From assembly GCA_001189275.1 (NCBI GenBank), contig CP012158.1, positions 124,001 through 188,000 on the forward strand: a stretch of 64,000 bases of DNA, written 5' to 3'. Below the pieces are notes generated by a model. It was given only the letters and a program-made list of their open reading frames with translations. It ran no database searches and was not told the origin of the DNA. The DNA comes from Pyrobaculum sp. WP30. GTDB lineage: Archaea > Thermoproteota > Thermoprotei > Thermoproteales > Thermoproteaceae. The translations under genes and the position numbers were made by a program. Numbering within the stretch: position 1 is the first letter of the stretch; every line of letters begins with the position of its first letter. Of this stretch, positions 1 to 64,000 are shown in pieces.

Positions 1-60
1 GTAGGTGGTGCAACCGCCCCCGTGGCTGTCGGTGTCGTCGATGCCGACTACAACCCTCAT
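1..60 (-). CDS. tiaS: tRNA(Ile2) 2-agmatinylcytidine synthetase TiaS, N-terminal fragment
   Basis: Only the first 20 codons are inside the window. They read MRVVVGIDDTDSHGGGCTTY, and the GIDDTDS...GGCTTY signature is the diagnostic N-terminus of TiaS. TiaS attaches agmatine to C34 of the CAU-anticodon isoleucine tRNA so that it reads AUA. The ATG overlaps the TGA of the preceding BtuF-like gene as ATGA, so the two are probably co-transcribed. The rest of the protein lies beyond base 1. The identification rests on this short motif alone, but the motif is very specific. Confidence 0.85.
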   Translation of the reverse strand, partial: MRVVVGIDDTDSHGGGCTTY

Positions 61-857
61 CTATACGGCCGGTACCACCCATCCCTGAGAGACGGCCTAA
101 CGATGCTGGAGGTCGCCTCCACGAACTCCACGCCTCTTGCGGCGGCGTCGGCCACCAGGCGGAGGTCCAGCGGGAGCGAAGGGCCGTAGTGCGCCAAGGT
201 GTCGTTGGGGGTAACCACGTGGGGCCTCCCGCGGAGCATCTCCAGTTCGTGTCCATACGGCCGCCTGCCTCTGGCCTCGTACACCACGAAGCCTGCCCTC
301 TCCATAAGCCTCGTCGGTGGGGCTTCGCTGTGTGTAAACACGCAGGGCAATCCCCTCATGTACCTCAGCCCCACTCGGGTCAGCGCGTCGGCCACGTAGG
401 AGTTGCCGCAGGCCAGGTCATACACGCCCAGATTTATCACAGCAACCACGTCTTCATAAAGCGGGTGCCCCCTGAAGAGGTCGCGGTAGATCCCCACGAG
501 CCGGTCCCCTTCCTCATCTCGGTCGAAGACCCTGGCGAAGAACCTAAACACGGCGACTGCCTGGTCTATGTTCACCGGCGTTGGGACAGCCACCACAGCC
601 CCCGCGGCCCCGGCTAGCCTCTCCACGAGGTGGCGCTGTACCGGGTAGTACAAGACAGCCAGATCGGGGCGTATCCTCCTCACCACTTCTAAATCCACAT
701 CTATGAAGGTGCCCACAGTGGGCACCTTCATCAACTCCACGGGCCTGTACGAGAAGACGTCTCGCCCACCAAGCTCCACCCCCAGCAGGGCCAGGAATTC
801 GTTAACAGAGGGGTTGAGGCTTATCACCCTCCGCGGCACGCCGTCGAGAGACCCCAT
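57..857 (-). CDS. BtuF/FecB-type metal-chelate binding-like protein without signal peptide
   Basis: A 266-residue protein of the periplasmic-binding fold used by cobalamin and iron-chelate ABC transporters. The opening PRRVISLNPSVNEFLALLG matches the family start (RVVSLxPSxTE), and a VPTVGTF...LEVVRRIRPDLAV segment follows. No hydrophobic signal or lipobox cysteine is visible, which is odd for a solute-binding protein. A GTG at 884 also opens this frame but lies inside the TATA box (886-893); the ATG at 857 sits about 32 bp from the TATA centre and is preferred. No permease or ATPase gene is nearby. It may be a cytoplasmic or degenerate member; the substrate is not known. Confidence 0.75.
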   Translation of the reverse strand: MGSLDGVPRRVISLNPSVNEFLALLGVELGGRDVFSYRPVELMKVPTVGTFIDVDLEVVRRIRPDLAVLYYPVQRHLVERLAGAAGAVVAVPTPVNIDQAVAVFRFFARVFDRDEEGDRLVGIYRDLFRGHPLYEDVVAVINLGVYDLACGNSYVADALTRVGLRYMRGLPCVFTHSEAPPTRLMERAGFVVYEARGRRPYGHELEMLRGRPHVVTPNDTLAHYGPSLPLDLRLVADAAARGVEFVEATSSIVRPSLRDGWYRPYR

Positions 858-895
858 GAGGATCACAACGGTAAAAACTTCCACGTTATAAAGTT

Positions 896-1103
896 GGGGC
901 GCCGCATACCCCCGCTTCTGTAGAGGTATCCGTCTAACCCCCTACCTGGGCCTCCCCGCGGCCTCACCGGCCCTGCTTGGGGGCCGCGGCGCCGGTTGGT
1001 TTTTACCCCCGCCTTTCGGCGGCCCGCCGGCGCCCTCCGCGGGCGGTGCGGGAGGTTCCAGGGGAGACCCGTCTCCGGGCTCTCCCCGTCCCCTCGGCGC
1101 CCC
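896..1103 (-). ncRNA. rnpB: RNase P RNA, reduced (type T-like)
   Basis: The 5' end GGGGCGCCG pairs with the 3' end CGGCGCCCC (9-bp P1). Next, GAGG pairs with CCUC directly before the ACAGAA box (P2). GGGGAGA...UCUCCCC with an inner CCCG-GAGA-CGGG forms P3. The universal P4 is made by GGAACCUCCCGC and ACAGAAGCGGGGGUAU and keeps the conserved bulged U. A GCCGCCGAAAGGCGG-type hairpin lies in the middle. Total length is about 208 nt, which leaves no room for a normal specificity domain and matches the minimal RNase P RNA described for Pyrobaculum. A TTTAAG TATA element lies about 25 bp upstream (1123-1128). The ends are inferred from P1 pairing. Confidence 0.85.
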
Positions 1104-1122
1104 GGTGGACATGGCTCTTGTG

Positions 1123-1128
1123 CTTAAA
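1123..1128 (-). promoter_or_regulatory. TATA element of RNase P RNA
   Basis: An AT-rich hexamer (TTTAAG on the minus strand) is isolated in GC-rich DNA and centred about 23-26 bp before the inferred 5' end of the RNase P RNA at 1103. The spacing equals that of the leaderless protein genes in this window. Confidence 0.55.
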
Positions 1129-1146
1129 TGTTTTCCGGCACCTGGG

Positions 1147-1425
1147 TTAGCCTTTCCACAGCCCGATGGCGAGGCCTATTAAAAAGGCGACGCTTGAGTA
1201 CGGCACGGCGTCTTTTATCTTCATGGCGCTGTCCAGCGCGTCTTTGGCGGCGTAGCCCAGCTGTTGAAGCAACCTGGTGACTTGTTCAGGCGACATGTAG
1301 CCTAAGGCGGCGAGCGCTATAAACAACGCGATGAGGATCAACGCCACGGAGAGGATCCTCTTAGCCAGCACCCCCACCAACAGACCCACAACGAAGGGAC
1401 CCACAAACGCCACCAGTTGCTCCAT
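1147..1425 (-). CDS. small FUN14-like membrane protein
   Basis: 92 residues. Two hydrophobic stretches occupy roughly residues 5-45 (FVVGLLVGVLAKRILS then VALILIALFIALAALGY), followed by an amphipathic region and a C-terminal membrane segment (VAFLIGLAIGLW). The GLLVGVLAKRI glycine-rich segment and the order of parts resemble archaeal FUN14-family proteins, whose role in archaea is not known. The ATG at 1425 has a TATA box (minus-strand GATTATATTT, 1443-1453) about 23 bp upstream, so the mRNA is probably leaderless. The gene ends just before the RNase P RNA promoter. The family assignment is tentative. Confidence 0.65.
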   Translation of the reverse strand: MEQLVAFVGPFVVGLLVGVLAKRILSVALILIALFIALAALGYMSPEQVTRLLQQLGYAAKDALDSAMKIKDAVPYSSVAFLIGLAIGLWKG

Positions 1426-1566
1426 AACAGCCTACTTCTCCCCCAAATATAATCCTTTCCATGATGCACATCCTTGGGGGTTGCGCCTCGCGGCTTTAGC
1501 AGGTTCTGCGTACCTCGTGCGGAGCTTCTGAGGGAGCAGGTGTTCGGCGCGTAGGAGGGGTGGCTT

Positions 1567-2202
1567 TCAATCTCGCAACTTTTCCAGCGTCAACTCGGGA
1601 TAGAACCTGCGGATAAAGGCGAAGCCGTTGACCACCGGGTAGAAGGGGTATTTGCCCTCGTCGTCGAGCTCCACCGCCCCTCTTTTCCACAGCTCCGAAA
1701 GCACCTTGGCGTATAGGTACCTCTTCTCGAGGGTCTTAAGGGCGACTTCGGTCTCCCGCGGCGCGTACTTCACCGCTATATGTATGCTAGACATCTTAGC
1801 GACGTCTGCGGGGGCTAGATCCCGGCGGACCACCGGACACAGGGTGGACATGACGAACTTTACGTCGATGCGTATCTCGCGGCTGGTGGGGTCCAGCTCG
1901 TATCTTATGACTTTCGGTAGATATGGGAAGGAGCGACACGTCAGAGGCTTGTAGAGGCCGTGCACCATGCATCTGGTGCCTTCGAGAAATGGGCATTTAC
2001 CCTCCTCGTCTAGGTGCATCAAGTAGCTTATCGCAACCCTCAACCCAGACTTGACGTCGGCCACCTTATACGCCGGAGTGAAGACGACGGGTGCGCCGAG
2101 CCTCTCCGCCAGCCTCTGCAGTATATACACCTCGTGAGGCAGGACCGTGACTGGACTTGCCCTGCAACAAAGGGCACAGCCAGGCTCGCAGCTGAAAGAC
2201 AC
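1567..2202 (-). CDS. YkgJ-family CxxxCxxCC zinc/iron-chelating protein
   Basis: About 211 residues. The N-terminal CEPGCALCC cluster and the later CPFL...CMVHGLYKPLTCRSFPY segment are the cysteine signature of the YkgJ (UPF0153) family, thought to bind Fe-S or zinc; the exact function is unknown. An ATG at 2220 is in frame, but the TATA box (CTTTATATACT, 2224-2234) is only about 9 bp from it. The GTG at 2202 is about 27 bp from the TATA centre and would give a leaderless start two residues before the first cysteine motif. It stands alone between the FUN14-like gene and the oxidoreductase operon. Confidence 0.8.
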   Translation of the reverse strand: MSFSCEPGCALCCRASPVTVLPHEVYILQRLAERLGAPVVFTPAYKVADVKSGLRVAISYLMHLDEEGKCPFLEGTRCMVHGLYKPLTCRSFPYLPKVIRYELDPTSREIRIDVKFVMSTLCPVVRRDLAPADVAKMSSIHIAVKYAPRETEVALKTLEKRYLYAKVLSELWKRGAVELDDEGKYPFYPVVNGFAFIRRFYPELTLEKLRD

Positions 2203-2293
2203 GAGAGCCGCATCCCGCATATGCTTTATATACTCTTACGCTGTGGAGCGGTCGAGAAACGGCGCGGCCTGTCGACTGGTCGTTGCTGGGGGC

Positions 2294-3235
2294 TTAGAGC
2301 AGTCTGTCGGCGACTAGCTTCTCGAAATCTACCACGGGTTTGCCGTCTGCCTCCACCGGCTGGAGGGCGGGCGGCAGTTTGCGGTAGTTGGGGTCGTATA
2401 GGCTTTCGTACCTCTCGTCAAATGTGGGCACCAGCTCATTTTTGTAGAAAACGCCGAGGGGCAACCTATCTCTTTCGACGATTTTGTCTAGGGCTTTTCT
2501 GATCTTTAAGTCCACCTCCTTCTCGTCGTGGACCACGGGGTCCCAGGCGGGGTCCGCCTCCTCCAGCTTGTATATCTTCTTCTCGTACCACTCCCGCGTC
2601 ATCACGTTGTTGTAGGTGACGCAGGGGCTGTAGATCTGGACGAAGGCCGAGCCCTTGTGTGTGATTGCCTCCGCGATGAGCTTTGTGGTGTATTTTATGT
2701 CGTAGGAGTAGCCCCTGGCGATGAAGGTGAAGCCGGCAGTGAGGGCTAGGAGGAGCGGGTTGATTTCGCCTTGTGGGTTGGCCTTCGGCACAGCCTTGAC
2801 CTTTATCCCTGCTGGCAACGTGGGGCCCGCCTGTCCCCTGGTGAGTCCATACACCGAGTTGTCCATGAGGATGATGGTCATGTCCACGTTGCGTCTGCCG
2901 AGGTGGAGGAGGTGGTTTCCGCCTATTGCCATCAAGTCGCCGTCGCCGCCCACCACCACCACCTCCAGGGAGGGGTTGGCCAGCTTTATGCCGAGGGCGT
3001 AGGGTATGGCCCTCCCGTGGATGGCGTGGACGCTTGTGGTGCGCACGTAGTGGGGGAGGCGGGAGGAGCAGCCGATGCCGGAGACCAGGACCACGTTGGC
3101 TGGGTCTAGGTTGAGCTCGGCGAAGGCGTTATATAACGACTGCAAAATGCCGAAGTGGCCGCAGCCGGGGCACCACTCAGGTGGCCTCACCCACCTGTAG
3201 TCGGCCGCGGCTCTTTTAACCACTTGCATGGTCAT
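2294..3235 (-). CDS. 2-oxoacid:ferredoxin oxidoreductase, beta subunit
   Basis: 313 residues. This is the thiamine-diphosphate-binding subunit of an enzyme that oxidatively decarboxylates 2-oxoacids to acyl-CoA with ferredoxin as acceptor. WCPGCGHFG (Cys22, Cys25) and GIGCSSR supply ligands for the [4Fe-4S] cluster, and GDGDLMAIGGNH...MDNSVYG is the GDG-N ThDP/Mg motif. It starts inside the alpha gene end (ATGA, 3232-3235), so the two are translationally coupled. The two-subunit form (fused gamma-alpha plus beta) resembles the Sulfolobus broad-specificity enzyme rather than the four-subunit pyruvate enzyme found near 52-55 kb. Substrate preference cannot be read from sequence. Confidence 0.9.
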   Translation of the reverse strand: MTMQVVKRAAADYRWVRPPEWCPGCGHFGILQSLYNAFAELNLDPANVVLVSGIGCSSRLPHYVRTTSVHAIHGRAIPYALGIKLANPSLEVVVVGGDGDLMAIGGNHLLHLGRRNVDMTIILMDNSVYGLTRGQAGPTLPAGIKVKAVPKANPQGEINPLLLALTAGFTFIARGYSYDIKYTTKLIAEAITHKGSAFVQIYSPCVTYNNVMTREWYEKKIYKLEEADPAWDPVVHDEKEVDLKIRKALDKIVERDRLPLGVFYKNELVPTFDERYESLYDPNYRKLPPALQPVEADGKPVVDFEKLVADRLL

Positions 3236-5133
3236 AGGTCCGACTCTAGTTTAATAGTCTTTTGTCCAGCCTCGAACTTCCTATACGCCTCGACCACGTC
3301 GTCTGTCGTGATGGGCCTCCCGTTGAACTTCACGGCGACGGCCGTCGGCACAACGCCGGCGAACATCCGCGTGATCATGGCAAGCTGGCCGAAGTAGTTG
3401 TTCTCGAGGAAGAGGGCTTCCCTGCCCTCCAAGTACCTCCTCACCAGATCTACGGGGTATGGATACAGCATCTTCACGTAGAGGAACCCCACGTCTTTGA
3501 GCTCCTCCAACGCGGTGAGTATGGCGGGCTTCGTGGAGCCCCAGCCGACTATGACGCGTCTCGCGTCTGCCGGCCCGAAGTAGAGGACCTTCTCCTCTGG
3601 GGGTATCTCGCTCTCTATCAGCTTAAGCTTCTGCATCCTCTTCTCGAACATTTTAGTCACTACGACCGGGTCCTCCTCGGGGTCCCCCTCTGGGTCGTGC
3701 TCCAGGCTGTTTAGGTGGAAGATGGCGTTGGAGACGCCGGGGAGCAACTTCGGCGGCACCACCTCCTCCAGCGGATAGGCTTCAGCCTCCTTGGTCTGCG
3801 GGTAGACAACCGGCGGCGTTGTCTGTACTTTCAAATTCGAGGGGTCTGGAAGCGGCATCACAGCGAAGGTGTTGGAGAGGTTTTTGTCCACCAGATGTAT
3901 CACCGGTACCCGGTACCGCTCGGCCCAGTTGGCGACTCTTATGTTGTCTAGAAACACCTCCTCCAGGTCCCCGCTGGCGTATACAATCTTCGGGTACTCG
4001 CCGTGTCCTATGAAGAGAGAGAAGAAGAGGTCTTGCTGGCTCTGCCTGGTGGCCTGGCCTGTGCTGGGGCCGGCGCGCATCCACAGAGTGACAACGATGC
4101 CGACCTCCATCATGCCAGCCATAGATAGGGCCTCCGACATGAGGCTGAAGCCTGGTCCCGAGGTGACAGTGGCCGACCTCGCGCCCGCTATGGCGCCGCC
4201 TGTGGTGATGGCGACGGCCGCCAGCTCGTCCTCGGCCTGGAACGCCATGGCGCCTATCCTCTCAAGCTTCGCAAGCTCGCCGGCGTCTTTGCCTACGGGG
4301 AACGGTATTAGCCTTTCAAAGACCATGGCGTCGTCGGTGGCCGGAGTGATGGGGTAATACGCGACCAACCGCACGCCCCCAACTACTTTGCCGTATGCAG
4401 ATGCCTCGTTGCCGTTCCAGAATATGCGCTTGACGCCGGGGCTCCGCGGCTGTATAGTTGTCATCTTCTTTCCGACTAGTTTAATCGCCTCGGCGGCCAC
4501 TTTCTTGTTCTGTTCAATCACGTCCGCTTTTTTCCCCAGGGCAAAGCCGACGCCCCTCGCCACGTACTCCTCGTCGAGACCCAGAAGGGCGGCGCCTAGG
4601 GCCACCACGAAGGTGTTCACAAATCTGGCGAGCATCACGGGGGAGGCGACGCCGATCTTCCGTCCTATCTCGCTGATGTGCTTGTTGTAGGGGAGCCCCA
4701 CGACCTCCACGCCGCTTTGCCTCAAGTACTCCACGAAGTTGCGGACAGTCGGCTCGAATCCTTGCCCCTTCGCGAAGTGTTTAAGCCGCTCCGCCAGCGG
4801 CTTTGCCATCATAGGGTAGCTGTCTGGGGTTTTGGAGTCCTCCTCAGTGTTGTAGACGAGGTAGCCGCCCCTCATGAGGTGGAACACGTGCTCAAGAACC
4901 GCATGTCCGTCGAAGGTAAGCGCCAGCTCTACGCTGTTGCCGGGGGCGGGCGCCGGCCACCTATCGGAGATGGTGCCCACTACATAGCTGTGGCGTCCGC
5001 CCGCTATGTTGCTCCAGAACTCGCGTCGCGCATATACATAGTACCCGGCCGAACCCACGCCGTAGATAAACATGAAAGACGCAGTCTCTACACCTCTACC
5101 TTGTGGACCCCCTATTAAGAAACTAATCCTCAT
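3232..5133 (-). CDS. 2-oxoacid:ferredoxin oxidoreductase, fused gamma-alpha subunit
   Basis: 633 residues. Residues 1-200 form the gamma domain (ISFLIGGPQGRGVETAS) and the remainder the alpha domain, which begins with the YPITPATD motif at residues 260-267, the signature shown to be essential in Sulfolobus 2-oxoacid:ferredoxin oxidoreductase. First gene of a two-gene operon; the downstream beta gene overlaps by 4 bp. A TATA box (AATATAAATATATC on the minus strand, near 5158) lies about 25 bp before the ATG, in a markedly AT-rich gap. Probable role: conversion of 2-oxoglutarate, pyruvate or branched 2-oxoacids to acyl-CoA. Cytoplasmic. Confidence 0.9.
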   Translation of the reverse strand: MRISFLIGGPQGRGVETASFMFIYGVGSAGYYVYARREFWSNIAGGRHSYVVGTISDRWPAPAPGNSVELALTFDGHAVLEHVFHLMRGGYLVYNTEEDSKTPDSYPMMAKPLAERLKHFAKGQGFEPTVRNFVEYLRQSGVEVVGLPYNKHISEIGRKIGVASPVMLARFVNTFVVALGAALLGLDEEYVARGVGFALGKKADVIEQNKKVAAEAIKLVGKKMTTIQPRSPGVKRIFWNGNEASAYGKVVGGVRLVAYYPITPATDDAMVFERLIPFPVGKDAGELAKLERIGAMAFQAEDELAAVAITTGGAIAGARSATVTSGPGFSLMSEALSMAGMMEVGIVVTLWMRAGPSTGQATRQSQQDLFFSLFIGHGEYPKIVYASGDLEEVFLDNIRVANWAERYRVPVIHLVDKNLSNTFAVMPLPDPSNLKVQTTPPVVYPQTKEAEAYPLEEVVPPKLLPGVSNAIFHLNSLEHDPEGDPEEDPVVVTKMFEKRMQKLKLIESEIPPEEKVLYFGPADARRVIVGWGSTKPAILTALEELKDVGFLYVKMLYPYPVDLVRRYLEGREALFLENNYFGQLAMITRMFAGVVPTAVAVKFNGRPITTDDVVEAYRKFEAGQKTIKLESDL

Positions 5134-5231
5134 TAAGTTATAAAACGAGTGATATATTTATATTTTTTGTTAAGAGCGCCGCCACCTTGGCACCTGCATT
5201 TATTAATGTGGAATATTTATATATAAAGTTT

Positions 5232-5531
5232 TCAGCACTCAACGTAGATAATCTTCCGCAGTTGGCTTAACTCCAGCCCCACCAACAGCTCCTTCTCCTC
5301 TTCACCGCGGCCTTCCACCACCGTGAAGTCGAAGCCCCGGAGCTCCGGCGCGTGCCGAAGCCCGTACTTCAAAGCCTCCACGAGATCCTCCACGCCGGGA
5401 TGTAGCCGCTTGACGGCGACGACACGCGCCGCGACGAGCTTATACATCTCGCAGTCGCCGTAGAGATACAGCACCCAGCCTTGCAACCCTGCGAGAACCC
5501 GCCGGGCCCCCGCGCGGCTTACGACATCCAT
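5232..5531 (-). CDS. conserved hypothetical protein, 99 aa
   Basis: Not recognised. A soluble 99-residue protein with an alternating hydrophobic pattern at the start (VLAGLQGWVLYLYGDCEMYKLV), a predicted central helix (VEDLVEALKYGL), an acidic EGRGEEEKELL segment and a C-terminal IIYVEC. Its ATG at 5531 lies 13 bp inside the end of the MarC gene in another frame, so it is probably translated from the same mRNA. The AT-rich promoter of the oxidoreductase operon follows directly after its stop codon. Confidence 0.6.
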   Translation of the reverse strand: MDVVSRAGARRVLAGLQGWVLYLYGDCEMYKLVAARVVAVKRLHPGVEDLVEALKYGLRHAPELRGFDFTVVEGRGEEEKELLVGLELSQLRKIIYVEC

Positions 5532-6121
5532 TCCTTCACGTGGTTCCGGACACCTGTCAGGATCATCTCGGTGGCTACAGACGCGATTATGAGAGACATG
5601 AACCTGCCAAGCAACCTAAGAGGAGTGGCGCCTACGTACTTCACGACTCTTATACCCACCAGCAACGTCGCGGCAACGGCCGTCGACGCCGCCAAGGCGA
5701 CCAGAAGCGCGGTGACCGGGCCGTAGACAGACGAAATCACTATCAAGGCCGTGATGGTGCCGGGGCCTACAATAAGTGGCGTCGCCAGAGGCACCACCGC
5801 CTGCTCCTCCGTTATCTCTAACCTGCCGACATAGGAGCCGGAGACCAGCGTCATGATGGATATGGCCATCAGCACGATGCCGCCTGCGATCCTGAAGCTG
5901 TCAATCGAGACGCCGAAAGCGGAGAGGATAAACCCGCCGGCCACGGCGAAGAGGGAGGCCAAGACGTAGACCACTACCACCACGGTCACGGTGATCTTCC
6001 TCACATACGCCGGGCGCTCCACGGCGAGGGGGCCCACAATGGCCAGCTTCCCAATTGGGTTCATTATGGCGTAGAGCTGGCCTATGAGACCCAGAAACCC
6101 CACGATGCCCAAGTCAGACAC
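5519..6121 (-). CDS. MarC-family integral membrane protein
   Basis: 200 residues with about six hydrophobic segments. IMNPIGKLAIVGPLA near the N-terminus and the repeated PLATPLIVGPGTITALIV in the middle are the NP.G and P...GPG signatures of the MarC/UPF0056 family; no transport substrate is established. It starts with GTG at 6121, 24 bp downstream of the centre of an ATCTATAAACC TATA element (6139-6150), giving a leaderless message. The next gene (5232-5531) overlaps its 3' end. Confidence 0.85.
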   Translation of the reverse strand: MSDLGIVGFLGLIGQLYAIMNPIGKLAIVGPLAVERPAYVRKITVTVVVVVYVLASLFAVAGGFILSAFGVSIDSFRIAGGIVLMAISIMTLVSGSYVGRLEITEEQAVVPLATPLIVGPGTITALIVISSVYGPVTALLVALAASTAVAATLLVGIRVVKYVGATPLRLLGRFMSLIIASVATEMILTGVRNHVKEWMS

Positions 6122-6235
6122 GCCGCAACGCCGCGGGGGGTTTATAGATTTTCCTTCAGCAGCGGATTCCTCTTCACAAATCCGTCCTCACACGCCTCGT
6201 CACGCCGGTAAAAAGGGAAAGGAAAAATTTAAGGT

Positions 6236-7435
6236 TTAGTCGTGTTGAGCCGTCTCTACTTTCCCGCCCTTTACGAGAGTCTCTATGTGTTTCCGCCTCT
6301 CTTTTTCGTATTGGTCGGCTGGGAAGGACTTTACCTTTGCCAAGATCTTCGGCAAGGCCGTGTATTCCATCTCCTCAGGCGGCAGTCTGTGCGGCTGGAA
6401 CGGGCCCATGCGGCGTATGTAATCAGCTATCTGTGCCGCCGTCTGCCTCACGTAGTCGAAGGCCGGGTCGTCAAAGAGGTCGACGCCGCCCTCGAGGTAG
6501 CCGTCGTGTAGCTGGAAGCCCAAGGCGCCCACTTTAGGCGGGCCGTCGAAGCGGGTCATCTTGGCGCCCACCGCGATCCTCCTCTCTGGGTCCACCGAGA
6601 TAAAGCGCGCGGGCATGAGAGGCCCGGCGTGGCTGCCGCGCATCCAGCCGTGTACGAGGTGCGGGTGGGCGAAAGCCTCTAGTATCTCGCCGACCGCTGG
6701 AAGGCCGGACTGCGCCCTCACCATCATGACTGGGTCGTCTTTGCCCACGTAGCGACCTGCGATTAGGGATAGCCTCTCTACGCTGTTTGCGGCGGCTGGG
6801 GCGCCGTCTGCCCTGCGGAAAACCTTCCTGATTATGTACCTGCCGGTGGTGCCTATAAGGCCGAGGAGGGAGTAAGACTCCTCGGGCGTCTTCAGGAGGT
6901 ATACCTTGTGCTCGATGACGTCTAGGACCTCAAAGATGAAGCCTTCGTGCATCGAGGGGTCTATGACGAGGCCCGCTGTTGTGAAGGGGTCGGCGAACAT
7001 CTTGTAGATCGGGAGGTTGAAGGCGCCGGGCTCCGTCTTATCAGCAGCGAAGACAATCAGCGGCTCGCTGGGGCGCTCCTCGAACTCCATTTCGGCCACC
7101 TGGGGCCCCATGCCTCTGACGTTGCCCGAGAAGGCGTCTTTCAGCAAGTCCTGCCCGGCGCCGTATAGCTTAAACCTCTTGGCCACCTGCTCGGTCACCT
7201 CCTTGAAGGTCTCCCAGGCTAGGCCGTGGATGTCGGGGTTGTCCTCGCCCTTTGTGTGAGTCATCAGGAGGGAGATGTCATCGCCGACGTTGTAGACGAA
7301 GTAGTCTATTATGAGGCCCCTCTTCTGCGCCTCTTTCATCTTAGCCGCGGCGTATTCAAGCATCTTGGGGTGGACATGGGCGTGGCCCGGGAAGCCGCCT
7401 ACATCGGCTTTTATTATTGAGACCGTAACTTTCAT
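6236..7435 (-). CDS. fbp: fructose-1,6-bisphosphate aldolase/phosphatase (bifunctional)
   Basis: 399 residues, the usual length for this archaeal gluconeogenic enzyme, which condenses triose phosphates to FBP and then dephosphorylates it to fructose 6-phosphate. The active-site residues described for the family are present: Asp11, His18, Asp52 and Asp53 for metal binding, Lys232 (Schiff base) and Tyr229 in RYVGKDDP. The anabolic one-way enzyme fits autotrophic or amino-acid growth. The ATG at 7435 is 24-25 bp from a TTTAAA element (7457-7462) shared with the divergent GNAT gene. Confidence 0.96.
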   Translation of the reverse strand: MKVTVSIIKADVGGFPGHAHVHPKMLEYAAAKMKEAQKRGLIIDYFVYNVGDDISLLMTHTKGEDNPDIHGLAWETFKEVTEQVAKRFKLYGAGQDLLKDAFSGNVRGMGPQVAEMEFEERPSEPLIVFAADKTEPGAFNLPIYKMFADPFTTAGLVIDPSMHEGFIFEVLDVIEHKVYLLKTPEESYSLLGLIGTTGRYIIRKVFRRADGAPAAANSVERLSLIAGRYVGKDDPVMMVRAQSGLPAVGEILEAFAHPHLVHGWMRGSHAGPLMPARFISVDPERRIAVGAKMTRFDGPPKVGALGFQLHDGYLEGGVDLFDDPAFDYVRQTAAQIADYIRRMGPFQPHRLPPEEMEYTALPKILAKVKSFPADQYEKERRKHIETLVKGGKVETAQHD

Positions 7436-7456
7436 GAATATGTGGAGTGTAAACCA

Positions 7457-7462
7457 TTTAAA
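7457..7462. promoter_or_regulatory. shared palindromic TATA box of fbp and GNAT gene
   Basis: TTTAAA is its own reverse complement and is the only AT-rich element between the two genes. It is centred about 24.5 bp from the fbp ATG (7435, minus strand) and about 22.5 bp from the GTG at 7482 (plus strand). Both genes would be leaderless from one TBP site used in either direction. Confidence 0.6.
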
Positions 7463-7481
7463 AGCATTACCTCAACTGAGT

Positions 7482-7943
7482 GTGAGCATCGACTATGTCG
7501 AGATGACAGGAGTATACTCAAAAATTCAGGAGTTATACAAGAAGACAACTCAGGACAGCATAATTCACAGGTTTCTTCATCCCGTCGCGGACCCCACCTA
7601 CGTTTATCGATACCTCTGGGGCAGGGGTTGCCGCTCGTTATTCATATATTACGACAACAAGCCAGTGGGGGTTGTCGACGTAACCCCATGTGGAGACGGT
7701 GCCGAGGTGGCCATCTTGATTATTGACGCGTACCAGGGCAGAGGGCTTGGGAAGGCCGTCGCCTACGACTTCGCCGGGAGGCTGAAAAAGATGGGCTTTA
7801 GATACGTGCTTGCGTACGTCTCGCCGGAGAACTACAAGGCTTTGGCCATAGCGAGGAGGATAGGCGCCGAGATAAAATGCAGAGACGTCTGCGTCGTCAA
7901 ATACGTGCTGGCCGAGGGCGGCGAGGAGATGTGCAGAAGATAA
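7482..7943 (+). CDS. GNAT-family N-acetyltransferase
   Basis: About 153 residues. The acetyl-CoA-binding motif A is visible as IIDAYQGRGLGKAVAYDFA (Q-x-x-G-x-G), preceded by the beta strands VGVVDVTP and AEVAILI and followed by YVSPENYKALAIARRIGAE, typical of GNAT motif B. The substrate is unknown. In-frame ATGs at 7434 and 7440 lie upstream of the TATA box and so cannot be in the transcript; GTG 7482 or ATG 7503 is the likely start. Divergent from fbp and sharing its TATA box. The carA promoter begins at its stop codon. Confidence 0.75.
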   Translation: MSIDYVEMTGVYSKIQELYKKTTQDSIIHRFLHPVADPTYVYRYLWGRGCRSLFIYYDNKPVGVVDVTPCGDGAEVAILIIDAYQGRGLGKAVAYDFAGRLKKMGFRYVLAYVSPENYKALAIARRIGAEIKCRDVCVVKYVLAEGGEEMCRR

Positions 7944-7952
7944 GTTTATATA
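7943..7952 (+). promoter_or_regulatory. TATA box of carA operon
   Basis: AGTTTATATA overlaps the stop codon of the GNAT gene. Its centre (about 7947) is 26 bp from the ATG at 7973, which pins that ATG as the leaderless start of carA even though the frame breaks a few codons later. Confidence 0.6.
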
Positions 7953-7972
7953 GAGGTTCGATCGGGCTATTG

Positions 7973-9051
7973 ATGTCTAAGGGGCGAGTTTACAGGCGTA
8001 CCTCGTCCTTGAGGACGGCACCGCGTTTGTAGGGAGGCAGATAGGCGCGGAGAAGGTTGCCGTAGGCGAGGTCGTATTCACCACCGCCGTGGTCGGCTAC
8101 CCCCAAGTCCTGACGGACCCCAGCTACAAGGGGCAGATAGTGACGTTTACAATGCCACTCATCGGCAACTACGGCGTTTCGGAGGACCAGCTGGAGTCAG
8201 ACGGCATAAAGGCGGAGGGCGTCGTGGTGTTTGAAGCCACCGCCCCCAGCCACTACAAGTCCGTCATGTCTCTCCACGAGTGGCTGGCGGCGGAAGGGGT
8301 CCCAGGCATAGCCAGGGTAGACACCAGGGCCCTCGCCATTAGGCTTAGGGAGCACGGGGTCATGATGGGGGCGCTGGGGCCTGAGGAGCCCGGGGAGTTG
8401 CTCAGGAGGCTCAAGGCGTCTCCGCGCTACGACGAGGTTAACTACGTGGACTTGGTCTCGGTGAAGGAGCCCAAGGAGATGGGCGAGGGCAGGCTCTGTA
8501 TAGGCGTGGTGGACTGCGGCGTCAAGCGGAGCATCCTCGCGGAGTTTCTGAAGAGGGGGGTTAGGCTGAAGGTGGTCCCGTGCCGCAGGCCGGAGCTCGC
8601 CTTCGACTGCGACGCGCTTTTCATAAGCAACGGCCCGGGCAACCCCAGGCTGTTGGGCTTTTTGGCGGAGCGCGTCAGGCAATACGTCGAGTACAAGAAG
8701 CCGCTCCTCGGCGTCTGCCTCGGGCACCAGGTAATCGCCATGGCGCTGGGGGCCGACGTGTATAAGCTGAAGTTCGGCCACCGGGCCAGCAACAAGCCCG
8801 TGCGGGACCTCCGCTTCACTGGCAAGACTTACATCACTGTGCACAACCACGGCTACGCCGTGGACCCCAAAGGCAGCGGCTTGAAGGCGTGGGCGATCCA
8901 GCCAGACGACGGCACGGTGGAGGGCCTCTTCCACGAATCCCTCCCCGTCTTAACCACCCAGTTCCACCCCGAGGCGTCCCCGGGCCCCCACGACACCCGG
9001 TGGGTCTTCGACATGTTCGTGAAGCTGGCTGAGCGCCATGCCGGACGTTAA
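7973..9051 (+). CDS. carA: carbamoyl-phosphate synthase small (glutaminase) subunit, frameshifted near N-terminus
   Basis: Supplies ammonia from glutamine to CarB for carbamoyl phosphate (arginine and pyrimidine synthesis). Class I amidotransferase residues are present: GVCLGHQ (Cys nucleophile) and FHPEASPGPHD (His, Glu). From about 7981 the frame is intact to the stop, but it contains no usable start codon and is closed by TAA at 7978. The promoter-positioned ATG at 7973 is one base out of frame. Adding one G to the GGGG run at 7981-7984 gives MSKGASLQAYLVLEDGTAFVG, the normal CarA start, and a 359-residue protein. Either a real -1 slip or a sequencing error. It overlaps carB by 14 bp. Confidence 0.88.
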
Positions 9052-12000
9052 GAAGATACTAGTTATAGGCTCCGGCGCCATCAAGGTCGCCGAGGCGGCT
9101 GAATTTGACTACTCGGGCTCGCAAGCCCTCAAGGCGTTTAGGGAGGAGGGCATAGAGACGGTCCTCGTGAACCCCAACATAGCCACCATCCAGACCTCGA
9201 AGCTCCTCGCAGACAAGGTCTACTTCGTGCCGATCCAGCGCCGGTTCCTGGTCGAGGTGATTGAGCGGGAGAGGCCAGACGCCGTTGCCTGCGGCTTCGG
9301 GGGCCAGACAGCCCTCTCCGCCTGCGTCGACCTCCACGACTCCGGGGCCCTCGGCAAATACGGCGTAAAGGTGGTGGGGACGCCCGTGAGCGGCATCAAG
9401 AGGGCCCTCTCCAGGGACCTCTTCCAGAAGGCCATGAGGGAGGTTGGCATACCGATCCCGCCCAGCGCGGCGGCCAAGACGCCCGAGGAGGCGCTGGAGA
9501 CCGCCCGCGCCATAGGGTACCCAGTGGTGGTGCGGGTGAGCTTCAACCTGGGCGGCGCTGGGGCCTTCGTGGCTAGAAGCGAGGCTGAGCTCAAGGCCAG
9601 GGTGTATAAGGCCTTCGCCCAGTCCGCCATAGGGGAGGTCCTGGTGGAGAAGTACCTGGAGGGCTGGAAGGAGGTGGAGTTCGAGGTGGTGCGCGACGCC
9701 TACGACAACGTCGCGGCTGTGGTCTGCATGGAAAACGTGGACCCCATGGGGGTACACACTGGTGACTCCATAGTGGTGGCGCCGTGTCTGACCCTCACCG
9801 ACGAAGAGTACCAGAAGGCCCGCAACATCTCCATCGGCGTGGCCAAGGCCATAGAGCTGGTGGGCGAGGGCAACGTGCAGGTGGCGGTCAACCACGCCGG
9901 GCCGGAGCAATACGCCATAGAGACGAACCCGCGCATGTCGCGCTCCAGCGCGCTTGCCTCAAAGGCCTCGGGGTACCCCTTGGCGTACATCGCGGCGAAG
10001 CTGGCCCTCGGGTACCGCCTCGACGAGGTGCTGAACCAGGTGACTAAACGCACCGTGGCCGCCTTCGAGCCGGCGCTGGACTACATAGTGGTTAAGCACC
10101 CCCGCTGGGAGCACGACAGATTCGGCATATCCGAGGGGCTCGGCCCCGAGATGATGTCGATAGGGGAGGCCATGGGCATCGGCAGGTCGTTGGAGGAGGC
10201 TTGGCAGAAGGCGGTGCGGATGATAGACATCGGCGAGCCCGGCCTCGTGGGCGGCAGGATGTTTAAGGAGCTTACGCCGGAGGAGGCGAGGAGGTGCCTC
10301 GCAGAGTATAAGCCGTACTGGCCCATATGCGTTGCCAAGGCCATGTACCTCGGCGCCTCCGTTGACGAGGTGTATAGTTACGTTAAGGCGGATCGCTTCT
10401 TCCTCCGCGCCATCCAACGCGTCGTGGAGGCCTACAAGGCGCTGGAGAGGGGGGAGTACGACATAGAGGAGCTGAAGGTGCTCGGGTTCTCTGACAGGCA
10501 GATAGCGGAGGCCCTGGGGCGGGGTGAAGATGAGGTTCGGAGGATGAGGAGGCGGCCGGCGGTGAAGAAGATAGACACGTTGGCGGGGGAGTGGCCCGCC
10601 GAGACCAACTACCTCTACCTCACATACGGCGGCGTCTACGACGACGAGGAGACGCCCACAGACTTCTTGGTGGTGGGGGCTGGGGTGTTCAGAATAGGCG
10701 TCAGCGTGGAGTTCGACTGGTCCACGGTGAATCTGGCTCAGGAGCTCCGCAACAGGGGGTTTAAGGTGGGAATACTAAACTACAACCCCGAGACGGTCTC
10801 CACGGATTGGGACGTTGTGGACAAGCTCTACTTTGACGAGATAACAAGAGAAAGAATAGTGGACATAGCGGAGAAAGAAGGCGGCGTTACCGTTGTTCTC
10901 TACGCAGGGGGGCAGATAGGGCAGAGGCTCTACAAGGAGCTGGAGGCCGCCGGCGTCAAGATAGGGGGGACGCGGCCCCGGTCCATAGACATGGCGGAAG
11001 ACCGGGGCAAGTTCTCCGAACTGCTTGAGAAGCTGGGCGTGAGGCAACCGCCTTGGTTCGCCGCGAGATCGATAGAGGAGGCTGTGAAGCTGGCGGAGGA
11101 CCTCGGCTACCCCGTCCTCGTGAGGCCCAGCTACGTGCTGGGAGGGACCTACATGGCGGTGGCGTACAACAAGGAGGAGCTCGTGGGCTTTCTCAAGAGG
11201 GCCGCTAAGATAAGCGGGGAGCACCCCGCGGTGGTCTCCAAGTTTATGCCCAGGGGGGTGGAGGCGGAGGTTGACGCCGTTTCAGACGGCGTGAAGCTCG
11301 TCGCAACGCCTATAGAACACATCGAACCCCCCGGCGTCCACTCGGGGGATTCCACCATGGTGCTCCCTCCCAGGAGGCTGGAGGAGTGGGCTGTGAAGAA
11401 GATGGCTGAGGCGGTGCATAGGATAGCCAGGGAGCTAGAGGTGAAGGGCCCGCTCAACGTCCAGTTTATAGTCTACGACGATGTGTATATAATTGAGGCG
11501 AATCTTCGGGTAAGCCGCTCCATGCCCTTCGTAAGCAAGGCCACCGGCATCAACTACATGTCGCTTGTAGCAGACGTCTTAGTAAACGGCAAGCTCGCTG
11601 TAGACGAGGAGGTAGTCACGCTGAGGCCCAGCAAGTGGTGGGTGAAGTCGCCGCAGTTCTCCTGGTCGAGGCTGAGAGGCGCCTACCCGCGGCTGGGCCC
11701 CGTCATGTACAGCACGGGCGAGGTGGCGTCAAACGGCGCCGTCTTCGAGGAGGCGTTACTGAAGAGCTGGCTCTCGGCGACGCCTAACAAAATACCGACT
11801 AGAAACGCCCTCGTCTACACATACGACAGACACCACGCCGAGTTGCTTGCGCAAGCCGCCTCTCTCCTCTCCACAAGGTTCCAGGTCTACACCCCGGAGG
11901 ATCTCGGCGAAGAGGCGGCGGAGATGCTTAAGTGGAGGAAAATAGATATGGTAATGACGGCGGGGGACACCCCCGACAGGGACTTCCACATCAGGAGGAC

Positions 12001-12112
12001 AGCCGCAGACACCAACACGCCGCTGGTGCTGGACTCCACGCTGGCGCTTGAGCTGGCCAAGGCCTTCCTCTGGTATTACAACAACGGGAAGCTGGAGGCG
12101 GCGCCATGGTGA
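9038..12112 (+). CDS. carB: carbamoyl-phosphate synthase large subunit
   Basis: 1024 residues, slightly shorter than the bacterial enzyme. Two homologous ATP-grasp halves are clear: the first opens with KKILVIGSGAIKVAEAAEFDYSGSQA, the second with FLVVGAGVFRIGVSVEFDWSTVN. ATP-site segments are GYPVVVRVSFNLGGAG and GYPVLVRPSYVLGGTYM, and ETNPRMSRSSALASKA and EANLRVSRSMPFVSKA are the substrate loops. A shortened C-terminal regulatory (MGS-like) domain ends the protein. It makes carbamoyl phosphate from bicarbonate, ammonia and 2 ATP. Second gene of carA-carB-lysX; its stop overlaps the lysX start by 7 bp. Confidence 0.97.
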   Translation: MPDVKKILVIGSGAIKVAEAAEFDYSGSQALKAFREEGIETVLVNPNIATIQTSKLLADKVYFVPIQRRFLVEVIERERPDAVACGFGGQTALSACVDLHDSGALGKYGVKVVGTPVSGIKRALSRDLFQKAMREVGIPIPPSAAAKTPEEALETARAIGYPVVVRVSFNLGGAGAFVARSEAELKARVYKAFAQSAIGEVLVEKYLEGWKEVEFEVVRDAYDNVAAVVCMENVDPMGVHTGDSIVVAPCLTLTDEEYQKARNISIGVAKAIELVGEGNVQVAVNHAGPEQYAIETNPRMSRSSALASKASGYPLAYIAAKLALGYRLDEVLNQVTKRTVAAFEPALDYIVVKHPRWEHDRFGISEGLGPEMMSIGEAMGIGRSLEEAWQKAVRMIDIGEPGLVGGRMFKELTPEEARRCLAEYKPYWPICVAKAMYLGASVDEVYSYVKADRFFLRAIQRVVEAYKALERGEYDIEELKVLGFSDRQIAEALGRGEDEVRRMRRRPAVKKIDTLAGEWPAETNYLYLTYGGVYDDEETPTDFLVVGAGVFRIGVSVEFDWSTVNLAQELRNRGFKVGILNYNPETVSTDWDVVDKLYFDEITRERIVDIAEKEGGVTVVLYAGGQIGQRLYKELEAAGVKIGGTRPRSIDMAEDRGKFSELLEKLGVRQPPWFAARSIEEAVKLAEDLGYPVLVRPSYVLGGTYMAVAYNKEELVGFLKRAAKISGEHPAVVSKFMPRGVEAEVDAVSDGVKLVATPIEHIEPPGVHSGDSTMVLPPRRLEEWAVKKMAEAVHRIARELEVKGPLNVQFIVYDDVYIIEANLRVSRSMPFVSKATGINYMSLVADVLVNGKLAVDEEVVTLRPSKWWVKSPQFSWSRLRGAYPRLGPVMYSTGEVASNGAVFEEALLKSWLSATPNKIPTRNALVYTYDRHHAELLAQAASLLSTRFQVYTPEDLGEEAAEMLKWRKIDMVMTAGDTPDRDFHIRRTAADTNTPLVLDSTLALELAKAFLWYYNNGKLEAAPW

Positions 12113-12903
12113 CGCTGGTATACGACGTGTTGAGGGAGGAGGAGAAGATGTTGATCAAGGCGGCAGAGAGGCTCAGCGTGAGACTGGAGCTGGCGCAAAT
12201 CGGCGAGGCCGTGGAGGTGGAGGGGTGGCGGCGGCAGGAAGTCTACCTAATACGCACCCTCAGCCACAACAGGGGCATAACCACCGCGGCGATTATAGAG
12301 GGCAACGGCGGTATCGCCGTCAACTCCTTCTGCGCCTTGGTCACAAGCTGGAACAAAGCCGCCACACACGCCAAGCTCAAAGGCGTGGGGTTGCCCGTGC
12401 CTAAGACCGCAATCCTCTTCGGCGAGGCCGACGTGGAGATAGGGGGAAGGGCCATAGTCAAGACGGTGAGCGGTAGCTGGGGCCGCAAGGTGGCGCTGGT
12501 CTCCACGCCTGAGGAGCTGAAGCTCCTCCTGAAGTCGGCTGAGGGCGACGTGTTGATGTTACAGGAAATGGTGGGGACGGGTGAGGACATAAGAGTCTTC
12601 GTGGTGGGTGGGAGAGCTGTCGCGGCCATGCGGAGGATTCCGCCGGAGGGCGACTGGAGGAGCAACGCCGCCCGCGGAGGCAAGACGCTCCCCCAGCCCG
12701 TAGACGGCGAGCTCGAGGAGCTGGCGGTCAAGGCGGCGGAGGCGGTGGGCGCCCACTACGCAGGCGTCGACGTGTTGGTAGGCGATAAGCTGTACATAAA
12801 CGAGGTAAACGGAATCCCCGAGTTCAAGGCCCTGGTAAAAACCACAGGGATCGACGTGGCGGGGCATATAATACAGACGCTCAAGGACCTCGCAAAGAGG
12901 TAG
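12106..12903 (+). CDS. lysX: LysX/ArgX-type ATP-grasp ligase (LysW-dependent lysine/arginine synthesis)
   Basis: 265 residues of the RimK/LysX ATP-grasp family, which joins the amino group of 2-aminoadipate or glutamate to the C-terminus of the carrier protein LysW. Seen: NSFCALVTSWNKAATHAKL (N-terminal linker), AIVKTVSGSWGRKVALV (ATP lysine and glycine loop), LQEMVGTGEDIRVFVVGG and INEVNGIPEFKAL (metal-binding Glu/Asn). In crenarchaea a single enzyme often serves lysine and arginine synthesis. Coupling to carAB by a 7-bp overlap favours an arginine role. No lysW or other lys genes are nearby; a decayed LysK-like gene lies at 61.8-62.1 kb. Confidence 0.85.
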   Translation: MVTLVYDVLREEEKMLIKAAERLSVRLELAQIGEAVEVEGWRRQEVYLIRTLSHNRGITTAAIIEGNGGIAVNSFCALVTSWNKAATHAKLKGVGLPVPKTAILFGEADVEIGGRAIVKTVSGSWGRKVALVSTPEELKLLLKSAEGDVLMLQEMVGTGEDIRVFVVGGRAVAAMRRIPPEGDWRSNAARGGKTLPQPVDGELEELAVKAAEAVGAHYAGVDVLVGDKLYINEVNGIPEFKALVKTTGIDVAGHIIQTLKDLAKR

Positions 12904-12926
12904 CGGCGTTCGCCTTGCAACTCGCC

Positions 12927-13907
12927 TCATTTAAACAACGAGAAGAACTTATCCTCCACGTAGGGCTTTACGTATGTCCTCTCGCCGATCTTCACCAGGT
13001 AGTCGCCGCGCGGCGCCACCCGCCCGATGACTGAGTGAGACACGCCGACTTTCCTAAGCCTCTCCTCAGCCTCGGCGAGGCGGTCCGGCGGCACTGTGGC
13101 TATGAGCACGCCTGAGCTTAGGGTCTCCAGCGGGTCTATGCCGAAGGCCCTACACAACGCCTCCACCTCCGGGTACACGGTTACTCTGCCGGGGTCCGCC
13201 GCGATGGAGACGCCGGAGGCGTAAGCCACCTCGGCGAGCCCGTTGGCGAGGCCGCCCTCAGTGGGGTCGTGCATGGCTGTCGCCACATCAGCCAAGGCAA
13301 GCGCCTCCTTAGTCACGGAGATGCGGCGTATGAATTCCTTGGCCTTTTCCACAGCTGATCTGTCGACCCCCCGCCTCAGCGCCTCCTCCTCGAAGTCTGT
13401 GGCCAGTATCGACGCGGCCTCTTGCCCCGCCGACTTGGTCATTATCACGTAGTCGCCGGGCCTTGCGCCGGAGGTCGAGACGTAGCGGCTCCCCACCCCC
13501 ATCGCCGTGACGACGGCGAGCGGCCGGGCCACCGCAGTGGTGACCTCCGTGTGTCCCCCCACCACAGCCACCCCCAGCTCCCTCGCCGCGGAGTCCAGTT
13601 GCCCCGTGATCACGTCTAAAACCCCCTCGTCAGCCTCGGGGGGTAGGAAGACCGCCACGGAGAGCCACATGGGCTCGACCCCCCTCACGGCTACGTCGTT
13701 AGTGGGCACATACGCCGCCAGGTAGCCCAGCAGCTTCACGGATCCCGATATGGGGTCGGTGTGGACCGCCAGGTAGCGGCCCCCCAAGTCGATGATAGCC
13801 GCGTCTTCGCCCAAGGCGGGCCCCACCACGACCTCTTTCCTAAAAGCGCCGCGTCTGCCCCACACCAGACGCTCCAAGACCTCCGGCGGCACCTTGCCGA
13901 TTTTCAT
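12927..13907 (-). CDS. HypE/PurM-superfamily (AIR synthase-related) protein
   Basis: 326 residues with the two-domain AIR-synthase fold: VVVGPALGEDAAIIDLGGRYLAVHTDPISG (ATP/Mg aspartates), YVPTNDVAVRGVEP, VVGGHTEV, then VIMTKSAGQEA, MHDPTEGGLANGLAEVA and LSSGVLIATVP. The closest pattern is HypE of [NiFe]-hydrogenase maturation, but the C-terminal cysteine that HypE needs for thiocarboxamide formation is absent (it ends VEDKFFSLFK), and no other hyp gene is near. Probably an ATP-dependent enzyme of unknown substrate. Its ATG lies 27 bp from the start of the divergent aminotransferase-like gene, so the two promoters interlock. Confidence 0.75.
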   Translation of the reverse strand: MKIGKVPPEVLERLVWGRRGAFRKEVVVGPALGEDAAIIDLGGRYLAVHTDPISGSVKLLGYLAAYVPTNDVAVRGVEPMWLSVAVFLPPEADEGVLDVITGQLDSAARELGVAVVGGHTEVTTAVARPLAVVTAMGVGSRYVSTSGARPGDYVIMTKSAGQEAASILATDFEEEALRRGVDRSAVEKAKEFIRRISVTKEALALADVATAMHDPTEGGLANGLAEVAYASGVSIAADPGRVTVYPEVEALCRAFGIDPLETLSSGVLIATVPPDRLAEAEERLRKVGVSHSVIGRVAPRGDYLVKIGERTYVKPYVEDKFFSLFK

Positions 13908-13933
13908 TAATAGGGAGGTTTTCTCTCAGTTAA

Positions 13934-14836
13934 ATGGTTGACCTCAGCGGGAGGTGGGTAAAGATAGGCGACGCGGAGCTGGTGAAGTCGGTACACGAAG
14001 CCGTGGTGATCGAGTTTGGACACAAGGCCCTTCAGTACACAGACACGGCGGGGGCGCCGGAGCCCAGGAAGGAGTTGCAACGGCTCCTCGCGCGGGCGGG
14101 GCTCCCACGCCACGTCCCGCTGTTTACAACCAGCCTTGCAGACAGCCTCAGGCTGGTGGCGGCGGCGCATCTGGAGCGGGGGGAGTGCCTAGACGTGGAG
14201 GACCCAAGCCAGAGGGAGGCCCTTGTCTACGCCGCCTGTGGGAGGCCGAAGGCAGTTTACATACAGCCCCACTGGCGGAACCCAGACGGCCACATATACA
14301 GCGCGGAGGAGCTGAGGGCCGCCGCGTCGCGGGCGCCCCTAGTCGTGTACGACCTAACCTACGGCCTCCTCGCCGCCGAGGTGCCGGCGGTGGCCGAAGC
14401 CGCCGTGGTGGTGGTGGGGTCGCTTGACCCCCTCTTCCCCGGGTTGCACTTAGGCTTCGTGGCGGCGCCGGAGGAGCTGTTCCCCACCTACCTCGCCCTC
14501 CTGGAGGGCGCATATCTGCACCCGCCCACCTACATGCAGTACCTCTTCTACGTAGCTATGAAGACGAGGGCCATCGACGAGGTATTCGCCGTGCTCAGGA
14601 GGCGCGAGGCGTTGCTCCGCGCCTACTGTCCCGCCACGCCCTACTTCGCCTGGTGTAAGCCGCGCGACAAGACAAGATTTTTAAGGCTCGGCGCCATGGA
14701 GGGGAGTGTCTTCTCGGGGAGGGGACTCTTCGGGGAATACGTCAGGCTGGGCCTCACTAGTGCGACCGAGGAGGAGCTCGCAACCCTTCTATCCGGGGTT
14801 CCTCCAGAAGAACTTCAAGGTGGCGGCCATAGCTGA
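13934..14836 (+). CDS. aminotransferase-like protein (PLP fold type I) lacking the catalytic lysine
   Basis: 300 residues, about 100 shorter than typical Aro8/MocR-type aminotransferases. Recognisable landmarks: [34 protein letters not shown] (the conserved N-P-x-G), VVYDLTYG (PLP-pyridine Asp) and [13 protein letters not shown]. Where the family has G-S-F-S-K before L-x-PGLRxG, this protein reads [15 protein letters not shown]: the Schiff-base lysine is replaced and one residue is lost. It is therefore unlikely to transaminate; it might bind a ligand or act with the overlapping DUF99 gene (17 bp overlap). The start follows from a TATA-like element about 23 bp upstream. Confidence 0.7.
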
Positions 14837-15389
14837 GAGCTTCACCTTGAGCGACGGCTACTCGATCTACGCCGGCGTCTTGGCGAGGAGAGACGGCGCC
14901 GTGGAAGACGTGGCCCTCGCCACGGCGACTTTGGGCGGTACAGACGGCACCGAGACCGCCTCTAATATTCTAGACGCGCTTCTGAGACCAGATGTCGCCA
15001 TGGTCATGCTGGACGGGTGCGTCGTCTCCTTCTACAACTGGATCGATGGCGAGGAGTTGCGGCGCCGATACGGCAAACCGGTTGCCTGCTACGTCTTTGA
15101 GAAGCCGGAGGGCCGCGTGGAAGACGCCGTGAGGAAGCTCTTCCCCGACTGGCAGGCCAGGGTCGAGGCGCTGAGGAGACTGGGGCCCCCAACCCCCTAC
15201 TACACCAAGACGGGGTACAAGATATACGTGAGGTCCTGGGGCATAGATCCGGTAGACGCGGGCAAAGCCGCCGAGGCCTGCATGCGGTTCGGCAAGGTGC
15301 CGGAGCCCCTCCGCGTGGCCAAGATAATAGCGGCTGGGGCACGCCAATTTTTAAAAAAGGGGATCATCAAACACGTCAATGGTAACTAG
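14820..15389 (+). CDS. DUF99 (UPF0215) family protein, endonuclease V-like fold
   Basis: About 189 residues. [12 protein letters not shown]..., [29 protein letters not shown] and the C-terminal [34 protein letters not shown] are the conserved blocks of DUF99, which is structurally related to endonuclease V; its role is not known. The only plausible start is GTG 14820, 17 bp inside the aminotransferase-like gene, implying translational coupling. Its own 3' end overlaps the PotD-like gene by 11 bp. Confidence 0.8.
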
Positions 15390-16518
15390 AAGAAAACTAC
15401 TGGTCGCAATCGGTGCCGCGGCGGTGCTGGCGGCAGTAGGCGGGGGATTCATGCTCTTCAGGAGGGGGGGAGGCGCCGCGGCGCCGACGCAGACAACGGC
15501 GCGGGGCGGGGAGCTGGCCGTATACAACTACAGCTACTACATAGACAAGGAGCTTCTCCCTGAGTTTGAGAAGGAGCACGGCATAAAGGTGATCTACCAG
15601 GAGTTCGAGAGCGGCGAGGAGGCATACGCGGCGTTGCTGAGAGGAGGCGGTGGCTACGACCTCGTCGTGGTGCCCGACACCTACATCAGAGACGTGATAA
15701 AGAGGGGGCTTGTCAAGAGGATAGACCACAACAAGCTCTCCAACATAGGCAACGTGGACCCGGCGTTTTTCGATAACCCCAACGACCCGGGGCTCCAGTA
15801 CTCCGTCCCCTATGCCTTCGGCACTACGGGCTTCGCCGTCAACTACTACGCCATGAAGGCCGACCTCGGCAGAAGGCTGGACGGCTGGATCGACCTATTC
15901 GACTTAGGCATATTGGAGAAGATAAGGGGCGAGGTGGCGATGCTTGAGGAATTTACAGAGCCAATCATGGCCGCCAAATACGCCCTGGACATAGACTCAG
16001 ACGACTGGAGCGAGACCGCGGTTAATAGAGTTATTGAATTGCTCAAGAGGCAGAAGGACTACATAAGGGGCTACCTGGGCATCAGCCAGATCGTGCCCGC
16101 CATAGCCGCCGGCGAGCTTTGGGTGTCGCAGATATGGTCCGGCGACGCCGCCACGGCCCGGGACGAGTTCGTCAAAAACGCTGGCGAGCAACACGCCGAC
16201 AAGTTCGAATACGTGCTCCCAAAGCCCATGACCCACCGCTGGGTGGACCTTATGGTTATTCCGCGCGACGCGAAAAACGTGGAGGCGGCGTACCTGTTCG
16301 TAGACTTCTTGTTGCGGCCGGAGAACTCTGCCAGGGTAGTGAAGGCTTCCAACTACCCAACGCCTCTGAAGAGACAGCTCCTGGAGAGGTACCTAGACCC
16401 AGGCATCCTGCAGGACCCCACCGTGTTTCCGCCCCCCGAGGCGAAGCTGATACACCTCAACTACACCGACGAGATGCTCAAGGCCGTTGAGAGGATCAGC
16501 TACGCCGTGAAGGGCTGA
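15379..16518 (+). CDS. PotD-like ABC transporter substrate-binding protein (polyamine type)
   Basis: 379 residues. An N-terminal signal ([26 protein letters not shown]) contains twin arginines and is followed by a low-complexity linker, so it is exported and membrane-anchored. The mature part has the PotD pattern: [61 protein letters not shown] and a C-terminal [12 protein letters not shown]. Polyamines matter in hyperthermophiles, and spermidine/putrescine is the likely ligand. No permease or ATPase genes adjoin, so the transporter partner must be elsewhere. Convergent with the phosphatase gene, 23 bp overlap. Confidence 0.85.
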
Positions 16519-16990
16519 GGGCCTCCACCAGCTCCGTAAAGCACTTCACGTCTTTTCCAAACTGGATGAAGCGGACTGGGCCTATGTTCTCCCAGATCTC
16601 CCTTATGTGTATGTCTCGGTCGTCCACGTATACGATGTCGCTGGGCTGGATCTCCACGCCTCTTTCCTCTCTTATCTGCCTAAGCACCCGATGTAGCATC
16701 TTGTCTTTACGGGGATGCGGCTCGATGGCCAGGTAGTGGAAGTAGCCGTCTAGCTCAAAAGCTCTGAGCGCCTGGTAAGCCACGTCGAAGTCGTTCCAAG
16801 ACAGTGTGGCGAGGATGTGGCCGGCCCCCCTGGCCCACTGCAGAAAGTACCTGAGGTGGGGGCGCAGGTTGACGACCACGCCGCGGTTGTCCGCGATCGC
16901 GAGGGGGCCCACCCGCTTGAAGGGCGGGTACAGAGAGGAGATGTCTGGGTGATCCCACGCGGTGCCGTCGAGATCCAGGGCGATGAGCAT
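16496..16990 (-). CDS. HAD-superfamily phosphatase, MDP-1-like
   Basis: 164 residues. MLIALDLDGTAWDHPDIS carries HAD motif I (DxDGT). LATLSWND is motif II, as in magnesium-dependent phosphatase 1, HPRKDKM motif III and IVYVDDRDIH motif IV. Reported MDP-1 substrates include phosphotyrosine and sugar phosphates; the in vivo substrate here is unknown. An in-frame ATG at 17020 lies upstream of the TATA box, so the ATG at 16990 (23.5 bp from the TATA centre) is the start. It is divergent from the SCP2-like gene and shares its palindromic TATA element. Confidence 0.82.
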   Translation of the reverse strand: MLIALDLDGTAWDHPDISSLYPPFKRVGPLAIADNRGVVVNLRPHLRYFLQWARGAGHILATLSWNDFDVAYQALRAFELDGYFHYLAIEPHPRKDKMLHRVLRQIREERGVEIQPSDIVYVDDRDIHIREIWENIGPVRFIQFGKDVKCFTELVEALSPSRRS

Positions 16991-17006
16991 GGCGTGTCCC
17001 TCCTGT

Positions 17007-17020
17007 ATGTTTATAAACAT
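17007..17020. promoter_or_regulatory. perfect 14-bp palindromic TATA element, bidirectional promoter
   Basis: ATGTTTATAAACAT is a perfect inverted repeat centred at 17013.5. The start codons on the two strands (ATG at 16990 minus, GTG at 17037 plus) are each exactly 23.5 bp from this centre. It is the clearest example of the shared divergent promoter seen several times in the window. Confidence 0.7.
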
Positions 17021-17036
17021 GTGGGCTGGACTTCAC

Positions 17037-17417
17037 GTGTTTAAACCAACGCAGGAATGGGCCTTGGAGCTGTGCAGGAGGTTGCGTCACGAAGGCGCTG
17101 AGGGCGCCTTGGTCATATCCGCCGTGGAGGCACCTCCCGACGTCTCGCCTACTGGGCGCGTGGCGCTTCTGCTAGAGTTCAGCGGGGGGAGGTGCGTAAG
17201 GGCGGTGCTCTCGCCGGGGTCCCAGGGAGGTGACTTCGTGCTGGAGGGCACCTATCAGGACTACCTAAGGATTTTCGAAGGGAAGCTTCCGCCGTTTGCC
17301 GCCTTTGCCTTGGGCAAGATACGCCTAATAAAGGGGTCTCTCTCTAAGCTCGCAGACTACATGCCCCTAGCGCTGGAGATAGTGAGAAAGGCGAGGAAAG
17401 CGGCGGGATACGCGTGA
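17037..17417 (+). CDS. SCP2 (sterol carrier-like) domain protein
   Basis: About 126 residues. The C-terminal half, GGDFVLEGTYQDYLRIFEGKLPPFAAFALGKIRLIKGSLSKLADYMPLA, follows the SCP2 pattern (a tetrad of strands, then W/Y-x-x-hydrophobic, a GKI-x-I-KG-x-L hairpin and a closing helix). SCP2 domains bind hydrophobic ligands such as lipids and acyl chains; the archaeal ligand is unknown. Start GTG 17037 is chosen because the ATG at 17022 is too close to the TATA box. Followed by moaB with its own TTAATTAA promoter. Confidence 0.65.
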   Translation: MFKPTQEWALELCRRLRHEGAEGALVISAVEAPPDVSPTGRVALLLEFSGGRCVRAVLSPGSQGGDFVLEGTYQDYLRIFEGKLPPFAAFALGKIRLIKGSLSKLADYMPLALEIVRKARKAAGYA

Positions 17418-17448
17418 ACAGTTAATTAACTCCTATTCGTGTCCAGAC

Positions 17449-17970
17449 ATGTCGCATGAACTCCACCGCAAGCAAGGGCCCAAGACGGCGCGGTTCTACA
17501 TAGTGACTGTAAGCACATCGCGGTATAGAGAGAAGGCGGCGGGAGGTAGCCCCGTCGACGAGTCAGGCGACGTGGCGGAGGGGATGGCCCGGGAGGCTGG
17601 GCATGTCGTCGTGGGCCGGGATCTGCTCCCCGACGACCTCAGCGCAATTAGGCGTAAGGTGATGGAGCTTGTGCAACGGGGGGACGTGGACGTGGTGGTC
17701 TTCACGGGGGGCACCGGCTTGACGAGGACGGACGTGACCATCGAGGCGGTGAAGCCGCTGTTTGACAAAGAGATCGAGGGGTTCGGCGACGTGTTTAGAC
17801 ACTTCAGCGTCCAGGAGGTGGGGACCGCGGCGTTTCTCACAAGGGCAACCGGCGGCGTCGTGGGCGACAAGGTTATATTCCTCCTGCCGGGCTCCCCCAA
17901 CGCAGTTAAGACGGGGATGAGGATAATACTGGCCGAGGTGCCCCACCTCCTCCACCTAGTCAAGCAATGA
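17449..17970 (+). CDS. moaB: molybdenum/tungsten cofactor biosynthesis protein MoaB
   Basis: 173 residues of the MoaB/MogA family, which adenylylates molybdopterin before metal insertion. Motifs: FYIVTVSTSRY, VVFTGGTGLTRTDVTIEAVKPLF (the GGTG-x-x-x-x-D ATP/MPT site) and LLPGSPNAVKTGM. In this organism it would serve tungsten or molybdenum enzymes such as the AOR-family enzyme at 48-50 kb. The TATA box TTAATTAA (17422-17429) is 24 bp before the ATG. Its stop overlaps the start of the next gene by 4 bp. Confidence 0.92.
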   Translation: MSHELHRKQGPKTARFYIVTVSTSRYREKAAGGSPVDESGDVAEGMAREAGHVVVGRDLLPDDLSAIRRKVMELVQRGDVDVVVFTGGTGLTRTDVTIEAVKPLFDKEIEGFGDVFRHFSVQEVGTAAFLTRATGGVVGDKVIFLLPGSPNAVKTGMRIILAEVPHLLHLVKQ

Positions 17971-18497
17971 GGCAAATCGCCGTTGCGGTACACAGCGGCC
18001 GCGTCCCCGGCTTGGCGGAGAAGGCCAGGCAGTTCGTGGAGGCTCTGGCCGCCAGGTGTCCCGACGCCGTATTGCTCGTCGGCGGCTACTGGGGCCATAT
18101 GGTAGACGTGGTAGACGCCGCGTTGCAGAGGAGGCTGAGGGTCGTGCTGTTTCTCCCGGTTGAGAAAGAAGACGTTGATGTTCCACCCCAAGCCATAGCC
18201 TTAAGAACCGGTTGCGAGTACCGTTGCAGATCTGTCCTCATGATCAGGTCGGCAGACGCCGTGGTGGTGCTGGGCGGCGGCGTCGGCACGATGATAGAGA
18301 CGTTGATGGCCTACGCCATGGGCAAACCTCTTTTTGTCCTGGCGGGCACCGGCGCCGCCAGCGACAAGCTCCGCGTCGCCTACCCGGACTACTTCGACGA
18401 GAGAGCGGCTGTCAGGACGGTCTACGCGGAGGACCCCGCCGAGCTGGCGGCGCTGGCCTGCGCCGCGGAGAGGGGCACAGCCACGAACTTCGGCTAG
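17967..18497 (+). CDS. SLOG/LOG-like Rossmann-fold nucleotide-binding protein
   Basis: 176 residues. VVLGGGVGTMIETLMAYAMGKPLFVLAGTG is a variant of the PGGxGTxxE signature of the LOG/TIGR00725 superfamily. These bind nucleotides or hydrolyse nucleoside monophosphates (lysine decarboxylase-like annotation is usually wrong). ATGA overlap with moaB makes an operon; whether it works in cofactor synthesis is not shown. Convergent with the CPBP protease, overlapping by 4 bp. Confidence 0.75.
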   Translation: MRQIAVAVHSGRVPGLAEKARQFVEALAARCPDAVLLVGGYWGHMVDVVDAALQRRLRVVLFLPVEKEDVDVPPQAIALRTGCEYRCRSVLMIRSADAVVVLGGGVGTMIETLMAYAMGKPLFVLAGTGAASDKLRVAYPDYFDERAAVRTVYAEDPAELAALACAAERGTATNFG

Positions 18498-19084
18498 AGG
18501 TTGATGTAGAGCGCCGCCGCGTTTTGCAGGAAGTGGAGCATTATAGACGCCGGCAGGCCGTATCTATGGTAGGCGTACGCCAAACTCAAGGCGATGATAA
18601 ATATGGGCACGGCGCCGAGGCCGGGCCTGTGTAGCAACGCAAACACAAGCGACGACAGCACGTAGGCCGCCGCCACGCCCCACCGGCGTCTCGCCTCCTC
18701 AAACAGTATCCCCCTAAACATCACCTCCTCCACCAGCGGCGCCAGCGCCAATGCTTGAATAACCACGAGGGGGGCACCCAGGGGGCACCCGGCCGCTTCC
18801 TGGAAGAACGTGCGCTGTGCCTCGCTCAGTTCCTTGTACTCCTGCCTGATGGGGGGCACCGCGAGGATCACGGCAGTTGCGGTCAGGAGGGTGAGGAAAT
18901 ACGCGAGAAAAGCCAGGGGGAACCGCCTGTCCAGCCGCCAATCTGCCAGCAGACCCGCGGGGACGAAGGCCAGGTAGAGGGCCGTGCCTAGGTAGAGCGC
19001 CGCGCATGCGGCGGGTTTATACAGGTCAAACGCTGCTACGGCCGCTACGAAGATCAGCGGTACCGCCGCCCTCTTGCGTATCAC
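18494..19084 (-). CDS. CPBP-family intramembrane metalloprotease
   Basis: 196 residues, strongly hydrophobic with about six membrane segments. The Abi/CAAX-protease motifs are PLVEEVMFRGILFEEARRRWG (EE..xR) and SLVFALLHRPG (FxxxH). These glutamates and histidines form the catalytic site in the inner membrane. The substrate is unknown; bacterial relatives act in prenyl-protein processing or bacteriocin immunity. The gene is oriented away from gins23. Confidence 0.85.
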   Translation of the reverse strand: MIRKRAAVPLIFVAAVAAFDLYKPAACAALYLGTALYLAFVPAGLLADWRLDRRFPLAFLAYFLTLLTATAVILAVPPIRQEYKELSEAQRTFFQEAAGCPLGAPLVVIQALALAPLVEEVMFRGILFEEARRRWGVAAAYVLSSLVFALLHRPGLGAVPIFIIALSLAYAYHRYGLPASIMLHFLQNAAALYINL

Positions 19085-19131
19085 TGCCGTGATGAATCAC
19101 AACCTTTTTAACCTCTGTGGAAGGATTGTCC

Positions 19132-19629
19132 GTGGTTTTTCGAAGCGTTATCTACTCGTACCCCGTACGGGTGGCGTTTAAAAAAGACGTAGACATACCC
19201 ATGCTGGGGGTCTCGCACAAGGCAGGCACGGAGGTTGAGGTGCCGCTTTACCTCGCGCTGAAGCTCGAGGAGATGGACGCCGTGGAGATCGACGACCGCA
19301 ACATGATCCAGCCCAAGGACGTGGCCTCCCTTAAGTACGTGGAGCAGAGGGAGAACTACCCAGTAAAGCTCCCCGACGGCTTCTACCCCAGGGTGAGGCT
19401 TACCATACACATACTTAACAAACGCGGCGACGCCAAGGCCGTGAGGATGATGCTTCAAGACGTAAGGGAGCTTGTGATGGAGCGGGTGAGGAAGATGGCA
19501 GTGTTGCTCGCCACGCGGCCAGACGTGATAAACGACCAGTCCTTCCTCGACAGGCTAACGCCGGAGGAGAAGGCGCTTCTCCTCTCTATGCACACCTCCA
19601 TCTCCTCCTTTACCCTATCTGTAACCTAG
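19132..19629 (+). CDS. gins23: GINS complex subunit Gins23
   Basis: 165 residues with the B-domain first (VRVAFKKDVDIPMLGVSHKAGTEVEVPLYLALKLEEMDAVEI) and the helical A-domain second (PRVRLTIHILNKRGDAKAVRMMLQDVRELVMERVRKM...LTPEEKALL). This order marks Gins2/3-type rather than Gins1/5-type subunits. GINS bridges the MCM helicase and primase/RecJ-like GAN in archaeal replication. GTG at 19132 is taken as start because it is about 24 bp from a CTTTTTAAC TATA-like box, whereas GTG 19117 is too close. Convergent with tmk (20 bp overlap). Confidence 0.82.
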   Translation: MVFRSVIYSYPVRVAFKKDVDIPMLGVSHKAGTEVEVPLYLALKLEEMDAVEIDDRNMIQPKDVASLKYVEQRENYPVKLPDGFYPRVRLTIHILNKRGDAKAVRMMLQDVRELVMERVRKMAVLLATRPDVINDQSFLDRLTPEEKALLLSMHTSISSFTLSVT

Positions 19630-20188
19630 TCTTGATTATCTCCGCCACCTCTCTCGCCACGGCCTCGGGGGGTCTTGAGGCGTCCACCACGGGGTGCCCC
19701 TCCTCGGCCGCCCGCCGCAGGTAAATCTCGCGGACCCGCCTCAGGAAGGCCGCGTGCTCAAACTTCTCTGCCCCGCCCCGCCGCGAGATTCTCTCCACCG
19801 CGATTTGGGGATCTACGTCTAGAATCACGGTGAGGTCGGGCTTGGGCACCAGCGAGTTGATGTATTTAATAAAGTCTATGGGCACCCCCGCCGCGCCTTG
19901 ATACGCTATGGAGGACTCCACGTAGCGCTCCGTCACCACGAGGAATCCCTCCATCAGCTTAGGCTTCACCTCCCTCCTGTAGTGCTCAATCCTGTCTGCG
20001 GCGAAGAGAAGCGCATCTACGTGCGGATCCGAGGAGCCGCCCCTCAGGGCCCACTCCTTAATCAGCCTGCCGATCGGCCCCCCGCTGGGCTCCCTGGTCG
20101 CGTAGACCCTTGGCAGAATCCCCGCCAGGTGGGAAATAACAGTGCTTTTTCCACTGCCGTCTATCCCCTCGATGGCAACAAAGGGCAT
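19610..20188 (-). CDS. tmk: thymidylate kinase
   Basis: 192 residues. The P-loop GIDGSGKST (residues 8-16), the TREPSGGPIG motif, DRIEHYR...VVTERYVESSIAYQG (DR[YH] region) and the lid (ERISRRGGAEKFE) identify dTMP kinase, which phosphorylates dTMP to dTDP. The GTTAAATAC TATA box (20205-20214) lies 22 bp before the ATG. Just upstream is a decayed second copy of its first 30 codons. Confidence 0.95.
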   Translation of the reverse strand: MPFVAIEGIDGSGKSTVISHLAGILPRVYATREPSGGPIGRLIKEWALRGGSSDPHVDALLFAADRIEHYRREVKPKLMEGFLVVTERYVESSIAYQGAAGVPIDFIKYINSLVPKPDLTVILDVDPQIAVERISRRGGAEKFEHAAFLRRVREIYLRRAAEEGHPVVDASRPPEAVAREVAEIIKTRLQIG

Positions 20189-20380
20189 GCATAGATGACC
20201 AACCTGTATTTAACTGGTGGTGTCTGGAATCATGTAATGTCCCGTAGGCGCGTGTTGCGCATCTCTTGCGTTGATTATTTCGAACTCCCACATCTCCTTA
20301 CGGCCTTGGCGATTTCGGCGTATTTTCCCAGGGCTTCTGTTGTTTTGTACCATCATTGAAGTGGTCTTCTGCTGTACATC

Positions 20381-20466
20381 ACGTAGACCCTCGGCGGAAT
20401 CCCCGCCGTGAGGAAAACATCTGCTCTTCCCCATCCCGCTACCCTCAATAGTCACTAAGGGCGTGT
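20381..20466 (-). pseudogene. decayed duplicate of the tmk 5' end
   Basis: The minus strand encodes TPLVTIEGSGMGKS, which matches PFVAIEGIDGSGKS at the start of tmk. The DNA similarity continues through GGCGGGGATTCCGCCGAGGGTCTACG, matching GGCGGGGATTCTGCCAAGGGTCTACG in tmk. Small indels destroy the frame (three bases lost in the P-loop and another after it). It is a remnant of a tandem partial duplication. The stretch 20215-20380 between the two copies holds no gene I can support. Confidence 0.65.
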
Positions 20467-20492
20467 TGATGCCCAGCTTTTCTTCGTCGTCA

Positions 20493-21932
20493 CTATTGCC
20501 GGCTCAGGTAGTTCAAGATGCCTCGCGCCGCAATGACGCCGGTGGCCGCCGCCACGTTTATCCCTCTGGAGAGGCCGGCGCCGTCTCCCGCCACGAAGAG
20601 ACCCGGCACCGTGGTCATGAGGTACCTGTCTACGGCGGGCCGCGCCGAGTAGTACTTAATCTCGGGCGCGTAGATTAGGGTCTGGGGGCTGGCAACGCCG
20701 GGGGCCAGCTCGTCCAGCCGCTTAAGTCCCTCGATGATGTCCTCAACGATGCGGTGAGGCAAGGCGAGGGATATGTCGCCGGGCGTCACGTCTTTAAGCG
20801 TGGGGGAGATGCTGGATCTCCTGATCCTCTCCCAGGTGGATCTCTGGCCCCGCTCCAGGTCGTAAAGGCGCTGGATCAGCGGCTTCCCCCCGCCCAGCTT
20901 CGTCGCCAGTCTCGCGATGGATTTGCCGTATTCTATGGTGTCTTCCATGGGGTCTGTGAGCCTCAGGGTGACCAGAAACGCGAAGTTGGTGTTTTCGCTT
21001 TTCTTCTCTAGGTAGGTCTCCCCGTTTACGCCTATGGTCCCGTCTGCGTAGACCTCCTTGACCACGAAGCCTTGGGGGTTGGTGCAGAAGGTGCGGACCT
21101 TGTCGTCGTACTTAGCCGTGTATAGAATCACCTTGGGGTCGTGCACGGCGTCTGTCAACGGCCTCATCACGTGGTAGGGGACCTCCACCCGCACCCCGAT
21201 GTCTACGGGGCCGAAATCTAACGACGCCCCCAGCTTCCTCAACTGCGACACCAGCCACTCGGCGCCGCCCCGCCCAGGTGCCAGAAGCACGGCGCGGGCG
21301 TTGAGGACGCCTCTGCTGGTCTTGACTGTGAAGAGGCCGTTGCCCCCCTTCTCCACCTCCAGAGCCCACGTCCCGTACATCACCGCGACGCCCGCGGCCT
21401 CTAGATGTTGCGTCATGTTCTCCACGACCTTCACAGAGCCGTCTGTCCCCATGTGTCTCTGCCTAATCGGCACGATGCGGGCGTTGACCCTGGCGGCCAG
21501 GGCGGAGAGCTTCTCTATGAGCTCCATGTTGGGCTCGTAGAGGTTGCTAGGCGCGCCGAACTCCACAAACGCCTTGTCCACGTAGTTTATCAGCTCCATG
21601 GCCTTGTCCCAATCCCCCACGAGCTCGTGCAGGTCGCCTCCCACGTCTGGCCTCAGGTTTATGAGCCCGGAGCTGAGGGTCCCCGCCCCGCCGATGCCGT
21701 ACATGATGTGGCAGGGCACGCAGAAGGTGCACTTCTCGAGCGGGGTCTGAAGCGGGCAGCGCCTCTGCGATGCCCTGTACCCACCGTCTATCAACGCCAC
21801 CTTCAAGCCGCCTGCCTTGGCCAGTTCCAAGGCGGCGAAGAGACCCGCCGGCCCCGCCCCCACTATCACCACGTCGTAGTCGCCTACGTACCTGTCTAAC
21901 ACGCGGAGCCGAGAGAGGTATTGAGTAATCAC
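20493..21932 (-). CDS. FAD-dependent dehydrogenase (COG2509-like)
   Basis: 479 residues. [32 protein letters not shown] is a Rossmann FAD-binding motif. [17 protein letters not shown] adds cysteines, [21 protein letters not shown] follows, and [23 protein letters not shown] closes the FAD site. This pattern is typical of the uncharacterised FAD dehydrogenases of COG2509. Frame upstream stays open to 22199, but GTG at 21932 lies 24 bp from a strong TATA box (CTTTATATATGG, 21951-21962), so the longer form is not transcribed. Divergent from purA with separate TATA boxes. Confidence 0.8.
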
Positions 21933-22049
21933 CTCCGTGGCATAAAGTAGGCCATATATAAAGTGTATGCGGGAAAAAATACGATTAGTCACGTGGAGAG
22001 GCCCAAACTTTCTGTAAATTATAGTTAAATACGTCGAGGTGTATGCCGC

Positions 22050-23054
22050 GTGTTGTACATGGTCGTTGACGGGTTTTTCGGAGATACGGGCAAGGGCAAG
22101 GTGGCGGCCTACTTGGCCCTGGCCGATAAGCCTGCGCTTTGTGTGAGAACCGGCGCCCCCAACGCCGGCCACACAGTGACGTTGGAGGGCCAGCAACACG
22201 TCCTCCGGACGTTGCCCACCTGTTTCGTCAATCCGGGCACTAAACTGGCGGTGGCACCAGGCGCCTTGATTAAAATCGACGTGTTCCTCTCAGAGGTGGA
22301 GCGGTACGGCAGAGGCCGGTCTTACGTGGACTTCAACACCGGCGTCGTCGAGGATATCCACGTAGAGCGGGAGCGCAGCGACGAGTTTCTGATGAAGGTG
22401 GTCGGCTCCACTGGGCAGGGCGTGGGCGCCGCCATGGTGGACCGCGTCCTTCGGCGGCTGAGACTTGCCAGAGATTTCGAGGTGCTTAAGCCGTTTCTCG
22501 CAGATGTCCCCGCCATGATTATGGAGAACAAGAGAAACGGCGTGGTGATAGAGGGGACCCAGGGTACCTTTCTCTCTCTATACCACGGCACCTATCCGTA
22601 CGTCACCAGCCGCGACGTCACCGCAAGCGGGATCCTCAGCGAGGCGGGGGTAGGGCCTAAGGCGGTGGATGAGGTGGTGTTGGTCTTTAAGGCGTTTGTG
22701 ACTCGGGTGGGCGGGGGACCGCTTCCCGGCGAGCTCCCCCCGGAGGAGGCGGAGAGGAGGGGGTGGGTGGAAAGAGGCGCCGTGACGGGGAGGCCGAGGA
22801 GAGCCGCCCCCTTCAACATGGAGCTGGCCAAGAGAGCCGTCCTCCTGAACACACCCACTCAAATCGCCATAACTAAGATAGATGCCGTCTTTAAAGAGGC
22901 GGCTGGGAAGACCCGCTGGGAGGACCTACCGCCGGAGGCGCGCCGCTGGGTGGAGGAGGTGGAGGAAGAGATGAAGGTGCCGGTGACGCTGTTGGGCACA
23001 GGCCCGGAGCCACATCACATGGTTGACCTAAGGAGGGAGAAGGGAAGGGCGTGA
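22050..23054 (+). CDS. purA: adenylosuccinate synthetase
   Basis: 334 residues, the short archaeal form (bacterial enzymes have about 430). It has [14 protein letters not shown] (the GDEGKGK-type P-loop), [31 protein letters not shown] and [13 protein letters not shown]. It makes adenylosuccinate from IMP, aspartate and GTP. TATA box AGTTAAATA (22023-22031) precedes GTG 22050 by 23 bp; ATG 22059 is an alternative start. Its TGA overlaps the purB GTG (GTGA). Confidence 0.95.
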
Positions 23055-24262
23055 TCTCTCCCTTCGACTGGCGGTACGGAAGCGAGGAGGTCCGCCGCTT
23101 CTTCGCCCCGCAGTCCATAATAGACACATACGTGCAGGTAGAGCGGGCTCTTGTGTGTACGCTGGAGGAGCTGGGTGTCGCGGAGAAGGGCTGTTGCGAC
23201 GCAGTGAGCCAGGTGAAGGTAGACGCCGAGGAGGTGTACAGGCTAGAGCGGGAGACGGGCCACGACGTACTCAGCCTCGTGCTCCTTCTGGAGCAGAAGA
23301 GCGGTTGCCGCTTTGTGCATTTCGGCGCTACGTCAAATGACGTGATAGACACCGCCTGGGCCCTGCTAATACGCCGCGCCCTCTCCGCGATCAAGAGGAA
23401 GATAAATGAGGCCGGGGCGGAGTTGGCGAGCCTCGCCAGGGGGTACAAGGGGCTCGTCGCGGTGGGCCGCACCCACGGCCAGTGGGCGGAGCCCATAACC
23501 CTCGGCTTCAAGTTCGCCAACTACTACTACGAGCTCCACCTGGCGTGCCGACACCTGGCGCTGGCGGAGGACATGGTCAGGGCGAAGATAGGCGGGGCCG
23601 TCGGCACCATGGCGGCGTGGGGCGAGCTAGGGCCTGAGGTCAGGAGGCGTGTCGCCGAGAGGCTCGGCGTGCCCTTCCACGTCATCTCCACCCAGGTGGC
23701 CCCCCGTGAGACCTTTGCCGTTTTGGCCTCGGCGCTGGCCGTGCTTGCCACAGTCTTCGAGAGGCTCGCCACGGAGATTAGAGAGCTTTCCCGGCCAGAA
23801 ATAGGCGAGGTGGTGGAGAGGGGAGGCGGCTCCTCCGCCATGCCCCACAAGGCGAACCCCACGGCCTCCGAGAGGGTGGTGAGCCTCGCCAGATACGTCA
23901 GAGCCCTTACAGTAGTCGCGTTGGAGAACGTGGCGCTCTGGCACGAACGCGACCTCACCAACTCGGCCAACGAGAGGATCTGGATACCGGAGGTCCTCCT
24001 AGCCGTCGACGAGATCCTCACCACCGCGGCCAAGACCCTCCGCACGATCCATATAGACGAGGAGCGGATAAGAGATAACCTAGAGGAGGCGCTCCCCTAC
24101 ATACTCACGGAGTTCCACATGAACCGCATGATTAGAGAGGGCGCGCCCCGCGCCGAGGCCTACAAAAATGCCAGAGACATACGCGCCATCACCTACGAAT
24201 ACGAGAAGTGGCCTATAGAAAAGCTGATAGAAGACGCCTTGTCGCTACCGCTGTGCACCTAG
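23051..24262 (+). CDS. purB: adenylosuccinate lyase
   Basis: 403 residues of the fumarase/aspartase superfamily. Seen: FGATSNDVIDTAWALLIR, GRTHGQWAEPITLG (catalytic His region) and GGGSSAMPHKANPTASERV (the SSxMPxKxNP signature loop with the catalytic Ser). It splits adenylosuccinate to AMP and also acts on SAICAR. It starts at GTG overlapping the purA stop, forming a purA-purB operon. Confidence 0.96.
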   Translation: MISPFDWRYGSEEVRRFFAPQSIIDTYVQVERALVCTLEELGVAEKGCCDAVSQVKVDAEEVYRLERETGHDVLSLVLLLEQKSGCRFVHFGATSNDVIDTAWALLIRRALSAIKRKINEAGAELASLARGYKGLVAVGRTHGQWAEPITLGFKFANYYYELHLACRHLALAEDMVRAKIGGAVGTMAAWGELGPEVRRRVAERLGVPFHVISTQVAPRETFAVLASALAVLATVFERLATEIRELSRPEIGEVVERGGGSSAMPHKANPTASERVVSLARYVRALTVVALENVALWHERDLTNSANERIWIPEVLLAVDEILTTAAKTLRTIHIDEERIRDNLEEALPYILTEFHMNRMIREGAPRAEAYKNARDIRAITYEYEKWPIEKLIEDALSLPLCT

Positions 24263-24313
24263 CCTCCGCCACGACAAACCGAACACCCGGCGCACGGCCT
24301 ACAGCTGTGTTAT

Positions 24314-24682
24314 TCAAAGTTGAGATGCAGATTTTGCGGAACCGATATGTCTTACGAGCTCCAGCAGTAGCTTTTGGATCTCCAGGAGGGTGGTCTGGAC
24401 GGCGTCTATCCTCTTAGCCAAGTCGTCTATCCTCTTATTCGTCTCGTCTATTCTCGCCGAAAGTGACTTAACAACATCGTCTATCCTCTTGTTTGTTTCG
24501 TCTATTCTGTGGTCTAGTCTTGCTATGTCGGCTCTTATTTCTTTTAAGTCACTTACTATGGTGCCGAGGTAGAGGACGAGGACGTCTTCAGTAGACAGCT
24601 TCTTACCCTCCCTAATCTTGCCCAAGACATGCTCCACCGCCATCTTAACCGCATCATACGCGATACTAGAAACATCACCCAC
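24314..24682 (-). CDS. coiled-coil heptad-repeat protein (PaREP15-like), copy 1
   Basis: About 122 residues. An N-terminal globular part (SSIAYDAVKMAVEHVLGKIREGKKLSTEDVLVLYLGTIVSDLKEI) is followed by a long coiled coil built of RIDETNK heptads (residues about 55-105). It is a close paralogue of the protein at 32252-32674; both resemble Pyrobaculum proteins labelled PaREP15 coiled coil. Function unknown. The GTG at 24682 is preferred: a TTTTTATAC TATA box lies about 21 bp upstream, and the paralogue has the same TATA-GTG arrangement. Upstream in-frame starts to 24796 lie before the TATA box. Confidence 0.75.
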   Translation of the reverse strand: MGDVSSIAYDAVKMAVEHVLGKIREGKKLSTEDVLVLYLGTIVSDLKEIRADIARLDHRIDETNKRIDDVVKSLSARIDETNKRIDDLAKRIDAVQTTLLEIQKLLLELVRHIGSAKSASQL

Positions 24683-24796
24683 AAGACCGCCGCCGGTCAA
24701 GTATAAAAACGTTGTGCACATCGGCGGAGCTGGCAAGGTGGCTAAAAGTTCTGACGTACTACGCTGTTTCAATCGACATTGGCAACGTGTAGACAT

Positions 24797-25098
24797 GTGG
24801 CGTGAAGTTATAGTTTATCTCGCGGCTGTCGGCGAGACAGTCCGATGAAGGGAGATGTAGAGTTTGTCCACTGGGCGTCTCAGCGCTAGGGGTGTGGGCA
24901 AGAGGTTGCTACCCCTCGAATTCGAGGCCTTACGCGGCGGAAAACATGTTGATGCACAGACCTACGCACGTGGACACGTAGAGGAGATGAGCATTATTCA
25001 AGCCGCAACGCCCTTCTTTCCATATGAACTACGGCAATAGGCTAATTTATTTACGCTATTTGTACAAGAGAAAAAAATAGGGGAAAGTTAGGTACTAC
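24797..25098. other. intergenic stretch with no recognised feature
   Basis: Between the coiled-coil gene promoter and the pseudogene at 25099 I see no open frame with coding character, no tRNA and no repeat array. It becomes AT-rich after about 25030 (ATTTATTTACGC and a run of A near 25072), which may be the old promoter of the pseudogene. Confidence 0.4.
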
Positions 25099-25221
25099 AT
25101 GCCACGTCAAACATTAATAGCCACGGCGCTTCTAGTAGGCATCTCGATGCTGGCGGTGGCGCGGTCGTCGAATTCTACAGCGAAGATGTACGCCAAGATT
25201 ACTTATGTCCAAACTGCGTAG
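25099..25221 (+). pseudogene. remnant of a secreted protein gene (signal peptide followed by decay)
   Basis: Forty codons begin MPRQTLIATALLVGISMLAVARSS, a textbook export signal, then a short mature part (NSTAKMYAKITYVQTA) and TAG. The following 200 bp contain many stops in all frames and give no continuation. This looks like the 5' end of a degraded surface-protein gene. The MxKxxLIxxxLLxG...LA pattern resembles the signal of the large surface protein at 55487, but the mature parts cannot be aligned. Confidence 0.45.
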
Positions 25222-25495
25222 TTGGCTACACCAGAAGACCTGAACAAAGGTAGGGTGTGACTATAGCGCTCGTAAAGCGGTCATCCACACTGGCGCCGCA
25301 GACATCAAGTCAGGTGGCGGATACTTACAGGATATACGCTCAAGTACATCCAAGCGCAGTTAGATGTATTGGCGATCGTTGGAGCGGCTGCCGGTGGATG
25401 AGATTAGACTACGACACACTAGATTGGTAGGCTGTTGGGCTTTATGCTACTAGGCGGCGTACGCTAAGTTCATATAGAAGTATATGAGTGTTGAT

Positions 25496-26128
25496 ATGAT
25501 GGGCAGGGGTGTTTGGCTCGTCGCCGCGGCGGCCGTGGTGGCGGCGCTTGTGGTCTTTGCTGTATGGCTTACGGCGGTGGTTGCCCGTCCTTCTAAGCCT
25601 CTTGTCCCCATTACCAACGGCACCTTCTCTGCGTCGTACAACGCAACGGTTATTTGTGGCGGCGGGAGGAAGACGTGGGATTTGACTCTTGTGTATCGCA
25701 ACGGCAAGTTGATCAAGGCGTTGCTAGACGGCCGCGAGATCCCCCTGGCCGTGTTTAAATACCCGCATGGACTCAGCTACGTAGGGGAGTTGATGCTGGA
25801 CTTAAACAGAATTAAAGATGTGAACAACGAAACGCTTAAGCCCCTGGGGGGCGTAATCAACAAGCGTATCGGACGTCCCGTGCCTCTTGCCGACTCGCCG
25901 CTTGCGCCCCGTTCCGACCTACTCATCACGACGAGCTTCAACTACTCTAGTCTGGTGATTGAGGGCCACGGCGAGGTGCGTAACGGCACCGTCAATGCCC
26001 TGTTGATATTCGACTACGAGGCGGGAGTCCCCTACCTATTCATAATCAGCACGATCCACGCGTCTATGAGAGAATTTTGCGGCACCTCGTTTGCATACAT
26101 TGTTGCATACCTAAAGGAGGTTAAGTAA
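25496..26128 (+). CDS. membrane-anchored extracytoplasmic protein, unknown
   Basis: About 210 residues. One N-terminal membrane segment (WLVAAAAVVAALVVFAVWLTAVV) is followed by a beta-rich soluble domain with several N-glycosylation sequons (NGT, NAT, NET, NYS) and two cysteines. This layout suggests an outward-facing anchored protein. I do not recognise the domain. The frame opens at 25484, but the CATATAG TATA-like box (about 25470-25476) is only 11 bp away, so ATG 25496 or 25499 is preferred. A T-rich stretch after the stop also holds the hisH TATA box. Confidence 0.6.
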   Translation: MMGRGVWLVAAAAVVAALVVFAVWLTAVVARPSKPLVPITNGTFSASYNATVICGGGRKTWDLTLVYRNGKLIKALLDGREIPLAVFKYPHGLSYVGELMLDLNRIKDVNNETLKPLGGVINKRIGRPVPLADSPLAPRSDLLITTSFNYSSLVIEGHGEVRNGTVNALLIFDYEAGVPYLFIISTIHASMREFCGTSFAYIVAYLKEVK

Positions 26129-26158
26129 GTCTTTTTTAAACCCCCCCTCTTTTTCTCT

Positions 26159-26734
26159 GTGTTGGTTGGGGTTGTGGACTATACGGTGGGCAACGTGGGT
26201 AGTGTGTTAAACGCCTTGAGGCGGGCTGGCGCAGAGCCGCGGGTGGTTAGGCGGCCGGAGGAGGCGGGGGGCGTCGACGCCTTGGTGCTTCCCGGCGTCG
26301 GCACCTACGCCGCGGCTTACGAGATGGCCCACGTCTTCAAGCCCCTGGTCCTCGAGAAGCCGACGCTGGCCATCTGTCTCGGCATGCAGTTGCTCTTTGA
26401 GACGAGTCAGGAGGGGGGCGGCCGCGGGTTGGGACTCTTCATGGGCGTAGTGGAGAGGATACAGGCTAGGAAGGTGCCGCATATCGGCTGGAGCCGCACC
26501 CACGTCCCAAGGGGGCACGCCGTGGTGCAGGAGGGGTACTACTACTACCTACACAGCTACGCCGTGCCCTGGCGCGAAGACGACGAAAGCCATGTGGCGT
26601 ATGTAGAGCTCGGCAGGCGCTACACAGCCGCCGTCAGCCGCGGCGCCGTTGTCGGCGTCCAGTTTCATCCCGAGAGGAGCGGGAGGGCGGGGATAGAGCT
26701 GATCAAGCGCTTCCTGCGCCTCGCTAAAGCTTGA
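26159..26734 (+). CDS. hisH: imidazole glycerol phosphate synthase, glutaminase subunit HisH
   Basis: 191 residues of class I glutamine amidotransferase type: VGVVDYTVGNVGSVLNAL, LPGVGTYA (oxyanion region), LAICLGMQLLFE (nucleophile Cys) and VQFHPERSG (His, Glu). It delivers ammonia to HisF. It starts with GTG about 22 bp after a CTTTTTTAAA TATA box and stands alone, although its partner hisF lies 5 kb away on the other strand. Convergent with hisI, 11 bp overlap. Confidence 0.95.
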   Translation: MLVGVVDYTVGNVGSVLNALRRAGAEPRVVRRPEEAGGVDALVLPGVGTYAAAYEMAHVFKPLVLEKPTLAICLGMQLLFETSQEGGGRGLGLFMGVVERIQARKVPHIGWSRTHVPRGHAVVQEGYYYYLHSYAVPWREDDESHVAYVELGRRYTAAVSRGAVVGVQFHPERSGRAGIELIKRFLRLAKA

Positions 26735-27110
26735 CGCGGAAGGAGTTGGGAGACGAGAAGCAGCTCCACGTCCCCAGGTGGCACGCAACGCCCACCTGGT
26801 ACACCTTTATCACCACGGCGTCTCCGTCGCAGTCCGTTCTGAACTCCCTGACCACCTGGAAGTGGCCGCTGGTCTCCCCCTTAAGCCAAACCCGCCTCCG
26901 GGAAGTGGAGTAGTAGTGGGCGAGTCCCGTTGTTAGGGTCAGCACCACCGCCACTGGGTCCATATATCCCACCATCAACACCTCTCGCGACTCAACATCC
27001 TGCGCCACCGCCACCACGGTTCCCTCTATGTGCCTGTAGTTAAGCGACTTGGCGATCCTCCATGCCTCCTCGGCCGTCGCCAAGGGCCGCGGCTCCACCG
27101 GCAGAGACAT
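26724..27110 (-). CDS. hisI: phosphoribosyl-AMP cyclohydrolase HisI
   Basis: About 128 residues. VAQDVESREVLMVGYMDPVAV, YYSTSRRRVWLKGETSGHFQVV, TDCDGDAV (metal aspartates) and GVACHLGTWSCF (zinc cysteines) are all present. It opens the PR-AMP ring in histidine synthesis, and it is not fused to HisE. The start is uncertain: the frame is open to 27191, ATGs occur at 27137 and 27110, and the only TATA-like element (about 27204-27214) would give a 5' leader. ATG 27110 fits the usual protein length. Divergent from hisC. Confidence 0.92.
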   Translation of the reverse strand: MSLPVEPRPLATAEEAWRIAKSLNYRHIEGTVVAVAQDVESREVLMVGYMDPVAVVLTLTTGLAHYYSTSRRRVWLKGETSGHFQVVREFRTDCDGDAVVIKVYQVGVACHLGTWSCFSSPNSFRVKL

Positions 27111-27252
27111 GGTCAAGTCCAGGCGGCGGGCCGACATACCCCACGCCGGCCCAGTCCCCTCAGCGACGCGGCGAAGGGCTCCATGCGGCAACTGCGGCCC
27201 TCAGATAAAAACTTTTCCGGCAAAATTTTTAACGCCTGCCTGCAGTGCCCCC

Positions 27253-28281
27253 ATGCGTCTGCCAGAGCTGGACTTCGCCTACGATGAGCCCGACGTAGGC
27301 TACTCAAAAATCAGGCTGCACTTCAACGAAAACCTCTTCCTGCCCGAGGAGTACTACAGGGAGGTCGCCCCCTCCGTCGAGACCTGGGAGCTACGCCACT
27401 ACACAGACCCCAGCAACAAGAGGCTGGCAACCAAGATCGAGGCACGCCACGGGTTGCCTCAAGGCACAGTGGTCGTCACGGCGGGGGCCGACGAGGGGCT
27501 CCGCCTAGCCATGCAACTCGCCGCCCACACAGGCCGCGGCTTGGCCATAGTGGAGCCCACATACGGCATGGCGAGGGTCATTGCGCGGCAGGTGGGGCTG
27601 AGGCCCGTGGTGCACACCTACCGGGAGGACCTCGGCCTGGACGTAGACGCCTTAGCGAGGTCGGGAGTGGGCGCCGTGTATGTATGTTCCCCTAACAACC
27701 CCACCGCCCACCTGGTGAAGGAGGTGGAGGAGCTGGCGGCGAGGCTAGACGGCCTCCTCATACTAGACGCCGCATATGCTGAATACGCAGGCTACTGGGC
27801 GCCGAGGCTCTACGAATACGGCAACGTGGCCGAGGTGCGCACCTTCTCCAAGGCCTGGGGCCTCGCCGGGCTCAGGGTGGGATACGTGGCGGCCCACAGG
27901 AAAATCGCAGAGGCCCTCCGCGTCCTCTCGCCCCCGCACCCCATATCCTCCTACTCGGCGAAGGCCGTGGAGAACGCCCTGGAGAAGGGGGAGCCCTACG
28001 TGAGACGCGCCGTGGAGGAGACGGCCAAGGCCAGGGAGTGGGTCGTGCCAAAGATAAACGCAGAAAAATACAGCGGCCCCACGAACTTCGTCACGCTTAA
28101 GGTCCCCAACGCCGAGGCGGCCGCCTCGGAGCTGGACAAGATGGGCTTCGTCGTCAGGACGCTGGGCGGCAAGCCCCTCTGCCCCTCCTGCCTCCGCTTC
28201 ACCCTCGCGCCCCTGCCCGTGATGGAGAAGTTTCTAAACGCCCTCAAGGCGGCGTCAAAGAATATAAAGGTGGCCGTGTAG
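27253..28281 (+). CDS. hisC: histidinol-phosphate aminotransferase HisC
   Basis: 342 residues, PLP fold type I. IRLHFNENLFLPEEY (N-terminal substrate loop), TAGADEGLRLAMQ, YVCSPNNPTAHLV, LDAAYAEYAGY and the Schiff-base motif TFSKAWGLAGLRVGY are present. The C-terminal SCLRFTLAP holds the substrate-carboxylate Arg. ATG 27253 is 26 bp from the centre of an AATTTTTAAC TATA box; the frame is open further upstream but is not transcribed from there. Followed by hisG after a short gap, as an operon. Confidence 0.95.
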   Translation: MRLPELDFAYDEPDVGYSKIRLHFNENLFLPEEYYREVAPSVETWELRHYTDPSNKRLATKIEARHGLPQGTVVVTAGADEGLRLAMQLAAHTGRGLAIVEPTYGMARVIARQVGLRPVVHTYREDLGLDVDALARSGVGAVYVCSPNNPTAHLVKEVEELAARLDGLLILDAAYAEYAGYWAPRLYEYGNVAEVRTFSKAWGLAGLRVGYVAAHRKIAEALRVLSPPHPISSYSAKAVENALEKGEPYVRRAVEETAKAREWVVPKINAEKYSGPTNFVTLKVPNAEAAASELDKMGFVVRTLGGKPLCPSCLRFTLAPLPVMEKFLNALKAASKNIKVAV

Positions 28282-28303
28282 TTCCGCATGGACGGCGGTC
28301 CCC

Positions 28304-29152
28304 ATGCTCCTCGCGGTCCCCTCTAAGGGGAGGCTCCAGGAACCCGCACTGAAGCTCCTCGAGGCCGTCGGCATAAGACCCCTCGCGTCGGACGAAAGGG
28401 CGCTCGTCATACCCACCACCTGGCCGGACCTAAACATAATCAAGGCCAGGCCCGAGGACATACCATACATCGTTGAGTCGGGCAGAGTCTGGGCAGGAAT
28501 AACAGGCCACGACTACGTGGTGGAGTCAGGCACAAACGTGGCCGAAGCCTTGGAGCTCAACTTCGGCAGGGGGAAACTCGTCGTGGCAGTGCCTAAGTCC
28601 AGCGGGATCAAGACCGTGGACGAGTTGCCCCCCGGCGCCCGCGTCGCCACAAAGTTCGTAAATATAGCCTACAGCTACTTCGCCGAGCTCGGCAAGCGCG
28701 TCAGGGTGGTAAAGGTCACCGGCTCTGTGGAGGTCCTGCCGCAGCTGGGCATCGCCGACGCCATACTCGACGTGATGGCAACCGGCACCACCCTAGAGGT
28801 ACACGGCCTAACCCCCATCGCCACCGTCCTCGAAACCAGCGCCCGCCTCGTCGTGCACCCCAGCTACGTTGAACACGAGCTAACGAGGAAACTCACCACC
28901 TTCATCCAGGGCTACTACGCCGCCCAAGGCAGGAAGATGATATTCCTCAACGTCCCCGCCGACAAGCTCAACGACGTCCTAGCCGCGCTCCCCGCCATGG
29001 AGGCCCCCAGCGTAACCCCACTGGCCAAAGGCAACACTTACGAAGTCTTCAGCGTAGTCCCAGAAGACCTCCTCCCAGACCTAGTATTGAAGCTAAAAGC
29101 CGCCGGCGCCAAAGACATAGTCATAACCTCAATAGAAAAACTAATCACATGA
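28304..29152 (+). CDS. hisG: ATP phosphoribosyltransferase HisG (long form)
   Basis: 282 residues. The N-terminal catalytic lobes (LLAVPSKGRLQEPALKLLEAVGI, RPEDIPYIVESGRVWAGITGHDYVVESG, VATKFVNIAYSYF and the PRPP loop DAILDVMATGTTLEVHGL) are followed by a C-terminal ACT-like regulatory domain (about 205-282), so it is the HisZ-independent, histidine-inhibited form. It catalyses the first step of histidine synthesis. Twenty-two bases separate it from hisC, so the two are co-transcribed. Confidence 0.95.
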   Translation: MLLAVPSKGRLQEPALKLLEAVGIRPLASDERALVIPTTWPDLNIIKARPEDIPYIVESGRVWAGITGHDYVVESGTNVAEALELNFGRGKLVVAVPKSSGIKTVDELPPGARVATKFVNIAYSYFAELGKRVRVVKVTGSVEVLPQLGIADAILDVMATGTTLEVHGLTPIATVLETSARLVVHPSYVEHELTRKLTTFIQGYYAAQGRKMIFLNVPADKLNDVLAALPAMEAPSVTPLAKGNTYEVFSVVPEDLLPDLVLKLKAAGAKDIVITSIEKLIT

Positions 29153-29309
29153 CGCGGAGACCTCCGCCAGCCCGAGGGGCCCTACACCTGCTAGATGGAA
29201 AAGAAGTCGGCGAGGTGCTATCTGCGGCATAGGGCTAGCTGTTGATCTTCCTTAAACGTAAAGGAGGAGCTGAATCGGCTTCTGCAACGGCTTCAGTCGG
29301 AGCCTTTGT

Positions 29310-29922
29310 TTAGGGTGGAGGAGGGTTAGGGTCTGCGGCTTTTTTGAGGGCGTGGTAGCCTTTGAGCGCGTAGATTCGTGCGGCGAGTATCAGCAGGGCG
29401 CCTACCAGGGCGATGAAGAGGAGCGCGCCTCGCCAGTTCCACTTAGCGGCTTTTCGGAAGGCGTCGGAGTCGGCGGCTTCGCCGAGGGTCGCGTAGGCTT
29501 TTGCTAGGAAGCGGTAGGGCACCACGGCCATGAGGAGCCACGCGGCGGCCCAGAGCGAGGCGAGGAAGAGCAGGTGGCAGAGGTCGCCTTGGCAGTCACC
29601 GAGGGGCAGGGCGAGGAGGATGACGAGGGGTATGAACGCGGCGGTGCCTCCGAGGAGCGACACCACAAACCTCAGCGCGTTTTTTCTGCAGGTCTTTTCT
29701 CTGGTAGACGTCGCCGAGGCCGTGTAACGCGGCGAATTCAAGCACGAGGGAGAGGACGCCGAGGGCGGGGACCGCCGCGTAGAGCGCCAATAACAGGAAC
29801 AGGAAGAGGTCGGTGCTTGCGAGTATTACTGCGAGGAATACGGCGGCTATTACTACGGGCTGGGCTAGGAAGAGGATAGAGGCGATGAAGCCGAGGGCCG
29901 CGTGGGTGGAGACCCGGCCCAT
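29310..29922 (-). pseudogene. DUF996-like multispanning membrane protein, frameshifted at an A6 run
   Basis: Two overlapping frames join into one protein. 29922 down to about 29685 encodes MGRVSTHAALGFIASILFLAQPVVIAAV...DVYQRKDLQK, and from about 29680 to 29310 the next frame continues NALRFVVSLLGGTAAFIPLV...LILAARIYAL. Removing one A from the six at 29680-29685 gives a continuous product of about 203 residues with five or so membrane helices, resembling DUF996 proteins. Function unknown. The TATA box (minus TTTTATATAAC, about 29938-29947) is 22 bp before the ATG. The break could be real, programmed slippage or a sequencing error. Confidence 0.6.
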
Positions 29923-29975
29923 GTGTAAATCAACCTGTTATATAAAATGCAACGTCTCTTGTCGGCCGCTTGGCG

Positions 29976-30263
29976 TTACTTTTTCATTCTTTTTTCGAGT
30001 TCAGTGCATATGTCGCTTAGGGCGAGGCCTTGGGCGGCGAGGAGGACGAGTAGGTGGTAGAGGAGGTCGGCCGCCTCCTCAACTGTCCGTTGTCTGCCTT
30101 CAGCTATGGCGGCTATGGCGGTTTCCACGGCCTCCTCGGCGACTTTGCGGGCTATGTGGGGGGTTCCGGCGGTATAGAGGCGGTAGGTGTAGCTATGGGG
30201 GTTGCCCTCCTTTATGCGTTGGTGTACTACCTCCTCCAGCTGGGCGAGGACTTGGCAGGTCAT
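29976..30263 (-). CDS. hisE: phosphoribosyl-ATP pyrophosphatase HisE
   Basis: 95 residues. LAQLEEVVHQRIKEGNPHSYTYRLYTAGTPHIARKVAEEAVETAIAAIAE...EEAADLLYHLLVLLAAQGL is the all-helical MazG-like HisE fold with the ExxE and ExxD metal-binding pairs. It removes pyrophosphate from PR-ATP. ATG overlaps the hisD stop (ATGA at 30260-30263), making it the last gene of hisF-hisD-hisE. Confidence 0.95.
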   Translation of the reverse strand: MTCQVLAQLEEVVHQRIKEGNPHSYTYRLYTAGTPHIARKVAEEAVETAIAAIAEGRQRTVEEAADLLYHLLVLLAAQGLALSDICTELEKRMKK

Positions 30264-31366
30264 TGCAACGCCTTTCTGTGGTAGGGGAAGCCTTCGTACT
30301 CGGCTAGTTTTCTGGCGGCGTCGAGGAGCTGGAGGGGGCCTACAGCCTCCGCCATGCCTATGGGCTTCATGAAGGTGTGTGGCGTGATTATGCCGCGCCA
30401 CCTGGCGGAGCCCCCGGTGGGGAGGACGTGGCTGATGCCGGCGGCGTAGTCGAGGTAAGGGCTGGGCATGTTGACGGAGACGGCGCCCACGTTTCTGACG
30501 CGGTACGCCACCCCCCGCCTGCCCCAGACCTCCAGGTGCTCCGGCGCGATTTCGTCTATCAGCTTCACCGCCTCCTCCACGCCCGCCACCAAGTGGGCCT
30601 TGAGGGGGCCCATGGAAGAGGTCCTCTCCCTGGCGTATATCTCCCCGGCTCTTTTCAGCAGTTGCGGGTCTGGGGTTATGAAGTGGGCGAAGGAGGTGGG
30701 TCCGTGTTCCAACTGCGCAAGCGCCCCCCTCATGGCGGTCTCGGCGTCTACCCCCTCGGCGTATACCACCAGCTCGGTGGGGCCCTCAATGCCGTCTATC
30801 CCGACGTATTGCGAGAGGACGTATTTGGCGGCCTGAACGTAGAGGCCTCCGGGCCCCGCCACCACGTCGACGCCGAGGTGGAAGACGGCATATGCCAGGC
30901 CGTGCGGGCCCCCCAGGGGGACGACGGCGGATACGCCCAGCTCCTTGGCGACCGCCTGGAGCTCCGGCGTGACGCCCTTGGGCGGGGTGACGGCGTATAT
31001 CTCCTCGACCCCCGCGGCCTTGACCGGCACGGCGAGCATGACCAGCGTCGAGATGTACCTCGCGGGTATGTAAAGGGCTACCCTGCGCACGGGCACCCAC
31101 CGCACCACCCTGAGGACGCCGCCGTAGTAATCTGCGGCGCCGCTGGGGAGGAGCCTTCTGTAGAGAGTCTCCAGGGCCTCGGCGGCTTTGAGGGCGGCGG
31201 CTACCACCTCTGGGTCTCCGCCGGGGCGCGGCTCTATGAGCGGCTTCTCGGGGACCGTCCCGTCGAGCCGCTTGGAGTACTCCAGGGCGGCGTCTAGGCC
31301 CCGCGCCGCCACGTCGTCTATTATAGGCTCCACGGCCTTAACCACGTCGCGGGGAAGGCCCCTCAT
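30260..31366 (-). CDS. hisD: histidinol dehydrogenase HisD
   Basis: 368 residues, somewhat shorter than the bacterial enzyme (about 430). [37 protein letters not shown] (NAD-binding segment), [55 protein letters not shown] (catalytic Glu-His) and PTGGSARW are visible. It oxidises histidinol to histidine in two NAD-dependent steps. ATGA overlaps couple it to hisF upstream and hisE downstream. Confidence 0.95.
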
Positions 31367-32121
31367 AGCCGCACCTCGGCGCCTCTCTCCCTTAGGTACT
31401 GCTTGACCTGCCGTATGGCGAGCTGGCGGAAGTGGAAGAGGGAGGCCGCCAGCACCGCGTCTGCGCCCGCCTTGACAGCCTCGTAGAAGTGCTCCAGGGC
31501 CCCCGCGCCGCCTGACGCTATTACGGGCACGTCCACGGCATGTGCCACGCGCGTAATGAGCTCCGTGTCGTAGCCCAGCTTGGTGCCGTCGCGGTCTATG
31601 GAGGTTAGGAGTATCTCCCCCGCGCCGAGCTCCTCGGCCTTTTTAGCCCACTCCACGGCGTCTAGGCCCGTGGGCTCGCGGCCGCCTCTGATGTATACCT
31701 CATACCTCCCGCCGGTCCACGTGGCGTCTATGGCCACGACGGTGGACTGGCTTCCGAAGACCTCGGCCATCTCTCTTATCAAGCCGGGGTTCTTCACGGC
31801 GGCTGTGTTTATGGAGACCTTGTCTGCGCCGGCCTTAAACAACGCCTCGGCGTCTCTTAGCGTCTTCACGCCGCCGCCGACGAGGACGGGGATGGTGACG
31901 GCCTCGGCGACGCGTCTAACTGTCTCCACGAAGGTGCCCCTGTCCTCCGGCGTAGCCGTGATGTCCAGTATGGCGATTTCGTCCGCCCCCTCCTCCTCGT
32001 AGGCCACTGCCATCTCCACGGGGTCCCCCACCTCCCTCAGCCCCATGAAGTTGACGCCTTTAAGAACCACGCCCCTCCTCCCGTCCATGTCTAGGCAAGG
32101 TACAACCCTGATTGCCGGCAC
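31363..32121 (-). CDS. hisF: imidazole glycerol phosphate synthase, cyclase subunit HisF
   Basis: 252 residues, a (beta/alpha)8 barrel. [19 protein letters not shown] carries catalytic Asp11. The second catalytic Asp is in [24 protein letters not shown] and [11 protein letters not shown] form the phosphate sites. It uses ammonia from HisH to form imidazole glycerol phosphate and AICAR. It starts at GTG 32121, 23 bp after an ATTTATAG TATA box. First gene of hisF-hisD-hisE. Confidence 0.95.
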
Positions 32122-32251
32122 GTGTGGGAAGTAACAGATCTATAAATATGCAACTAACCGCGGCGCTGAAGACTCGGCATCCAGCCGCCCCCGTGAAGAT
32201 ACTCGTTGACGCAACTGCAAGCAACCGACTATAGTGTAGCCATCTGCAACG

Positions 32252-32674
32252 TTACTGTAGTCTTGTCTTGACAAGTTCTACCAGTAGCTTCTGGATCTCA
32301 AGGAGGGTGATCTGCACGGCGTCAATTCTCTTGTTGACTTCGCCTATCTGAGCTGTTAAGCTTTTAGCCAAGTCGTCAATCCTTTTGTTGGTCTCGTCTA
32401 TTCTTCTGTTTGTTTCGTCTATCCGCGCCGAGAGTGTTTTGACGATGTCATCTATGCGTTGGTTTGTCTGGTCTATTCTTTTGTTTGTTTCGTCTATTCT
32501 GCTGTCTAGTCTTGCGATTTCGGTACGTATCTCTTTCAAGTCGCTTACGATAGTGCCGAGGTAGAGGACGAGGACGTCTTCAGTAGACAGCTTTTTACCC
32601 TCCCTAATCTTGCCCAAGACGTGCTCCACCGCCATCTTCAATGCATCGTAAGCAATGCTGGAGGCATCAGCCAC
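32252..32674 (-). CDS. coiled-coil heptad-repeat protein (PaREP15-like), copy 2
   Basis: About 140 residues. The N-terminal 50 residues are almost identical to the copy at 24314-24682 (SSIAYDALKMAVEHVLGKIREGKKLSTEDVLVLYLG). The coiled coil is longer: relative to copy 1 it carries two extra 7-residue units (QTNQRID, ETNRRID) and one 11-residue unit (SLTAQIGEVNK). The same TATA (TTTTTATAT) to GTG spacing is conserved, and the start follows from that comparison. Function unknown. Confidence 0.75.
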   Translation of the reverse strand: MADASSIAYDALKMAVEHVLGKIREGKKLSTEDVLVLYLGTIVSDLKEIRTEIARLDSRIDETNKRIDQTNQRIDDIVKTLSARIDETNRRIDETNKRIDDLAKSLTAQIGEVNKRIDAVQITLLEIQKLLVELVKTRLQ

Positions 32675-32925
32675 AAAACGCCCCCAACACCGATATAAAA
32701 ACATTGCGCATACAACCAAGTCTTGGGGGTGTTTCAAAGTTTTAGTCCTGGGCTGTTGCCATGTGTCTCGCTTATTTGCTGGTGTGGTTGTCTGATATTT
32801 GTCGCGAGGGACGTCTTCGGTGGGGTGGTTTGGCGCGCCGCGGGTGTCGTGTGTCTCTGTGGCGTGGTTAGGGTTTTGGACTGGGTTGGGGGTTATCTTT
32901 TTTAAAACCTTCCTTGAGGTTCTCT

Positions 32926-33489
32926 ATGTCCTATGTGCGTGAGACCGGGGAGACCTATGTGGCGGTAGAGCTGAGGCGTGGAGGCTCTCTGTCTGTGTCC
33001 ACGCCTGTCCCGTTTCTTACCCACATGGTGGAGACCTTCTTCCTCTACTCAGGTCTCGGAGGAGTCGTAGAGGCGCGGGTAAAGAGGGATCTTGACGACA
33101 ACCATCACGTGATTGAGGACGTGGCTATTGCGCTGGGGCGCGCCATAGACAAATTACTGGGGGACCGCACCGCCATTGCCAGATTTGGCTGGGCGGCCGT
33201 GCCTATGGACGACGCCCTAGCGCTGGCTGCTGTGGACTTGGGAGGCAGGCCGTATTGGGTTGTTAAGGCCCGTTTGCCGGATATGACCATCGGGGGGTAC
33301 CCCCTCTATATGTTTAGACACTGGGTTCGAAGCCTTGCGTCTGAGGCCAGGGCCACTATACACATCTACGTGAGGGGCCGCGACCCGCACCATAAGGTAG
33401 AGGTGGCCCACAAGGCGCTTGGCCTCGCCTTTAGGCAGGCGCTCTTGCCAGCAGATAAGCCTCTTACTACGAAGGGCACATTCACATGA
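32926..33489 (+). CDS. hisB: imidazoleglycerol-phosphate dehydratase HisB
   Basis: 187 residues. FLTHMVETFFLYSG (first H-x-x-E region), DDNHHVIEDVAIALGRAI (HH-x-x-ED manganese site) and KVEVAHKALGLAFRQAL (the second H-K-x-E-x-x-x-K type block) are present. Monofunctional; the histidinol-phosphatase domain found in some bacteria is absent. The TATA box TTTTTTAAAA (32897-32907) is 24 bp before ATG 32926. Overlaps hisA as ATGA. Confidence 0.93.
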   Translation: MSYVRETGETYVAVELRRGGSLSVSTPVPFLTHMVETFFLYSGLGGVVEARVKRDLDDNHHVIEDVAIALGRAIDKLLGDRTAIARFGWAAVPMDDALALAAVDLGGRPYWVVKARLPDMTIGGYPLYMFRHWVRSLASEARATIHIYVRGRDPHHKVEVAHKALGLAFRQALLPADKPLTTKGTFT

Positions 33490-34169
33490 TTATCCCTTCT
33501 ATCGACATAGAGGGTGGCAGGGCGGTCAAGAGGGTGATGGGGAGGAGGGGGCACTACGTATTTGTGGGGGATCCCATCGCCTTGGCTGAGCGATTTAAGA
33601 AAGCGTCGCTGGTTCACGTCGTAGATCTTGACGGGGCTGAGGCGGGCAGGCCGGTCAACGTAGCCGTGGTTGAGAAGGTGGCGGAGGTCCTAGGCAGACG
33701 TTGTCAGTTAGGCGGCGGCGTCAGGTCAGAGGAGGCGCTGAGGTGGGCCCTCTCCATATGCCGGGTGGCGGTGGTGGGCACAATGCCCTTTAAACAGCCG
33801 GAGCTCTTCCAGATGTTGGCGGCTAAATACGGAGACCGCCTCGCCGCCTCGCTAGACGTGAGGCAAGGCCGGGTGGCGGTGGAGGGCTGGAGAGAAGCCG
33901 CGGCGTCTGTAGAAGAGGCGCTCAACATCTTAAGACGCTTTGGTAAACTCGCCGCAGTTATAGTCACAGCGGTAGACGTGGAGGGCACCGGGGCGGGCTT
34001 CGTAGGCTTCGACGTGGCTCCGCTGAGAGATGTGGCGGAGAGGATATACTACGCAGGTGGGATAAAAAGTTGCCGCGACGTCCAAACAGCCCTGAACGCC
34101 GGCTTCGACGGCGTAATCGTCGGCTATGCGCTGTATAGAGGAGACTTGGGAAACTGCGCCGACTTTTAA
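33486..34169 (+). CDS. hisA: phosphoribosyl-formimino-AICAR ribotide isomerase HisA
   Basis: 227 residues, (beta/alpha)8 barrel. IIPSIDIEGGRAVKRV supplies the catalytic Asp7, LGGGVRSEEALRW and YYAGGIKSCRDV the phosphate-binding loops, and ITAVDVEGTGAGF the second Asp. It performs the Amadori isomerisation in histidine synthesis. Crenarchaeal tryptophan synthesis can also borrow this fold, but the his context is decisive. Coupled to hisB by a 4-bp overlap. Confidence 0.92.
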   Translation: MIIPSIDIEGGRAVKRVMGRRGHYVFVGDPIALAERFKKASLVHVVDLDGAEAGRPVNVAVVEKVAEVLGRRCQLGGGVRSEEALRWALSICRVAVVGTMPFKQPELFQMLAAKYGDRLAASLDVRQGRVAVEGWREAAASVEEALNILRRFGKLAAVIVTAVDVEGTGAGFVGFDVAPLRDVAERIYYAGGIKSCRDVQTALNAGFDGVIVGYALYRGDLGNCADF

Positions 34170-34234
34170 TTATAAAATAGTGCTTGTGTTGTCTTCGTCG
34201 GGCGTGGCGTTTTTAAAAGAGCAGTTGGCCGTGG

Positions 34235-35689
34235 TCAGCCCTTCACGACGCCTATGGGCCTCTGCCTGACGACTTTTCTGGCGAAGCCTACTTGGTGCGC
34301 GGTCTCGACCACGCGGTCTACGTCTTTGTAGGCCCAGGGGGCTTCCTCTGAGATGACCTCGGTTTCGGCGCTTCTCACGATGATGCCTCTCTTGGCCATT
34401 TCCTCCTGCACCTTGTGCGGTGGGTACATCCTTATGGCAGCTTCTCTGCTGAGGACGCGGCCTGCGCCGTGCGGCGCCGTGCCGAAGGTGAGCTTCATGG
34501 CCTCCGGCGTGCCTACCAGTATCCAGGAGGCTGTGCCCATGCTGCCCGGGATGAGGACGGGCTGTCCTATTTCTCTGTATTTAGCCGGTATCTCGGGCCT
34601 GCCAGGCGGGAAGGCCCTCGTGGCGCCTTTGCGGTGGACCCAGACCTTCCTCACGGTGCCCTTATCATCGACTACGTGTTCCTCCAGCTTGGCGATGTTG
34701 TGGGCCACGTCGTATACCAGCTCGAGACCGACCTTCTCTATGGAGCCGAAGACCTTCTTGAAGGCCTCCCTGACCCAGTGCATGATTATGTGGCGGTTGG
34801 TCCAGGCGAAGTTGGCGGCGGAGGCCATGGCCTTTATGTAGTCCTCAGCCACCTTGTCCTTCAGCGGCGCCGCGGCGAGCTCCCTGTCGGGGAGGTTGAG
34901 GCCCCACCTCCTCATGTTCCTCTCCATGATCAGTAGGTAGTCTGTGGCGACCTGGTGCCCGAAGCCCCGGCTACCTGTGTGTATCATGACCACCACCTGG
35001 CCCTCCCGCTCTATGCCGAAGGTCTTGGCGGCCTTCTCGTCGAATATCTTGTCCACCACTTGGATCTCTAGGAAGTGGTTGCCTGAGCCCAGCGTGCCGA
35101 GCTGATCCCTCCCGCGCGCCTTGGCCTTTTCGCTGACCTTTGAGGGGTCCGCCAGCTTCCAGGAGCCCCGCTCCTCTATGTACTCCATGTCCTCGGCCCA
35201 TCCGTAGCCCTTCTGCACGGCCCACTCCACGCCCTCGGCCAGCGCCCTCTCGAACTCCCCTGGCGACAGCCTGAGGTGGCCTGTGCCGCCCACGCCTGGA
35301 GGCACCAGGCGGAAGATGGCGTCCACCAGCTCCTTAAGCTTGGGCCTCACCTCCTCCTCCGTGAGGTTCGTCCTAAGGACGCGGACGCCGCAGTTGATGT
35401 CGTAGCCGATGCCGCCTGGCGAGATCACGCCTTCCTCTGCGTCTATGGCGGCGACGCCGCCGATGGGGAAGCCGTAGCCCTGGTGGCCGTCGGGCAGGAT
35501 GATGCTGTATTTGTATATGCCGGGGAGGCAGCCGACGTTTATGCCCTGTTCGATGGTCATGTCGGCCTTCATCTTCTCCAGGAGGGCGCTGTCTGCATAT
35601 ATCCTCACGGGTACCTTCTGGCAGGGCTTGACGCCGGGCGGTATCTCCCAGACGTAGTCATTAACCTTGTTAATAGGGATATTCCTCAT
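34235..35689 (-). CDS. rtcB: RNA-splicing ligase RtcB
   Basis: 484 residues, full length and without an intein. GGIGYDINCGVRVLRTNL (metal Asp/Cys), LGTLGSGNHFLEIQ, HTGSRGFGHQVA, and GTAPHGAGRVLSREAA (the histidine that becomes guanylylated) are present. RtcB joins tRNA exon halves and broken RNA 3'-phosphate ends, which is essential where many tRNAs have introns, as in Thermoproteales. The ATG at 35689 is 25 bp from a minus-strand TTTTTAAG TATA box. Confidence 0.97.
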   Translation of the reverse strand: MRNIPINKVNDYVWEIPPGVKPCQKVPVRIYADSALLEKMKADMTIEQGINVGCLPGIYKYSIILPDGHQGYGFPIGGVAAIDAEEGVISPGGIGYDINCGVRVLRTNLTEEEVRPKLKELVDAIFRLVPPGVGGTGHLRLSPGEFERALAEGVEWAVQKGYGWAEDMEYIEERGSWKLADPSKVSEKAKARGRDQLGTLGSGNHFLEIQVVDKIFDEKAAKTFGIEREGQVVVMIHTGSRGFGHQVATDYLLIMERNMRRWGLNLPDRELAAAPLKDKVAEDYIKAMASAANFAWTNRHIIMHWVREAFKKVFGSIEKVGLELVYDVAHNIAKLEEHVVDDKGTVRKVWVHRKGATRAFPPGRPEIPAKYREIGQPVLIPGSMGTASWILVGTPEAMKLTFGTAPHGAGRVLSREAAIRMYPPHKVQEEMAKRGIIVRSAETEVISEEAPWAYKDVDRVVETAHQVGFARKVVRQRPIGVVKG

Positions 35690-35734
35690 AGGTCAAGACG
35701 TTGTATGCACTTAAAAAGTTTTGGGCGGCGTAAG

Positions 35735-35745
35735 GGTTATAAACC
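35735..35745. promoter_or_regulatory. unassigned palindromic TATA element
   Basis: GGTTATAAACC is a perfect 11-bp inverted repeat (odd centre at 35740). The rtcB and pilin-like genes have their own TATA boxes at the right distance, so this element is left over; it could drive the structured stretch at 35765-35830. Confidence 0.4.
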
Positions 35746-35764
35746 GGGGCTTGACTAGACGCGA

Positions 35765-35830
35765 GCCGGGACTACGCCGGGTGAGGGCGGCATGTGCCGC
35801 GCTGTGAGGCCGGCGGGGCACCGCCCCGTG
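35765..35830 (+). ncRNA. candidate small structured RNA
   Basis: A GC-rich block of about 66 bases begins about 25 bp after an unassigned TATA element. It can form GCGGCATGTGCCGC and GGCGGGGCACCGCC hairpins and ends just before the TATA box of the pilin-like gene. No reading frame fits. It lacks clear C/D boxes and any tRNA T-loop. Class unknown; an unusual H/ACA-like guide is one possibility. Confidence 0.3.
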
Positions 35831-35859
35831 TTAATTTAAATACATGGCCACTGTATACC

Positions 35860-36303
35860 ATGAGAGGCGCTGTTGTGAGCATCCAGGTTGCCATCCTCAT
35901 GGCTGTTATATTGACGATAGCCATCGCCGTGGCTGGATACCTCTACACCACGTTCTACTCCTCCCTGCAGTACATCTACGTCGCGGTTACGCAGGCCTAT
36001 GCCTACCCCCGCGACGGTGGTACTGAGGTTAAGCTGTGTTTCATGGTGGGCGGCTCCGGGGGGCTGAAGATCGTGGGCGTGGAGCTGAACGGGAAGGAGG
36101 CGTCGGGGGTGACAGTCGTCGTGAGGGGGCGCGAGACGTCTGAGGTGAAGGCCGGCGATGCAGGGTACGTGAAGGCCTTCTTCCCTGGGCTCCAGCTGGC
36201 GCCGGGGCAGATGGCGGTGGGCCGCGTGGTGACGTTGCAGGGGTTCAGCTTCCTCTTCACGCCGCAGATCTCAAACACAGAGGGGGCCTGCCCGGGGGAG
36301 TAA
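35860..36303 (+). CDS. type IV pilin-like / archaeal secreted small protein
   Basis: 147 residues. The N-terminus MRGAVVSIQVAILMAVILTIAIAVAGYLYTTFYSS has the short basic start and long hydrophobic helix of archaeal type IV pilins and FlaG-like proteins, and the rest is beta-rich with two cysteines. No pilus assembly genes are nearby. ATG 35860 is 23 bp from the centre of a TTAATTTAAATA TATA box; earlier in-frame codons precede the box. Likely a minor pilin or cell-surface component; the class is inferred from the N-terminus only. Confidence 0.6.
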   Translation: MRGAVVSIQVAILMAVILTIAIAVAGYLYTTFYSSLQYIYVAVTQAYAYPRDGGTEVKLCFMVGGSGGLKIVGVELNGKEASGVTVVVRGRETSEVKAGDAGYVKAFFPGLQLAPGQMAVGRVVTLQGFSFLFTPQISNTEGACPGE

Positions 36304-36326
36304 TTTATCTACATCTTTTTTCCTCC

Positions 36327-38207
36327 ATGGGGCCGGAGGATTTAGCAAAGCTCGTGTTGGTGTCGGGCCCCGACGCAGTAGGGGACCGTGTACTTTTCAC
36401 AGTCACTAGGATAAGCCTGGAGCAGAACAGGTACGAGTCTTCGGTGTGGATATACGAGGGGGACTCGGCGAGGGTTCTTCTGCCGGGGCCTTTTGACCTG
36501 GCGGCTAAGGCGTCTCGGGACAAGTTGGCGTTTCTGTCGCGGAGGGGGTTTGGGGAGAAGGAGAGGGGCGTTGGGCTGTGGGTGGCGGAGTGGGGCGGCG
36601 AGGCTAGGCAACTGGCCAGGTTCTTGGGCGTCTTGGATTTCGTCTGGGGGCCTGGCGGCGACTTGCTTGCCGTCGTGGCCTACGAGGGGGCGCCGGAGGA
36701 CGACGTGAAGCACGTGGAGAGGCTCCCGGTGTGGATGAACGACTTCGGCTTCTCCTACAACGTGGCGAGCCACCTCTTTCTTGTCGATGCCTACAGCGGC
36801 GCCGTGGAGAGGCTGACGGAGGGTGAGGTGAGGGTTTTGAAAGCAGCGTGGAGCCCAGACGGGAGGAGGATCGCCTACGCCGTTGCGCCGGACTGGAGGA
36901 GGCCGTATATGGTGGACGTGGTGGTGCTGGATCTTAAGACGGGCGAGCGGCGGGCGTGGGCGTCTGGTTTCTCGGGGGTTTCCGACCTCGCGTGGAGCCC
37001 CGACGGCCGGCGCCTGGCCTTCACGGGGCATCTGCGGCCTAGGGGCTTCGCGTCTCACGCCAGGGTGTGGGTGGCGGCTGAGGGGGGGGGGGGGTAACCG
37101 CGGTGTCTGACCTGCGGCTTTAAATACGGCGTTGGAAACGGCGTTAACAGCGACGTCAGAGGGCCCAGCTACACGCGGTCTCTCTACTGGACCGGCGACG
37201 GGGTGCTGTTTCAGGCCACCGTAGGCGGCTCGGTCTCCTTGTTCAAGGCGGATCTGGGCGGGTCTGTGGAGGCCGTGTTGGCGCCTGGCGGCGTCGTGGA
37301 TGAGTTCGTCCCGGCAGACGGCGGCATCGTCTATACCTACATGGAGGCGCATATGCCGAAGGAGCTCTACCTCTGGGATGGCCGCGAGACGCGGCGGCTG
37401 ACCCGTTTCAACGACTTCGTGTTGGAGCGGTGGCGGCTGAGGCGGCCGCAGAAGTTCGCGTTTAAGGCGAGCGACGGCGAAGAAGTGGAGGGCTGGGTGC
37501 TTCTACCGGAGGGGGAGGGGCCGCACAAGTGGGTTCTCTACATACACGGGGGGCCTAAGACGGCATACGGCGAGGGCTTTATGTTCGAGTTCCACCTCCT
37601 CGCGTCGAGGGGATACGCCGTTGTGTACACGAATCCGCGGGGTAGCGACGGATACAGCGAGGAGTTTGCCGACATACGCTGTAGATACGGCGAAAGGGAT
37701 TTCCAAGACCTCACGGAGGCTGTGGAGTACGCGGCGGCGCGCTTCCCCCTGGACCGCGAGAGGGCGGCTGTGGCGGGCGGCTCATACGGCGGGTTCATGA
37801 CCAACTGGATCATCGCACACACGGACAGGTTCAGGGCCGCGGTGACGCAGAGGTCTATCTGCGACTGGGTCTCCATGTACGGCACCACAGACATCGGGTG
37901 GTACTTCGTGGAGGATCAGATATGTTGCACGCCGTGGAGAAACCGGGAGCTATGTGTCGAGAAGAGCCCCCTGTATCTAGCCGACAGGATAAAGACCCCT
38001 ACGTTAATTATACACTCCATTGAGGACTACAGGACTTGGCTCGACCAAGGCGTGCTGTTCTTCACAGCGCTTAAGCTCCACGGCGTAGAGACCAAGCTGG
38101 TGCTGTTCCCCGAGGAGAGCCACGAGCTCACCCGGAAGGGGAAGCCCCGCCACCGGGTGGAAAACTTTAAGGATATCCTCAACTGGCTCGACAAGTATGT
38201 ATCGTAA
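36327..38207 (+). pseudogene. acylaminoacyl-peptidase-like S9 serine peptidase, interrupted by TAA after a G13 run
   Basis: An N-terminal beta-propeller half (WSPDGRRIAYAV, AWSPDGRRLAFTG repeats) runs to the stop at 37095-37097. The same frame then continues through CLTCGFKYGVGNGV... and the peptidase domain to 38207. The catalytic triad is intact: AGGSYGGFMTNW (Ser), SIEDYRTWLDQG (Asp), EESHELTRKG (His). Thirteen Gs precede TAA; reading GAA there would give the family-typical GGEPRCLT. The break is therefore a nonsense change at the tract end, not a simple frameshift. Without read-through the catalytic half is not made from the upstream start. It overlaps gatD by 11 bp. Confidence 0.8.
37082..37094 (+). 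repeat. G13 mononucleotide tract
   Basis: Thirteen consecutive G residues lie between GCTGA and TAACCG inside the S9 peptidase gene. It is by far the longest homopolymer I noticed in the window and sits exactly at the break point of the frame. Confidence 0.9.
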
Positions 38208-39450
38208 GGTCAAGGTCGTCCTGGACAACGGCGACGTCTTCGAAGGAGTGTTGATCCCGCCGACGCAGTTCAGCGAACCAGACGTGGTTGTGGTAAAGCT
38301 TAGAAACGGCTACAACGTGGGGTTTAGGAGGGGCAGGGTCAAGGAGGTGGTGGACCTGGGAGAGGTGCAGTCCCCGGATGCCGCGAGGCGTGACCTGCCG
38401 AGGATGGAGGGGGAGAAGGTGTGGCTCCTGGCGACTGGGGGCACCATCTTGTCCCGCGTTGACTACGTGACTGGCGGCGTCTACCCCACCCTAAGTGTGG
38501 AGTACCTCTTTGAGGTGCTGGGCGGCTTGGAGGCGCCTATAGAGGTTGAGCAAGTCGCGGCGAAGTTCAGCGAAGACATGACCCCCTCCGTGTGGTCCCA
38601 GATAGCGGCGAGGGTGGGGGAGGCCCTCCAGAGAGGGGCGCGGGGCGTGGTGGTTCTCCACGGCACAGACACCATGCACTACACCGCGGCAGCCCTGGCC
38701 TTCGCCTTCAGAAGCGCGCCGGGGCCCATAGCGCTGGTGGGGGCACAGAGGTCGAGTGACAGGCCCTCCACAGACGCCGTCCTCAACCTAAAGGCCGCAA
38801 TCGCAGTGGCGGCCAGGGCGCCCTTTGCCGAGTCTGTCGTCGTTATGCACAAGGCCAGTAGCGACAGCGTAATAGCAGTGCATAGGGGGACCAGGGTTAG
38901 GAAGATGCATACCTCCAGGCGCGACGCCTTCCAGTCCATAAACGCGGCGCCAATTGCCGAGTACCACCCGGAGAAGGACCTGCTTCAAGTAAACGCGGAG
39001 GAGTACAAGGCCAGGGGCCCGCTGGACTACACGACGAAGTTCGAGGAGGCCGTGGCGCTGGTCAAGTTCTTCCCGGGGATGCACCCCCGCTCCCTGGAGG
39101 TTCTACTCGACGTGGGGATCAAGGGGGTCATCGTGGAGGGGACCGGCTTCGGCCACGTAGGCGAGTACCTCCTGCCCTCCATCAAGAAGCTCGTAGATGC
39201 GGGGGTCGTCATCGCCATGACGAGCCAGACCATATACGGCAGGACAAACCTCTACGTGTACAGGAGGGGCCGCGAGCTCCTCTCGCTTGGCGTCGTGCCG
39301 CTTGAGGACATGTTGCCCGAGGCGGCGTACGCCAAGATGAGCTGGGCCCTGGCCAACTTCAAGAGGGAGGATGTCCCAGCCGTGTTGAGGACGCCCCATG
39401 CGTATGAGATAAGTCCGAGGTCGGACCCGCTGGTCTTCGGTGTGCCATGA
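38197..39450 (+). CDS. gatD: glutamyl-tRNA(Gln) amidotransferase subunit D
   Basis: 417 residues. The N-terminal small barrel (VKVVLDNGDVFEGVLIPP...DVVVVKLRNGYNVGF) is the GatD-specific AnsA-like domain. The asparaginase domain has LLATGGTILSRVDYVTGG (first Thr), LHGTDTMHYTAAALAF (second Thr, Asp) and VVMHKASSDSV (Lys). With GatE it converts Glu-tRNA(Gln) to Gln-tRNA(Gln), the archaeal route to glutaminyl-tRNA. gatE is not in the window. The start overlaps the peptidase end and the stop overlaps the HD gene, so it is the middle of a three-gene operon. Confidence 0.95.
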   Translation: MYRKVKVVLDNGDVFEGVLIPPTQFSEPDVVVVKLRNGYNVGFRRGRVKEVVDLGEVQSPDAARRDLPRMEGEKVWLLATGGTILSRVDYVTGGVYPTLSVEYLFEVLGGLEAPIEVEQVAAKFSEDMTPSVWSQIAARVGEALQRGARGVVVLHGTDTMHYTAAALAFAFRSAPGPIALVGAQRSSDRPSTDAVLNLKAAIAVAARAPFAESVVVMHKASSDSVIAVHRGTRVRKMHTSRRDAFQSINAAPIAEYHPEKDLLQVNAEEYKARGPLDYTTKFEEAVALVKFFPGMHPRSLEVLLDVGIKGVIVEGTGFGHVGEYLLPSIKKLVDAGVVIAMTSQTIYGRTNLYVYRRGRELLSLGVVPLEDMLPEAAYAKMSWALANFKREDVPAVLRTPHAYEISPRSDPLVFGVP

Positions 39451-39977
39451 CGGATCTGCTGGCTGTGGCAGATACGCTCTGTAAGACGCCTAGGGTGGGC
39501 TGGCTCCAGCGAGGCGTGGGAGATGCCGAGACCGTCTGCGCACACTCCCTCCTCGTCATTTTGCTGGCGGGGGAGATCGCGGCGAGGCTAAATGCGGAGG
39601 GGGCGGACGTGGACTTGGCCGAGGTGCTTGCAGTGGCCGCCGTCCACGACCTGGCTGAGGCGGTTCTGGGGCATCCGGGCAGGGAGGTGCGGGATAGGCT
39701 ACGGTGGGAGGAGGTGGAGGAGGATGTGTTTAGAAGGGAGTTCCCGCATCTCGCGGAGCTGTTTCGGTGGTACCGCTACGAGACAAACACGGTGGGGCGA
39801 ATCGTGGCCTTCGCCGACAAGCTCGCCACATTAATAAGGGCGTGCCGCTACAGGCAACTGGGGCATCACACAGACGACTTAATAAGAGGCCTCCACAAGA
39901 AGCTCCTGGCATACGACGACCTCGCGCATCTGCTCGATTACTACGTGACGCAGTACTGCCCAGGTCTCACCCCCTAG
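39447..39977 (+). CDS. HD-domain phosphohydrolase (YfbR/HDDC2-like)
   Basis: 176 residues. ETVCAHSLLVILLAGEIAARL gives the first His, AVHDLAEAVLGHPGREV the HD pair, and VGRIVAFADKLATLIRA the last Asp of the HD superfamily. HDDC2/YfbR members are 5'-deoxynucleotidases, the likely activity here, though the substrate is not proven. ATGA overlap with gatD; convergent with the ZPR1-like gene. Confidence 0.8.
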   Translation: MTDLLAVADTLCKTPRVGWLQRGVGDAETVCAHSLLVILLAGEIAARLNAEGADVDLAEVLAVAAVHDLAEAVLGHPGREVRDRLRWEEVEEDVFRREFPHLAELFRWYRYETNTVGRIVAFADKLATLIRACRYRQLGHHTDDLIRGLHKKLLAYDDLAHLLDYYVTQYCPGLTP

Positions 39978-40506
39978 CCTCGTCAAGGTGCTCGACCCTG
40001 ACGGTTTCTTGACGGTACGGCATTATGAAGGATTTGCCGAGGGGATCCTCCACTACTAGGGTGAAGCCGCCTTCCTCAATTTTCCTGTATATGGTTGAGA
40101 TGAATTTGTCCACCTTCTCGGCGGCTTCTGGTTCGAGGAGTTTGAGCCTCTCGGCGTAGTCAATTACCTTGTACATAAAGCCCTCCACAGTAGAGATGAA
40201 AGTATCGCCGTGAGTTCCCGGCTCTAACGAGAAGCCGAGGTCCGGCGAGTGGATGATGCCTGTTTTGCTTCTAATTAGGAAGGACTTGGCCACGTCTAGG
40301 CCGTCCTTCGCCGTGAATATGACGCGGGTGGGCCGCCCCACCTCTGCGTATTCAACGTCGAAGAGCCTGTAGCCGCAGGTGGAGCAGTACCCGCTCTGTA
40401 TCAGCACGTTGCCGAAGAAGGGGGTTTCGTAGAGAAGCTCCACGTATCTGAAGGTCTTGGAGCCGCAGACCGGACACGTCACCTCTCCGCTGAAGACTAC
40501 GGTCAC
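39967..40506 (-). CDS. ZPR1-type zinc-finger protein
   Basis: About 179 residues. EVTCPVCGSKTFRYVELLYETPFFGNVLIQSGYCSTCGYRLFDVEY is a C-x2-C...C-x2-C ZPR1 zinc finger, and the following beta-rich domain (RVIFTAKDGLDVAKSFLIRSKTGIIHSPDLGFSLEPG) is the ZPR1 partner domain. Eukaryotic ZPR1 has two such modules and binds eEF1A as a folding chaperone; archaeal versions have one and may serve aEF1A (inference). GTG 40506 is chosen: the frame is open to 40725, but the TATA box TTTTTAAATTATT lies between. Confidence 0.8.
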   Translation of the reverse strand: MTVVFSGEVTCPVCGSKTFRYVELLYETPFFGNVLIQSGYCSTCGYRLFDVEYAEVGRPTRVIFTAKDGLDVAKSFLIRSKTGIIHSPDLGFSLEPGTHGDTFISTVEGFMYKVIDYAERLKLLEPEAAEKVDKFISTIYRKIEEGGFTLVVEDPLGKSFIMPYRQETVRVEHLDEARG

Positions 40507-40525
40507 GGCGGGGGCGGGGCAATAA

Positions 40526-40531
40526 TTTAAA
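40526..40531. promoter_or_regulatory. shared palindromic TATA box of ZPR1-like and small membrane protein genes
   Basis: TTTAAA within AATAATTTAAAAAC is centred about 22.5 bp from the minus-strand GTG (40506) and 24.5 bp from the plus-strand ATG (40553). The start-to-start distance is 47 bp, the same as at 7435/7482 and 16990/17037. Confidence 0.55.
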
Positions 40532-40552
40532 AACATGTCGATATTGCCGCCC

Positions 40553-40819
40553 ATGGACAAGTTCGACGTTGCCGTCGGCTTCGCCGTGCTTATCTTCATA
40601 TCGCTGGTATTCAGCGGACTCTGGTCCATCTTCGACCCAGCTAGGCCCTTCTGCAACACGCTTCTGGGCTTCGTCATCCTGGGCGTCCTCGCGGGGGGCT
40701 CCCTCCTGCTCGCCAGGTGGTACAAGTCCCTTGAGACAATAGGCGCCGCGTTGACGGTGTTCTATCTCATAGTCATGTGGATAGTCTTCGCCAGCCCAGG
40801 CGTGTTGCAGTACTGCTAG
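40553..40819 (+). CDS. small membrane protein, three predicted helices
   Basis: 88 residues: VAVGFAVLIFISLVFSGLWSIF, LLGFVILGVLAGGSLLLARW and IGAALTVFYLIVMWIVFA are membrane segments. Not recognised as a named family. The ATG at 40535 is next to the TATA box, so ATG 40553 is the probable leaderless start. Divergent from the ZPR1-like gene and sharing its promoter. Confidence 0.65.
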   Translation: MDKFDVAVGFAVLIFISLVFSGLWSIFDPARPFCNTLLGFVILGVLAGGSLLLARWYKSLETIGAALTVFYLIVMWIVFASPGVLQYC

Positions 40820-40922
40820 TGAGCTCAAGCCAACCCCGGGTGCCCGGGCTGTGGGCCACCAGGCGGCGGAAAGGAGGTACTGACAGTACATTAACTTTAT
40901 AAATTTCAGAGACGGCGCGCCT

Positions 40923-41474
40923 ATGCCTACGAGAAGCGAAAAGAAGAAGAGGCGCGGAAAAATTTTCATAATAGCGCTGGCCGCTCTCATATTCGCCGAG
41001 ACGGGCTACATTCTGGTAACTACAGGCATTGGCAACTTCTTCTTCGGACGTGGAGGCGCTGCAACTGTAGACTTCTCCGCTGTTCTGTCTGTCTCTGAGG
41101 CGTATGTGTTCTTCAACGGTACGGTGACTAGAGGCAGGCCTGAGTATTACCGTGACGCCTATGTATACTTAGTGGCTTACACTCCCGGCGTCTCTCTCCC
41201 AAACGCCGTGGTTATGAAAATGACATTTGACGCCGCTGAGAGACCTGTCTACGTGTTGCCAATACCCCGGACAAGTGGTGTCATCGCCCCACAGGACTTT
41301 GCAGACGTCTTGCCTGACAATGCAAAAAACCCCGTGGTGTTATTGATATATCCCATAGATAAAATAGGCCTCGTGGAGGGATGGGTCAAGGGCATAAAAG
41401 ATCTGCCACAAGGCTTCTACATAAGGATTCATCTTGTAGATGGTAAGCCTGTGAGTGCTGTATCTATCGCCTAG
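40923..41474 (+). CDS. membrane-anchored protein, unknown
   Basis: 183 residues. A very basic start (MPTRSEKKKRRGK) precedes one membrane helix (IFIIALAALIFAETGYILVTTG), then an extracytoplasmic beta-rich domain with one NGT sequon. The orientation by the positive-inside rule puts the domain outside. No recognised motif. The TATA box CTTTATAAAT (40896-40905) is 23 bp before the ATG. Convergent with the IPK gene, with a 4-bp overlap of the stop codons. Confidence 0.65.
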   Translation: MPTRSEKKKRRGKIFIIALAALIFAETGYILVTTGIGNFFFGRGGAATVDFSAVLSVSEAYVFFNGTVTRGRPEYYRDAYVYLVAYTPGVSLPNAVVMKMTFDAAERPVYVLPIPRTSGVIAPQDFADVLPDNAKNPVVLLIYPIDKIGLVEGWVKGIKDLPQGFYIRIHLVDGKPVSAVSIA

Positions 41475-42187
41475 GGCTCCACAGAGGTGCAGTTCTCTGG
41501 GGCTCCGCCTCTTGCGATTATCTCGAGGGATTCTCTGTCAGATATTGAACAGTAGAACACGGGGGTTCCCAGAGCCGCTATGGCCAATCCAGCCTCCACC
41601 TTCTTCCTTATACCCCCCGTGACGTCTACACCGGCGGTCCCCTCTAAATATACGTTACTTTTTAGCCTTCTTATTTTTTCGGCGTTGGGGCTTCCGGGAG
41701 ACGCCGTGTAGATGCCGTCTACGTTCATGAGGAAGATCACGGCGCTGGGCTTGTAGAGCCTGGCGAGCTCAACCGCGATGTCGTCGCCGCTGACCACCAC
41801 GTAGCCCTCGTCGGAGGGGACTATGTCGCCGTGGAGGAGGGGGTACAGCCCCCTCTCCAGCGCATGTGTGATGACCTCACGCCGGACCAGCGATCTGCCC
41901 CAGAACACGTCGCTGGGTTCCACCGGCATGGCCGGCAGGCCAGCCTCTAGTAGCTCCTCGGCCACTAGGGCTGTGAGGCGCCTCAACGTGGCCTTGGTCA
42001 GGGCTATGCCGGTTGGCGTCAGTCCGAAGGCCTTGACGTGGGGGTGTGCGAAGGAGCCCGCGCCGTGGATTAAGACGGCCCTCCTCCCGCGGAGCGCCGG
42101 CGCGGCTTGCGCGATCCGCCCCCGGAGGAAGGTGTAGGGCTTCGTCTTGTCGGTGATGGCGGAGCCGCCGAATTTCACGATAAACAT
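41471..42187 (-). CDS. ipk: isopentenyl phosphate kinase
   Basis: 238 residues of the amino-acid kinase fold: VKFGGSAITDK (ATP lysine), HGAGSFAHPHVKAFGL with the catalytic His50 that separates IPK from other kinases, and VVSGDDIAVELARLYKPSAVIFLMNVDGIY. It phosphorylates isopentenyl phosphate to IPP in the archaeal mevalonate pathway. Its ATG abuts the stop of the prenyl diphosphate synthase, so product and consumer of IPP are co-transcribed. Confidence 0.93.
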   Translation of the reverse strand: MFIVKFGGSAITDKTKPYTFLRGRIAQAAPALRGRRAVLIHGAGSFAHPHVKAFGLTPTGIALTKATLRRLTALVAEELLEAGLPAMPVEPSDVFWGRSLVRREVITHALERGLYPLLHGDIVPSDEGYVVVSGDDIAVELARLYKPSAVIFLMNVDGIYTASPGSPNAEKIRRLKSNVYLEGTAGVDVTGGIRKKVEAGLAIAALGTPVFYCSISDRESLEIIARGGAPENCTSVEP

Positions 42188-43191
42188 CAGTACTGCCTCT
42201 CCAATATGAAGTCCAGTAGCTCCTTCAGCGTCTCGTTGTTAGGTATTTTTGCCAGCTGGCGCTCCGCCTCGCGGCGGTAACTGTCGGCGAGCTTCACAGC
42301 CTCGTCTCTGGCCCCCACCGAGTCCAGAAGCGCCACGGCCCTCTTCACCTCTTCCTCGCCGACATTTTCCCTGGCCAGTATGGCCAGTAGCTCCTCCCTG
42401 TCCCGGGGCGGGAGTCTTGACAGGGCTATGGCGACCACTGCGTTGCCCCTCTTATGTTCCTTTATGTCCTTGCCTATCTCCTTGCCGAACTTCTTGGGGT
42501 CTCCATATATGTCCAACACGTCGTCGATTATCTGGAAGGCGACGCCGGCGTTTAGGCCGAAGCTCCAGGCGGCCTCGGAGAGACCCGCATCGTCGCTTAC
42601 AGAGAGGGCGCCCCACTTGGTTGCGGCGGCTATCAACACACCCGTCTTGAGCGAGACCATGTGTACGTAGTCCTCCGGCGTTACGTCTCTCCGCCTGGCC
42701 TTCACGAAGTAGGGGTCGACCCGGCCTGCGTACTCGAATAATATATCCAGCCGCTCCCCCTCGTCTATCGCCTTGATGACCTTGGCCACCTCCTTGGCGA
42801 AGGTAAGGGGCTTGGGGGTGTCCAAGACGGCCTCCTCTATGGCTTCTCTGTACCATATGCCTATCAAGATGGCTGCGTTGTCGCCAAAAGCCTTCCTAAC
42901 GGTGGGGAGCCCCCTCCGGACGTCTCCCCTGTCTATCATGTCGTCGTATATGAGGGAGTAGTTGTGGATAAGCTCTACGATGGTTGCGGCGGGGAGGGCC
43001 GGCCTCCACTGGCCAGCCACAGCCTCGGCCGTCGCCAGCGTGAGGAGGGGCCTCAGCCTCTTGCCGCCTGTCTTGACTTGGTAGAGGACCTCCTCGCGGA
43101 AGTCTGGAGCCGCGTCGATGGTTAGGTAGTGCTCCAAGGCCTTTTCCACAGCCTCGCCGTATTTCCGGTGGAGCCTACTTACAATGTCCAT
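42187..43191 (-). CDS. idsA: short-chain/geranylgeranyl diphosphate synthase
   Basis: 334 residues. GGKRLRPLL, the first aspartate-rich motif DDMID (83-87) followed by RRG, and the second DDVLD (223-227) identify a trans-prenyltransferase. The short spacing of the first motif (DDxxD) is the archaeal type that makes FPP/GGPP for ether lipids. The frame is open to 43227, but ATG 43191 sits about 22 bp from the TATA box at 43205-43217. Upstream member of the operon with ipk. Confidence 0.93.
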
Positions 43192-43204
43192 GGCGGTAGA
43201 AACC

Positions 43205-43217
43205 AATAAATATATAA
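43205..43217. promoter_or_regulatory. AT-rich element shared by idsA and DUF92 gene
   Basis: AATAAATATATAA lies midway between the minus-strand ATG of idsA (43191) and the plus-strand ATG at 43233. The start-to-start distance is 42 bp. One or two overlapping TATA boxes could serve both directions. Confidence 0.5.
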
Positions 43218-43232
43218 CTGATGGCATCGGCG

Positions 43233-43973
43233 ATGGAGTTGTATCTAGTCGCGGTGCCTTCCATCGCGGCTTTGGCCCTTTTTGCGCTTAAGAAAGGCTT
43301 CCTCACCGTGAGGGGCACGGTATCCGCCATAGCGGTGGGCTCCGTCGTCGCCGTGGCGCATGTGGGGCTTTTCCTCCTACTTGTTGCTTTTTTTCTCTCC
43401 TCTTCCCTCTTGACCCGGCTGAGGGCTGAGTGGAAGCGGGCGATGGGGCTTAAGGACGTGTCTGGGCGGTCGCTCCGGCAAGTCGCCGGTGTGGGGACGC
43501 CGATAGCGGTCTTCGGCCTGCTCTATGCGGCGGCCGGGGACCCCAGGTTCCTAGGCGCCGCCGCCGTCGCCGTGGCTGCGGCAAATGCAGATACTTGGGC
43601 CAGCGAGGTGGGGGTGGCCTACGGGGGCCGCCCCCGCCACATCTTGGCGCCGTGGAGAACACTGGAGCCCGGGGTCTCCGGCGGCGTCACCCCGGTGGGT
43701 GCCGCGGCGTCTTTCACGGGCGCGCTGTTTATAGCACTCTTCGCCCAGTTACTCGGCGTCGGGGGCCCTCTGTGGAAAGTCGTTGCCCTTGGCTACTTGG
43801 GCGAGGTTCTCGACAGCGTTTTGGGCGCGGCGCTTCAGGTCAAGTACATATGTAACGGCAAGGTGTCTGAGACCCCGGCGGCTGGTTGCAGGAGGCGGGG
43901 CCTCCTCAGCAACGAAGCGGTGAACCTTGTGAGCGGACTGGCCGTGGGCGCGCTCTTCGCCGCAACAGCTTAA
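43233..43973 (+). CDS. DUF92 family membrane protein (VTE6-like prenyl-phosphate kinase candidate)
   Basis: 246 residues with about six membrane helices. [50 protein letters not shown] and [16 protein letters not shown] are the conserved DUF92 blocks. The plant member VTE6 phosphorylates phytyl monophosphate. Location next to ipk and idsA supports a role in isoprenoid-phosphate recycling here (inference). ATG 43221 lies too near the TATA box; ATG 43233 is preferred. The stop at 43971 overlaps the yjbQ TATA box. Confidence 0.8.
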
Positions 43974-43996
43974 ATACGGGGGAGGAGGTTTCTGCG

Positions 43997-44410
43997 ATGA
44001 AGGTGCACGTGGAGGAGTTCCACGTCTCAACCAAGGCGCGGGAGGAGGTTGTGGTGGTTACAGATAAGGTCGAGTCCATCGTGGCGAGGAGCGGGGTTAG
44101 AAACGGCATAGCGTTGATATACGTCCCGCATGCCACGGCGATAATTACGGCCAACGAAAACGAGCCTGGGCTCAAGGAGGACATCCTAAACAAGCTCAGA
44201 TCGCTGTTTCCCCGCGGCGCTGGCTACCGCCACGACGAGATAGACGACAACGCCAATGCCCACCTAGCAAACCTATTCGTAGGGTTCCACCTGGTGATGC
44301 CCGTGGTCGACGGGAGGCTGAGGCGGGGCACCTGGCAGGAGGTTATGCTGGTGGAGATGGACGGCCCCCGTAGTAGACGCAGCGTAATTGTAGTTGTGCT
44401 CGGCGAATAA
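43997..44410 (+). CDS. YjbQ (UPF0047) family protein
   Basis: 137 residues: GIALIYVPHATAIITANENEPGLKEDIL, YRHDEIDDNANAHLANLFVGFHLVMPVVDGRLRRGTWQEVMLVEMDGPR. These are the conserved blocks of the YjbQ trimer with its histidine/glutamate site. Some members show weak thiamine-phosphate-synthase activity, which is interesting because thiL lies one gene further on. ATG 43997 is 25 bp after a CTTAAATAC TATA box that overlaps the DUF92 stop. Confidence 0.88.
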   Translation: MKVHVEEFHVSTKAREEVVVVTDKVESIVARSGVRNGIALIYVPHATAIITANENEPGLKEDILNKLRSLFPRGAGYRHDEIDDNANAHLANLFVGFHLVMPVVDGRLRRGTWQEVMLVEMDGPRSRRSVIVVVLGE

Positions 44411-44517
44411 AAGACCATCGGCGGGTTTCAGCCCATACAGGGATTATACAGGGAGAAAGATATCATCTAGAGGGGGGTGTGTTCGGTGGAGTTTTATTTC
44501 GGGCGGTGCATACATCC

Positions 44518-44850
44518 ATGAATCATCGCTTTAACCTGTCTGACTTCAGATCTGTGCTCAAAACCGTCCACCTCGGCATGCAGAAGATCGTGGGGGAAGC
44601 GAGGGGGTCCTGCGTATCCTTCACGCCGCGGAAGGTGCTGGAGTTCGGCGGCGTGGACACGACGGCTCCTGTCGCCCTCACCCTGGTGAAGCACATCCTA
44701 GAGAGGCTGGTGGAGGCGGGGCTTATGCAGAGGGACGACTCGCGGGCTAGGACCCGCTACGTGCTTTGTAAAAACTCGCCGCTGTGGCAGAAGCTGAGGG
44801 GCGGCGACTCGGACACGTTGAAGATGCTGGAGGAGATAACCGCCGAGTGA
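44518..44850 (+). CDS. small winged-helix DNA-binding protein
   Basis: 110 residues. VALTLVKHILERLVEAGLMQRDDSRARTRYVLCKNSPLWQKL reads as the recognition helix and wing of a wHTH (MarR/ArsR-like) domain, preceded by a helical N-terminal part containing one cysteine. A second cysteine lies in the wing. ATG 44518 is 23 bp from a GTTTTATTT TATA box. One base separates its stop from the thiL start, so it is probably an operon regulator or co-transcribed partner. The family is not firmly identified. Confidence 0.6.
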   Translation: MNHRFNLSDFRSVLKTVHLGMQKIVGEARGSCVSFTPRKVLEFGGVDTTAPVALTLVKHILERLVEAGLMQRDDSRARTRYVLCKNSPLWQKLRGGDSDTLKMLEEITAE

Positions 44851-44851
44851 C

Positions 44852-45694
44852 GTGGAGAAGAGCTTCCTCCGGCGCCTCCTCTCCACGCTGGGGGTTGAGG
44901 AAAACGACGTGGTATACGTCGACGGCCTTGCGCTTAAGATAGACGGTTCCGCCGCCTCCACCTCCAAACTGCCCTTCCAGAGCTGGGCCGACTTCGGCTG
45001 GAGAAACGTGGCCGCCGCCTACAGCGATATGAGGGTGAAATACGCCGAGGCCCGGCACCTTCTGGCCTCAGTCACAGCCCCTGACCTCGCCACGGCGGAG
45101 GAGGTGATAGAGGGCATATCAGCCGCCGCCTCTTACTTCTCCCTTGCGTATCTAGGCGGCGACCTCAACCAGGGCGGCGAGGTGGTGGTGGACGTGGCCC
45201 TCGTGGGCAGGGCTCCACATAAGGTGGGACGCAAGCCGCAGCCCGGCGACGTCCTCATCACCATACCGGAGTTCGGCTACACGAGTCTCGCCTACAGGTT
45301 CTGGCGAGAGGAACACCCAGCTGTGAGGAGAGGCGTGAATATGTTGCGGCGGCCAGCCCCCCTCTGGCCTCTGCCTCAGCCTCGCTGCGTCTCGGCGTCT
45401 ATGGACTCCTCCGACGGGCTGGCAGACGTGTTGTGGTCCATGGCGCGAGACGTGGACATAGTGGTGAGGCGTCTCCCCACCACCGAGGAGGTGGAGAGGT
45501 TCGCCGAGGAGAGAGGCTTGGACATAGGCGATGTGGTGTTTAACGGGGGCGAGGAGTTTCTCCCGGTCTTTGCCGTGAGGCGCGGTTGTTCCGTGGAGGG
45601 CCCATATGTCGAGTTCGCGGAGGTGGTCGAGGGGGAGGGGGTTGTGTGGTGGGAAGGTCAACCGCTGAGGTGGCGGGGCTGGAGCTACTTCTAG
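44852..45694 (+). CDS. thiL: thiamine-monophosphate kinase ThiL (divergent)
   Basis: 280 residues of the PurM/ThiL superfamily. ALKIDGSAASTSKLPFQSWADFGWRNVAAAYSDMRVKYAEARHLL, YLGGDLNQGGEVVVDVALVGRAP (the GGDTN-type ATP/Mg motif), SASMDSSDGLADVLWSMA and FNGGEEFLPVFAV correspond to ThiL motifs. It phosphorylates TMP to thiamine diphosphate, the cofactor of the two ferredoxin oxidoreductases in this window. The sequence is diverged, so another PurM-like substrate is possible. Starts at GTG one base after the wHTH gene. Confidence 0.75.
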   Translation: MEKSFLRRLLSTLGVEENDVVYVDGLALKIDGSAASTSKLPFQSWADFGWRNVAAAYSDMRVKYAEARHLLASVTAPDLATAEEVIEGISAAASYFSLAYLGGDLNQGGEVVVDVALVGRAPHKVGRKPQPGDVLITIPEFGYTSLAYRFWREEHPAVRRGVNMLRRPAPLWPLPQPRCVSASMDSSDGLADVLWSMARDVDIVVRRLPTTEEVERFAEERGLDIGDVVFNGGEEFLPVFAVRRGCSVEGPYVEFAEVVEGEGVVWWEGQPLRWRGWSYF

Positions 45695-45821
45695 TTAAAT
45701 CCGTAGCCGTCCCCAACCTGGGTGAATGTACATGGCGGATGTGGCGCTGTTTGCCACAGGGTGTGGCATTTCTCAGCGTCGTATGGCCTATTCGGCGTGT
45801 TTACCCTCGCCGGCTACTTAC

Positions 45822-46343
45822 TTATGTGCCTGGCATTGCGCCGACTTCCCTGAGGATTTCGAAGACGGCGTTGGCCACTCTCTTTATGTCCTCCACAACG
45901 AGGTCTATGAAGGGGTATCTGCTGTAGACTCCCGACTTGTCTAGGCCGTTGTGTTGAAACTCGTGAAGGCTCAGCGCCAAGTTCGTCAAGTCGTATAGAC
46001 TCAGACCTGTAGCTTCTTCCAAGTCTTTGGCCACGGCGAGCATGTAGCCCGTGGGCATAAACGCCGCCACGAAATCCGCCAAGTGGACCCGGCGCCCATC
46101 TCTAGTAGTTCTAACCCCCTTAAACCTCTCAGCCAACTTATCTCTGTGTTCCACGGCTAATGCGGCTAGCAACGCCTTCCATGCCTGGAACGCCTTACCT
46201 GCGGCGTTTCTGTAGAGGCCCTCCTCCAAGAATTTCAGCGCGAGCTCCGCCTCGTATTTAGCCTCCAGGAGACGGCCCCGCCGATACCCCTCGGGGTCTC
46301 TCCAAGGCTTCTCCAGCTCTATCACGACAGAGCCCCCATCCAT
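45822..46343 (-). CDS. PaREP1-family HEPN-like protein
   Basis: 173 residues. RRGRLLEAKYEAELALKFLEEGLYRNAAGKAFQAWKALLAALAVEHRDKL is the signature of the Pyrobaculum PaREP1 family, with a helical HEPN-like fold. The second half (DLTNLALSLHEFQHNGLDKSGVYSRY) also matches. Role unknown; HEPN proteins often form toxin or nucleotide-binding modules, and no partner nucleotidyltransferase is adjacent. A CTTAAAAGG TATA box (46364-46372) is about 25 bp before the ATG. A second member begins at 63527. Confidence 0.82.
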   Translation of the reverse strand: MDGGSVVIELEKPWRDPEGYRRGRLLEAKYEAELALKFLEEGLYRNAAGKAFQAWKALLAALAVEHRDKLAERFKGVRTTRDGRRVHLADFVAAFMPTGYMLAVAKDLEEATGLSLYDLTNLALSLHEFQHNGLDKSGVYSRYPFIDLVVEDIKRVANAVFEILREVGAMPGT

Positions 46344-46382
46344 ATTTAAAAGCTATAGGTGCCTTTTAAGGGCCGTTAATTG

Positions 46383-47087
46383 GTGTGGTGGGCTATCTTC
46401 TTCGCTGTAGTGACCCTCACGCTCCTCGCCGTGGCTGGGACGCTCGCCGTGTTGACCGAAGCGTACACCAAAGCGCTGGGTGCCTACCGACTGGCGAAGC
46501 TGACCCTGGACCAGTGGTATTCACTGTCTAGCCAACTTAACCACACGGTCTGCACCGCGGCGGAGGAGATGGCGAAAGAAGCCGCGAAGACGCTAGACGT
46601 CGAGAGGTACAGAGAGCTGGGGCCCGCCTTCGCGAGAGCCATGGAGGAAGTTAAGACGAAGACCTTCCTCAAGAGGCTGAACTACAGCTGGGCCTTCCAG
46701 GGCGACGTATTTCGGTACAACCTCACCTTTCTGCGTCGAAGCGTGTCAGGCGCGGTGGATTGGCTGAGGCCCACAGAGCTGATAGAGGCCGTCCAGCGCA
46801 TCAAATCGGCATCGTTTGACCTAACAGCCTCCACCGTCTACGACACGTTGAAGCCCCTTGTGCCAAGAGGCGCGGCGCTCAGCGGGGTGGTGTACGGCCA
46901 CTTGACGGGAAATGGGACGTACACAGGGACGCTGACTGGGGAGTACACACTGAGGGACAAGACACCGCTTAGGTGCGCAAGCGGGAGCCTCTCCGTGAGC
47001 TTTACGGCGTCTCACTACGCCAGCTTGACGCTGAACTCTACACAGCCCTCCGTCTACATTTACGAAGTGGTCTATATAGAGAGCTAG
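46383..47087 (+). CDS. membrane-anchored extracytoplasmic protein, unknown
   Basis: About 234 residues. One N-terminal helix (WAIFFAVVTLTLLAVAGTLAVL) is followed by a charged helical section and a beta-rich C-terminus with many NxS/T sequons (NHT, NYS, NLT, NGT, NST), as expected for a glycosylated surface protein. The single N-terminal helix without a normal signal cleavage site recalls pseudopilins, but this is not certain. Starts with GTG (TTG at 46380 also possible). Convergent with rpiA, 4 bp overlap. Confidence 0.6.
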   Translation: MWWAIFFAVVTLTLLAVAGTLAVLTEAYTKALGAYRLAKLTLDQWYSLSSQLNHTVCTAAEEMAKEAAKTLDVERYRELGPAFARAMEEVKTKTFLKRLNYSWAFQGDVFRYNLTFLRRSVSGAVDWLRPTELIEAVQRIKSASFDLTASTVYDTLKPLVPRGAALSGVVYGHLTGNGTYTGTLTGEYTLRDKTPLRCASGSLSVSFTASHYASLTLNSTQPSVYIYEVVYIES

Positions 47088-47755
47088 AGCGTGTATACCT
47101 TGCCGTCTTCCCGGGCCACTAGGACCACCGCGTCTCTGCGTTTGGCGAATATGCCAGTCTCCACGACGCCTGGCATGAGCTTAAGCGCGTCCTCCGCCGA
47201 GGGATCCAACGCAGACGGCGGGGTCCAGTCGAGGATGTAGTTGCCGCTGTCCGTCACAACAGGTCCCAGCTTGCCGCCGTCCTGCCTCAGCTTGACGACG
47301 CCGCCGAACCTCCTCTCCACCTCCCTAGCCACGTGGCGCCACGCCCACGGCACCACCTCAATAGGCACGGGGTTGCGCGTTGGGATCCTATCCACCAGCT
47401 TGTGCTCCTCTATCAACACCACAAACTGTCTCGCCGCATAGTCCACAAGCTTCTCCCTCAGCAAGGCCCCGCCGCGCCCCTTCAGCAGGACTTTCTCGCG
47501 TGTCACCTCATCCGCGCCGTCGACTGCGAGGTCCACCCTGTCAACAGCCCAGAGAGGCCTGAGGAGGCCGCCTAGTCCAAGCTCCGCGGCTAGAATTTCG
47601 CTGTCGGCAGAAGTCGGCACGAGCACCACGTCGCGGGGGCCGACCTCAGCAAGTGCCCTTATGAACTCTCTGGCGGTGGAGCCGGAGCCGAGACCCACCA
47701 CCATGCCGCTCTTTACAAAATTCACAGCCTCCCTGGCCAGAGCTACCTTTGACAT
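47084..47755 (-). CDS. rpiA: ribose-5-phosphate isomerase A
   Basis: 223 residues. VVGLGSGSTAREFIRALAE, DLAVDGADEV (catalytic Asp), LKGRGGALLREKLVDYAA and GVVETGIFAKRRDAV are the RpiA motifs. It interconverts ribose and ribulose 5-phosphate, giving PRPP for purine, pyrimidine and histidine synthesis. The TATA box GTTTTTTAACAC (about 47774-47785) is 24 bp before the ATG. Confidence 0.96.
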   Translation of the reverse strand: MSKVALAREAVNFVKSGMVVGLGSGSTAREFIRALAEVGPRDVVLVPTSADSEILAAELGLGGLLRPLWAVDRVDLAVDGADEVTREKVLLKGRGGALLREKLVDYAARQFVVLIEEHKLVDRIPTRNPVPIEVVPWAWRHVAREVERRFGGVVKLRQDGGKLGPVVTDSGNYILDWTPPSALDPSAEDALKLMPGVVETGIFAKRRDAVVLVAREDGKVYTL

Positions 47756-47784
47756 GGAGGTAGGGAAAAAGAGTGTTAAAAAAC

Positions 47785-48168
47785 CTAGGGGAAAGCTTCA
47801 GCCGTCAGCAAAACCCTCAACACGTCCCTGATACTAATCACGCCAACTAGCCGTCCTCCCTCAACTACGGGCATGTGGCGAATGTTGTTCTCGATCATCT
47901 TCACGGCGGCAGACAGCGTTGAATCCTCTGGAGAGACTGTGATGAGGCTCTTCCTCGCCACCTGCCCTAGAGGCGTTTTGAAGTCGACTTCCTGGGCGAG
48001 GAACCTCACTACGTCGCGCTCAGTCACGATGCCCACGGGATGGCCCGCCCCATCCACCACAACTACGCTTCCCACATTTGCGGCGTACATCTTAGCGACG
48101 GCGCATTCCAACGGCTCATCCTCGCGGCAAGACACAACGGCATCTTTCAAGAGATCTCTCACCTTCAT
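47785..48168 (-). CDS. CBS-domain pair protein
   Basis: 127 residues made of two CBS domains: residues about 8-60 (ECAVAKMYAANVGSVVVVDGAGHPVGIVTERDVVRFLA) and 70-125 (STLSAAVKMIENNIRHMPVVEGGRLVGVISIRDVLRVL). Such pairs bind adenine nucleotides and act as energy or redox sensors; the target is unknown. The ATG is 22 bp after a CTTATAAATA TATA box. Divergent from the AOR gene. Confidence 0.88.
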   Translation of the reverse strand: MKVRDLLKDAVVSCREDEPLECAVAKMYAANVGSVVVVDGAGHPVGIVTERDVVRFLAQEVDFKTPLGQVARKSLITVSPEDSTLSAAVKMIENNIRHMPVVEGGRLVGVISIRDVLRVLLTAEAFP

Positions 48169-48263
48169 GGGCGAATCAATATACGTATTTATAAGTGTTA
48201 CCGAGTTTACTGAGTATACCTAGCAACAGCAAAAACCTTATTAGATAACACCTAACCCCCCTT

Positions 48264-50116
48264 GTGATAATACTTGAAATCGATGTGGAAAAGCGACAGA
48301 CGTCCCTTAGGGAGCTGGACGCGTCGGGGCCCCTGGAGGCAGGGCTTGCGATCCACCGGGAGCGGGAGACCTGGCGTCTGGACCCGCTTTCGCCGGAGGT
48401 CCCCGTGGTCTTCGGATACGGGCCGTTTGTAGGCGGGAGGCTCTACGGGGTCCACCGCTTGATCTTCGTCTTCAAGAGCCCCCAGACGAAGACGCTACAC
48501 GTCTCAGCCCTGGGCGGCGCCGCCTACAAGGCCATGGGCGTGGGGGCGCAGGCGGTGGCCGTGGTGGGGAAGGCGCATAGGCCCACCGCCCTCTTCATAT
48601 CCCGGGGCGAGGTGAGGTTCGCGGAGGTGCGGCCAGGCGACGCCTACGAGGTGATAAAAAGCCTCTACCGAGAACATAGAGACTTCTTCGTGGAAAACGA
48701 CGCGCGGGCTCTTGTGGTGGGCCCGGCTGCCTACACCACATACAACGGCGCCGTGGTTTCGGTAGACGTCGATGCGCGGAGCGGCGAGTTTAAGCTTGGT
48801 GCCGAGGACTTCGCGGCAAGGGGGGCCCCGGCACGGCGCTTGCGCAAGGCCACAACGTGGCGGCGATAGTGGTAGGAGGCCCCAAGAGGCTACTCTACGA
48901 AAAGGTAGCAGACGTAGAAGCCATAAACAACCTCTTCAGGGCTAAAACCGGCAAAGCGTATATAGATGTACTGAACGAGAAGACTGTAAAATACCGCTTC
49001 GACCCCAAGATGGGCACAGGCGGCACCTTCGGAGTCAACTATCCACATTACCGCGACCTCCTTCCCCTCTTCGGCTACAAATCCATCTATATGCCTAAGG
49101 AAGAGAGGATAAGACACGCCGACCTCGTGCTTGAGCTGTTCTGGAAACCCTTCCAACGAGAAGTCTTCGAGAAAACTAAAAGTTGGTATAACTGCGGCGA
49201 GCCCTGCCCCGTCGTGTGCAAAAAGGTGTGGCGGGGGAAGAAGGTAGACTACGAGTCCTTCCACGCCGTGGGGCCCTTCATAGGCAACTACCTCTTCGAG
49301 GAGGCGGTGCCTCTCGTCGACTTAATCGACAGACTAGGCCTAGACGCAATAGAGATGGGGCATTTAGTAGCTTGGCTCTTCGACGTGGTGCACACAAGCC
49401 TCCTCAAACCCGAGGAGGTGGGCATAGACGACACACCCGCCTTCGAGCCCTCTAAATTCAACCCCGTAGACGACTCCAGGAAAAACGCAAAACTCGCCGC
49501 CAGGCTGATAGAGAACTTTGTAAACAACGCCACAGAGGTGCTTACGCTCATCGCCAGAAACGGCATAAGAAAAGCCGCCCGCGAACTTGAGAAAAAATTC
49601 CAAGACAGAGTGAGAGCCGTAGGTCACCGCTTTAGAGACCTGGCTGTCTACGCCGCCTTCGGCGCCGAGGGCTACATGACCCCCAACTTCTACTGGGCGC
49701 CCGGCTTAATAGCCCCCATGTACATACAAGGGAGGTATTGGAGCAACTACAACCCCACCTTCATGCCGCCGGAAGACTTCGCCAAGTCGGCATATGAACG
49801 CGCCGTGGCCGAAGCCTACATAGACAACGCAGGCATATGCAGATTCCACCGCGGCTGGGCGGAGCCGGTCCTCGCCGACCTCTACGGATTAACCGGCGTA
49901 AAACCCCCCACCCCCAGCCTTTACAGAGATATCGCCTACTATTCTAAACTCGCCGGCGCCGAGCCCATGCCCTGGGAAAGCAAACGAAGCAGAGACCTAG
50001 TATCTACGCTAGCCGCCGAGCTGGGAGCCAAAGAGTGGAAGTTCGAAGACTACGACGACTACTACGAATGGTGGGTGAGATACAAGGCGCACCTAGACAA
50101 ACTAGTGTTCAGCTGA
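48264..50116 (+). pseudogene. gor: AOR-family tungsten oxidoreductase (GAPOR-like), frameshifted at a G6 run
   Basis: The N-terminal part (YGPFVGGRLYGVHRLIFVFKSPQTKTL...LGGAAYKAMGVGAQAVAVVGKA) and the part after about 48830 (VAAIVVGGPKRLLYEK... SWYNCGEPCPVVCKKV ... DAIEMGHLVAWL ... DNAGICRFHRGW) form one AOR-family protein with its pterin and Fe-S cysteine motifs. They are one base out of frame at AAGGGGGG (48820-48825). Seven Gs would restore RGGPGTALAQGHNVAAIVV and a 617-residue product. The details resemble glyceraldehyde-3-phosphate:ferredoxin oxidoreductase, the glycolytic enzyme of this group; other AOR types cannot be excluded. A TATA box lies 22 bp before GTG 48264. Confidence 0.8.
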
Positions 50117-50460
50117 CCCCGACATGAAGGGCTCCCTTCGGGGCGGCTCATCGGTGCCCTCTCCCCGCCTTCATCGGCCCCTCGGGCGGGGATCGCGGGT
50201 GTAGCCCGGGCTCCGCTTGAGAAGTCGGTGAGGGCGAAGGCGCCGAGGGGTGGGGAGGAGGTTAGCTTCGTCCGCGGCTCGTTTGAGCCGAGCCGGAGAT
50301 ACCGAGACACGCGGTACAGACCGGTATGCTCTATGGACTACGAATCCTCATCTACGGCCGCTGGGCGGCCCCACAGGAGTCAACCACGTCTCGCCAAATG
50401 CGGCCAGGGTCAGACAGGCGGTTTGGCTAGAGCAACGGCTGAACAGATCAGCGCGTATGT
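50117..50460. mobile_element. possible remnant of an IS200/IS605-type element end
   Basis: No gene is supported here. The stretch begins with a hairpin (CCCC...GAAGGG CT CCCTTC...GGGG, 50117-50143), then a CCCCGCC...GGGCGGGG stem (50163-50191) and a GTAGCCCGGGCTCCGC block. These resemble the structured right ends that follow tnpB genes in archaeal IS200/IS605 elements. The minus strand also gives a short open stretch rich in G, A, P and R without recognisable TnpB motifs. The element, if real, is badly decayed. Confidence 0.3.
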
Positions 50461-50513
50461 AGCCGCGACAAGGATGTTATATACAAGTGCAAAGAGTGCC
50501 GTCGGCTGAGGCG

Positions 50514-50882
50514 TCAATGAGCTCTGTGGTGGCCGTGTCTAGGCTCGTGTACAAGCTCTGGGGGGAACTCCCGAAGTTCGCCGCGTCTCCACTTTTCCAA
50601 CGCCTCGCGCGCCGTGGCGCCCTCGGCCAGGAGGATCTTAATGCCCTTGGCCTTAAAGGCGTGGTATGCGGGCCTCCCGATCTCCCGCGTGATGACGACG
50701 TCTGGCTTGAGTTGGAGGATCTCCTCCCACCTATGTCCACGTCCCTGGATCACCTCCTCGTTTCTATACACCTCAAGCCCCCCGCCCTCCGTCACCACCA
50801 GGAAAAACGGCGCCTCGCCGAATTCGTCGGAAATAGGCGAATCCAGCCCCCTGGCCTCGTCCACTGGGATTAGGACGCGCAT
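50514..50882 (-). CDS. NifX/NifB-type (dinitrogenase FeMo-cofactor) domain protein
   Basis: 122 residues: MRVLIPVDEARGLDSPISDEFGEAPFFLVV...VVITREIGRPAYHAFKAKGIKILLAEGATAREAL is the RNase H-like dinitrogenase iron-molybdenum cofactor binding domain. It ends with a histidine-rich tail (PRHGHHRAH) that could bind metal. In non-diazotrophic archaea such proteins carry Fe-S clusters or thioferrate; no nif genes are present. Upstream neighbour is the hydroxyacid dehydrogenase on the same strand, 27 bp away. Confidence 0.85.
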   Translation of the reverse strand: MRVLIPVDEARGLDSPISDEFGEAPFFLVVTEGGGLEVYRNEEVIQGRGHRWEEILQLKPDVVITREIGRPAYHAFKAKGIKILLAEGATAREALEKWRRGELREFPPELVHEPRHGHHRAH

Positions 50883-50909
50883 ATGTAGCCCTCGACTCCT
50901 CTTTTTAAG

Positions 50910-51881
50910 CTACACCGCGTAGAGCGGCCTCCCCGACTTGAAAAACGCCACGACGTTCTCGGCGGCGAGCTCAGCCATGCGCTCCCGCGTCTCCACAGCC
51001 GCCGAGCCTATGTGCGGAGTCAACACCACGTTGTCCATCCTGGCGAGCTTGTGCCCAGGCGGCAGAGGCTCTACGTCGAAGACGTCGAGAGCGGCGCCGG
51101 CGAGCCGCCCATCCTCAAGCGCCTCCAAGAGGGCCTCGGTGTCCACCAGCCTCCCACGCCCCACGTTGATGAAGAAGGCCCCCCTCTTCAACCTGCCGAA
51201 CTTCTTCTGGTCGAAAAACCTCTCGGTCTCGGGCGTCAGGGCGAGAGCGACCACGACGAAGTCGCTGGTCGCTAAAAGCTCGTCGAGGTCTACGTACTTT
51301 ATGCCCAGGGCAAACTCCACTTCGGGCTTCCTCCTCCTGCTCCAATACACCACCTCCACCCCAAAGGCCAAAAGCCGACGGGCTACCGCAACGCCGATGT
51401 TCCCTAACCCCACGATGCCCGCCCTCTTCCCCTTTAAATCCACGCCCATGAGACTGCCCCACACCGGCGACGCCCTCCCCTCCCTGATCAGCCTATCCCC
51501 CAGCGCGATTTTCCTCGCCACGGCAATTAGGAGACCCACAGCCAGATCCGCCACAGCATCCACCAAGACGTACGGCGTATGCGCCACGGCGACGCCCCTC
51601 CTCTTGGCGTACTCCACGTCGATGTGATCCACGCCGACGGACACAGTAGAGACAATCTTAAGCCGCTCCGCCGCGTCTAAAACCTCCCTATCTACCACGT
51701 CGCCGATGAACACAACCAAGGCGTCGCACCGCCGCGCCACGTCTTTCAACACCTCCTTCGGCACGCCTCTAGTCGACCACGGCGACTCGCCATAAGGATA
51801 CACCTCAACCCTCCCCACCTCCTCCAGCTTTTTATACATAGAAGAGGGGAACCTATCCCTCGTCACGAATATGCACCTCAT
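50910..51881 (-). CDS. D-isomer-specific 2-hydroxyacid dehydrogenase (glyoxylate/hydroxypyruvate reductase-like)
   Basis: 323 residues. The NAD(P)-binding motif VGLGNIGVAVARRLLAFGVEVVYWSRRRKPE, the catalytic Arg region VNVGRGRLVD, the Glu in DVFDVEPLPP and the His in LTPHIGSAAVETRE are all present. SRRRK after beta-2 suggests NADP. It reduces 2-oxoacids such as glyoxylate or hydroxypyruvate; 3-phosphoglycerate dehydrogenase is less likely because no C-terminal regulatory domain exists. ATG 51881 fits the family start (MRCIFVTR); an ATG at 51890 is also in frame. Confidence 0.88.
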   Translation of the reverse strand: MRCIFVTRDRFPSSMYKKLEEVGRVEVYPYGESPWSTRGVPKEVLKDVARRCDALVVFIGDVVDREVLDAAERLKIVSTVSVGVDHIDVEYAKRRGVAVAHTPYVLVDAVADLAVGLLIAVARKIALGDRLIREGRASPVWGSLMGVDLKGKRAGIVGLGNIGVAVARRLLAFGVEVVYWSRRRKPEVEFALGIKYVDLDELLATSDFVVVALALTPETERFFDQKKFGRLKRGAFFINVGRGRLVDTEALLEALEDGRLAGAALDVFDVEPLPPGHKLARMDNVVLTPHIGSAAVETRERMAELAAENVVAFFKSGRPLYAV

Positions 51882-51964
51882 AGAAGGCACGTATTAAGTG
51901 CTAGAAAAAAGTTTCGGCAGATGCGAAATAGATAAGGTTAAATAATGGTAGACTTAATATAGAC

Positions 51965-52492
51965 ATGGGAATTTTGGAGTTCCGCTTCCACGGGCGGGGC
52001 GGACAAGGCATGGTGACCGCAGCCCAGGTGCTGGCCACCGCCGCCATACTGGAGGGCAAATACGCACAAGCCTTCCCCGAGTTCGGGCCGGAGCGGAGAG
52101 GCGCCCCGGTGAAGAGCTACCTCCGCGTGTCAGACAAGCCCATATACATCAGGGAGCCAGTCCTCCACCCCGACGTAGTAGTGGTGGCCGACCAGTCGCT
52201 CTTCCAGGCGGAGAACCCGCTAGAGGGCGCGAAGCCCACCACGATACTCGTGGTAAATGGGATGTATAAGGCCCCCCAAAAGACTTATTACGTAGATGCC
52301 ACTTCGTTGGCGATGAAAATCCTAGGCAGGCCGATAGTAAACACCGCCCTGATAGGCGCCGTGGTGAAGGCCACGGGCATAGTATCGCTCTCTTCCGCGG
52401 CCGAAGCCCTGAAGAAATACTTCACAGGCAAGCTCTACGACCTAAACGTGAAGTTAATAGAATCAGCATACCAAGAGACTAAGGAGCTATGA
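51965..52492 (+). CDS. porG: pyruvate:ferredoxin oxidoreductase gamma subunit
   Basis: 175 residues: FRFHGRGGQGMVTAAQVLATAAILEGKYAQAFPEFGPERRGAPVKSYLRVSD is the gamma-subunit signature (G-x-GGQG and E-x-RG). First gene of porG-porD-porA-porB, all joined by 4-bp overlaps. The enzyme makes acetyl-CoA from pyruvate with ferredoxin and can run backwards for CO2 fixation. The TATA box GGTTAAATAA lies 22 bp before the ATG. Confidence 0.94.
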   Translation: MGILEFRFHGRGGQGMVTAAQVLATAAILEGKYAQAFPEFGPERRGAPVKSYLRVSDKPIYIREPVLHPDVVVVADQSLFQAENPLEGAKPTTILVVNGMYKAPQKTYYVDATSLAMKILGRPIVNTALIGAVVKATGIVSLSSAAEALKKYFTGKLYDLNVKLIESAYQETKEL

Positions 52493-52800
52493 GCCTGCCC
52501 AAAGCCGCCGAGCTCCCCATAGGCGCCGTAATTCCGGAGCCCGGCTCCACCAGGAGAAATAAAACGGCCGGCTGGAGGACGCTGAAACCCGTAATACACG
52601 ACGACAAGTGCATAAGGTGCCAGCTCTGCTGGCTCTACTGCCCAGAGGGCACCATAGCGGAGAGGAAGGGGGTGTTCCAGGTAGGCAACAGGACATACGA
52701 TGTCAAATACGAAATAGTGTACGACTACTGCAAGGGTTGCGGCATATGCGCCAACGAATGCCCCACCAAGGCAATAGAGATGGTGCCGGAGGCCCCATGA
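52489..52800 (+). CDS. porD: pyruvate:ferredoxin oxidoreductase delta subunit (8Fe ferredoxin)
   Basis: 103 residues with two [4Fe-4S] motifs: CIRCQLCWLYCPEG and CKGCGICANECPTK (each C-x2-C-x2-C-x3-C-P). It passes electrons from the catalytic core to ferredoxin. The N-terminal 35 residues form the usual delta extension. Overlaps porG upstream and porA downstream by 4 bp. Confidence 0.94.
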   Translation: MSLPKAAELPIGAVIPEPGSTRRNKTAGWRTLKPVIHDDKCIRCQLCWLYCPEGTIAERKGVFQVGNRTYDVKYEIVYDYCKGCGICANECPTKAIEMVPEAP

Positions 52801-53978
52801 TGCAGATACAGAAGACGAGATGGGTGGAGGCCCTGACGGGCAACTACGCAACCGCATACGCCGTCAAGGCGGCTGACGTAGACGTGATAGCGGTCTACCC
52901 CATCACCCCCCAGACAACCATCGTGGAGAAGCTATCGGAGTTTGTGGCAAACGGCGAGCTCAACGCGGAGCTTATCCACGTGGAGAGCGAACACTCGGCG
53001 CTCTCAGCGGTGGTGGGCGCCTCCGCGGCCGGCGCGCGGGTCTTCACAGCGACATCCAGCCAAGGCCTTGAGCTGGCGCACGAGATCCTCCACATAGCCA
53101 GCGCCATGCGGCTACCTATAGTTATGGCCGTGCCGGCTAGGGCCATATCGGCGCCCATAAGCATACACAACGACTACGGCGACGTGATGAATGCCAGAGA
53201 CACAGGCTGGATCATCTACATCGCGGCCTCGGCGCAGGAGGTGTACGACACCATCATCCAGGCATACCGCGTGGCGGAGTCCGTCAACCTCCCAGCCATG
53301 GTGGCCTACGACGGCTTCCTCTTAAGCCACACCGTAGAGCCCGTGGAGCTCAACGATGAGGAGGAGGTACGGAGGTTCCTCCCCCGCCCCGTGAGGCCCT
53401 ACACCCTCAACCCCAAGCGCCCAGTCACCATGGGCCCCCTCGCCTCCCCCGATTGGTACTACGAGTTCAAGTACCAACAAGCCGTAGCCCTAAAAGAGAC
53501 CTACAAAGTCGCTAAGGACGTGGACGCACTCTACGGCGAGAAGTTCGGCCGGAGCTACGGCGTATTGGAGACCTACAAGATGGAGGACGCGGAATACGCC
53601 ATAGTGACATACGGCGGCGCCGCCTTCGGAAACGCAAAAGCCGCCGCCGACATCGCAAGGGAGAGAGGCACAGCCGCCGGTGTGGTCAGGATGAGGCTGT
53701 ACCGGCCCTTCCCCACCATGGATCTGCTGAAGGCCCTGGAGGGGGTTAAGGCATTCGCCGTGTTAGACAGAGCCATAATGTTCGGTAGCCCCGCCGAGGG
53801 CCCACTCTACAAGGACATAGCCACCGCCATGTTTATACACGGCGTAGACAAGCCGGCGGTAGGTGTAATCCACGGCATAGGACAGCGCACCATGTACGTC
53901 GAAGATATGTACAAGATATACACAATGCTCAGGGAAAACCCCAGAAAGGAGGTGGTGTTCATGGGGGTGAGGATATGA
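52797..53978 (+). CDS. porA: pyruvate:ferredoxin oxidoreductase alpha subunit
   Basis: 393 residues. TGNYATAYAVKAADVDVIAVYPITPQTTIVEKLSEF contains the YPITPQ motif of pyruvate-type alpha subunits. VESEHSALSAVVGASAAGARVFTATSSQGLELAHEIL follows. The ATG at 52797 overlaps the porD stop, and a second ATG at 52800 follows directly. A longer open stretch upstream runs through porD in another frame and is not translated. Confidence 0.94.
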   Translation: MMQIQKTRWVEALTGNYATAYAVKAADVDVIAVYPITPQTTIVEKLSEFVANGELNAELIHVESEHSALSAVVGASAAGARVFTATSSQGLELAHEILHIASAMRLPIVMAVPARAISAPISIHNDYGDVMNARDTGWIIYIAASAQEVYDTIIQAYRVAESVNLPAMVAYDGFLLSHTVEPVELNDEEEVRRFLPRPVRPYTLNPKRPVTMGPLASPDWYYEFKYQQAVALKETYKVAKDVDALYGEKFGRSYGVLETYKMEDAEYAIVTYGGAAFGNAKAAADIARERGTAAGVVRMRLYRPFPTMDLLKALEGVKAFAVLDRAIMFGSPAEGPLYKDIATAMFIHGVDKPAVGVIHGIGQRTMYVEDMYKIYTMLRENPRKEVVFMGVRI

Positions 53979-54919
53979 AGCTCTACTACAAAACCCTTAA
54001 GGACCTGCCGCGGGAGGAGCTCTTTGCCCCTGGCCACAGGATGTGCGCCGGTTGCGGCGCCGCCATAGCCATGAGGTGGATAACGAAAACTATAGGGCCA
54101 AACGCCGTCATAGCCAACGCCACTGGTTGCGTGGAGGTGACCACCACCCCGTATCCAGAAACCGCCTGGATGCACCCCTACATACACGTCGCCTTCGAGA
54201 ACTCGGCCGCGGTGGCGTCCGGAGTGGAGGCCGCCATAAAGGCCCTCAAAAGAAAAGGCATGTGGGACGCCGGCGACACCAAGGTGGTCGTCATCGCGGG
54301 CGACGGCGGCACCTACGACATTGGGCTTCAATCGCTAAGCGGCATGCTCGAGAGGCGGCACGGAGTCCTCTACATACTATACGACAACGAGGCCTACATG
54401 AACACGGGCATCCAGAGAAGCGGCTCCACGCCGAAGTACGCATGGACCACAACCACGCCTGTGGGCACTGCCGTGAAGGGCAAGATCCAGTGGAAGAAAG
54501 ACATCATGGGCATCGTGACGGCTCACAGGGTGCCATACGCCGCCACAGCCAGCGTGGCGTACATACTAGACATGGTCAACAAGATAAAGACGGCGCTTGA
54601 ATACACAGAGGAGGGCCCCACCTTCCTACACATATACGCGCCCTGCGTGCCAGGCTGGCGCTACCCCGAGAACAAGACCGTCGAGATCGCGAGGCTTGCG
54701 GTGGAGACAGGCTACTTCCCGCTGTATGAATGGGACCACGGCAAGCTGAAGCTGAACCCGCCCAGTAGCAACCACCTAGACAAATCGAAGAGGAAGCCGC
54801 TAAAGGAGTATTTAAAGCTACAGGGAAGATTTGCCCACTTGACGGAGCAAGAAATTGCAGAGATTGAGAAGGAGCTAGACGCGTACTGGGAATACCTCGG
54901 CAAGTTGGCCCAGTTGTAA
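53975..54919 (+). CDS. porB: pyruvate:ferredoxin oxidoreductase beta subunit
   Basis: 314 residues. GHRMCAGCGAAIAMRWI and ATGCVEVTTTPYP provide cluster cysteines, and VIAGDGGTYDIGLQSLSGMLERRHGVLYILYDNEAYMNTGIQRSG is the ThDP-binding GDG...N motif. A third cysteine-containing block, IYAPCVPGW, is typical of pyruvate-type beta subunits. Last gene of the por operon. Confidence 0.95.
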   Translation: MKLYYKTLKDLPREELFAPGHRMCAGCGAAIAMRWITKTIGPNAVIANATGCVEVTTTPYPETAWMHPYIHVAFENSAAVASGVEAAIKALKRKGMWDAGDTKVVVIAGDGGTYDIGLQSLSGMLERRHGVLYILYDNEAYMNTGIQRSGSTPKYAWTTTTPVGTAVKGKIQWKKDIMGIVTAHRVPYAATASVAYILDMVNKIKTALEYTEEGPTFLHIYAPCVPGWRYPENKTVEIARLAVETGYFPLYEWDHGKLKLNPPSSNHLDKSKRKPLKEYLKLQGRFAHLTEQEIAEIEKELDAYWEYLGKLAQL

Positions 54920-55113
54920 TACCTATAAAGCGTCTAACTACGACCCGCGGCGCCCGGAGGCGGGGCGGCCGTCCCGACCCTCTCGACCGTCTCCTGCCAA
55001 ATCTCTCGCAGATCTCGGCGGCAAGTCCTCGGCAAACGGCTGCTAAGTGTGCTTAAGACGCCAATACCTGTGTGAAAATACAAAGGGGAGGAAAAAGCGG
55101 TTAAATCAGTCTC

Positions 55114-55275
55114 ATGTATTCTCTCGCCGCCTTGGTAGAGGCATTGACGGGCGTAAAGCCGAGGATACGCCGCAAGAAGAACGGTCAGATAATGATAGAG
55201 TGCTACGAGGGACATCTAGACGGCTTCGCCCACTTCGCCGAGCTCGCAGAGGCCATAGTGAGGCGGGGACGGTGA
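55114..55275 (+). CDS. short open reading frame, 53 aa, possible PaREP2-like fragment
   Basis: It reads ALVEALTGVKPRIRRKKNGQIMIECYEGHLDGFAHFAELAEAIVRR, a compact alpha/beta sequence with good codon character. The R-x-KKNGQIxI-x-C...HLDGF pattern recalls a repeated module in large PaREP2-type Pyrobaculum proteins. It could be a true small gene or a relic of a larger one; no TATA box sits at the usual distance. The preceding 54920-55113 has no gene I can support. Confidence 0.4.
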   Translation: MYSLAALVEALTGVKPRIRRKKNGQIMIECYEGHLDGFAHFAELAEAIVRRGR

Positions 55276-55395
55276 GCCCCGCCCCGGCGGGCCTCATGGG
55301 AGTGAGGAAACGAGGGCTGAGTACACGCGACGCCAGCTCCTCCGCGCCGCGCGGTTAGGAGAGCTGTAAACACGGCGAAGAGGGCGCGGGGGGTG

Positions 55396-55404
55396 TTTAT
55401 AAAT
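55396..55404 (+). promoter_or_regulatory. TATA box and leader of the surface-protein gene
   Basis: TTTATAAAT predicts transcription from about 55425, leaving a leader of about 60 nt before ATG 55487. A Shine-Dalgarno-like GGGGGTG lies at 55468-55474, 12 bases before the ATG. A weaker TATA-like ATTAAAAAG (55460-55468) would instead give a leaderless message. A leader with a ribosome site would be unusual among the genes of this window. Confidence 0.45.
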
Positions 55405-55486
55405 CAGCTGTGTATTACCAAAATATCTCTCTAGTTTGAACCTGTTGTTGCGTATTGTCATTAAAAAGGGGGTGCGTCTACCCTAC

Positions 55487-57367
55487 ATGACCAAAACATT
55501 CCTAATCACGCTTGGATTGGCGGCGTTGCTCTTAGCCACAACGACGGTGGTGATTCCGCCGACGGCGAAACTCGAACAAATAGCCTACAAAGTTGAGGAG
55601 ACTACAATTAAGATACAAGGCGCGGGCTTCGCCACGTTGGCGAAGCCGTACGTCACCCCAGGCGAGGGCTATGTGTACGCAGGTATGAAGATCGAGTTCC
55701 TAGGCGCCTACCCCTCTGTGCAGATAGGCGCCGATGGACAGCTCAGCAAGACCTTCGACCAAAACGGCTTCGTCTCTGCCGTATACGCGGGGCCTGACGT
55801 CTCTAAGATAACTTTGGTAAACACGGCGAAGGACCAAATAGAGGTCAAGGTGAGGGTCACCTACACCTACGTGAAGGCCAGCTACGTCCCGCTCAACGGA
55901 GACACCACTATCGAGATCAACGTGCCCGACGGCAAGCTGGCCCAGGGCTTCAACGCCATGGCCCGGCTCACCATCGAGCCCTATGCGCCCTTTGCGATAA
56001 AGGCCGTGGAGAGGCCCGACGGCACCCCAGCCACGGTGTATAGGGTGGAGCCTAAGGTGGTTGAGATAAACACGCCGGGGAAGTACAAGATCATGATTGC
56101 GCAGGGCCAGCCGTTCCCCGCCGCCATGCTTGTGAAGAGCTTGTCTAAGCAGACCGCCACCGTGGCGGCTAACGGCGAATTCGCGGTCACCGGCGCCGAA
56201 GTCGGCGTGCCCCAGGGCTGGAGGTTGCTGGGCTACGTGGTGTTTGCCTACACCGGCGACGCCAACTTAATAGGCAAGGACATCACAGGCGACATCGCCA
56301 TCCAGGGCGGGCTGGTGGATACAGTGACAGACGTCAACCAGAACATAATAGTGAGGAGCGTCTCCTACCTGATCCCGCCTGTGTGGAACTTCAACATCCG
56401 GTACAAGATAGCCATAGTATACGGCGAGCAGTTTAAGATCACGACGAGCCTCCCCAGCACGGTCAACGTGATCTACATACCGATCGTATACAGGGAGGCC
56501 CAGGTGAAGTGGCTTCCCGACAGAGCGCTGGTGAACATCACAGACGTCGACGTGGCGGACGGCCAGTGGACCGCCGTGGTGATGCAACTGCCCGAGTTGG
56601 CCAGGATAGTGGCCATAAGGACGCCGGGCAACGCTATGATATCCAACGCCACTGACGTGAAGCTGGTGTGGGGCGGTGGCGTGAGGGCCGCCTCCATATC
56701 GCCAGACGGGAGGCAGGCGTACCTGCTGGTGCAGATGGGCGACACCAAGGAGACCGGCACATACACCTTCATGATCAGCTGGAGGCCTATGCGGATACCC
56801 GTGGTGGACACGAGGGGCAAGCCGGTTGCACAGCTGTCGGCCACTGCCGACAAGTTTGAGGCCGCCGCCTCCGCTGGCTACGTGGAGGTGAAGATCTACA
56901 GGCCGGAGCCCTTCACAGTGGACATAAGCTACAAGGGCGTCAAGGCGGCGCAGGTTGTGGTGAACTCGCTGGTAGCCAACCCGCAACCCGTGACGTTGGG
57001 CATCTACCAGGTGAAGGTGGTGGTGGTCGGCGCGTTGAACCAGCCCATTGCGGAGGCTTCCGTGTCTATTGACGGCTTCCCCGCCTCCGGCAAGACCGAC
57101 GGCACAGGCGCGGTAAAGTTCCCAGATGTGCTGGCCGGCACCTACAAGGTCAACATAGACGTGGGCGGCAGGGTGAAGGTAAGCGACACCCTAGAGGTCA
57201 ACGGCGACACCGAGAAGGTGGTCAAGACGCCGATAGTGGCCATGGTAGGCGGCGTTCCCATCACGACGCTAGACGCCCTAGCCACCGCAGGCGGACTTTC
57301 GGCGGCTGGGCTGTACTTCGCGCTGTCTAGGAGGAAGGAGCCCGTCGCCGAGGTGGAACAGATCTAA
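55487..57367 (+). CDS. large secreted surface (S-layer-like) protein with C-terminal anchor
   Basis: 626 residues. A signal peptide (MTKTFLITLGLAALLLATTTVVIPP) is followed by long beta-rich domains with very few cysteines or charged clusters. Near residues 530-590 there is a carboxypeptidase-regulatory-like fold (VKVVVVGALNQPIAEASVSIDGFPASGKTDGTGAVKFPDVLAGTYKV). It ends with a membrane helix (ALATAGGLSAAGLYFAL) and a basic RRKE stop-transfer. This plan fits an abundant cell-wall or stalk protein. Whether it is the S-layer subunit itself is not shown. A pyrimidine-rich terminator follows. Confidence 0.7.
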   Translation: MTKTFLITLGLAALLLATTTVVIPPTAKLEQIAYKVEETTIKIQGAGFATLAKPYVTPGEGYVYAGMKIEFLGAYPSVQIGADGQLSKTFDQNGFVSAVYAGPDVSKITLVNTAKDQIEVKVRVTYTYVKASYVPLNGDTTIEINVPDGKLAQGFNAMARLTIEPYAPFAIKAVERPDGTPATVYRVEPKVVEINTPGKYKIMIAQGQPFPAAMLVKSLSKQTATVAANGEFAVTGAEVGVPQGWRLLGYVVFAYTGDANLIGKDITGDIAIQGGLVDTVTDVNQNIIVRSVSYLIPPVWNFNIRYKIAIVYGEQFKITTSLPSTVNVIYIPIVYREAQVKWLPDRALVNITDVDVADGQWTAVVMQLPELARIVAIRTPGNAMISNATDVKLVWGGGVRAASISPDGRQAYLLVQMGDTKETGTYTFMISWRPMRIPVVDTRGKPVAQLSATADKFEAAASAGYVEVKIYRPEPFTVDISYKGVKAAQVVVNSLVANPQPVTLGIYQVKVVVVGALNQPIAEASVSIDGFPASGKTDGTGAVKFPDVLAGTYKVNIDVGGRVKVSDTLEVNGDTEKVVKTPIVAMVGGVPITTLDALATAGGLSAAGLYFALSRRKEPVAEVEQI

Positions 57368-57425
57368 GTAAAAACAGTTTTGTCTTTACCCCAACCCCCC
57401 TTTTCTCCCCTTTCCCCTTTTTCAT
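57368..57425 (+). terminator. pyrimidine-rich transcription terminator
   Basis: Directly after the surface-protein stop come several T- and C-runs (TTTT, CCCCCC, TTTT, CCCC, TTTCCCCTTTTT). T-rich tracts in the non-template strand stop archaeal RNA polymerase. The length of the tract suits a strongly expressed gene. The next TATA box (CATATTTATT) starts at its end. Confidence 0.4.
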
Positions 57426-57451
57426 ATTTATTTACCCAGCTCTCTTTTCCC

Positions 57452-57796
57452 GTGCCTCTGATAAGGATCTACACAGACGAGAGGGGCGAGCCTAGGGCGC
57501 GCATAGTGGAGGAAGACGGCAACTACGTAGTTTCGATGGACGTATTTAGGGATGTCCCGGCGCCTCCCCCCGACGCCGAGGTTCTGCAGATCGGCGAGCG
57601 GTACAAGATTTACGTAAGGAAGTGCCCGCTCCTCAGAGGGGTGTGCGAGTTCGTCTACTTCCAGTTCCCGGGCGGGGTCCAGCTCATCAACGCAAAATAC
57701 GTAGGCCCCGACGACCCCGAGGTCGTTATACAAGAGCTATCCAAGGCCTACCAAGAGGAGGTACCCCAAGACGAAAAACACGGCGCCGAGCAGTAG
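57452..57796 (+). CDS. conserved hypothetical protein, 114 aa
   Basis: Not recognised. A soluble, acidic protein: IRIYTDERGEPRARIVEEDGNYVVSMDVF, then EVLQIGERYKIYVRKCPLLRGVCEFVYFQF with two cysteines, then a helical tail (EVVIQELSKAYQEEVPQDEKHG). GTG 57452 is 24 bp from the centre of a CATATTTATT TATA box. Its 3' end overlaps the small membrane-protein gene on the other strand by 60 bp. Confidence 0.6.
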   Translation: MPLIRIYTDERGEPRARIVEEDGNYVVSMDVFRDVPAPPPDAEVLQIGERYKIYVRKCPLLRGVCEFVYFQFPGGVQLINAKYVGPDDPEVVIQELSKAYQEEVPQDEKHGAEQ

Positions 57797-57928
57797 AATA
57801 GCCAGAACCTCTGTGGCCTTAGGCTTGTTGTGTCCAGGCGGCGACCTCAAGACGAGCGCCACGTAGGTGAGAGTCATTATCAAGATGTAGATTAAAGTCG
57901 CGGCTATTAAAGCAACAAGGGCTTTCAC
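57737..57928 (-). CDS. small two-helix membrane protein
   Basis: 63 residues: ALVALIAATLIYILIMTLTYVALVL, a polar SPPGHNKPKATE loop, and VLAILLLGAVFFVLGYLLLVGLG. It starts at GTG 57928, about 22 bp from a minus-strand ATTTATAAAA TATA box, which supports it as a real gene despite its size. Unknown function. It overlaps the preceding gene in a tail-to-tail arrangement. Confidence 0.6.
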   Translation of the reverse strand: MKALVALIAATLIYILIMTLTYVALVLRSPPGHNKPKATEVLAILLLGAVFFVLGYLLLVGLG

Positions 57929-58022
57929 AAAGTCTCGACTTCGCTGTTTTATAAATAGTTGCGTCGTGTCGTATTGTCACATTCTCACCTCATAGCTTAT
58001 ATACATCAACTCGAAGGTTCAT

Positions 58023-59441
58023 GTGATTACTTTCCATCTTCATCTCTATCAGCCAGATAGATCCGACCCCTGGCTTGAGATGATCTTCCCCGAGCCCTCC
58101 GCCTCGCCGTATCGTCATTGGAACGAAAGGATCTCCCACGAGTGCTACGAGCCGAACGCAGAACTCGGCAACTACAGCTGGGTCAACTTCGACGTGGGGC
58201 CGACCCTGCTGAGCTGGCTTAGGCAGAGCCGGCCTATGGTGTACATGGCCCTCCGCGAGGCGGATAAGGCGGGGCTGGAGAGGTGGGGCTACGGCAACGC
58301 CCTGGCGCACCCCTACTACCACGTCATCCTGCCGCTGGTGCCGCGGCGCGACCGCGACGTCTTGGTCTACTGGGGCGTGGAGTACTTCAAGAGGCATTTT
58401 AGGCGGAGCCCCGAGGGCATGTGGCTCCCGGAGATGGCGGTTGACCTCGAGACGCTTGAGGTGCTTGTGGACAACGGCATCGCGTATACCGTCCTCACCC
58501 AGAGCCAGGTCAAGGGTGGGAGGGCCGGGGGGCCCTATAAGGTGGTTCTGCCCAGCGGCAGAAGCATAGCGGTCTTCGTGCGGGACGAGGGGCTTTCAGA
58601 CGCCTTGGCCTTCGGCGGCTTCGAAAAATTTGTGGAGGCGTTGAGGGGGGTCTCGGGGGATGTGGTAGTGGCCCTCGATGGCGAGACGTTTGGTCATCAC
58701 CAGAAAGGCGCCGAGAAGATGCTGGCGCAGTTTATCGCTAGTCACAGAGATGAGCTGGCGAACTTCGGCAGGCTGTATGAGAGGGGGTACCGGGGCGAGG
58801 TGGAGATAGTGGAGCGGACCTCTTGGAGCTGTCCCCACGGGCTGGGGAGGTGGAGCAGAGACTGCGGTTGCGACGGGCCTGCCCCCTGGAGGGAGGGGCT
58901 GAGGAGGTTGATAGACTGGGTTGGGGAGACGGTGGACAAGGCTTTTGAAGAGCGGCTGGGGCCGGAGGGCTGGCGGCTCCTCAGGGAGTACATCTACGTG
59001 TTGATGGGCGGGGACAACTCGCGGTACTCCACGGAGCAGCTCAAACTTTTAGAGGCTCAGAGGGCTAAGCTGGCGGCGAATACGAGCGACGCATGGTTCT
59101 TCGCCCGGGTGGGGATCGAGTTCGGCATCGCGGTCAAGTGGGCGTTGAGGGCTGTAGAACTTCTCGACGATGCCCAGGCATTAGAAGAGCTCATGAGGCG
59201 TCTGGGCGAATTTGTAGTAAATGGGAGGACTGCCTTGGCTTTTTGCCCAAGGCTAAGAGGTCCTTTGATGGCGGCAGTTATGTACGTGGCGTTATCGACG
59301 GCCGGCCAGACGCCGGAGAAGGTGGGGCCGTATATCGTAAAGCCCGTCGACGACGAATTTGAGGTGGTTGATACGCGGACTTGGGAGGTTTTTAGATTTC
59401 GGCACGACATCCTGTGGGGGTCCGTAGAAAGTTTTAAATAG
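58023..59441 (+). CDS. glycoside hydrolase family 57 protein
   Basis: 472 residues. FHLHLYQPDR is the GH57 start (HxHxYQP), GMWLPEMAVD holds the nucleophile Glu137, and VVALDGETFGHHQKG the acid/base Asp219. TSWSCPHGLGRWSRDCGCDGPAPWR is a cysteine-rich GH57 motif. The family acts on alpha-glucans (amylase, branching enzyme or glucanotransferase); the specificity is not determinable here. No signal peptide, so it probably works on intracellular glycogen. GTG 58023 is 24 bp from a CTTATATAC TATA box. Confidence 0.9.
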   Translation: MITFHLHLYQPDRSDPWLEMIFPEPSASPYRHWNERISHECYEPNAELGNYSWVNFDVGPTLLSWLRQSRPMVYMALREADKAGLERWGYGNALAHPYYHVILPLVPRRDRDVLVYWGVEYFKRHFRRSPEGMWLPEMAVDLETLEVLVDNGIAYTVLTQSQVKGGRAGGPYKVVLPSGRSIAVFVRDEGLSDALAFGGFEKFVEALRGVSGDVVVALDGETFGHHQKGAEKMLAQFIASHRDELANFGRLYERGYRGEVEIVERTSWSCPHGLGRWSRDCGCDGPAPWREGLRRLIDWVGETVDKAFEERLGPEGWRLLREYIYVLMGGDNSRYSTEQLKLLEAQRAKLAANTSDAWFFARVGIEFGIAVKWALRAVELLDDAQALEELMRRLGEFVVNGRTALAFCPRLRGPLMAAVMYVALSTAGQTPEKVGPYIVKPVDDEFEVVDTRTWEVFRFRHDILWGSVESFK

Positions 59442-59458
59442 GGAGCTGAGGAGACGCC

Positions 59459-60682
59459 GTGAGGCTTACTGCGTCTTACGTCCCCATCTTCGTGGCGCGT
59501 ATAGGCTCGGGGGCAAGCGCCTTTCTGGTGGCTAAGCTGGCCAGCGGCGGCGAGCTGGAGGCCGGCGTGGTCCTCGCGGCCTATCCCTTTCTGGAGGCCC
59601 TCGGCGCGTTGATAGCCGGGCGCTGGGCGGACACCTTGGGCCGCAAGAAGACGTTGGTGCTGGGGTACCTAGTCCGGTCGGTCGCCATGATTCTCTTGGC
59701 GCTGACGTTTTACGCCTGGAAAAGCCCTTGGTTTGAGGCTCTGCTCAACGGCGTGATCGGCTTCACCACGGCGTTTATCCTAACCGCGTCGCTGGCCATG
59801 GCGACAGACCTCACCGAGGTTAGAAACAGAGGCGTGGGGATGGGGGGCTTCGAGTTTGTGAACCTCGGTAGCTACGGCGTGGGCTACCTCGTCGGTTCCG
59901 CGCTATACACGGCATTGCACGGCCCCGCCGCCTACCTCGCCCTGGCGCTCTTCACGGCGGTCGCCACTCCGCTCTTCGCGGCGTTTCTCCCAGAGACCAG
60001 GCCCGTGGCCCCCGCCGAGGGCAGGTTCCTCCTCTCCGTCCTGCCGCCTTCTGCCGTCGTCCTTCTGCCTGTGTGGTTTGCCTTAACCACGATAATAGGC
60101 CTGGGGATCTTCGCGCCTAGGGTTCTGCGGGTGGGGGACGCCGGGGGAGACCTGGCGCAGCACGTAGTGGGGAGGCTGGGGGAAAGCCTAGTGGTGGGCG
60201 TCCTCTTCATCGGGGCCTTGGCGGTGCTGGGGGCCGGAGCCGTCTTCTTCGGGAGGCTCGCCGACAGGTGGGGCCGCGTGAAGACCTTCAGGCTGGGGCT
60301 GGTCGGCGGCCTCCTGGCCTTGGTGGTGCTCAACGCGGCGCTTCACCTCGGCCTCGGCCCGGTGGAGGCGGTGGCGTTGACGGGGCCGCTCCTCTTCTTG
60401 ACCTCGGCCATCGGGCCTAGCATATTGGCGTTGATAGGCGACGAGGCCAACATCATGTACAGAGGCACGGTGATGGGCATCTACAGCGTCGTGCTGGGCC
60501 TCGGCATAGGCGTGGGCAGCCTTCTCGGCGGTTTCGTGGCGTCGGCGTACCCCCGTCTGGCGCTCAACGGCCTGGCCGCCGCCGCGTTGGGCGTATACGC
60601 CGTAATGACGGCGTTGCACGTGGCGTTGCTGAGGACCTACGGCATATATCTGAGAGACGCGGCGCCCCAGGTGGCGCGTTAG
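59459..60682 (+). CDS. major facilitator superfamily transporter
   Basis: 407 residues and about 12 membrane helices. GRWADTLGRKKTLVLGYL is the loop 2-3 signature (G-x-x-xDRxGRKx), repeated as GRLADRWGRVKTFRLGL between helices 8 and 9. Substrate unknown. It starts with GTG 17 bp after the GH57 gene, so the two may be co-transcribed, and a sugar or oligosaccharide would be a natural guess. Confidence 0.88.
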   Translation: MRLTASYVPIFVARIGSGASAFLVAKLASGGELEAGVVLAAYPFLEALGALIAGRWADTLGRKKTLVLGYLVRSVAMILLALTFYAWKSPWFEALLNGVIGFTTAFILTASLAMATDLTEVRNRGVGMGGFEFVNLGSYGVGYLVGSALYTALHGPAAYLALALFTAVATPLFAAFLPETRPVAPAEGRFLLSVLPPSAVVLLPVWFALTTIIGLGIFAPRVLRVGDAGGDLAQHVVGRLGESLVVGVLFIGALAVLGAGAVFFGRLADRWGRVKTFRLGLVGGLLALVVLNAALHLGLGPVEAVALTGPLLFLTSAIGPSILALIGDEANIMYRGTVMGIYSVVLGLGIGVGSLLGGFVASAYPRLALNGLAAAALGVYAVMTALHVALLRTYGIYLRDAAPQVAR

Positions 60683-60718
60683 GTTTATAAACATCCACAA
60701 ACGGCTCGTCGTGTTGGG

Positions 60719-61714
60719 GTGTGTCTTAAACACTACGAGGACTTCATAAGGTCCGGCTTCTACAAAGTCGACAACAAAGAAGCTGCTGGGTGCTTCTCCG
60801 CGCTTCTCGACAGAACAGTGGAGGTGGGCGAGATGGTGCGGCTGGAGGAGCTTATGCCGAAGCCCAGCCTCCACAGAGTGTTCAACAGCCCTCTCGAGCT
60901 CCTCACGGGGGGCTGGCCCACGCCGTTGCTGAAGGTGTCCGGCCAGCCCCGCGAGGCGTATGCCAAGCTTGAGTGGTTCAACCCCTTCAGCGCCAGCGTG
61001 AAGGACAGGACCACCTACTACCTCCTTAAGTCGGTTGGGGGCGACTGGCTGGTGGAGGTCTCCAGCGGCAACGTGGCGGTCGCCCTGGCGGCTTTAGGCA
61101 ACTTGCTGGGCAAAAGGGTGAAGCTCTACATCCCCACGGCGGGGAGGTACGTGGCCCCCCTCCTCGACTTCCTCGGCGCCGAGTATCAGATTCTAGACGT
61201 CTCCATGACAGTGGAGGCGCTTGAGCACCTACAGAAGGACATAAGAGAGGGCGCGGTGCACCCAAACCAGTTCGGCAACGACATGAACTTCATAGCCCAC
61301 CTCAGAACCGCCGCGGAGCTGGACTGGCAACTGTCGGCGGCGGGCAAGAGGCCGGACTACGTCGTCGCGGGGCTCGGCACGTCTGGCCACGCCTCGGCAT
61401 TGGGGTTTTACTTCGGCGTTAGGTACGGCACTAGGCTCATAGGCGTACAGCCCAGAGACTGGATACCGGGCATCCGGCGGGTGGAGACGGGGATGAAGTG
61501 GCTTTCTTTAATCAACGCCGAGGTCGTCGACGTGTCGCTTAGGGAGGCGCTAGAGGGGGTCAGGGAGTTCGCCAAGAGGACCGGGCTTTTGATCGGGCCC
61601 AGCGCAGGCGCGGTGTATAAGGCCTTCGCCGCCCAGAGACGCGACGGCGTCTACGTTTTAATATTCCCCGACAGCTTGATGAAGTACACGCTTCTGCTGG
61701 AGCAGTTGCGCTAG
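60719..61714 (+). CDS. PLP-dependent beta-family enzyme (cysteine synthase-like)
   Basis: 331 residues, fold type II. NPFSASVKDRTTYYLL contains the Schiff-base lysine, VEVSSGNVAVALAALGNLLGKRVKLYIP the substrate loop, AGLGTSGHASALGFYFG the phosphate-binding GxGTxG and IGPSAGAV the last PLP serine. The pattern fits cysteine synthase or O-phosphoserine sulfhydrylase, with a distinctive N-terminal 60 residues. The exact reaction is not certain. GTG 60719 lies about 31 bp from a GGTTTATAAAC TATA box. Confidence 0.78.
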   Translation: MCLKHYEDFIRSGFYKVDNKEAAGCFSALLDRTVEVGEMVRLEELMPKPSLHRVFNSPLELLTGGWPTPLLKVSGQPREAYAKLEWFNPFSASVKDRTTYYLLKSVGGDWLVEVSSGNVAVALAALGNLLGKRVKLYIPTAGRYVAPLLDFLGAEYQILDVSMTVEALEHLQKDIREGAVHPNQFGNDMNFIAHLRTAAELDWQLSAAGKRPDYVVAGLGTSGHASALGFYFGVRYGTRLIGVQPRDWIPGIRRVETGMKWLSLINAEVVDVSLREALEGVREFAKRTGLLIGPSAGAVYKAFAAQRRDGVYVLIFPDSLMKYTLLLEQLR

Positions 61715-61799
61715 GTCCTACTACGCGTAACAGCCGCCCCTCTAGCGCGCCGATCCCAGCGCCCACAGACTCTAGACAAGTTGTGCCACAGATCCATTT

Positions 61800-62110
61800 A
61801 TACCGATAAAAAGGCCTTGGCCTGTGGCGGAAGGGCGGAGAGGAGATACCGACACGTCTCCCCCGGCGGAATCCTCACGTCAGGGCTTGCGTCACCGCGT
61901 TGTCGTCTTCCTCCGCGGTGACCAAGGCGAGGACAAGCGTACCCCGGGGCTCCGCTTCTAGAAACGCCTTCGTATACGCCACCAGGGGGCCTTTGTCGTC
62001 CACCGCGCCGCGCCCCCACACAACGCCGTTTTCATAACGCACGGAGAGGAGGTCGGGCACCGTGTCCATGTGGGCGCTCTGCGTGTTAGGAACTGTGCCG
62101 CTGGATAAAT
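61800..62110 (-). pseudogene. remnant of M20 peptidase (LysK/ArgE-like)
   Basis: The minus strand from about 62100 encodes SAHMDTVPDLLSVRYENGVVWGRGAVDDKGPLVAYTKAFLEAEPRGTLVLALVTAEEDD, the metal-binding core of [LysW]-lysine/ornithine hydrolases (HxDTVP, GRGAVDxKGPL, xxEED). It then stops, and in another frame DVRIPPGETCRYLLS follows, matching a later block of the same family. The N-terminus, the middle and the C-terminus are lost. It is a deletion-decayed copy of a gene that works with LysX. Confidence 0.7.
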
Positions 62111-62135
62111 TTTATATCTATGCGGTGGGTTAGGT

Positions 62136-62888
62136 ATGCGTCGGTGGGCTAGGTGGGTTTTTGCCGCTGTGTTTGTTTTGGTTGTTTTATATCTGCTGGA
62201 CCTCGGCTGGGCGTGTATTTCTGGACACCTCCCCCGCTACCCCAAACCCCACTTCCCCGGAGAATGCACCGTCCTGTACCAGATGTGTGGATCTCTCACA
62301 GAGAGGACACACATCTACGAGGTGCGCGACGGCGGGTCTTACGTAAAAAGCGAAATCACGCTTTTTAAACAACACAAGTTGTATATAGCCGGGATGGGTA
62401 GCTTCATGCCGCCTTTTTACTACGTGGTGGCAAGGGGGCCTTTTGACGTGTGTTATCTTCTGCCTGACGAGTTTAACACTGTGGTGAAGGCGGAGAGGCT
62501 GACTATAGACAGCGTTGAGGAGGCGTGGGAGCTGGCGAAGATCTACGTCTTCGCCGACGCCGCTGGGTTCCCCTTCAAAATAATAAACAACGCCACAGAG
62601 ATACCCGGCCTATCTCCGCAGTACATAGAAGAGCTTAACAAAAGCAGCAACCCAGAAATGAGGAGGTGGGCGCAGAAGCACTACGCCCAGTACCTAAGGC
62701 TGAAAAGCGTCATTACGCCGACGGAGGTCCGCGTTGTGGAAGACGGCTACCTCCTCCACTTCTACACCTGGTACGAAATAGGCGGCGTCGTGACGAGGTG
62801 GACGATGAAAGTGGCAAGAGACGGCACAATAACCGCACAGAAGGAAAAAGTGGCAGAGGGGGTGGGAGAGTACCACTTGTTGCAATAA
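62136..62888 (+). CDS. membrane-anchored extracytoplasmic protein, unknown
   Basis: 250 residues: a basic start (MRRWAR), one membrane helix (VFAAVFVLVVLYLLDLGWACI), then a soluble domain with four cysteines in its first half (ECTVLYQMCGSL, DVCYLL) and helical and beta segments. Two sequons (NAT, NKS). I do not recognise it. A TTTTATATC TATA box is 24 bp before the ATG. Confidence 0.6.
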   Translation: MRRWARWVFAAVFVLVVLYLLDLGWACISGHLPRYPKPHFPGECTVLYQMCGSLTERTHIYEVRDGGSYVKSEITLFKQHKLYIAGMGSFMPPFYYVVARGPFDVCYLLPDEFNTVVKAERLTIDSVEEAWELAKIYVFADAAGFPFKIINNATEIPGLSPQYIEELNKSSNPEMRRWAQKHYAQYLRLKSVITPTEVRVVEDGYLLHFYTWYEIGGVVTRWTMKVARDGTITAQKEKVAEGVGEYHLLQ

Positions 62889-62984
62889 TCATGGTACAGA
62901 AAGAAAGAGCGGCAGAGAAGGTGGGAATCACTTGTTGGCGTGAAAAGAAGGTGGGAAGGGGGTTGGAAAAAGGGGGGTTGTTTT

Positions 62985-63349
62985 GTCTGTAGGTTTATCC
63001 GCCAGATTATTTGGTCTATTAGGTGTAGGATTTGTTGTTTAGTGAGTTGTAGTGGGGTTTCTGTGGTGTAGTCTTTGAGCCACTTTTCTATGGTTGGTTT
63101 TATGTCGTGTTTTAGCTTCTCCAGCGCGCCTTTAAAGTTGCCGGCGGTTAGCATGTTTTCCACGGCGTCGATCTTGTTGTGAAGGGCTTTACGCCGTTGT
63201 TGTGGGTTGTTGATAAAGCCGTAGTCTGGGATCGAGTCCACGGCGTCGTGGAGCAACTTGGTGAGGGGGTTGAACTCTACTGCGGCGTCTCCGTAACGTA
63301 TGAGGATCTTGGCGGCGTCGGCGGAACGGACACCTGCCGCGTGTTTGTC
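62985..63349 (-). pseudogene. C-terminal fragment of a secreted protein with FIMAH-like domain
   Basis: The minus strand reads FNPLTKLLHDAVDSIPDYGFINNPQQRRKALHNKIDAVENMLTAGNFKGALEKLKHDIKPTIEKWL...LTKQQILHLIDQII. This is the helical module (short I...INN...L..KLDAA...GN...A...L) found at the C-terminus of many large extracellular proteins. An in-frame TAA lies immediately upstream (63350-63352), and no start codon or TATA box fits. It is the leftover end of a larger gene. 63353-63498 shows nothing else. Confidence 0.5.
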
Positions 63350-63526
63350 TTAGAAGCACCGCCGCCGGACAGGCGACTGCCGCGTGTTGTCTTCTCTGTA
63401 GTGCAGAGATTTCTCCGCAGACGTAGCTGTATCTACGGGCCTACGGGCGCGGCTCTTCCGAACGCCGCGGCGTCTGCGCGGGGTTCTGTGCCGTAAAGAC
63501 TTTTAAGAGACGACCCCGCCACTCCC

Positions 63527-64000
63527 ATGGTTGCTGAGCTTGTGGAGAGGTGTCTTCCCAAGCCCTCTGACGAGGGCTATATCAAGGCTAGACTTCTTGA
63601 GGCTTTGGGAGAGGCGAGGCTGGCGTTGGAGTATCTGGAGAGGGGCTTCACCCGCGACGCCGCCGGGATGGCTTTCCACGCCTGGAAGGCGCTTCTGGCC
63701 GCCCTCCTCCGGCTTGAGCTTGAGAGACTGAAAGCTCTTGTGAAGACTGAGGAGGAGCGGAGGTGGCTTGAGTCGAGGGCCGTGCCGCGTGTGCCGACGA
63801 CTAGGATGAAGGAGTTGGGTAGGCTTCTAGAGGAGGTAGGCCACTACGGCATCTCCGCCTGGACGGACAAGGCGCTTGACCTCCACGACTACCAGCACCA
63901 CGGCCCGGACCCAGACACGGCCCTCTCAAAATACACGACGAGGGAGTCCGCCGCCGCCGACGTCCTGCTACTCCTCAAAGAACTCGCCAGACGCGTCGAG
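63527..64000 (+). CDS. PaREP1-family HEPN-like protein (cut by window end)
   Basis: 158 codons without a stop run to the last base. YIKARLLEALGEARLALEYLERGFTRDAAGMAFHAWKALLAALLRLELERL is the PaREP1 signature, and ALDLHDYQHHGPDPDTALSKYTTRESA matches the second conserved block. It is a paralogue of the protein at 45822-46343. Function unknown. A CTTTTAAGAG TATA box (about 63499-63508) is 23 bp before the ATG. Confidence 0.8.
   Translation, partial: MVAELVERCLPKPSDEGYIKARLLEALGEARLALEYLERGFTRDAAGMAFHAWKALLAALLRLELERLKALVKTEEERRWLESRAVPRVPTTRMKELGRLLEEVGHYGISAWTDKALDLHDYQHHGPDPDTALSKYTTRESAAADVLLLLKELARRVE

Follow-up and report, generated by a model that had tools for sequence, protein, structure and literature searches.

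A gene at positions 13934 to 14836 of the window encodes a protein that is predicted to adopt the fold of a fold type I aminotransferase and that has no PLP lysine. We favour, with a probability of roughly 0.45, the reading that this pseudo-aminotransferase is a partner subunit without a PLP site, kept under purifying selection, and that the Endo_dU nuclease gene beginning within it has its own start and merely shares DNA with it. We infer that the pseudo-aminotransferase works by binding and not by catalysis. The window is the whole stretch of DNA that was analysed, 64,000 bases in length (bases 124001 to 188000 of a one-contig genome of 1,993,257 bases).

Identity, fold and distribution of the pseudo-aminotransferase

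The gene lies between an AIRS-domain gene on the opposite strand and the Endo_dU gene, which is followed by a PotD-like gene:

13934..14836, + strand: pseudo-aminotransferase gene, 300 aa, predicted fold type I, KAT-II/LysN-like, no PLP lysine (open reading frame, Pfam, AF2 model, PDB matches, seven genomes)
13908..13933, no strand: intergenic gap of 26 bp between the AIRS-domain gene and the start of the pseudo-aminotransferase gene (coordinates of the reading frames)
12927..13907, - strand: AIRS-domain (HypE/ThiL/SelD-like) gene, conserved neighbour (domain matches, synteny)
15379..16518, + strand: gene for a PotD-like solute-binding protein, neighbour (domain matches, synteny)

The open reading frame at 13934-14836 scored 18.5 bits against PF00155, below the curated Pfam cut-off of 19.7, and two of the seven orthologues matched this family at E<=0.01. 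When a profile of the pseudo-aminotransferase family was compared with the PDB, the best matches were the KAT-II/LysN-type structures 3aov, 1x0m, 1wst and 2egy (E 2.8e-9 to 5.6e-9). An AF2 model was built from an input of seven rows and reached a pLDDT of 72 and a pTM of 0.75, a middling confidence, with pLDDT running from 72 to 36 over the five models. Foldseek matched this model to aminotransferases (E 4.4e-12), and among the PDB matches listed by VIA, with Z up to 21.3 and an rmsd of 3.2 over 281 residues, most were named aminotransferases.

The likeness to the KAT-II/LysN (2-aminoadipate aminotransferase) group takes in both the fold and the LQY, D..Y and RL..T motifs, which are common to both. 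In contrast to these enzymes, the pseudo-aminotransferase has no PLP lysine, has an altered phosphate cup and is about 100 residues shorter. The first-pass annotation had called the gene shortened, and so it is, with 300 aa compared to about 390-430 in relatives. In the alignment, the shortening consists of N-terminal gaps, about 30 residues of the large domain and about 20 of the small domain.

The AIRS-domain and pseudo-aminotransferase genes diverge across the 26 bp between them, and their promoters probably overlap each other or run into the coding starts. The AIRS-domain protein matched models of HypE, ThiL and SelD, in each case below the cut-off of the model.

Orthologues were found in the window genome and in six other Pyrobaculum species, that is in seven of the 11 Pyrobaculum genomes. 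Full-length matches were present in 7 of the 45 genomes of the order and 7 of the 81 of the class, all in this one genus, and in the phylum sample full-length copies at E<=1e-12 were found in 7 of 398 genomes, all Pyrobaculum. At E<=1e-8 in the class, 30 of 81 genomes gave a match; besides the seven full-length ones, these were partial and lay mostly in frames of about 390-470 aa. At E<=0.001 in the order, 40 of 45 genomes gave a match, and in all but seven of these the matches were partial or remnant. A tblastn search of plasmids at E<=1e-5 gave no match, and a search of genome contigs returned two loci, both already within the set.

In two trees (support 100/99 and 100/100) the pseudoenzymes formed one clade, whose stem is very long (2.35 and 3.05), with the sister group not resolved. 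The first tree had 44 rows, after removal of any second copy of a locus and of seven loci that were duplicate or partial; eight of these rows sat on long end branches, some of them perhaps wrong frames chosen by the longest-frame rule. The second tree had 35 rows, nine rows of the first being excluded. This topology fits a single origin of the pseudo-aminotransferase, in Pyrobaculum or just before the genus.

The cofactor site and possible uses of the fold

The residues that bear on cofactor and ligand binding lie at the following positions:

14033..14038, + strand: Gln34-Tyr35, by motif KAT-II Gln73-Tyr74 (both invariant in the seven)
14279..14290, + strand: NPDG with N116, the Asn202 equivalent (Asn in 5/7 orthologues, Cys or Asp in the other two)
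14351..14362, + strand: DLTY with the Asp230 (D140) and Tyr233 equivalents, kept (7/7)
14417..14461, + strand: 15-residue loop, residues 162-176, the Ser-Lys...Arg loop of active enzymes, with Lys missing and the Ser262 and Arg270 equivalents changed (alignment)

We aligned the seven orthologues with 11 active relatives from the order. The Lys263 column is a gap in all seven pseudoenzymes and Lys in all 11 active relatives; the gap may sit one column off, and either placement leaves the seven without Lys. A 13-residue stretch of the pseudoenzyme loop is one residue shorter than STASKIFSPGLRLG of the active relatives. The first-pass annotation had reported the Schiff-base lysine as lost from the window protein. 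This is correct and the loss is not local, and a local mutation or sequencing error was rejected as its cause, since the one-column gap is common to all seven orthologues. The same annotation had 15 residues replacing the lysine motif; the lysine is indeed gone at 14417-14461, but through a one-column gap and without replacement.

The PLP contacts of human KAT-II named in one report are Gly116, Ser117, Gln118, Tyr142, Asn202, Asp230, Pro232, Tyr233, Ser262, Lys263 and Arg270 (PMC4848902). We assigned these numbers to the pseudoenzymes by motif, without aligning the human protein. Besides Lys263, the equivalents of Ser117, Gln118, Tyr142, Pro232, Ser262 and Arg270 are gone in 7/7, the Arg270 column holding His, Gln or Ala, and the Gly116 equivalent is changed in six of the seven. 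Also gone in all seven is the equivalent of Ser260, which we take to be a further KAT-II PLP contact. Across the alignment (n=7), the phosphate cup of KAT-II (Gly116, Ser117, Gln118, Ser262 and Arg270) is not intact in any of the pseudoenzymes. The earlier view that NPxG and the PLP aspartate remain describes the window protein well, with N116 in NPDG and D140 both present, but the NPxG Asn is gone in two of the seven orthologues. Nor can the PLP site be taken as otherwise intact: the defect is wider than the lysine, with six more KAT-II contacts absent in 7/7, while the Asp and the Tyr stay. Judged by these alignments, binding of PLP in the normal manner is very improbable for the pseudoenzyme.

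Lysine-less PMP dehydratases exist, namely ColD and its kin, and ColD has a His in place of the Lys. The window protein might likewise still depend on PLP or PMP and catalyse a reaction in the absence of the lysine. The Asp and Tyr at the PLP ring are kept in all seven orthologues and the Asn in five, and the residue beside the lysine gap is His in one orthologue (G028). We consider such an enzyme very improbable, as the phosphate cup (S117, Q118, S262, R270) and the stacking Tyr142 are gone in 7/7 and the residue beside the gap is Asp in all six remaining sequences.

The residues that face a neighbouring subunit or the ligand fared differently. Gln73-Tyr74 of KAT2 are described as contributed by the opposite subunit and as holding the ligand (PMC6629613), and KAT-II Arg399 is described as binding the ligand (PMC4926479, PMC6629613). 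The Arg399 equivalent is Arg in six of the seven pseudoenzymes and Lys in the seventh (G036). We favour a partner subunit because the trans-acting segment is kept and the cofactor site in cis is lost, which is the pattern of LCB1. In one account LCB1, without the lysine and other residues, is predicted to form part of the single site of serine palmitoyltransferase (PMC3794620).

The pseudo-aminotransferase is a genus-specific relative of the KAT-II/LysN-like enzymes that has lost the PLP lysine, a single codon, and most of the cofactor cup while keeping the predicted fold. In the mechanism that we propose, it would dimerise with one of the cell's active class I aminotransferases, with the KAT-II/LysN-like paralogue as the first candidate, and would present its conserved Gln-Tyr segment to the active site of the partner, the part ascribed to LCB1 beside LCB2 in serine palmitoyltransferase. 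Endo_dU would be read from its own TATA-like box and GTG, and its N-terminal arm would have arisen there out of frame. LCB1/SPTLC1, too, has the PLP fold and lacks the lysine, while its cell contains a homologue that carries one, and two features expected of an LCB1-like subunit are found in the pseudoenzyme, the lost lysine and the retained Gln-Tyr residues that act in trans in KAT2 (7/7). Unlike LCB1, the pseudo-aminotransferase comes from another subfamily, is dispensable in its genus and has a truncated chain.

Three or more PF00155 matches were found in each of the seven pseudoenzyme genomes, and likewise in the four without an intact copy. The possible partners are narrowed by G036 (96% complete), a pseudoenzyme genome in which no more than three PF00155 matches were found. 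In those genomes in which this was checked, the KAT-II/LysN-like paralogues were the closest in sequence to the pseudoenzyme. At least two of the genomes that have no intact pseudoenzyme (G030 and G033) do have a KAT-II-like paralogue, and the paralogue therefore cannot need the pseudoenzyme everywhere. Against a pure donor in trans, the kept Asp230 and Tyr233 equivalents sit in the protein's own pocket, where they would be superfluous unless structural.

The Gln-Tyr segment is at the dimer interface, and a homodimer would keep it too. A PLP-free homodimer standing alone, which would serve as a sensor or carrier and bind another small ligand in its old cleft (an amino acid, a keto acid or a nucleotide), is a real possibility and nearly as likely as the partner subunit. 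Sixty-one columns are invariant in six pseudoenzymes (the near-copy G035 excluded) and not common to at least 8 of the 11 active enzymes; these pseudoenzyme-only columns include W114, R115, H196 and Y200 and speak for the homodimer. The retained Asp230, Tyr233 and Arg399 equivalents also suit this alternative, but no ligand can be named, and the Arg399 equivalent is not strictly conserved and falls in the overlap, where a second frame also constrains the DNA.

An Endo_dU gene that seems to start inside its neighbour

The nuclease gene and the features around its start are these:

14706..15389, + strand: Endo_dU (DUF99, PF01949) gene with a probable GTG start (PF01949 E 1.6e-50; comparison of loci)
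14678..14684, + strand: putative TATA-like box TTTTTAA within the pseudo-aminotransferase gene, 28 nt upstream of GTG 14706 (TTTAA in 7/7; spacing)
14706..14836, + strand: probable overlap of the pseudo-aminotransferase and Endo_dU genes, in different frames, 131 bp (lower synonymous change; +1 frame test)
14706..14807, + strand: putative N-terminal arm of Endo_dU, 34 codons ahead of KNFK, predicted disordered (seen only in Pyrobaculum here)

The Endo_dU protein scored 171.5 bits against PF01949, above the cut-off of 32.7, and its family matched the AF_1433 structure 2qh9 (E 1.7e-11). Cleavage of DNA 3' of deoxyuridine is reported for other members of the family (PMC11585767). The first strand reads AIAESF in Pyrobaculum Endo_dU (14820-14850) and GIDDSF in AF_1433, with different acidic residues.

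The most likely start of the gene, judged by comparison of the loci, is GTG 14706, which gives an overlap of 131 bp with the pseudo-aminotransferase gene. The first-pass annotation had put this overlap at 17 bp, which we revise: a start at GTG 14820 was rejected because it would cut away the conserved FLQKNFK. KNF(K/R) is conserved in the sister genus as well, where SWLQKNFR (or KDFR) directly follows an ATG; four of five loci were recovered for this comparison, and their frames extend further upstream, the ATG start there being inferred. A start at GTG 14760, within SLVR, is less likely: G027 has CTG at this codon, and the sole in-frame start listed ahead of KNFK in that genome is the far GTG. 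The far GTG stands 34 codons ahead of KNFK in the seven pseudoenzyme genomes (30 codons in G036) and in G034. Compared to the rest of the Endo_dU (DUF99) family, Pyrobaculum members carry an N-terminal arm of 22-34 residues, as judged by the probable starts, which overlaps the pseudo-aminotransferase gene wherever that gene exists.

The TTTAA box is conserved in 7/7, compared to 0.8-7.6% per species expected from synonymous choice alone, and the distance from its first T to the Endo_dU GTG is 25-26 nt in the seven pseudoenzyme genomes and in G034. TTTTTAA occurs 16 times in the window (1.9 expected), and a start codon lies 25-30 nt downstream of 8 of these 16 sites (7 of 15 without the box at 14678), compared to 7% of random positions; only start codons of ORFs with 80 aa or more were counted. 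Pyrobaculum aerophilum is reported to have many leaderless transcripts (PMC7531240, citing Slupska 2001). From the conservation and spacing of the box, Endo_dU seems to have its own promoter and a leaderless GTG start within the 3' end of the pseudo-aminotransferase gene. A scan of 13800-15500 for bacterial-type promoters, which covers no archaeal promoters, found nothing, as expected in an archaeon. TTTTTAA could also serve to correct gene starts genome-wide.

A similar architecture is seen next door: the last 11 bp of Endo_dU (15379-15389) also belong to the PotD-like gene, and a TTTTTAA box at 15348, within Endo_dU, stands 31 nt before the ATG of the PotD-like gene.

Constraint, absence and a probable second coding frame

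The first-pass annotation had regarded the gene as a maintained, non-catalytic one rather than a dying one. Its proposed comparison of orthologues supports this, with the lysine lost in 7/7 and no orthologue that has it. Nonsynonymous change, which had been named as a possible sign of decay, is the highest of four genes at the locus and still not much out of keeping with them. For G029-G035, which are a close pair, dN/dS (NG86) was 0.21 at a dS of 0.16, compared to 0.20 for the PotD-like gene, 0.09 for the AIRS gene and 0.06 for the Endo_dU core. Across the 21 pairs, dN/dS was 0.07-0.40 in the 16 with computable dS, values that are rough, since dS exceeded 1 in every pair except G029-G035. Mean pN/pS was 0.40 for the pseudo-aminotransferase, 0.39 for the Endo_dU core, 0.27 for AIRS (six of the seven species) and 0.26 for the PotD-like gene. 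The pseudo-aminotransferase evolves fastest of the four genes, yet is clearly constrained.

The gene is nonetheless dispensable within Pyrobaculum, being missing from three genomes and decayed in one. The three (G030, G031 and G033) have the AIRS gene directly beside Endo_dU. In the fourth, G034 (74% complete), the frame of the pseudo-aminotransferase copy is broken and that of Endo_dU intact; by blastn against the window gene this remnant gave E 4.6e-18 and 79.7 bits, compared to at most 28.3 bits in 20 shuffles. A remnant in G031 is weak (E 1.7e-4, 31.9 bits compared to 25.6 in shuffles), and blastn found none in G030 or G033, where a past pseudo-aminotransferase is suggested by the nuclease arm and synteny. 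A tree of the neighbour genes (without an AIRS protein for G036 and a PotD-like protein for G033) has two changes of presence or absence, of which well-supported branches force only one, the backbone being unresolved.

An alternative is a gene on its way out, whose frame stays open mainly for the sake of the Endo_dU promoter and start in its 3' end. Absence or decay in 4 of 11 genomes, the decayed G034 copy beside an intact Endo_dU frame and the lower synonymous change in the overlap all agree with it. We think it unlikely, because the first 248 codons, ahead of the box and the overlap, are themselves constrained (dN/dS 0.21 in G029-G035), because invariant blocks such as ALQYTD lie far from the overlap in the orthologue alignment (n=7), and because the gene is a single open frame in 7/7 orthologues.

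The region shared with Endo_dU carries signs of a second coding frame. Under simulated synonymous recoding of the aminotransferase-like frame, the +1 frame stayed open in 6-16% of draws, and an open +1 frame, the GTG and WxSLVR occurred together in at most 0.05% of draws in each of the seven species. There were 2000 draws per species, with codon use taken from the gene itself plus the three longest frames per locus; since G029 and G035 hardly differ from each other, the test comprises about six cases, related to one another. Mean pS per counting window was 0.39-0.46 in the overlap and 0.44-0.47 around the box, compared to 0.54-0.74 in the rest of the pseudo-aminotransferase gene; the two windows between box and overlap had 0.57 and 0.61.

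The arm persists in the four Pyrobaculum genomes without an intact pseudo-aminotransferase. Three of them have W-x-S-L-V-R/Q or W-A-P-L-V-R, and G033 has WLSALA. The pseudoenzyme frame of G034 is altered at the counterparts of T275, S276 and T278, and its nuclease frame has WVSLVRQK intact. Over 20 codons in the Endo_dU frame, variability at third, first and second positions was 0.22, 0.12 and 0.29 with the pseudoenzyme and 0.61, 0.45 and 0.43 without an intact one. A strong role of the arm is disfavoured because the nuclease core is much less variable at first and second positions (0.17 and 0.14 in the genomes that lack an intact pseudoenzyme) than the arm. Outside the WxSLVR part the arm appears weakly conserved, and its residues 1-29 are below pLDDT 50 in the AF2 model of Endo_dU. 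The aminotransferase frame is taken as the older one because 12 of its residues can be aligned to MRLNFT...E, a motif of the active enzymes. From these comparisons, the arm is most likely an extension that Pyrobaculum gained through overprinting.

The first-pass annotation had also proposed that the pseudoenzyme is paired with the endonuclease V-like protein. The two genes are adjacent and overlapping in all seven genomes that have both intact, as a working partnership in DNA repair might predict, but we hold such a partnership to be the least credible of the alternatives. Endo_dU remains in all four Pyrobaculum genomes without an intact pseudoenzyme, and we see no functional pairing because there is no joint loss among Pyrobaculum. 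The nuclease is order-wide (41 of 45 genomes) and the pseudoenzyme is not; it seemingly has its own promoter; and close packing is found next door too, in the 11-bp overlap with the PotD-like gene. The overlap is shared DNA and not evidence of a common function. The partner subunit that we favour could be extended to a joint picture, in which a cofactor-free protein serves a live archaeal aminotransferase as a donor in trans and the DNA of its substrate Arg codes out of frame for a functional arm of the dU-endonuclease that outlives the gene; that all of this would hold together is rather doubtful.

To our knowledge, PLP-fold pseudoenzymes with conserved lysine loss are few and best known from eukaryotes (LCB1). 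PLP-fold proteins without the lysine are known as such, LCB1 being one named by the authors of the B6 database (PMC2748086), and we found no paper on the Pyrobaculum pseudo-aminotransferase in the openly licensed PMC literature. The putatively overprinted nuclease arm is the more unusual part of the locus. Accounts of bacterial and viral overprinted genes describe new coding sequence that arises in another frame of an older gene (PMC2268670, PMC4683798); in contrast, the sequence here is archaeal and would form the end of a protein that is itself old, an arm that survives the loss of the older gene.

The locus carries a warning for archaea with leaderless transcripts, in which a start that lies within a neighbouring gene is easily placed too far downstream. 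It also offers a natural experiment in overprinting, in which the second frame may be compared with the first frame alive, decayed and gone. The same one-genus series, with seven genomes that have the protein, one in which its gene has decayed and three without it, would allow the use of a cofactor-free aminotransferase fold to be tested.

Follow-up and report, generated by a model that had tools for sequence, protein, structure and literature searches.

Within the window, that is, the whole stretch of 64,000 nucleotides of Pyrobaculum sp. WP30 DNA that was analysed, a phosphatase gene and a gene for an SCP2-like protein diverge from a short segment whose midpoint is occupied by a 14-bp palindrome. 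The features of this focal pair are the following.

16496..16990, minus strand: MDP-1-type HAD phosphatase gene, start ATG 16990 (TIGR01685, E 1.9e-52), start supported by orthologs
17007..17020, no strand assigned: focal 14-bp palindrome ATGTTTATAAACAT, judged from its sequence to be a putative shared BRE-TATA-BRE element
17007..17017, plus strand: candidate BRE (ATGTT) and TATA (TATAAA) of the plus gene, best PWM match, TATA centre 22.5 bp from GTG 17037
17010..17020, minus strand: candidate BRE (ATGTT) and TATA (TATAAA) of the minus gene, best PWM match, TATA centre 22.5 bp from ATG 16990
17037..17417, plus strand: SCP2-like protein gene, start GTG 17037 (PF02036, E 2.9e-4, marginally over the cut-off), start supported by orthologs

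The palindrome is centred at 17013.5, which is 23.5 bp from ATG 16990 on the minus strand and 23.5 bp from GTG 17037 on the plus strand, and the exact centring asserted in the original prediction is borne out by the coordinates. The start-to-start distance of a divergent gene pair, designated D hereafter, is 47 at this locus. Each strand reads (ATGTT)(TATAAA) and the score of the BRE+TATA PWM is identical in the two directions, at 14.1. A whole-genome search located ATGTTTATAAACAT only once in the single-contig genome of 1,993,257 bp, of which the window covers 124001-188000.

Both focal reading frames stay open upstream of these start codons (17019-17036 and 16991-17020), and ATGs lie inside the palindrome on both strands. 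The in-frame upstream ATGs, at 17020 on the minus strand and at 17007 and 17019 on the plus strand, make longer ORFs possible. The true starts might be located there, or the minus gene might be led by an SD, and the shared-TATA leaderless geometry would then be a local artefact: the coding-potential gene finder does select 17020 and 17007, and an SD-like CAGGAGGGA precedes ATG 16990. Such misassignment is highly improbable, as orthologs in three genomes (G008, G007 and G002) begin precisely at the positions of 16990 and 17037 (M/V-LIA... and M/V-F-K/R-P-T-Q, respectively), which supports the focal starts. Moreover, no such SD is present in the G008 ortholog, the sole ortholog with the focal architecture. 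SD-led or upstream starts are thus disfavoured by the orthologs. Automatic annotation may place both focal starts too far upstream, producing overlapping genes.

The layout of promoters across the genome was surveyed with 2286 genes called by coding potential, without promoter information, which include 419 divergent pairs. The centre of an all-A/T hexamer lies 23.5 bp upstream from the start codon in 32% of the first genes of head-to-tail arrangements and in 45% of divergent genes, over a background of ∼4%. First genes genome-wide show no SD peak matching this hexamer peak, which apparently reflects a leaderless layout: the genome-wide signal is a TATA at a fixed distance from the codon without an SD, the focal minus gene having an SD-like run. 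A TATA used both ways at 23.5 bp would set the two start codons 2 x 23.5 = 47 bp apart.

This spacing is over-represented. In the WP30 genome D falls between 45 and 49 in 27 of the 419 pairs, against 11.5 expected from the mean of six flanking bins (p = 7e-5); the neighbouring bins hold 16 pairs at 40–44, 4 at 50–54 and 13 at 55–59. A 400-kb sample of Pyrobaculum oguniense, independent of hypothesis formation, displays the same peak, with 14 of 87 pairs at D = 45–49 against 2.5 expected (p = 4e-7) and only 3 and 2 in the adjoining bins. The excess is weak in a Thermoproteaceae relative (G012), of which 400 kb yielded 4 of 67 pairs against 1.5 expected (p = 0.07). When starts are refined with the TATA, the 45–49 count in WP30 rises to 44. 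Mock offsets also generate a peak, milder and near their own double distance, and for this reason the main statistics rely on promoter-free starts. An exact-47-bp pattern gave 17 matches against 1 for the control in P. oguniense; in ten other genomes, which include Vulcanisaeta, Thermofilaceae, Sulfolobales, Thermococcus and Methanoperedens, this search, probing one spacing only, gave low numbers that were near the control in most. The recurrence of a divergent spacing of ∼47 bp therefore exceeds chance genome-wide in WP30 and in the P. oguniense sample. The geometry had been proposed to be fixed: a preferred spacing is upheld, but it is modal only, refined pairs of 41–51 bp having a median of 46 and an SD (standard deviation) of 2.6.

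Two further features of the distribution are worth recording. A milder second excess is observed in WP30 at D = 25–29 (20 pairs against 9.8 expected, p = 0.003), a spacing at which each TATA would fall on the start of the opposite gene, as exemplified by 13907/13934 (D = 27); it is weaker in P. oguniense, with 2 pairs. In addition, the scarcity of D = 50–54 gives the impression that TATA boxes avoid partial overlap.

A peak in spacing might arise if each gene had its own TATA and ordinary promoters simply overlapped in a compact genome, with nothing shared or maintained. The excess of compact pairs at D = 25–29 is in keeping with this explanation, as is the presence of two TATAs at D = 31–34 in some congeners at the focal locus. 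Furthermore, directional hexamers are near-symmetric, and about half of the head-to-tail promoters also attain good scores when read in reverse. However, smooth compaction would not be expected to yield 27 pairs at 45–49 and 4 at 50–54, nor the same drop, from 14 to 2, in P. oguniense. Separate TATAs are on balance an improbable explanation, and two other lines of evidence discussed below, the two-sided BRE and the spacing retained at the pair containing a ZPR1-like gene, also argue against them. Between WP30 and P. oguniense, D shifts by no more than 5 bp in each of the 10 clean cases with D of 43–51, and among the remaining pairs this holds for 13 of 21 (p = 0.026).

In the promoter model, a purine-rich BRE precedes T[AT]T[AT][AT]A. 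Ordinary directional promoters also have a near-symmetric TATA hexamer, and direction therefore appears to reside in the BRE. This element lies mainly upstream in directional promoters, whereas shared sites have it on both sides: with starts and hexamers picked without the BRE, the reverse-side BRE score is 2.09 at shared sites versus 0.77 at head-to-tail promoters (p = 4e-5). The reverse TATA hexamer, by comparison, does not differ between shared and head-to-tail sites (p = 0.17). What marks the class is a BRE on either side of a TATA that is itself ordinary and near-symmetric; a long palindrome does not. The palindrome, initially viewed as characteristic, is ruled out as the defining feature: a perfect one of at least 14 bp occurs in just 1 of 59 other shared sites, and the genome harbours 235 such palindromes, against ∼147 expected from composition. 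Spacing, unlike the palindrome by itself, surpasses chance in view of the excess at D = 45–49 in two genomes. The focal palindrome, with its equal scores, is the perfectly balanced extreme of the shared BRE-TATA-BRE class.

The perfect 14-bp two-fold symmetry halfway between the genes might instead denote the operator of a dimeric regulator governing both of them, rather than a TATA; in archaea, regulators commonly bind across the TATA or next to it. This interpretation has very little probability. The site sits at the exact TATA position, where it attains its high BRE+TATA score, and the palindrome is absent in two of the three congeners that have the focal pair. A regulon operator would recur, but the site is unique in the genome, and 19 near matches (at most 2 mismatches) are scattered, many of them away from called starts, and form no regulon.

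Candidate shared cores also lie between the starts of four other divergent pairs in the window and are listed here without strand.

7457..7462: TTTAAA core between the FBP aldolase/phosphatase gene (6236-7435, minus strand) and the GNAT gene (7482-7943, plus strand), D = 47
19105..19111: TTTTTAA core between starts 19084 (minus strand) and 19132 (plus strand), D = 48
40526..40531: TTTAAA core between the ZPR1-like gene (39967-40506, minus strand) and a gene for a small hydrophobic protein (40553-40819, plus strand), D = 47
43211..43216: TATATA core between the polyprenyl synthetase gene (42187-43191, minus strand) and the DUF92 membrane protein gene (43233-43973, plus strand), D = 42

The original prediction had cited the FBP and ZPR1 pairs as further 47-bp cases with a central TTTAAA: the spacing holds at both, but the hexamer deviates from the centre by 1 bp (22.5/24.5). 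The 42 bp given for the polyprenyl synthetase pair agree with its coordinates (43191/43233). The pair at 19084/19132, which had been missed, has promoter scores of 10.9 on the plus strand and 7.0 on the minus strand, where the motif is weak and does not reach the 99th percentile of the background.

Conservation varies from locus to locus. At the ZPR1 pair, D across nine genomes of the genus is 47 (WP30), 47, 48, 48, 46, 47, 47, 46 and 42, hence 46–48 in eight of nine, and the core ATTTAAAAAC is retained in most genomes while the flanks have diverged. The small hydrophobic protein has no family match; in the relative G012 a divergent small hydrophobic gene is still found upstream of ZPR1, with two separate TATA-like elements. 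The polyprenyl synthetase/DUF92 pair maintains D = 41–44 in eight genomes. What the eight genomes retain there is a block (43205-43217) with the sequence CCAATAAATATATA or one close to it; this block exceeds what a TATA alone needs and perhaps comprises a BRE and a second site. At the FBP/GNAT pair the spacing is 47 in WP30 and 46 and 41 in two Pyrobaculum orthologs, the FBP protein being 93% identical to its P. oguniense counterpart. The focal pair shows D = 47 and 48 with a common GTTTATAAAC, a core that the G008 ortholog retains; two other congeners have D = 31 and 34 and two separate TATA-like elements each, and TATA sharing is not conserved at this pair. Sharing of a TATA is thus common, but only some loci conserve it; elsewhere it has been lost or is lacking.

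The focal element is probably a bidirectional archaeal core promoter, one TATA being common to two apparently leaderless genes. This assignment draws on sequence-based evidence: the TATA-to-start geometry, the excess in spacing, the two-sided BRE and the fact that some loci conserve both spacing and core. One TATA midway between divergent starts is found both at the focal pair, at 23.5 bp, and across the class, as the peak in D; the claim that one TATA lies at the distance expected of a promoter from both divergent genes, each apparently leaderless, accordingly stands. In the proposed mechanism, a single TBP-binding TATA would be flanked on each side by a BRE, the TFB-recognition element, and the TBP-TFB-RNA polymerase complex would nucleate on it in either orientation. 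The mRNAs would be leaderless, with the start codon at the transcript start or ∼1 base from it, at ∼23.5 bp from the TATA centre; two-way use of the TATA would then leave the start codons ∼47 bp apart. Transcripts are expected to begin at both codons, nucleated by the same TATA, with a single orientation occupied at any one time.

Two complexes on a single TBP site should physically exclude each other, and the consequence of this exclusion would hinge on occupancy; a repressor over the TATA would be predicted to silence both genes. Forced competition or co-regulation, as originally put forward, does not follow: five E. coli bidirectional promoters are too weak for competition at the basal level, and competition appears only under strong activation of one direction (PMC12825309). 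The shared TATA of Pyrobaculum could be a selected coupling device, in which mutually exclusive complexes set the ratio of two proteins or lower their noise, for example for the ZPR1-like protein and the small hydrophobic protein encoded next to it. This suggestion is doubtful, and were it true, selected coupling would account for a spacing held amid diverging surroundings.

The shared layout accounts for about 6–16% of divergent pairs. A property usually viewed as a source of antisense noise thus emerges as a gene-pair architecture that can be counted and is partly conserved within a hyperthermophile genus. As the transcripts are apparently leaderless, both transcript starts should be predictable from sequence alone, and the competition of two polymerases for one TBP site becomes testable at dozens of natural loci. 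The layout also furnishes a rule for correcting gene starts: divergent starts ∼47 bp apart flanking one TATA.

A frequent common promoter for two apparently leaderless protein genes, with a spacing of twice the TATA distance, was not found described in a search of open-licence papers, which is weak evidence of novelty. To our knowledge, the leaderless transcripts of Pyrobaculum aerophilum have not been framed as shared divergent promoters. In that species a small-scale study found all transcripts to be leaderless (Slupska et al. 2001, as cited in PMC4983044); the genus-level layout would be alike, with the codon at the transcript start fixing the distance between TATA and codon.

The originally suggested novelty of the promoter class is not sustained, as a two-way archaeal TATA with a BRE-TATA-BRE arrangement has already been demonstrated. 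In Pyrococcus furiosus, dRNA-seq revealed two-way transcription from one TATA, with BRE-TATA-BRE midway and starts ∼50 bp apart, and both directions were transcribed in vitro from starts 49 bp apart (PMC6640164). The Pyrobaculum sites resemble these promoters in their near-symmetric TATA (TTTAAA core) with a BRE on each side, and the opposite-strand starts of P. furiosus, 49–50 bp apart, are comparably spaced (PMC6640164). According to papers that cite Warman et al. (2021, Nat Microbiol), core-promoter symmetry leads to divergent transcription in bacteria and archaea, and the likeness includes one element firing both ways with two mutually exclusive occupancies (Warman et al. 2021; PMC12825309). 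The comparison extends to the bacterial counterparts, whose elements are -10 hexamers and whose starts usually lie 18 bp from each other (PMC10268837). At the head-to-tail genes of P. furiosus, the reverse product is treated chiefly as antisense RNA without function (PMC6640164). In Pyrobaculum, by contrast, both products are protein-coding and apparently leaderless, and the peak is in the spacing of start codons (∼47 bp), the codons alone having been measured. In all likelihood the element belongs to a kind of bidirectional archaeal promoter that is already known, present here as a compact leaderless gene-pair variant: the two-way TATA is known, and what seems new is its use as a compact, partly conserved gene-pair layout with starts ∼47 bp apart.
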